Assembly (NCBI GenBank): GCA_030630935.1 | Contig: DAOVMD010000189.1 | Span: 1-6,356 of the forward strand | Length of the DNA stretch: 6,356 nt | Reading direction: 5' to 3' | From: Candidatus Mcinerneyibacteriota bacterium | GTDB taxonomy: Bacteria; AUK180; JAQVHJ01 | Shown here: positions 1-6,356 of the stretch, piece after piece | How positions within the stretch are numbered: the stretch's first letter is position 1 | Layout: each line of letters opens with the position of its first letter | Translations under genes and position numbers: made by a program | Notes under the pieces: generated by a model | Told to the model about the DNA's origin: nothing | The model's input: only the letters and a program-made list of their open reading frames with translations | Databases searched by the model: none

Positions 1-35
1 AATGTATGAAAAAAAATAAAAAAACATTTTCACCG

Positions 36-59
36 CCCCGAAAAAACGGGGTAAACTCC
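36..59. repeat. Repeat copy A: CCCCGAA hairpin followed by TAAACTCC
   Basis: CCCCG (36-40) and CGGGG (47-51) form a 5-bp stem around six A residues, followed directly by TAAACTCC (52-59). The same order, CCCCGAA then a CGG arm then TAAACTCC, recurs at 197-223, so the two look like diverged copies of one intergenic unit. Each copy is followed downstream by a triplet of 10-bp AGAACT repeats. Confidence 0.5.
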
Positions 60-119
60 AGACGCAGAGAAAAAAATAAAAATAACAAATTCGCTTCGCT
101 CAAACTTTTATTATCAACA

Positions 120-149
120 AGGAACTGACGAGAACTAACGAGAACTTAA
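120..149. repeat. Three tandem 10-bp AGAACT units (array 1)
   Basis: AGGAACTGAC, GAGAACTAAC and GAGAACTTAA follow one another without spacers, giving the hexamer RGAACT at an exact 10-bp period. A second array with the same unit lies at 233-262. Ten bases is about one helical turn, so the hexamers would lie on one face of the DNA. No function can be assigned. Confidence 0.6.
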
Positions 150-196
150 AAAAAACAAAGAAAAATAAAAGAAAGATTTTTTATCACGATACCATT

Positions 197-223
197 CCCC
201 GAAGTGAATTCGGAATAAACTCC
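197..223. repeat. Repeat copy B: CCCCGAA hairpin followed by TAAACTCC
   Basis: This is a diverged copy of the unit at 36-59. CCGAA (199-203) and TTCGG (209-213) form a 5-bp stem around GTGAA, and TAAACTCC follows at 216-223. As with copy A, it precedes an AGAACT array (233-262). Confidence 0.5.
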
Positions 224-232
224 GCGCATCGG

Positions 233-262
233 GAGAACTTAAGAGAACTGATTAGAACTAAA
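233..262. repeat. Three tandem 10-bp AGAACT units (array 2)
   Basis: GAGAACTTAA, GAGAACTGAT and TAGAACTAAA are contiguous, with the same 10-bp period and the same invariant AGAACT core as the array at 120-149. With repeat copy B just upstream, this looks like a second, more compact copy of a composite intergenic repeat. Confidence 0.6.
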
Positions 263-292
263 AAAGAAAACCTGTGCTAAAAGAAAAAAAAG

Positions 293-335
293 AGATTGTA
301 GCGTCATTCGCCTTGCTCATTTCTCGCAATGACAA
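293..335. repeat. Dispersed AGATTG...CGCAATGACA repeat, copy 1
   Basis: The stretch starts AGATTG and ends CTCGCAATGACAA, with a CGCC-TTGCTC middle. This is the same layout as 3963-3999, which starts AGATTGCCG and ends TCGCAATGACAAA. The family resembles the widespread short palindromic intergenic repeats of the form TGTCATTGCGA...CAATCT seen in many bacterial genomes; that family link is from general knowledge. This copy has no intact inverted partner nearby. Confidence 0.5.
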
Positions 336-441
336 CTAACGTTTTCTGATTCAAGGACGAAAGAGAAGTCGGTTTATAAACCATCAACTATCAATTATAA
401 ATGCAGAGCGGAGCGATGTGAGGTGGAGCAATGCGATGCGA

Positions 442-1899
442 TTATTTTACTTTTATTTGACCATCTTTAATATCGAGCTTCAGTACATTTGTATCCGGGT
501 TATTAAGAATGAAATCGACAATTGGTAAGAGGATATAAGTTTCAATTATTTTATCAGTTCCCCGAGCTCCAAATTCCTGTTTGAATTTATTTTTAACCAA
601 AAATTTTAAAACATTATCTTTGACGATTAACTTCTTTTTTTCCTGCTTTAATTTTTCTGTGACAAGTTTTATCTTATACTTTAAAATATCCCGAAAGGTT
701 TTCTTGGTCATTGGATTGAAGAAGATTATCTTATCAATCTTATTCAAAAAGTCAATTGGGAAGAATTCCTTAAGAACATCCGAAAGGAATTCCTGTGATA
801 TTTCAACATCTTTTTTTGAATTAAATCCGATCTTCTTAACTTTTTCGACAAGTGCTTTCGTATTGGAGGTCATTATAAAGACAGTTTCAGAAAAATAGAT
901 TCTTTCTCCGTGCTTACTAATAATATACCCATCACCAAATATTTGGATAAGAAGATTCATTAAGGATTTCGGCATTTTTTCGATACTTTTTAATAGAATA
1001 ATCTGTTTTGGATTTTGAAGGATTGTCTCTGTTAGAATACCTGCTTCCTGAGTACCAACATGTCCCATGAGCGGGCCAAAAAGCTTAAACAGGTCCATCT
1101 CCCCCTTGAAATCTTCAATGTCAATTTTTATTAGGTTGGACTTCTGTCCAAAATATTCCTCAGCAAGAGTTTTTGTAAATTCGGTCTTTCCGACTCCTCT
1201 CTGCCCAATGAACATGAAAATTCCTGCTGGAGTTTCCTGGTTAAGCTCTAATCCTAATTTCTTTAGAAAGAGAGTCTTGATAACCGAGTCGATTACACTT
1301 TTTTGATTTAAAATCTTTTTCTTTAAACGTTTTTGTAATTCCAGAAGATTCTTCTTTATAGAAATCTGATGAGAAATCTCAGCTGTTTTCGAATGTTCTT
1401 TTTTCTTGGTTTTAATAAGTTTTGGGGCTTTCTTATTTGTATCTTTCCAACCCTCAATACGAGGGTTTAAACAATGTGAATCCAATAAATAATCAGTTAG
1501 GTTTTGTAAATTGATCTTTTCTGATTTCAATGTACTTGCGATTTTAGGGATGTATTTTAATATTACAATAAGGAGATGATTGATCTTGACTTCACTTTTA
1601 AATTCAAAGCTTGAGATTTTTCGTGTTTCCTTCACTATCTTCTTCCAGAGCTCAAGGTTTAACTTAGTTTTTGGAAGTTTGTCAAGTTTCTTAATTATAC
1701 TCTTCTGTTTTTTACTCGGGAAAATTTCTAAAAGTTCCTTATTGAAGATAACGTCTGAGTTTTTTAAAATATTAATCAGGATATCTGAAGTCGATAATGG
1801 AGTTTTCTTCATCTTGAAATCTGAATGTATCTTGTTTATAAAATTCTTTAGAAACAGATCAAAACTTTTTGGTAAAACCAGATCTTTTTCTTTTTTCAT
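442..1899 (-). CDS. ClpA/ClpC-like single-module AAA+ protein with degenerate catalytic site (probable pseudo-unfoldase)
   Basis: The 485-residue protein resembles a Clp unfoldase lacking its first AAA+ module. Residues about 34-140 contain two weak Clp N-domain-like repeats (TSDILINILK at 37-46, INHLLIVILK at 106-115). A lysine-rich linker follows at about 150-180. Residues about 185-485 match the second (D2) module and its C-terminal small domain. Retained: Walker A GQRGVGKT (232-239), sensor 1 TSN (344-346), sensor 2 GAR (R446), and an IGF motif (357-359) where ClpA, ClpC and ClpX carry the ClpP-docking loop. Lost: the Walker B acidic pair, read K304-S305 in ILLKSIEK; the arginine finger, read K387 in FLNKID; and the pore-loop tyrosine, read GHVG at 279-282. 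It should bind ATP but not hydrolyse it normally (inference). The ATG is preceded by AGAGG with 11-nt spacing, and the gene starts 18 nt after the YbjN-like stop codon, so the two are almost certainly co-transcribed. Usual Clp ATPases have about 750-850 residues. Confidence 0.88.
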   Translation of the reverse strand: MKKEKDLVLPKSFDLFLKNFINKIHSDFKMKKTPLSTSDILINILKNSDVIFNKELLEIFPSKKQKSIIKKLDKLPKTKLNLELWKKIVKETRKISSFEFKSEVKINHLLIVILKYIPKIASTLKSEKINLQNLTDYLLDSHCLNPRIEGWKDTNKKAPKLIKTKKKEHSKTAEISHQISIKKNLLELQKRLKKKILNQKSVIDSVIKTLFLKKLGLELNQETPAGIFMFIGQRGVGKTEFTKTLAEEYFGQKSNLIKIDIEDFKGEMDLFKLFGPLMGHVGTQEAGILTETILQNPKQIILLKSIEKMPKSLMNLLIQIFGDGYIISKHGERIYFSETVFIMTSNTKALVEKVKKIGFNSKKDVEISQEFLSDVLKEFFPIDFLNKIDKIIFFNPMTKKTFRDILKYKIKLVTEKLKQEKKKLIVKDNVLKFLVKNKFKQEFGARGTDKIIETYILLPIVDFILNNPDTNVLKLDIKDGQIKVK

Positions 1900-1917
1900 T
1901 ATATTCTGAACCTCTTT

Positions 1918-2349
1918 TTAGATTATATATCCTGATAATTTCGGTTTTAATTCAGATACAGAAAAAATAACCGAATCAAGGGAATGAAGGAGTTGTTCTT
2001 TGGTTAAGGAAAGGATTGGGATTCGTTCAATAAAATAAACTTTGTTGTTGGACTCATTTATTGAAAATGACCCGGTTAAAACTTCGGAAAAATTCATTTC
2101 GAGCATTTTTCTAAAGAATGCCCATTGATTTCCAATAGGTACTCCGCCTAACTCAACAAGCAATTTTACAGATGTCGGCTCATCTCCAATGAGCACTATA
2201 CCAAGGGGATATTCTTCTTCTCTTTCCTTTACAGTAAAGCTAAGCCCCCAGAACCCGGGTTCAATCTTTTCAAAACCGATATTTTCTTCTGTAAACCAGG
2301 ACTCTATCTTACTCTCGATATCTTCAAGTAAACTCTTTTTCTCTTCCAT
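1918..2349 (-). CDS. YbjN / CesT-like (type III secretion chaperone fold) small protein
   Basis: This is a 143-residue acidic, soluble protein with no signal peptide or membrane segment. Its layout fits the YbjN/CesT-like alpha-beta fold. There is an N-terminal helix (about 5-20), then a beta-rich part (about 30-68: GFWGLSFTV, YPLGIVLIG, SVKLLVELGG). A helix ending in a leucine/asparagine motif (FFRKMLEMNF, 78-87) precedes GSFSINESNNKVYFIERIPI (93-112) and a C-terminal helix (about 116-136). That last half is the most YbjN-like part. Members of this superfamily act as small binding or chaperone-like proteins; the partner here is unknown. The start is supported by AGGAAA at 2355-2360. Its stop codon lies within the Shine-Dalgarno region of the ClpA-like gene, suggesting translational coupling. 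A role as adaptor or substrate chaperone for the Clp-like protein is plausible but inferred only from adjacency. Confidence 0.65.
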   Translation of the reverse strand: MEEKKSLLEDIESKIESWFTEENIGFEKIEPGFWGLSFTVKEREEEYPLGIVLIGDEPTSVKLLVELGGVPIGNQWAFFRKMLEMNFSEVLTGSFSINESNNKVYFIERIPILSLTKEQLLHSLDSVIFSVSELKPKLSGYII

Positions 2350-2411
2350 ATTTGTTTCCTGCTTTTTATAATTTGAGAGTCGAAATAGAAATAGTTAATA
2401 TAAGTTAATCA

Positions 2412-2858
2412 TTAAGATTTCTTATAATTCTCAACAAGAGCTTGTGCAAGTTCATAGAAGCTTTTCTTTGACCCATCCGCAGTTTTCATATATGAATCAG
2501 CTTTTAGGGCTTCAAGTTTCTGAAGTTCGTCTTCGGTTGCCTTTATATCGCCAACGGCGAGAAATGCGTTGATCTTAGCATACCTTGCCTTTGCCTCAAT
2601 CTTCCCATATTCCCCAGTCTCCTCACTTAAAGCGATAGTCGCATCGGGGTACTCTTCGATTACCTTTTCAAAATAAGTGATTGCCTGTTTAAACTGCATC
2701 ATCTCGAAATAACACCAACCAATACTATAACAAGCATCATCTGCATACTCAGATTTAGGGTTCACCTTAATGATTTCCTTGAACTTCTCAATGGCTTCAG
2801 CATAGAAACCGTTGCGGTAATCTTGAATGCCGTCTATAAACAAACCTTTTATTTCCAT
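2412..2858 (-). CDS. Small tetratricopeptide-repeat (TPR) protein
   Basis: This 148-residue protein lacks a signal peptide and is probably cytoplasmic. Two clear TPR units are visible at about 5-35 (YRNGFYAEAIEKFKEIIKVNP) and about 39-72 (ACYSIGWCYFEMMQFKQAITYFEKVIEEYP), with the usual G/Y/A-F-P pattern. A less regular third helical pair follows at about 85-120, and a C-terminal helix at 132-146. The spacing resembles the TPRs of BamD- and YbgF-type proteins, but there is no lipobox. TPRs bind protein partners. A strong GGGAGGT Shine-Dalgarno site (2864-2870) fixes the ATG. It is the first gene of a likely operon with the YbjN-like gene (62-nt gap) and the ClpA-like gene, driven from the promoter at 2892-2920. 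Confidence 0.85.
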   Translation of the reverse strand: MEIKGLFIDGIQDYRNGFYAEAIEKFKEIIKVNPKSEYADDACYSIGWCYFEMMQFKQAITYFEKVIEEYPDATIALSEETGEYGKIEAKARYAKINAFLAVGDIKATEDELQKLEALKADSYMKTADGSKKSFYELAQALVENYKKS

Positions 2859-2891
2859 AGTAAACCTCCCTTAAGGATTTAGTTTAAGGTT

Positions 2892-2920
2892 AGTTTAACA
2901 TAATTTAAATATATTTTCAA
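2892..2920 (-). promoter_or_regulatory. Extended -10 sigma-70 type promoter for the TPR/YbjN/Clp-like operon
   Basis: Read on the minus strand, TTGAAA (2915-2920) is separated by 17 bp from TAAACT (2892-2897), and TGT directly precedes the -10 (2898-2900), giving an extended -10. Transcription should start near 2885, about 27 nt upstream of the TPR ATG. The plus-strand promoter at 5512-5540 has the same layout (17-bp spacer, TGT, TAAA-T), which supports both calls. Confidence 0.6.
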
Positions 2921-2946
2921 CATTTTTTTTGTACTTTCTTATAAAG

Positions 2947-2980
2947 TAGGTACAGATGCTGGAAATAGCACCTGTACCTA
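2947..2980. terminator. Stem-loop after the ABC permease gene, possible transcript end
   Basis: TAGGTACAG (2947-2955) and CTGTACCTA (2972-2980) form a perfect 9-bp stem. After one mismatch, TGCT/AGCA adds 4 bp around a six-base loop. The hairpin begins 6 nt after the permease stop codon. No T-run follows on the minus strand, so it may act as a 3'-end stabiliser or a weak terminator rather than a classical intrinsic terminator. It lies just upstream of the TPR operon promoter, so as DNA it could also be an operator. A second small stem (TACTTT 2932-2937, AAAGTA 2943-2948) overlaps its edge by two bases. Confidence 0.5.
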
Positions 2981-2986
2981 AAGATA

Positions 2987-3793
2987 CTAACCATTTCGGT
3001 TTAACTTTCCAACTTTCTTAGCATATCTTTCACCCATACTAAATATAATAAGTCCAATTGGGATTAAGATTATACCTAATATAATCAAGATGATTATATC
3101 TCCGGATAATTCATTCAATCCTTTCCCATCTAATATCGCTGCCCTGACTGCGCGCAGAGTATAAGTTGCGGGGGAGATGATTGCCAGTTTTTGCATCCAG
3201 CCCGGTAAAACAGATATTGGATAATATACACCTGAGATTAAAAGGATAATCGCTTGAAAAATATGAGTAGCTTGAGATCCTTTTTCCGGTGAAAGAAGAG
3301 GGAAGACCGCTGCGATTAGTCCCATTCCAATAAATGAAAAGCTAGAAACTACAACAACTAAAACAGCAATCGGAATATTTATATTCGTAAGTTTAATTTC
3401 AAAGAACAATGAGAGAAAGAACAAAACAATTGCACTTCTAATAAGGGCATAAATAACTGCATAAGTCGACATTCCAAGAAGGTAAGTAATTCTCCTGGCA
3501 GGAGCCATGAATGTAAACTCAATTGTTCCTTCCCATCTCTCCCATGAAATTGATTCTGCAACTTCATGGAATATAATTGAAAGGAATCCCCAGAGTAATG
3601 CCCCGATTATCAGGTAAACAACCTTGTTCGGGTCCCCTGATGTTACGCCTATTAAACCTATCGTAACCGCATTAACAATTGTATAGACCATAAAAACGAT
3701 CTCCCACCCGATATATCTCTTAATCAGGTTGAAGTTTCGTTCTATAAATCCTGTTGTTGCTCTTATATCTTTAATTAGTAATTCGTGAAACAT
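2987..3793 (-). CDS. ABC-2 type transporter permease
   Basis: This 268-residue integral membrane protein is the membrane half of an exporter and pairs with the ATPase encoded upstream. About six membrane segments are seen: 28-50, 57-76, 108-131, 138-165, 178-195 and 232-253. Between the second and third lies WERWEGTIEFTFMAPARR (84-101), matching the amphipathic coupling motif of the ABC-2 family (E-G-T-x-E-x-x-x-x-x-P-x-x-R). Before the last segment, YYPISVLPGWMQKLAIISPA (190-209) matches the family signature around the fifth helix. The usual length is 250-280, so the gene is complete. AAAGGAGA (3801-3808), 7 nt before the ATG, sets the start. The substrate cannot be predicted; relatives export drugs, polysaccharides or unknown compounds. 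The 256-nt gap to the ATPase gene is unusually long for such a pair and is filled by a repeat element. Confidence 0.92.
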   Translation of the reverse strand: MFHELLIKDIRATTGFIERNFNLIKRYIGWEIVFMVYTIVNAVTIGLIGVTSGDPNKVVYLIIGALLWGFLSIIFHEVAESISWERWEGTIEFTFMAPARRITYLLGMSTYAVIYALIRSAIVLFFLSLFFEIKLTNINIPIAVLVVVVSSFSFIGMGLIAAVFPLLSPEKGSQATHIFQAIILLISGVYYPISVLPGWMQKLAIISPATYTLRAVRAAILDGKGLNELSGDIIILIILGIILIPIGLIIFSMGERYAKKVGKLNRNG

Positions 3794-3868
3794 GATTAAT
3801 TCTCCTTTATCTTTAATAGTGCCGGGTCTAAAATATTGATGATGTTATTGAGCTGATAGACAACTCCA

Positions 3869-4000
3869 TTTGTCATTACGAAATAGCCGGCATCCTAAGC
3901 GAACATAGTGAGAGAAGACGCATGCTTGTTTTTAAAAAGGGGGATGCCCCCCCCCCCCCCCCAGATTGCCGCAGTCGCTATGCTCCATCGCAATGACAAA
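3869..4000. repeat. Inner palindromic repeat with TTTGTCATT...AATGACAAA ends
   Basis: This 132-bp inner unit is nested in the larger element. Its ends, 3869-3881 and 3988-4000, are inverted copies with 12 of 13 matches. The right half (3963-3999, AGATTGCCG...TCGCAATGACAA) matches the repeat at 293-335. The left half carries a GCGAACATAGTGAGAG segment that looks like a diverged mirror of the right half. This suggests an older repeat inside the 26-bp inverted repeats, or a composite element. Confidence 0.55.
3947..3962. repeat. 16-base C homopolymer (G16 in the operon transcript)
   Basis: Sixteen consecutive C residues follow GGGGG-ATG (3939-3946), in a region that is otherwise AT-rich. On the transcribed minus strand this is G16, which could form a quadruplex or pair with the nearby C-rich strand. 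Runs of this length are prone to slipped-strand length variation and to sequencing length error, so the exact count is uncertain. Confidence 0.85.
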
Positions 4001-4049
4001 AAAATGTTATACGGCAAATGCTATCAATATTTTAGCCCCGGCACTATTT

Positions 4050-4895
4050 TTAATTATCTTCAAGTTCATCAGACTTGAATTCTTTGCCTGTCATTTTAAA
4101 GAACACATCTTCAAGTGTTACATCTTCACTATTTTTTCTGATTGCATTTTTCAAACCTTCAGGGGTATCAATTTTTATAAATTTTCCTGAGTCAATGATT
4201 GCAATCCTATCACAGATCTTATCAGCTTCTTCCATATCATGAGTTGTGATGATCACAGTCGTGTTATGGGTCTCACAGATGCTTAAAATAAACTTCTGCA
4301 CTTCACGCTTTGATTTAGGGTCAAGACCAGTGGTGGGCTCGTCTAATAAAAGTAATGATGGTGAAGTTAAAACAGCTCGGGCAATCGCAACCTTTTGCTG
4401 CATACCCCTTGAAAAATTTTCAAGTGGCTCATCCAACCTTGTAATATCAAGATTTAAAACCCCTAATATCTCAGGGATTTTTTTCTTCGCATCTGCACGT
4501 CGAAGTCCATAGATGCTTGCAGCATATAACAGATTCTCAGTTGTGGATAGCTTTTTAAAGAACGATGCTTCAACAGTAACCCTGTTGATGTATTGACGAA
4601 CTTTGTGGTCGTCTTTCTTAACATCAAATCCAAATACCTTAATCTGACCCTTTTCAATTGTTAATAGGGTCGAGATCATTCGGATTAATGTGGACTTCCC
4701 AGAACCGTTCTGGCCTAAAATCCCAAAAATTTCACCGTAATGAATATTAAAAGATATCCCGTTTACGGCGTAAAAACGGTCCTGGGCTTGTTTAAAAAGT
4801 TCTAAAAACAGCCTTTTCTTTTTTTTCTTCTTCTTTTTGGATTTGCTTTTAAAACTTTTATAAACATCATCTACTAATACAGCATAAGTCTTCAT
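4050..4895 (-). CDS. ABC transporter ATP-binding protein of an ABC-2 exporter
   Basis: This 281-residue cytoplasmic ATPase powers the permease encoded downstream. Motifs in order: Walker A GQNGSGKS (61-68), signature FSRGMQQK (161-168, the SxGMxQ form usual in exporters of this type), Walker B LLLLDEP (171-177), D-loop GLD (180-182), and H-loop TTHD (217-220). At the Q-loop position the sequence reads RVTVEASFF (105-113), with no glutamine. The C-terminal extension (LEDVFFKMTGKEF, 261-273) is typical of the family. Unusually, residues 16-28 form a basic insert with eight consecutive lysines, followed by an amphipathic stretch LFLELFKQAQ, between the first beta-strand and the A-loop region. 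AAAAAGGAGA (4903-4912) fixes the ATG. It is the first gene of the exporter operon, probably read from the sigma-54 promoter at 5102-5118. Confidence 0.95.
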   Translation of the reverse strand: MKTYAVLVDDVYKSFKSKSKKKKKKKKRLFLELFKQAQDRFYAVNGISFNIHYGEIFGILGQNGSGKSTLIRMISTLLTIEKGQIKVFGFDVKKDDHKVRQYINRVTVEASFFKKLSTTENLLYAASIYGLRRADAKKKIPEILGVLNLDITRLDEPLENFSRGMQQKVAIARAVLTSPSLLLLDEPTTGLDPKSKREVQKFILSICETHNTTVIITTHDMEEADKICDRIAIIDSGKFIKIDTPEGLKNAIRKNSEDVTLEDVFFKMTGKEFKSDELEDN

Positions 4896-4922
4896 AATGA
4901 ATTCTCCTTTTTAAGTTTGGTT

Positions 4923-4944
4923 GCTGCAGTAAGGTTTCTGCAGC
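4923..4944 (-). promoter_or_regulatory. Leader hairpin upstream of the ATPase gene
   Basis: GCTGCAG (4923-4929) and CTGCAGC (4938-4944) make a perfect 7-bp stem with an 8-base loop, 10 nt upstream of the AAAAAGGAGA ribosome-binding site. A third CTGCAG at 4998-5003 is self-complementary to either arm, so alternative pairings are possible. This could be an attenuator or a protein-binding RNA element. Confidence 0.35.
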
Positions 4945-4970
4945 TCTCCTGAATGTTGTTACTTTTTTTA

Positions 4971-4996
4971 GTGGAAAGTTAAACGCTTGTGGAAAG
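4971..4996. repeat. Direct repeat GTGGAAAG x2, 18-bp period
   Basis: GTGGAAAG occurs at 4971-4978 and again at 4989-4996, inside the untranslated leader of the exporter operon. It may be a binding site; the short length leaves chance possible. Confidence 0.35.
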
Positions 4997-5007
4997 CCTG
5001 CAGTGAG

Positions 5008-5067
5008 TTAATACCCTGATCTGCAAAATAAATTTGGTACGAAAATGTCGAGTCTCATTTTAGTCAT
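5008..5067 (-). CDS. Possible 19-residue leader peptide
   Basis: A short ORF on the minus strand encodes 19 residues beginning MTKMRLDIF and ending CRSGY. It has a good ribosome-binding site, AGAAGGT at 5074-5080, 7 nt before the ATG. It starts about 24 nt after the predicted sigma-54 transcription start and ends just before the GTGGAAAG repeats and CTGCAG hairpins. Ribosome position on it could influence the downstream hairpins. There is no run of a single regulatory amino acid, and ORFs this short arise by chance. Confidence 0.25.
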   Translation of the reverse strand: MTKMRLDIFVPNLFCRSGY

Positions 5068-5101
5068 GTTCTTACCTTCTTTTTTTCATGTGATTAATTA
5101 G

Positions 5102-5118
5102 AGCAATTGTTGTGCCAA
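5102..5118 (-). promoter_or_regulatory. Sigma-54 (RpoN) promoter of the ABC exporter operon
   Basis: On the minus strand the sequence reads TTGGCAC-AACAA-TTGCT. This fits the -24/-12 consensus TTGGCAC-N5-TTGCW at all specified bases, with the correct 10 bp between the GG (5115-5116) and GC (5103-5104) pairs. Transcription should start near 5091, leaving a leader of about 196 nt before the ATPase ATG. Sigma-54 promoters need a AAA+ enhancer-binding protein bound upstream; a candidate dyad lies at 5238-5264. No sigma-70 promoter of similar quality was found for this operon. Confidence 0.6.
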
Positions 5119-5511
5119 TTATTTTGTTTTGTGAAAGGTAACCGGGAATTACCTTAAAACCGCGATTGTTAAATTTTTAAATTTGAAAAAATTCAAAATA
5201 TTTAGAATTTATTTTAATTAATTGAATAAAATCAATATGCATAAGCAACTTTGTTGCATGTGCAGAAAACAGAGAGTAGACCTTGTACCACACTCGCTTC
5301 GCTTGGGTGCAGGGCGCCGGAGCAGTCGCTTTATAGATAAGGGACAGGCGTTTACTTGTTTACTTAGCAGAGAGTAGAGAGCAGATATTTTGCTCCTACT
5401 CAATGAGATTCGATCGTAGTTGAGGTTCCAAGACTCTTCGAATTTAGGTTTCTTTATATGACTTAGTAAACAAATCTATAATATATATTCTAAAGTTTAT
5501 ATAAGATTTAC
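5119..5511. other. Divergent intergenic region, no gene
   Basis: This stretch lies between the sigma-54 promoter and the plus-strand sigma-70 promoter. It includes a 7-bp stem AAGGTAA/TTACCTT (5135-5141, 5149-5155) and a very AT-rich, probably bendable tract (about 5165-5235). It also has the dyad at 5238-5264, a CGCTTCGCT-containing G+C-rich patch (5291-5330), a direct repeat CAGAGAGTAGA at 5270-5280 and 5369-5379, and a tandem GTTTACTT pair at 5350-5365. A 61-codon minus-strand ORF at 5218-5403 covers these repeats and has no protein-like composition, so it is not called. Confidence 0.6.
5238..5264. promoter_or_regulatory. 27-bp dyad, candidate enhancer-binding-protein site
   Basis: Around a centre at 5251, TGCA (5238-5241) mirrors TGCA (5261-5264) and GCAAC (5245-5249) mirrors GTTGC (5253-5257), with 10 of 12 half-site positions symmetric. 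The centre is about 160 bp upstream of the predicted sigma-54 start at 5091, a normal distance for an activator site. An AT-rich tract that could bend lies in between. It is more than 240 bp from the plus-strand promoter, so it probably serves the exporter operon. Confidence 0.4.
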
Positions 5512-5540
5512 TTGACATTTTATTTATTTTATGTTAAAAT
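5512..5540 (+). promoter_or_regulatory. Extended -10 sigma-70 type promoter of the beta-propeller gene
   Basis: TTGACA (5512-5517), a 17-bp spacer, then TAAAAT (5535-5540) directly preceded by TGT (5532-5534). The -35 and spacing are consensus, and the -10 differs at one base. Transcription would start near 5547, leaving a very short leader of about 15 nt that holds only AGGT (5551-5554) ahead of the ATG. Confidence 0.75.
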
Positions 5541-5561
5541 TTTACAAAATAGGTAATTCAT

Positions 5562-6356
5562 ATGAACAAAAAATTTTTATTATCAGTCTTTTTAATTATT
5601 ACCATCTTCTCATTGAACATCTTTGGACTTGAATTCAATTTAAAATCAAACCCTGATACAACAGGTTACCTTACTTACCTTTCAGGAGACAACACGATAG
5701 TGCAGCCATTGATGAACGGAGAAATCCATTTGTTTACACTCTCCTCCAAGTCACCGGTTAAGGTTATTAAAGGTAAAGGTCCATATTCCGGTGCTGCGAT
5801 AATTGTCTATAATAACTATTTAGTTATTCCGACTCTTGGCAAGAAACTTATTAAGATGGATATTAGTCAGGGTAAAGAATCCTGGAGTTTTGATTTAGGT
5901 AGTCCTACTAAAACCAGCCCTTTATTTTTAGAGTCATCAACACCAATAATAGTTGTTACGACTTTAACTGGCACTTGTTTTGGAATTGATTTTGCATCAG
6001 GTAAAAAACTTTGGTCTCATAAAACGGATTCTTTAATTATGTCTTCCCCAACATTATTTAAGCACGACGGTGAATTTTTTGCAGTCTTTGGAACAACCGG
6101 TGGTAAAATAGTTGTTATTGATAAGGGAGGCAAAGTTTTCAAGTCATTTGAATCAGGTGATCCGGTCAGTACTTCTCCTGCAGTAGGATTAATTAATGAT
6201 GACTCAATTCAGGATATTTTAATAGTTACTGATTCCGGGAAGGTTCAAGCAATTAATGGTTCAAGCTTTGAACTTTTATGGAGCCGTGAACTTAAATCCC
6301 ACACAAAAGCTTCCCCTCTTTTAGGTCATTTTAATTCAGATAATAGACGTGATCCC
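5562..6356 (+). CDS. Secreted PQQ-like / FG-GAP beta-propeller protein (3' end outside the window)
   Basis: 265 codons are open to the window edge without a stop, so the gene is truncated at its 3' end. Residues 1-22 form a classic signal peptide (MNKK, hydrophobic core LLSVFLIITIFSLNI, probable cleavage after FG), so the protein is exported. The rest is built of blade-like repeats. GKESW (104-108), GKKLW (147-151) and FELLW (236-240) carry the PQQ-type W at spacings of 43 and 89 residues. TSP/SSP/ASP triplets at 118-120, 161-163, 204-206 and 250-252 show the same period of about 43-46. Acidic FG-GAP-like turns occur at DDSIQD (213-218) and NSDNRRD (258-264). It could be a BamB-like scaffold or a cell-surface protein; there is no lipobox cysteine and no catalytic residue to name. 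The promoter at 5512-5540 and AGGT at 5551-5554 support the start. Confidence 0.85.
   Translation, partial: MNKKFLLSVFLIITIFSLNIFGLEFNLKSNPDTTGYLTYLSGDNTIVQPLMNGEIHLFTLSSKSPVKVIKGKGPYSGAAIIVYNNYLVIPTLGKKLIKMDISQGKESWSFDLGSPTKTSPLFLESSTPIIVVTTLTGTCFGIDFASGKKLWSHKTDSLIMSSPTLFKHDGEFFAVFGTTGGKIVVIDKGGKVFKSFESGDPVSTSPAVGLINDDSIQDILIVTDSGKVQAINGSSFELLWSRELKSHTKASPLLGHFNSDNRRDP

Follow-up and report, generated by a model that had tools for sequence, protein, structure and literature searches.

A conserved Clp-like pseudo-ATPase family paired with a TY-chaperone in a candidate bacterial phylum

Introduction

ATP-driven threading is the defining property of Clp unfoldases. When Walker B is disabled by design in ClpB, ClpC or ClpX ('trap' mutants), the proteins still bind ATP, assemble into rings and keep hold of substrate. 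Proteasome activators that need no ATP (PafE/Bpa, 11S) dock as caps by short motifs and pass on unfolded clients without hydrolysis. Where Clp ATPases work together with ClpP, they bind its hydrophobic pockets by a tripeptide, (L/I/V)-G-(F/L) (PMC8745299). A separate literature describes the TY-chaperones, with CesT_Tir_1 (PF22550), TY-Chap1 (PF22551) and YbjN among them (PMC9503650, PMC5398634, PMC3575483). In a literature search that was largely limited to openly accessible papers, we found no description of a TY-chaperone paired with a Clp protein.

Here, we describe a phylum-wide family that keeps the presumed docking and nucleotide-binding parts of a Clp protein and discards the motor, and whose gene lies next to that of a TY-chaperone. 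It was recognised in 6,356 nucleotides of DNA from Candidatus Mcinerneyibacteriota (contig DAOVMD010000189.1; the whole stretch is called the window), a contig of a 3.16-Mb genome that is 80% complete. The original prediction, made from the letters of the window, was a Clp-like protein that had lost its hydrolysis residues and was under selection for a non-hydrolysing, nucleotide-binding role, such as a regulator or scaffold.

Results

The gene, here called pseudo-Clp, runs on the minus strand from an ATG at 1899 to a stop that ends at 442 with no interruption, which bears out the predicted open frame of 485 codons. The features of the locus are as follows.

442..1899, minus strand: pseudo-Clp, 485 aa, assigned by open reading frame, Pfam, D2 alignment, predicted model and family alignment; its layout is a helical N-domain (about aa 10-140), a linker, one catalytically dead D2-type AAA+ domain and D2-small
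1480..1870, minus strand: N-terminal helical domain of pseudo-Clp, aa 10-140, from helices in the predicted layout and structural alignment with ClpC
1180..1206, minus strand: Walker A, GQRGVGKTE, aa 232-240
1054..1065, minus strand: degenerate pore loop 1, GHVG, aa 279-282
976..999, minus strand: degenerate Walker B, ILLKSIEK, aa 301-308
823..837, minus strand: KKIGF, aa 355-359, the longest invariant run, at the place where ClpA, ClpC and ClpX have by alignment their (L/I/V)-G-(F/L) loop for docking on ClpP
739..741, minus strand: K387 at the arginine-finger position (DFLNKID)
1918..2349, minus strand: TY-chaperone (CesT/YbjN-like) partner, 143 aa, assigned by Pfam, fold match and synteny
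2412..2858, minus strand: TPR protein, 148 aa, whose gene opens the run of three, found in the window's family only

Family membership was followed in seven genomes of the phylum from two families, the window's own genome with G001 on one side and a sister family of five on the other; two of the seven are only 72-80% complete. Each carries exactly one full-length pseudo-Clp, 20-57% identical to that of the window: the G001 copy, also full-length, shares 57%, and the homologues of the five other genomes (about 452-467 aa) share 20-23%. A scan of named genomes with the window protein as a single query gave no family members; a profile scan gave six, all from metagenome-assembled genomes. Across 386 genomes the seven-member profile scores its members at 570-700 bits and the best other Clp at 175 bits. 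A tree of D2 domains places all seven on one side of a branch (support 99/96), apart from all active D2s. The branch that leads to the sister family is very long (4.2 changes per column), and because of such long branches the exact placement of the family among D2s is unsure. A single-AAA match in another phylum (G022:C7, L030) was rejected as a member, having FDEVEK and RNRL. A plasmid origin was likewise rejected, as tblastn against plasmids returned ordinary Clp D2 only, at best about 35% identical and with none covering 80% of the protein.

In the window's pseudo-Clp the Pfam families AAA_2 (3.9e-29) and ClpB_D2-small (1.4e-10) both exceed their cut-offs; in the sister family AAA_2 does so in both proteins tested and ClpB_D2-small falls below. 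Aligned with structurally solved D2 domains of ClpB, ClpA and ClpC (E about 1e-42), the window's protein is free of gaps across both Walker motifs and the pore region, as had been claimed. All structure predictions were of monomers (pLDDT 75 and 78); among known structures the pseudo-Clp model finds a ClpB/ClpC-like D2 fold, and its matches include entries of Walker B trap mutants (DWB). By open reading frame, Pfam and model alike, the 485 residues hold a single AAA domain and the N-terminal D1 ring is absent. The N-terminal domain has no Pfam match, a search of solved structures with it gave chance matches only, and its match to Clp_N by hhalign is weak (probability 6.8, E 0.005). Of the model, 418 residues align with full ClpC that includes its N-domain, and about 283 without it. 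From this structural alignment and the layout, the domain may be a diverged Clp_N.

All residues and codons named in the original prediction are in place: K304 (AAA, 990-988) and S305 (AGT, 987-985) instead of the Walker B acids, K387 (AAG, 741-739) instead of the arginine finger and H280 (CAT, 1062-1060) instead of the pore tyrosine, together with an intact Walker A, a sensor-1 TSN and a sensor-2 GARG. Its count of two base changes per Walker B codon holds for Asp to Lys, whereas three are required to turn Glu (GAA/GAG) into Ser AGT. The acidic pair is missing in all seven members, which read LLKS, LIKH, LLKH or LIKN, so that Lys always stands for Asp, and S, H or N for Glu. No member has the arginine finger either: its place is taken by K in the window's family and by L, F or Y in the sister family. 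In pore loop 1 the window's family (two members) reads GHVG or GHLG, the other five lack the loop entirely, and the aromatic GYVG occurs in none of the seven. Sensor 2, too, is gone from the sister family, where sensor 1 is altered. The suggested conservation check therefore gives a divided answer: K304 is a hallmark of the whole family, but S305, H280 and K387 are not, since the H280 region and both sensors are kept only in the window's family (two members) and S305 and K387 only or mainly there. The P-loop stands apart: its G, K and E are invariant in 7/7, within GK[ST]E, while the rest of the site changed. By sequence the family is thus a pseudo-ATPase, with hydrolysis residues lost and the P-loop retained. 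The invariant P-loop suggests that pseudo-Clp binds ATP; in the sister family, with sensor 2 and the pore-loop region lost, even ATP binding may be weak.

Selection on the gene could be estimated from G002 and G003, the two closest members and the sole unsaturated pair, which give a dN/dS of 0.049 (dN 0.018, dS 0.367; pN 0.018, pS 0.290). Neighbouring genes in the same pair range from 0.03 to 0.17, and the pseudo-Clp value falls within. The window and G001 are saturated (pN 0.274, pS 0.799). Close homologues with the acids, arginine and tyrosine intact, combined with a high dN/dS, would have spoken against the original prediction; instead, the acids and finger are absent from every member and selection is strongly purifying. 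Pseudo-Clp is a conserved family, maintained without its hydrolysis site, and not a decaying copy.

Over the D2 region, 36 of 326 positions are invariant among the seven members, and K355-K356-I357-G358-F359 is the sole run of five; a run as long occurs in 0.3% of random placements (permutation P 0.003). The IGF at 357-359, invariant in 7/7, follows sensor 1 by 13 residues. In the alignment KKIGF is matched by IGL in the ClpA loop that the BAP chimera (5ofo) carries and by KMGF, KIGF or KLGF in the phylum's own ClpC-type proteins, and several ClpB-type D2s are without it. A ClpP gene is present in all seven genomes (one copy is cut by a contig end), elsewhere in the genome and not beside pseudo-Clp. 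That IGF is retained where nearly every catalytic motif has gone points to ClpP, and by its sequence pseudo-Clp may well dock there through this tripeptide. Nevertheless, some other constraint could preserve IGF, and in one dead-D2 relative YGF stands in its place.

In every one of the seven genomes the gene directly upstream of pseudo-Clp, at a distance of 8-18 nt, encodes a TY-chaperone of 143-146 aa, present as a single copy in each. The window has 18 nt here and then 62 nt to the TPR gene further upstream, so the predicted tight operon placement is confirmed. The TPR gene has a 69% identical copy at the same place in G001 and no clear ortholog in the sister family; being confined to the window's family, it was rejected as a third conserved gene. 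The partner passes the CesT_Tir_1 (PF22550) cut-off of 27 bits in the window (28.9) and in G001 (34.7), and the sister-family copies stay below it. Its predicted structure (pLDDT 78) matches class I chaperones of type III secretion and YbjN-type proteins (Foldseek E 8.5e-6), with Z up to 14.8 for ExsC (2.7 Å over 130 residues), and its fold is that of the 'TY-chaperone' superfamily (PMC9503650). The type III/flagellar export gate FlhA/SctV (FHIPEP) was found in none of the seven genomes, two of them 72-80% complete, in a search that detected its positive controls. As far as the assemblies show, the partner therefore does not serve a type III system, and we reject that role for it.

A single sprA, the gene of the type IX secretion translocon (TIGR04189), directly precedes the pair by 16-74 nt in G002, G003, G004 and G006. 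It lies elsewhere in G005 and in both members of the window's family, and with adjacency in 4/7 only, sprA was rejected as an obligate third gene. Each genome of the phylum has one SprA-like giant by TIGR04189, above the curated cut-off in 3/7 (loci L025, L026, L027, L029, L120 and G000:C73/C221), so the distribution of type IX-like secretion may extend to this candidate phylum.

The rest of the window holds, upstream on the strand of pseudo-Clp, an ordinary transporter pair of an ABC-2 permease and a drrA-like ATPase (2987-4895). Between these two genes, at 3815-4048, a near-perfect 26-nt inverted repeat (3815-3840 / 4023-4048) around a poly-C tract is a small MITE-like insertion. On the plus strand, a near-consensus sigma-70 promoter (5512-5540) precedes a secreted-looking beta-propeller (PQQ/BamB-like) gene that occupies 5562-6356 and is cut by the contig end. 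No RNA families were found in the window.

Pseudo-Clp is not the only Clp protein with a dead D2. A second Clp in the phylum, roughly 710 aa, has an intact D1 (LFFDEIH), a dead D2 (LIFKNVE, IVFTGLE) and a kept pore loop, and adjoins a preceding TY-Chap1-like gene, of which the window's own genome, G000, has three in tandem. A TY-chaperone with a live-D1/dead-D2 Clp also occurs in three other lineages. The loci are:

L034:1-3826 (G000:C222), L055:2-1840 (G001:C178), L126 (G001:C250) and L033:3730-6402 (G004:C28): second Clp of the phylum
L158:2297-5005 (G013), L139:4786-7574 (G200) and L140:4774-7888 (G022): TY-chaperone and live-D1/dead-D2 Clp of the other lineages

The dead D2s of G013, G200 and G022 have no P-loop and keep a GYVG-type pore loop, and the parallel pairs keep [LIVM]GF in all but one. 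Clp-like proteins of 610-650 aa with motifs degenerate in both D1 and D2 occur in G216, G371, G243 and G345 (L136, L137, L138, L141), and no TY-chaperone gene was detected near them. A TY-chaperone search through the ten genomes of the phylum of G022 gave one weak extra match only. Judged by these sequences, there may be a larger group in which TY-chaperones act together with Clp proteins of lost D2 activity, and the window's protein may be the branch of it that is reduced furthest. A common origin of the dead-D2 pairs is neither proved nor excluded by the D2 tree.

Discussion

What could a Clp module do without its motor? The fixed absence of the Walker B acids and arginine finger, the intact P-loop and the low dN/dS support the predicted selected role, non-hydrolysing and nucleotide-binding, of which we infer the ATP binding. 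The proposal of a regulator or scaffold had been left vague. It can be narrowed to a ClpP-linked or client-holding platform, because the TY-chaperone partner is obligate, the docking tripeptide is retained and ClpP is present. Our best reading, with a probability of roughly 0.45, is an ATP-binding, non-hydrolysing Clp platform that is fed by the TY-chaperone and probably docks on ClpP. The conservation evidence comes from seven sequences in two families.

In such a platform, a ClpC/ClpA-type HSP100 protein would have given rise, through its D2 half, to an old phylum-wide pseudo-ATPase. The loss of the Walker B acids and arginine finger would have ended hydrolysis and that of the pore loop threading, with the P-loop and the IGF docking loop retained. 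ATP binding without turnover would set the shape of pseudo-Clp or its assembly into an oligomer. The TY-chaperone, of the kind that holds client stretches unfolded for type III secretion, would contact it and bring the client, and the complex would cap ClpP without unfolding activity or act there as a platform for handover. Given the sprA linkage, large exported proteins would be a first guess for the clients. A bolder version, which we regard as doubtful, is that a dead ATP-binding Clp ring (or subunit) docks on ClpP through its IGF loops and the TY-chaperone replaces the motor, for hydrolysis-free feeding or guarding of ClpP, as a branch of a wider, apparently undescribed group of TY-chaperones with dead-D2 Clp proteins.

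The partner's fold and the position of the pair behind sprA in four genomes also suit a cytosolic holdase, in which TY-chaperone and pseudo-Clp would prevent large exported proteins, the SprA precursor or others, from folding before Sec takes them, and ClpP is uninvolved. We consider this rather unlikely, as sprA lies elsewhere in the three other genomes and the strict IGF would be left unexplained; moreover, type IX cargo crosses by Sec, with no dedicated cytosolic step that we know of. The AAA fold might instead be just a structural body for the TY-chaperone, a plain adaptor or scaffold without nucleotide control whose P-loop is a relic. The sister family, with its very long branch and without sensor 2 and the pore-loop region, would fit this, but a relic is hard to reconcile with a P-loop whose G, K and E stay fixed in 7/7 while the site around them changed, and we hold it to be improbable.

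Even less probable is that the dead D2 inserts into hexamers of active ClpC or ClpB to tune or poison them. Dead subunits are known in other AAA+ rings, the D2 is ClpB/ClpC-like in fold, and active proteins of these types occur in the phylum's genomes; yet without D1, pseudo-Clp cannot match two-ring partners, it no longer has the arginine finger on which an adjacent subunit depends, and the fixed gene neighbour is a TY-chaperone and not a Clp gene. The simultaneous loss of several catalytic residues might finally be read as a decaying pseudogene or an assembly artefact, an explanation with next to no credibility that we reject in view of an open frame in seven independent assemblies, a dN/dS of 0.05 and invariant motifs.

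If the ClpP-docking platform is the true reading, the HSP100 fold can serve as a switchable platform, and ClpP may have in pseudo-Clp a natural partner that works without hydrolysis. Such a conversion of a motor into a platform that does not hydrolyse ATP, probably one for ClpP, would be unusual if confirmed. The locus also links secretion-type chaperones with Clp proteins where the type III export gate was not found, and this link recurs in several lineages.

Comparison with known systems

Pseudo-Clp resembles the D2 of ClpC, ClpA and ClpB (HSP100) in fold and sequence (about 28-35% identity), in its P-loop, in where every motif lies and in D2-small. In contrast to these proteins, it is without D1, Walker B acids, arginine finger and pore tyrosine, and it has an obligate TY-chaperone neighbour. 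Its partner has the TY-chaperone fold and, in the window, passes the PF22550 cut-off, but differs from described TY-chaperones in being paired with a Clp-type AAA+ protein, in genomes without a detected FlhA/SctV. The likeness to PafE/Bpa and 11S would lie in the proposed logic only, as fold and protease are unrelated. Walker B trap mutants are disabled at the same site, although pseudo-Clp is natural, has Asp to Lys instead of Glu to Gln, and has lost the arginine finger and pore loop as well. With the Clp types that bind ClpP, it shares the (L/I/V)-G-(F/L) loop.
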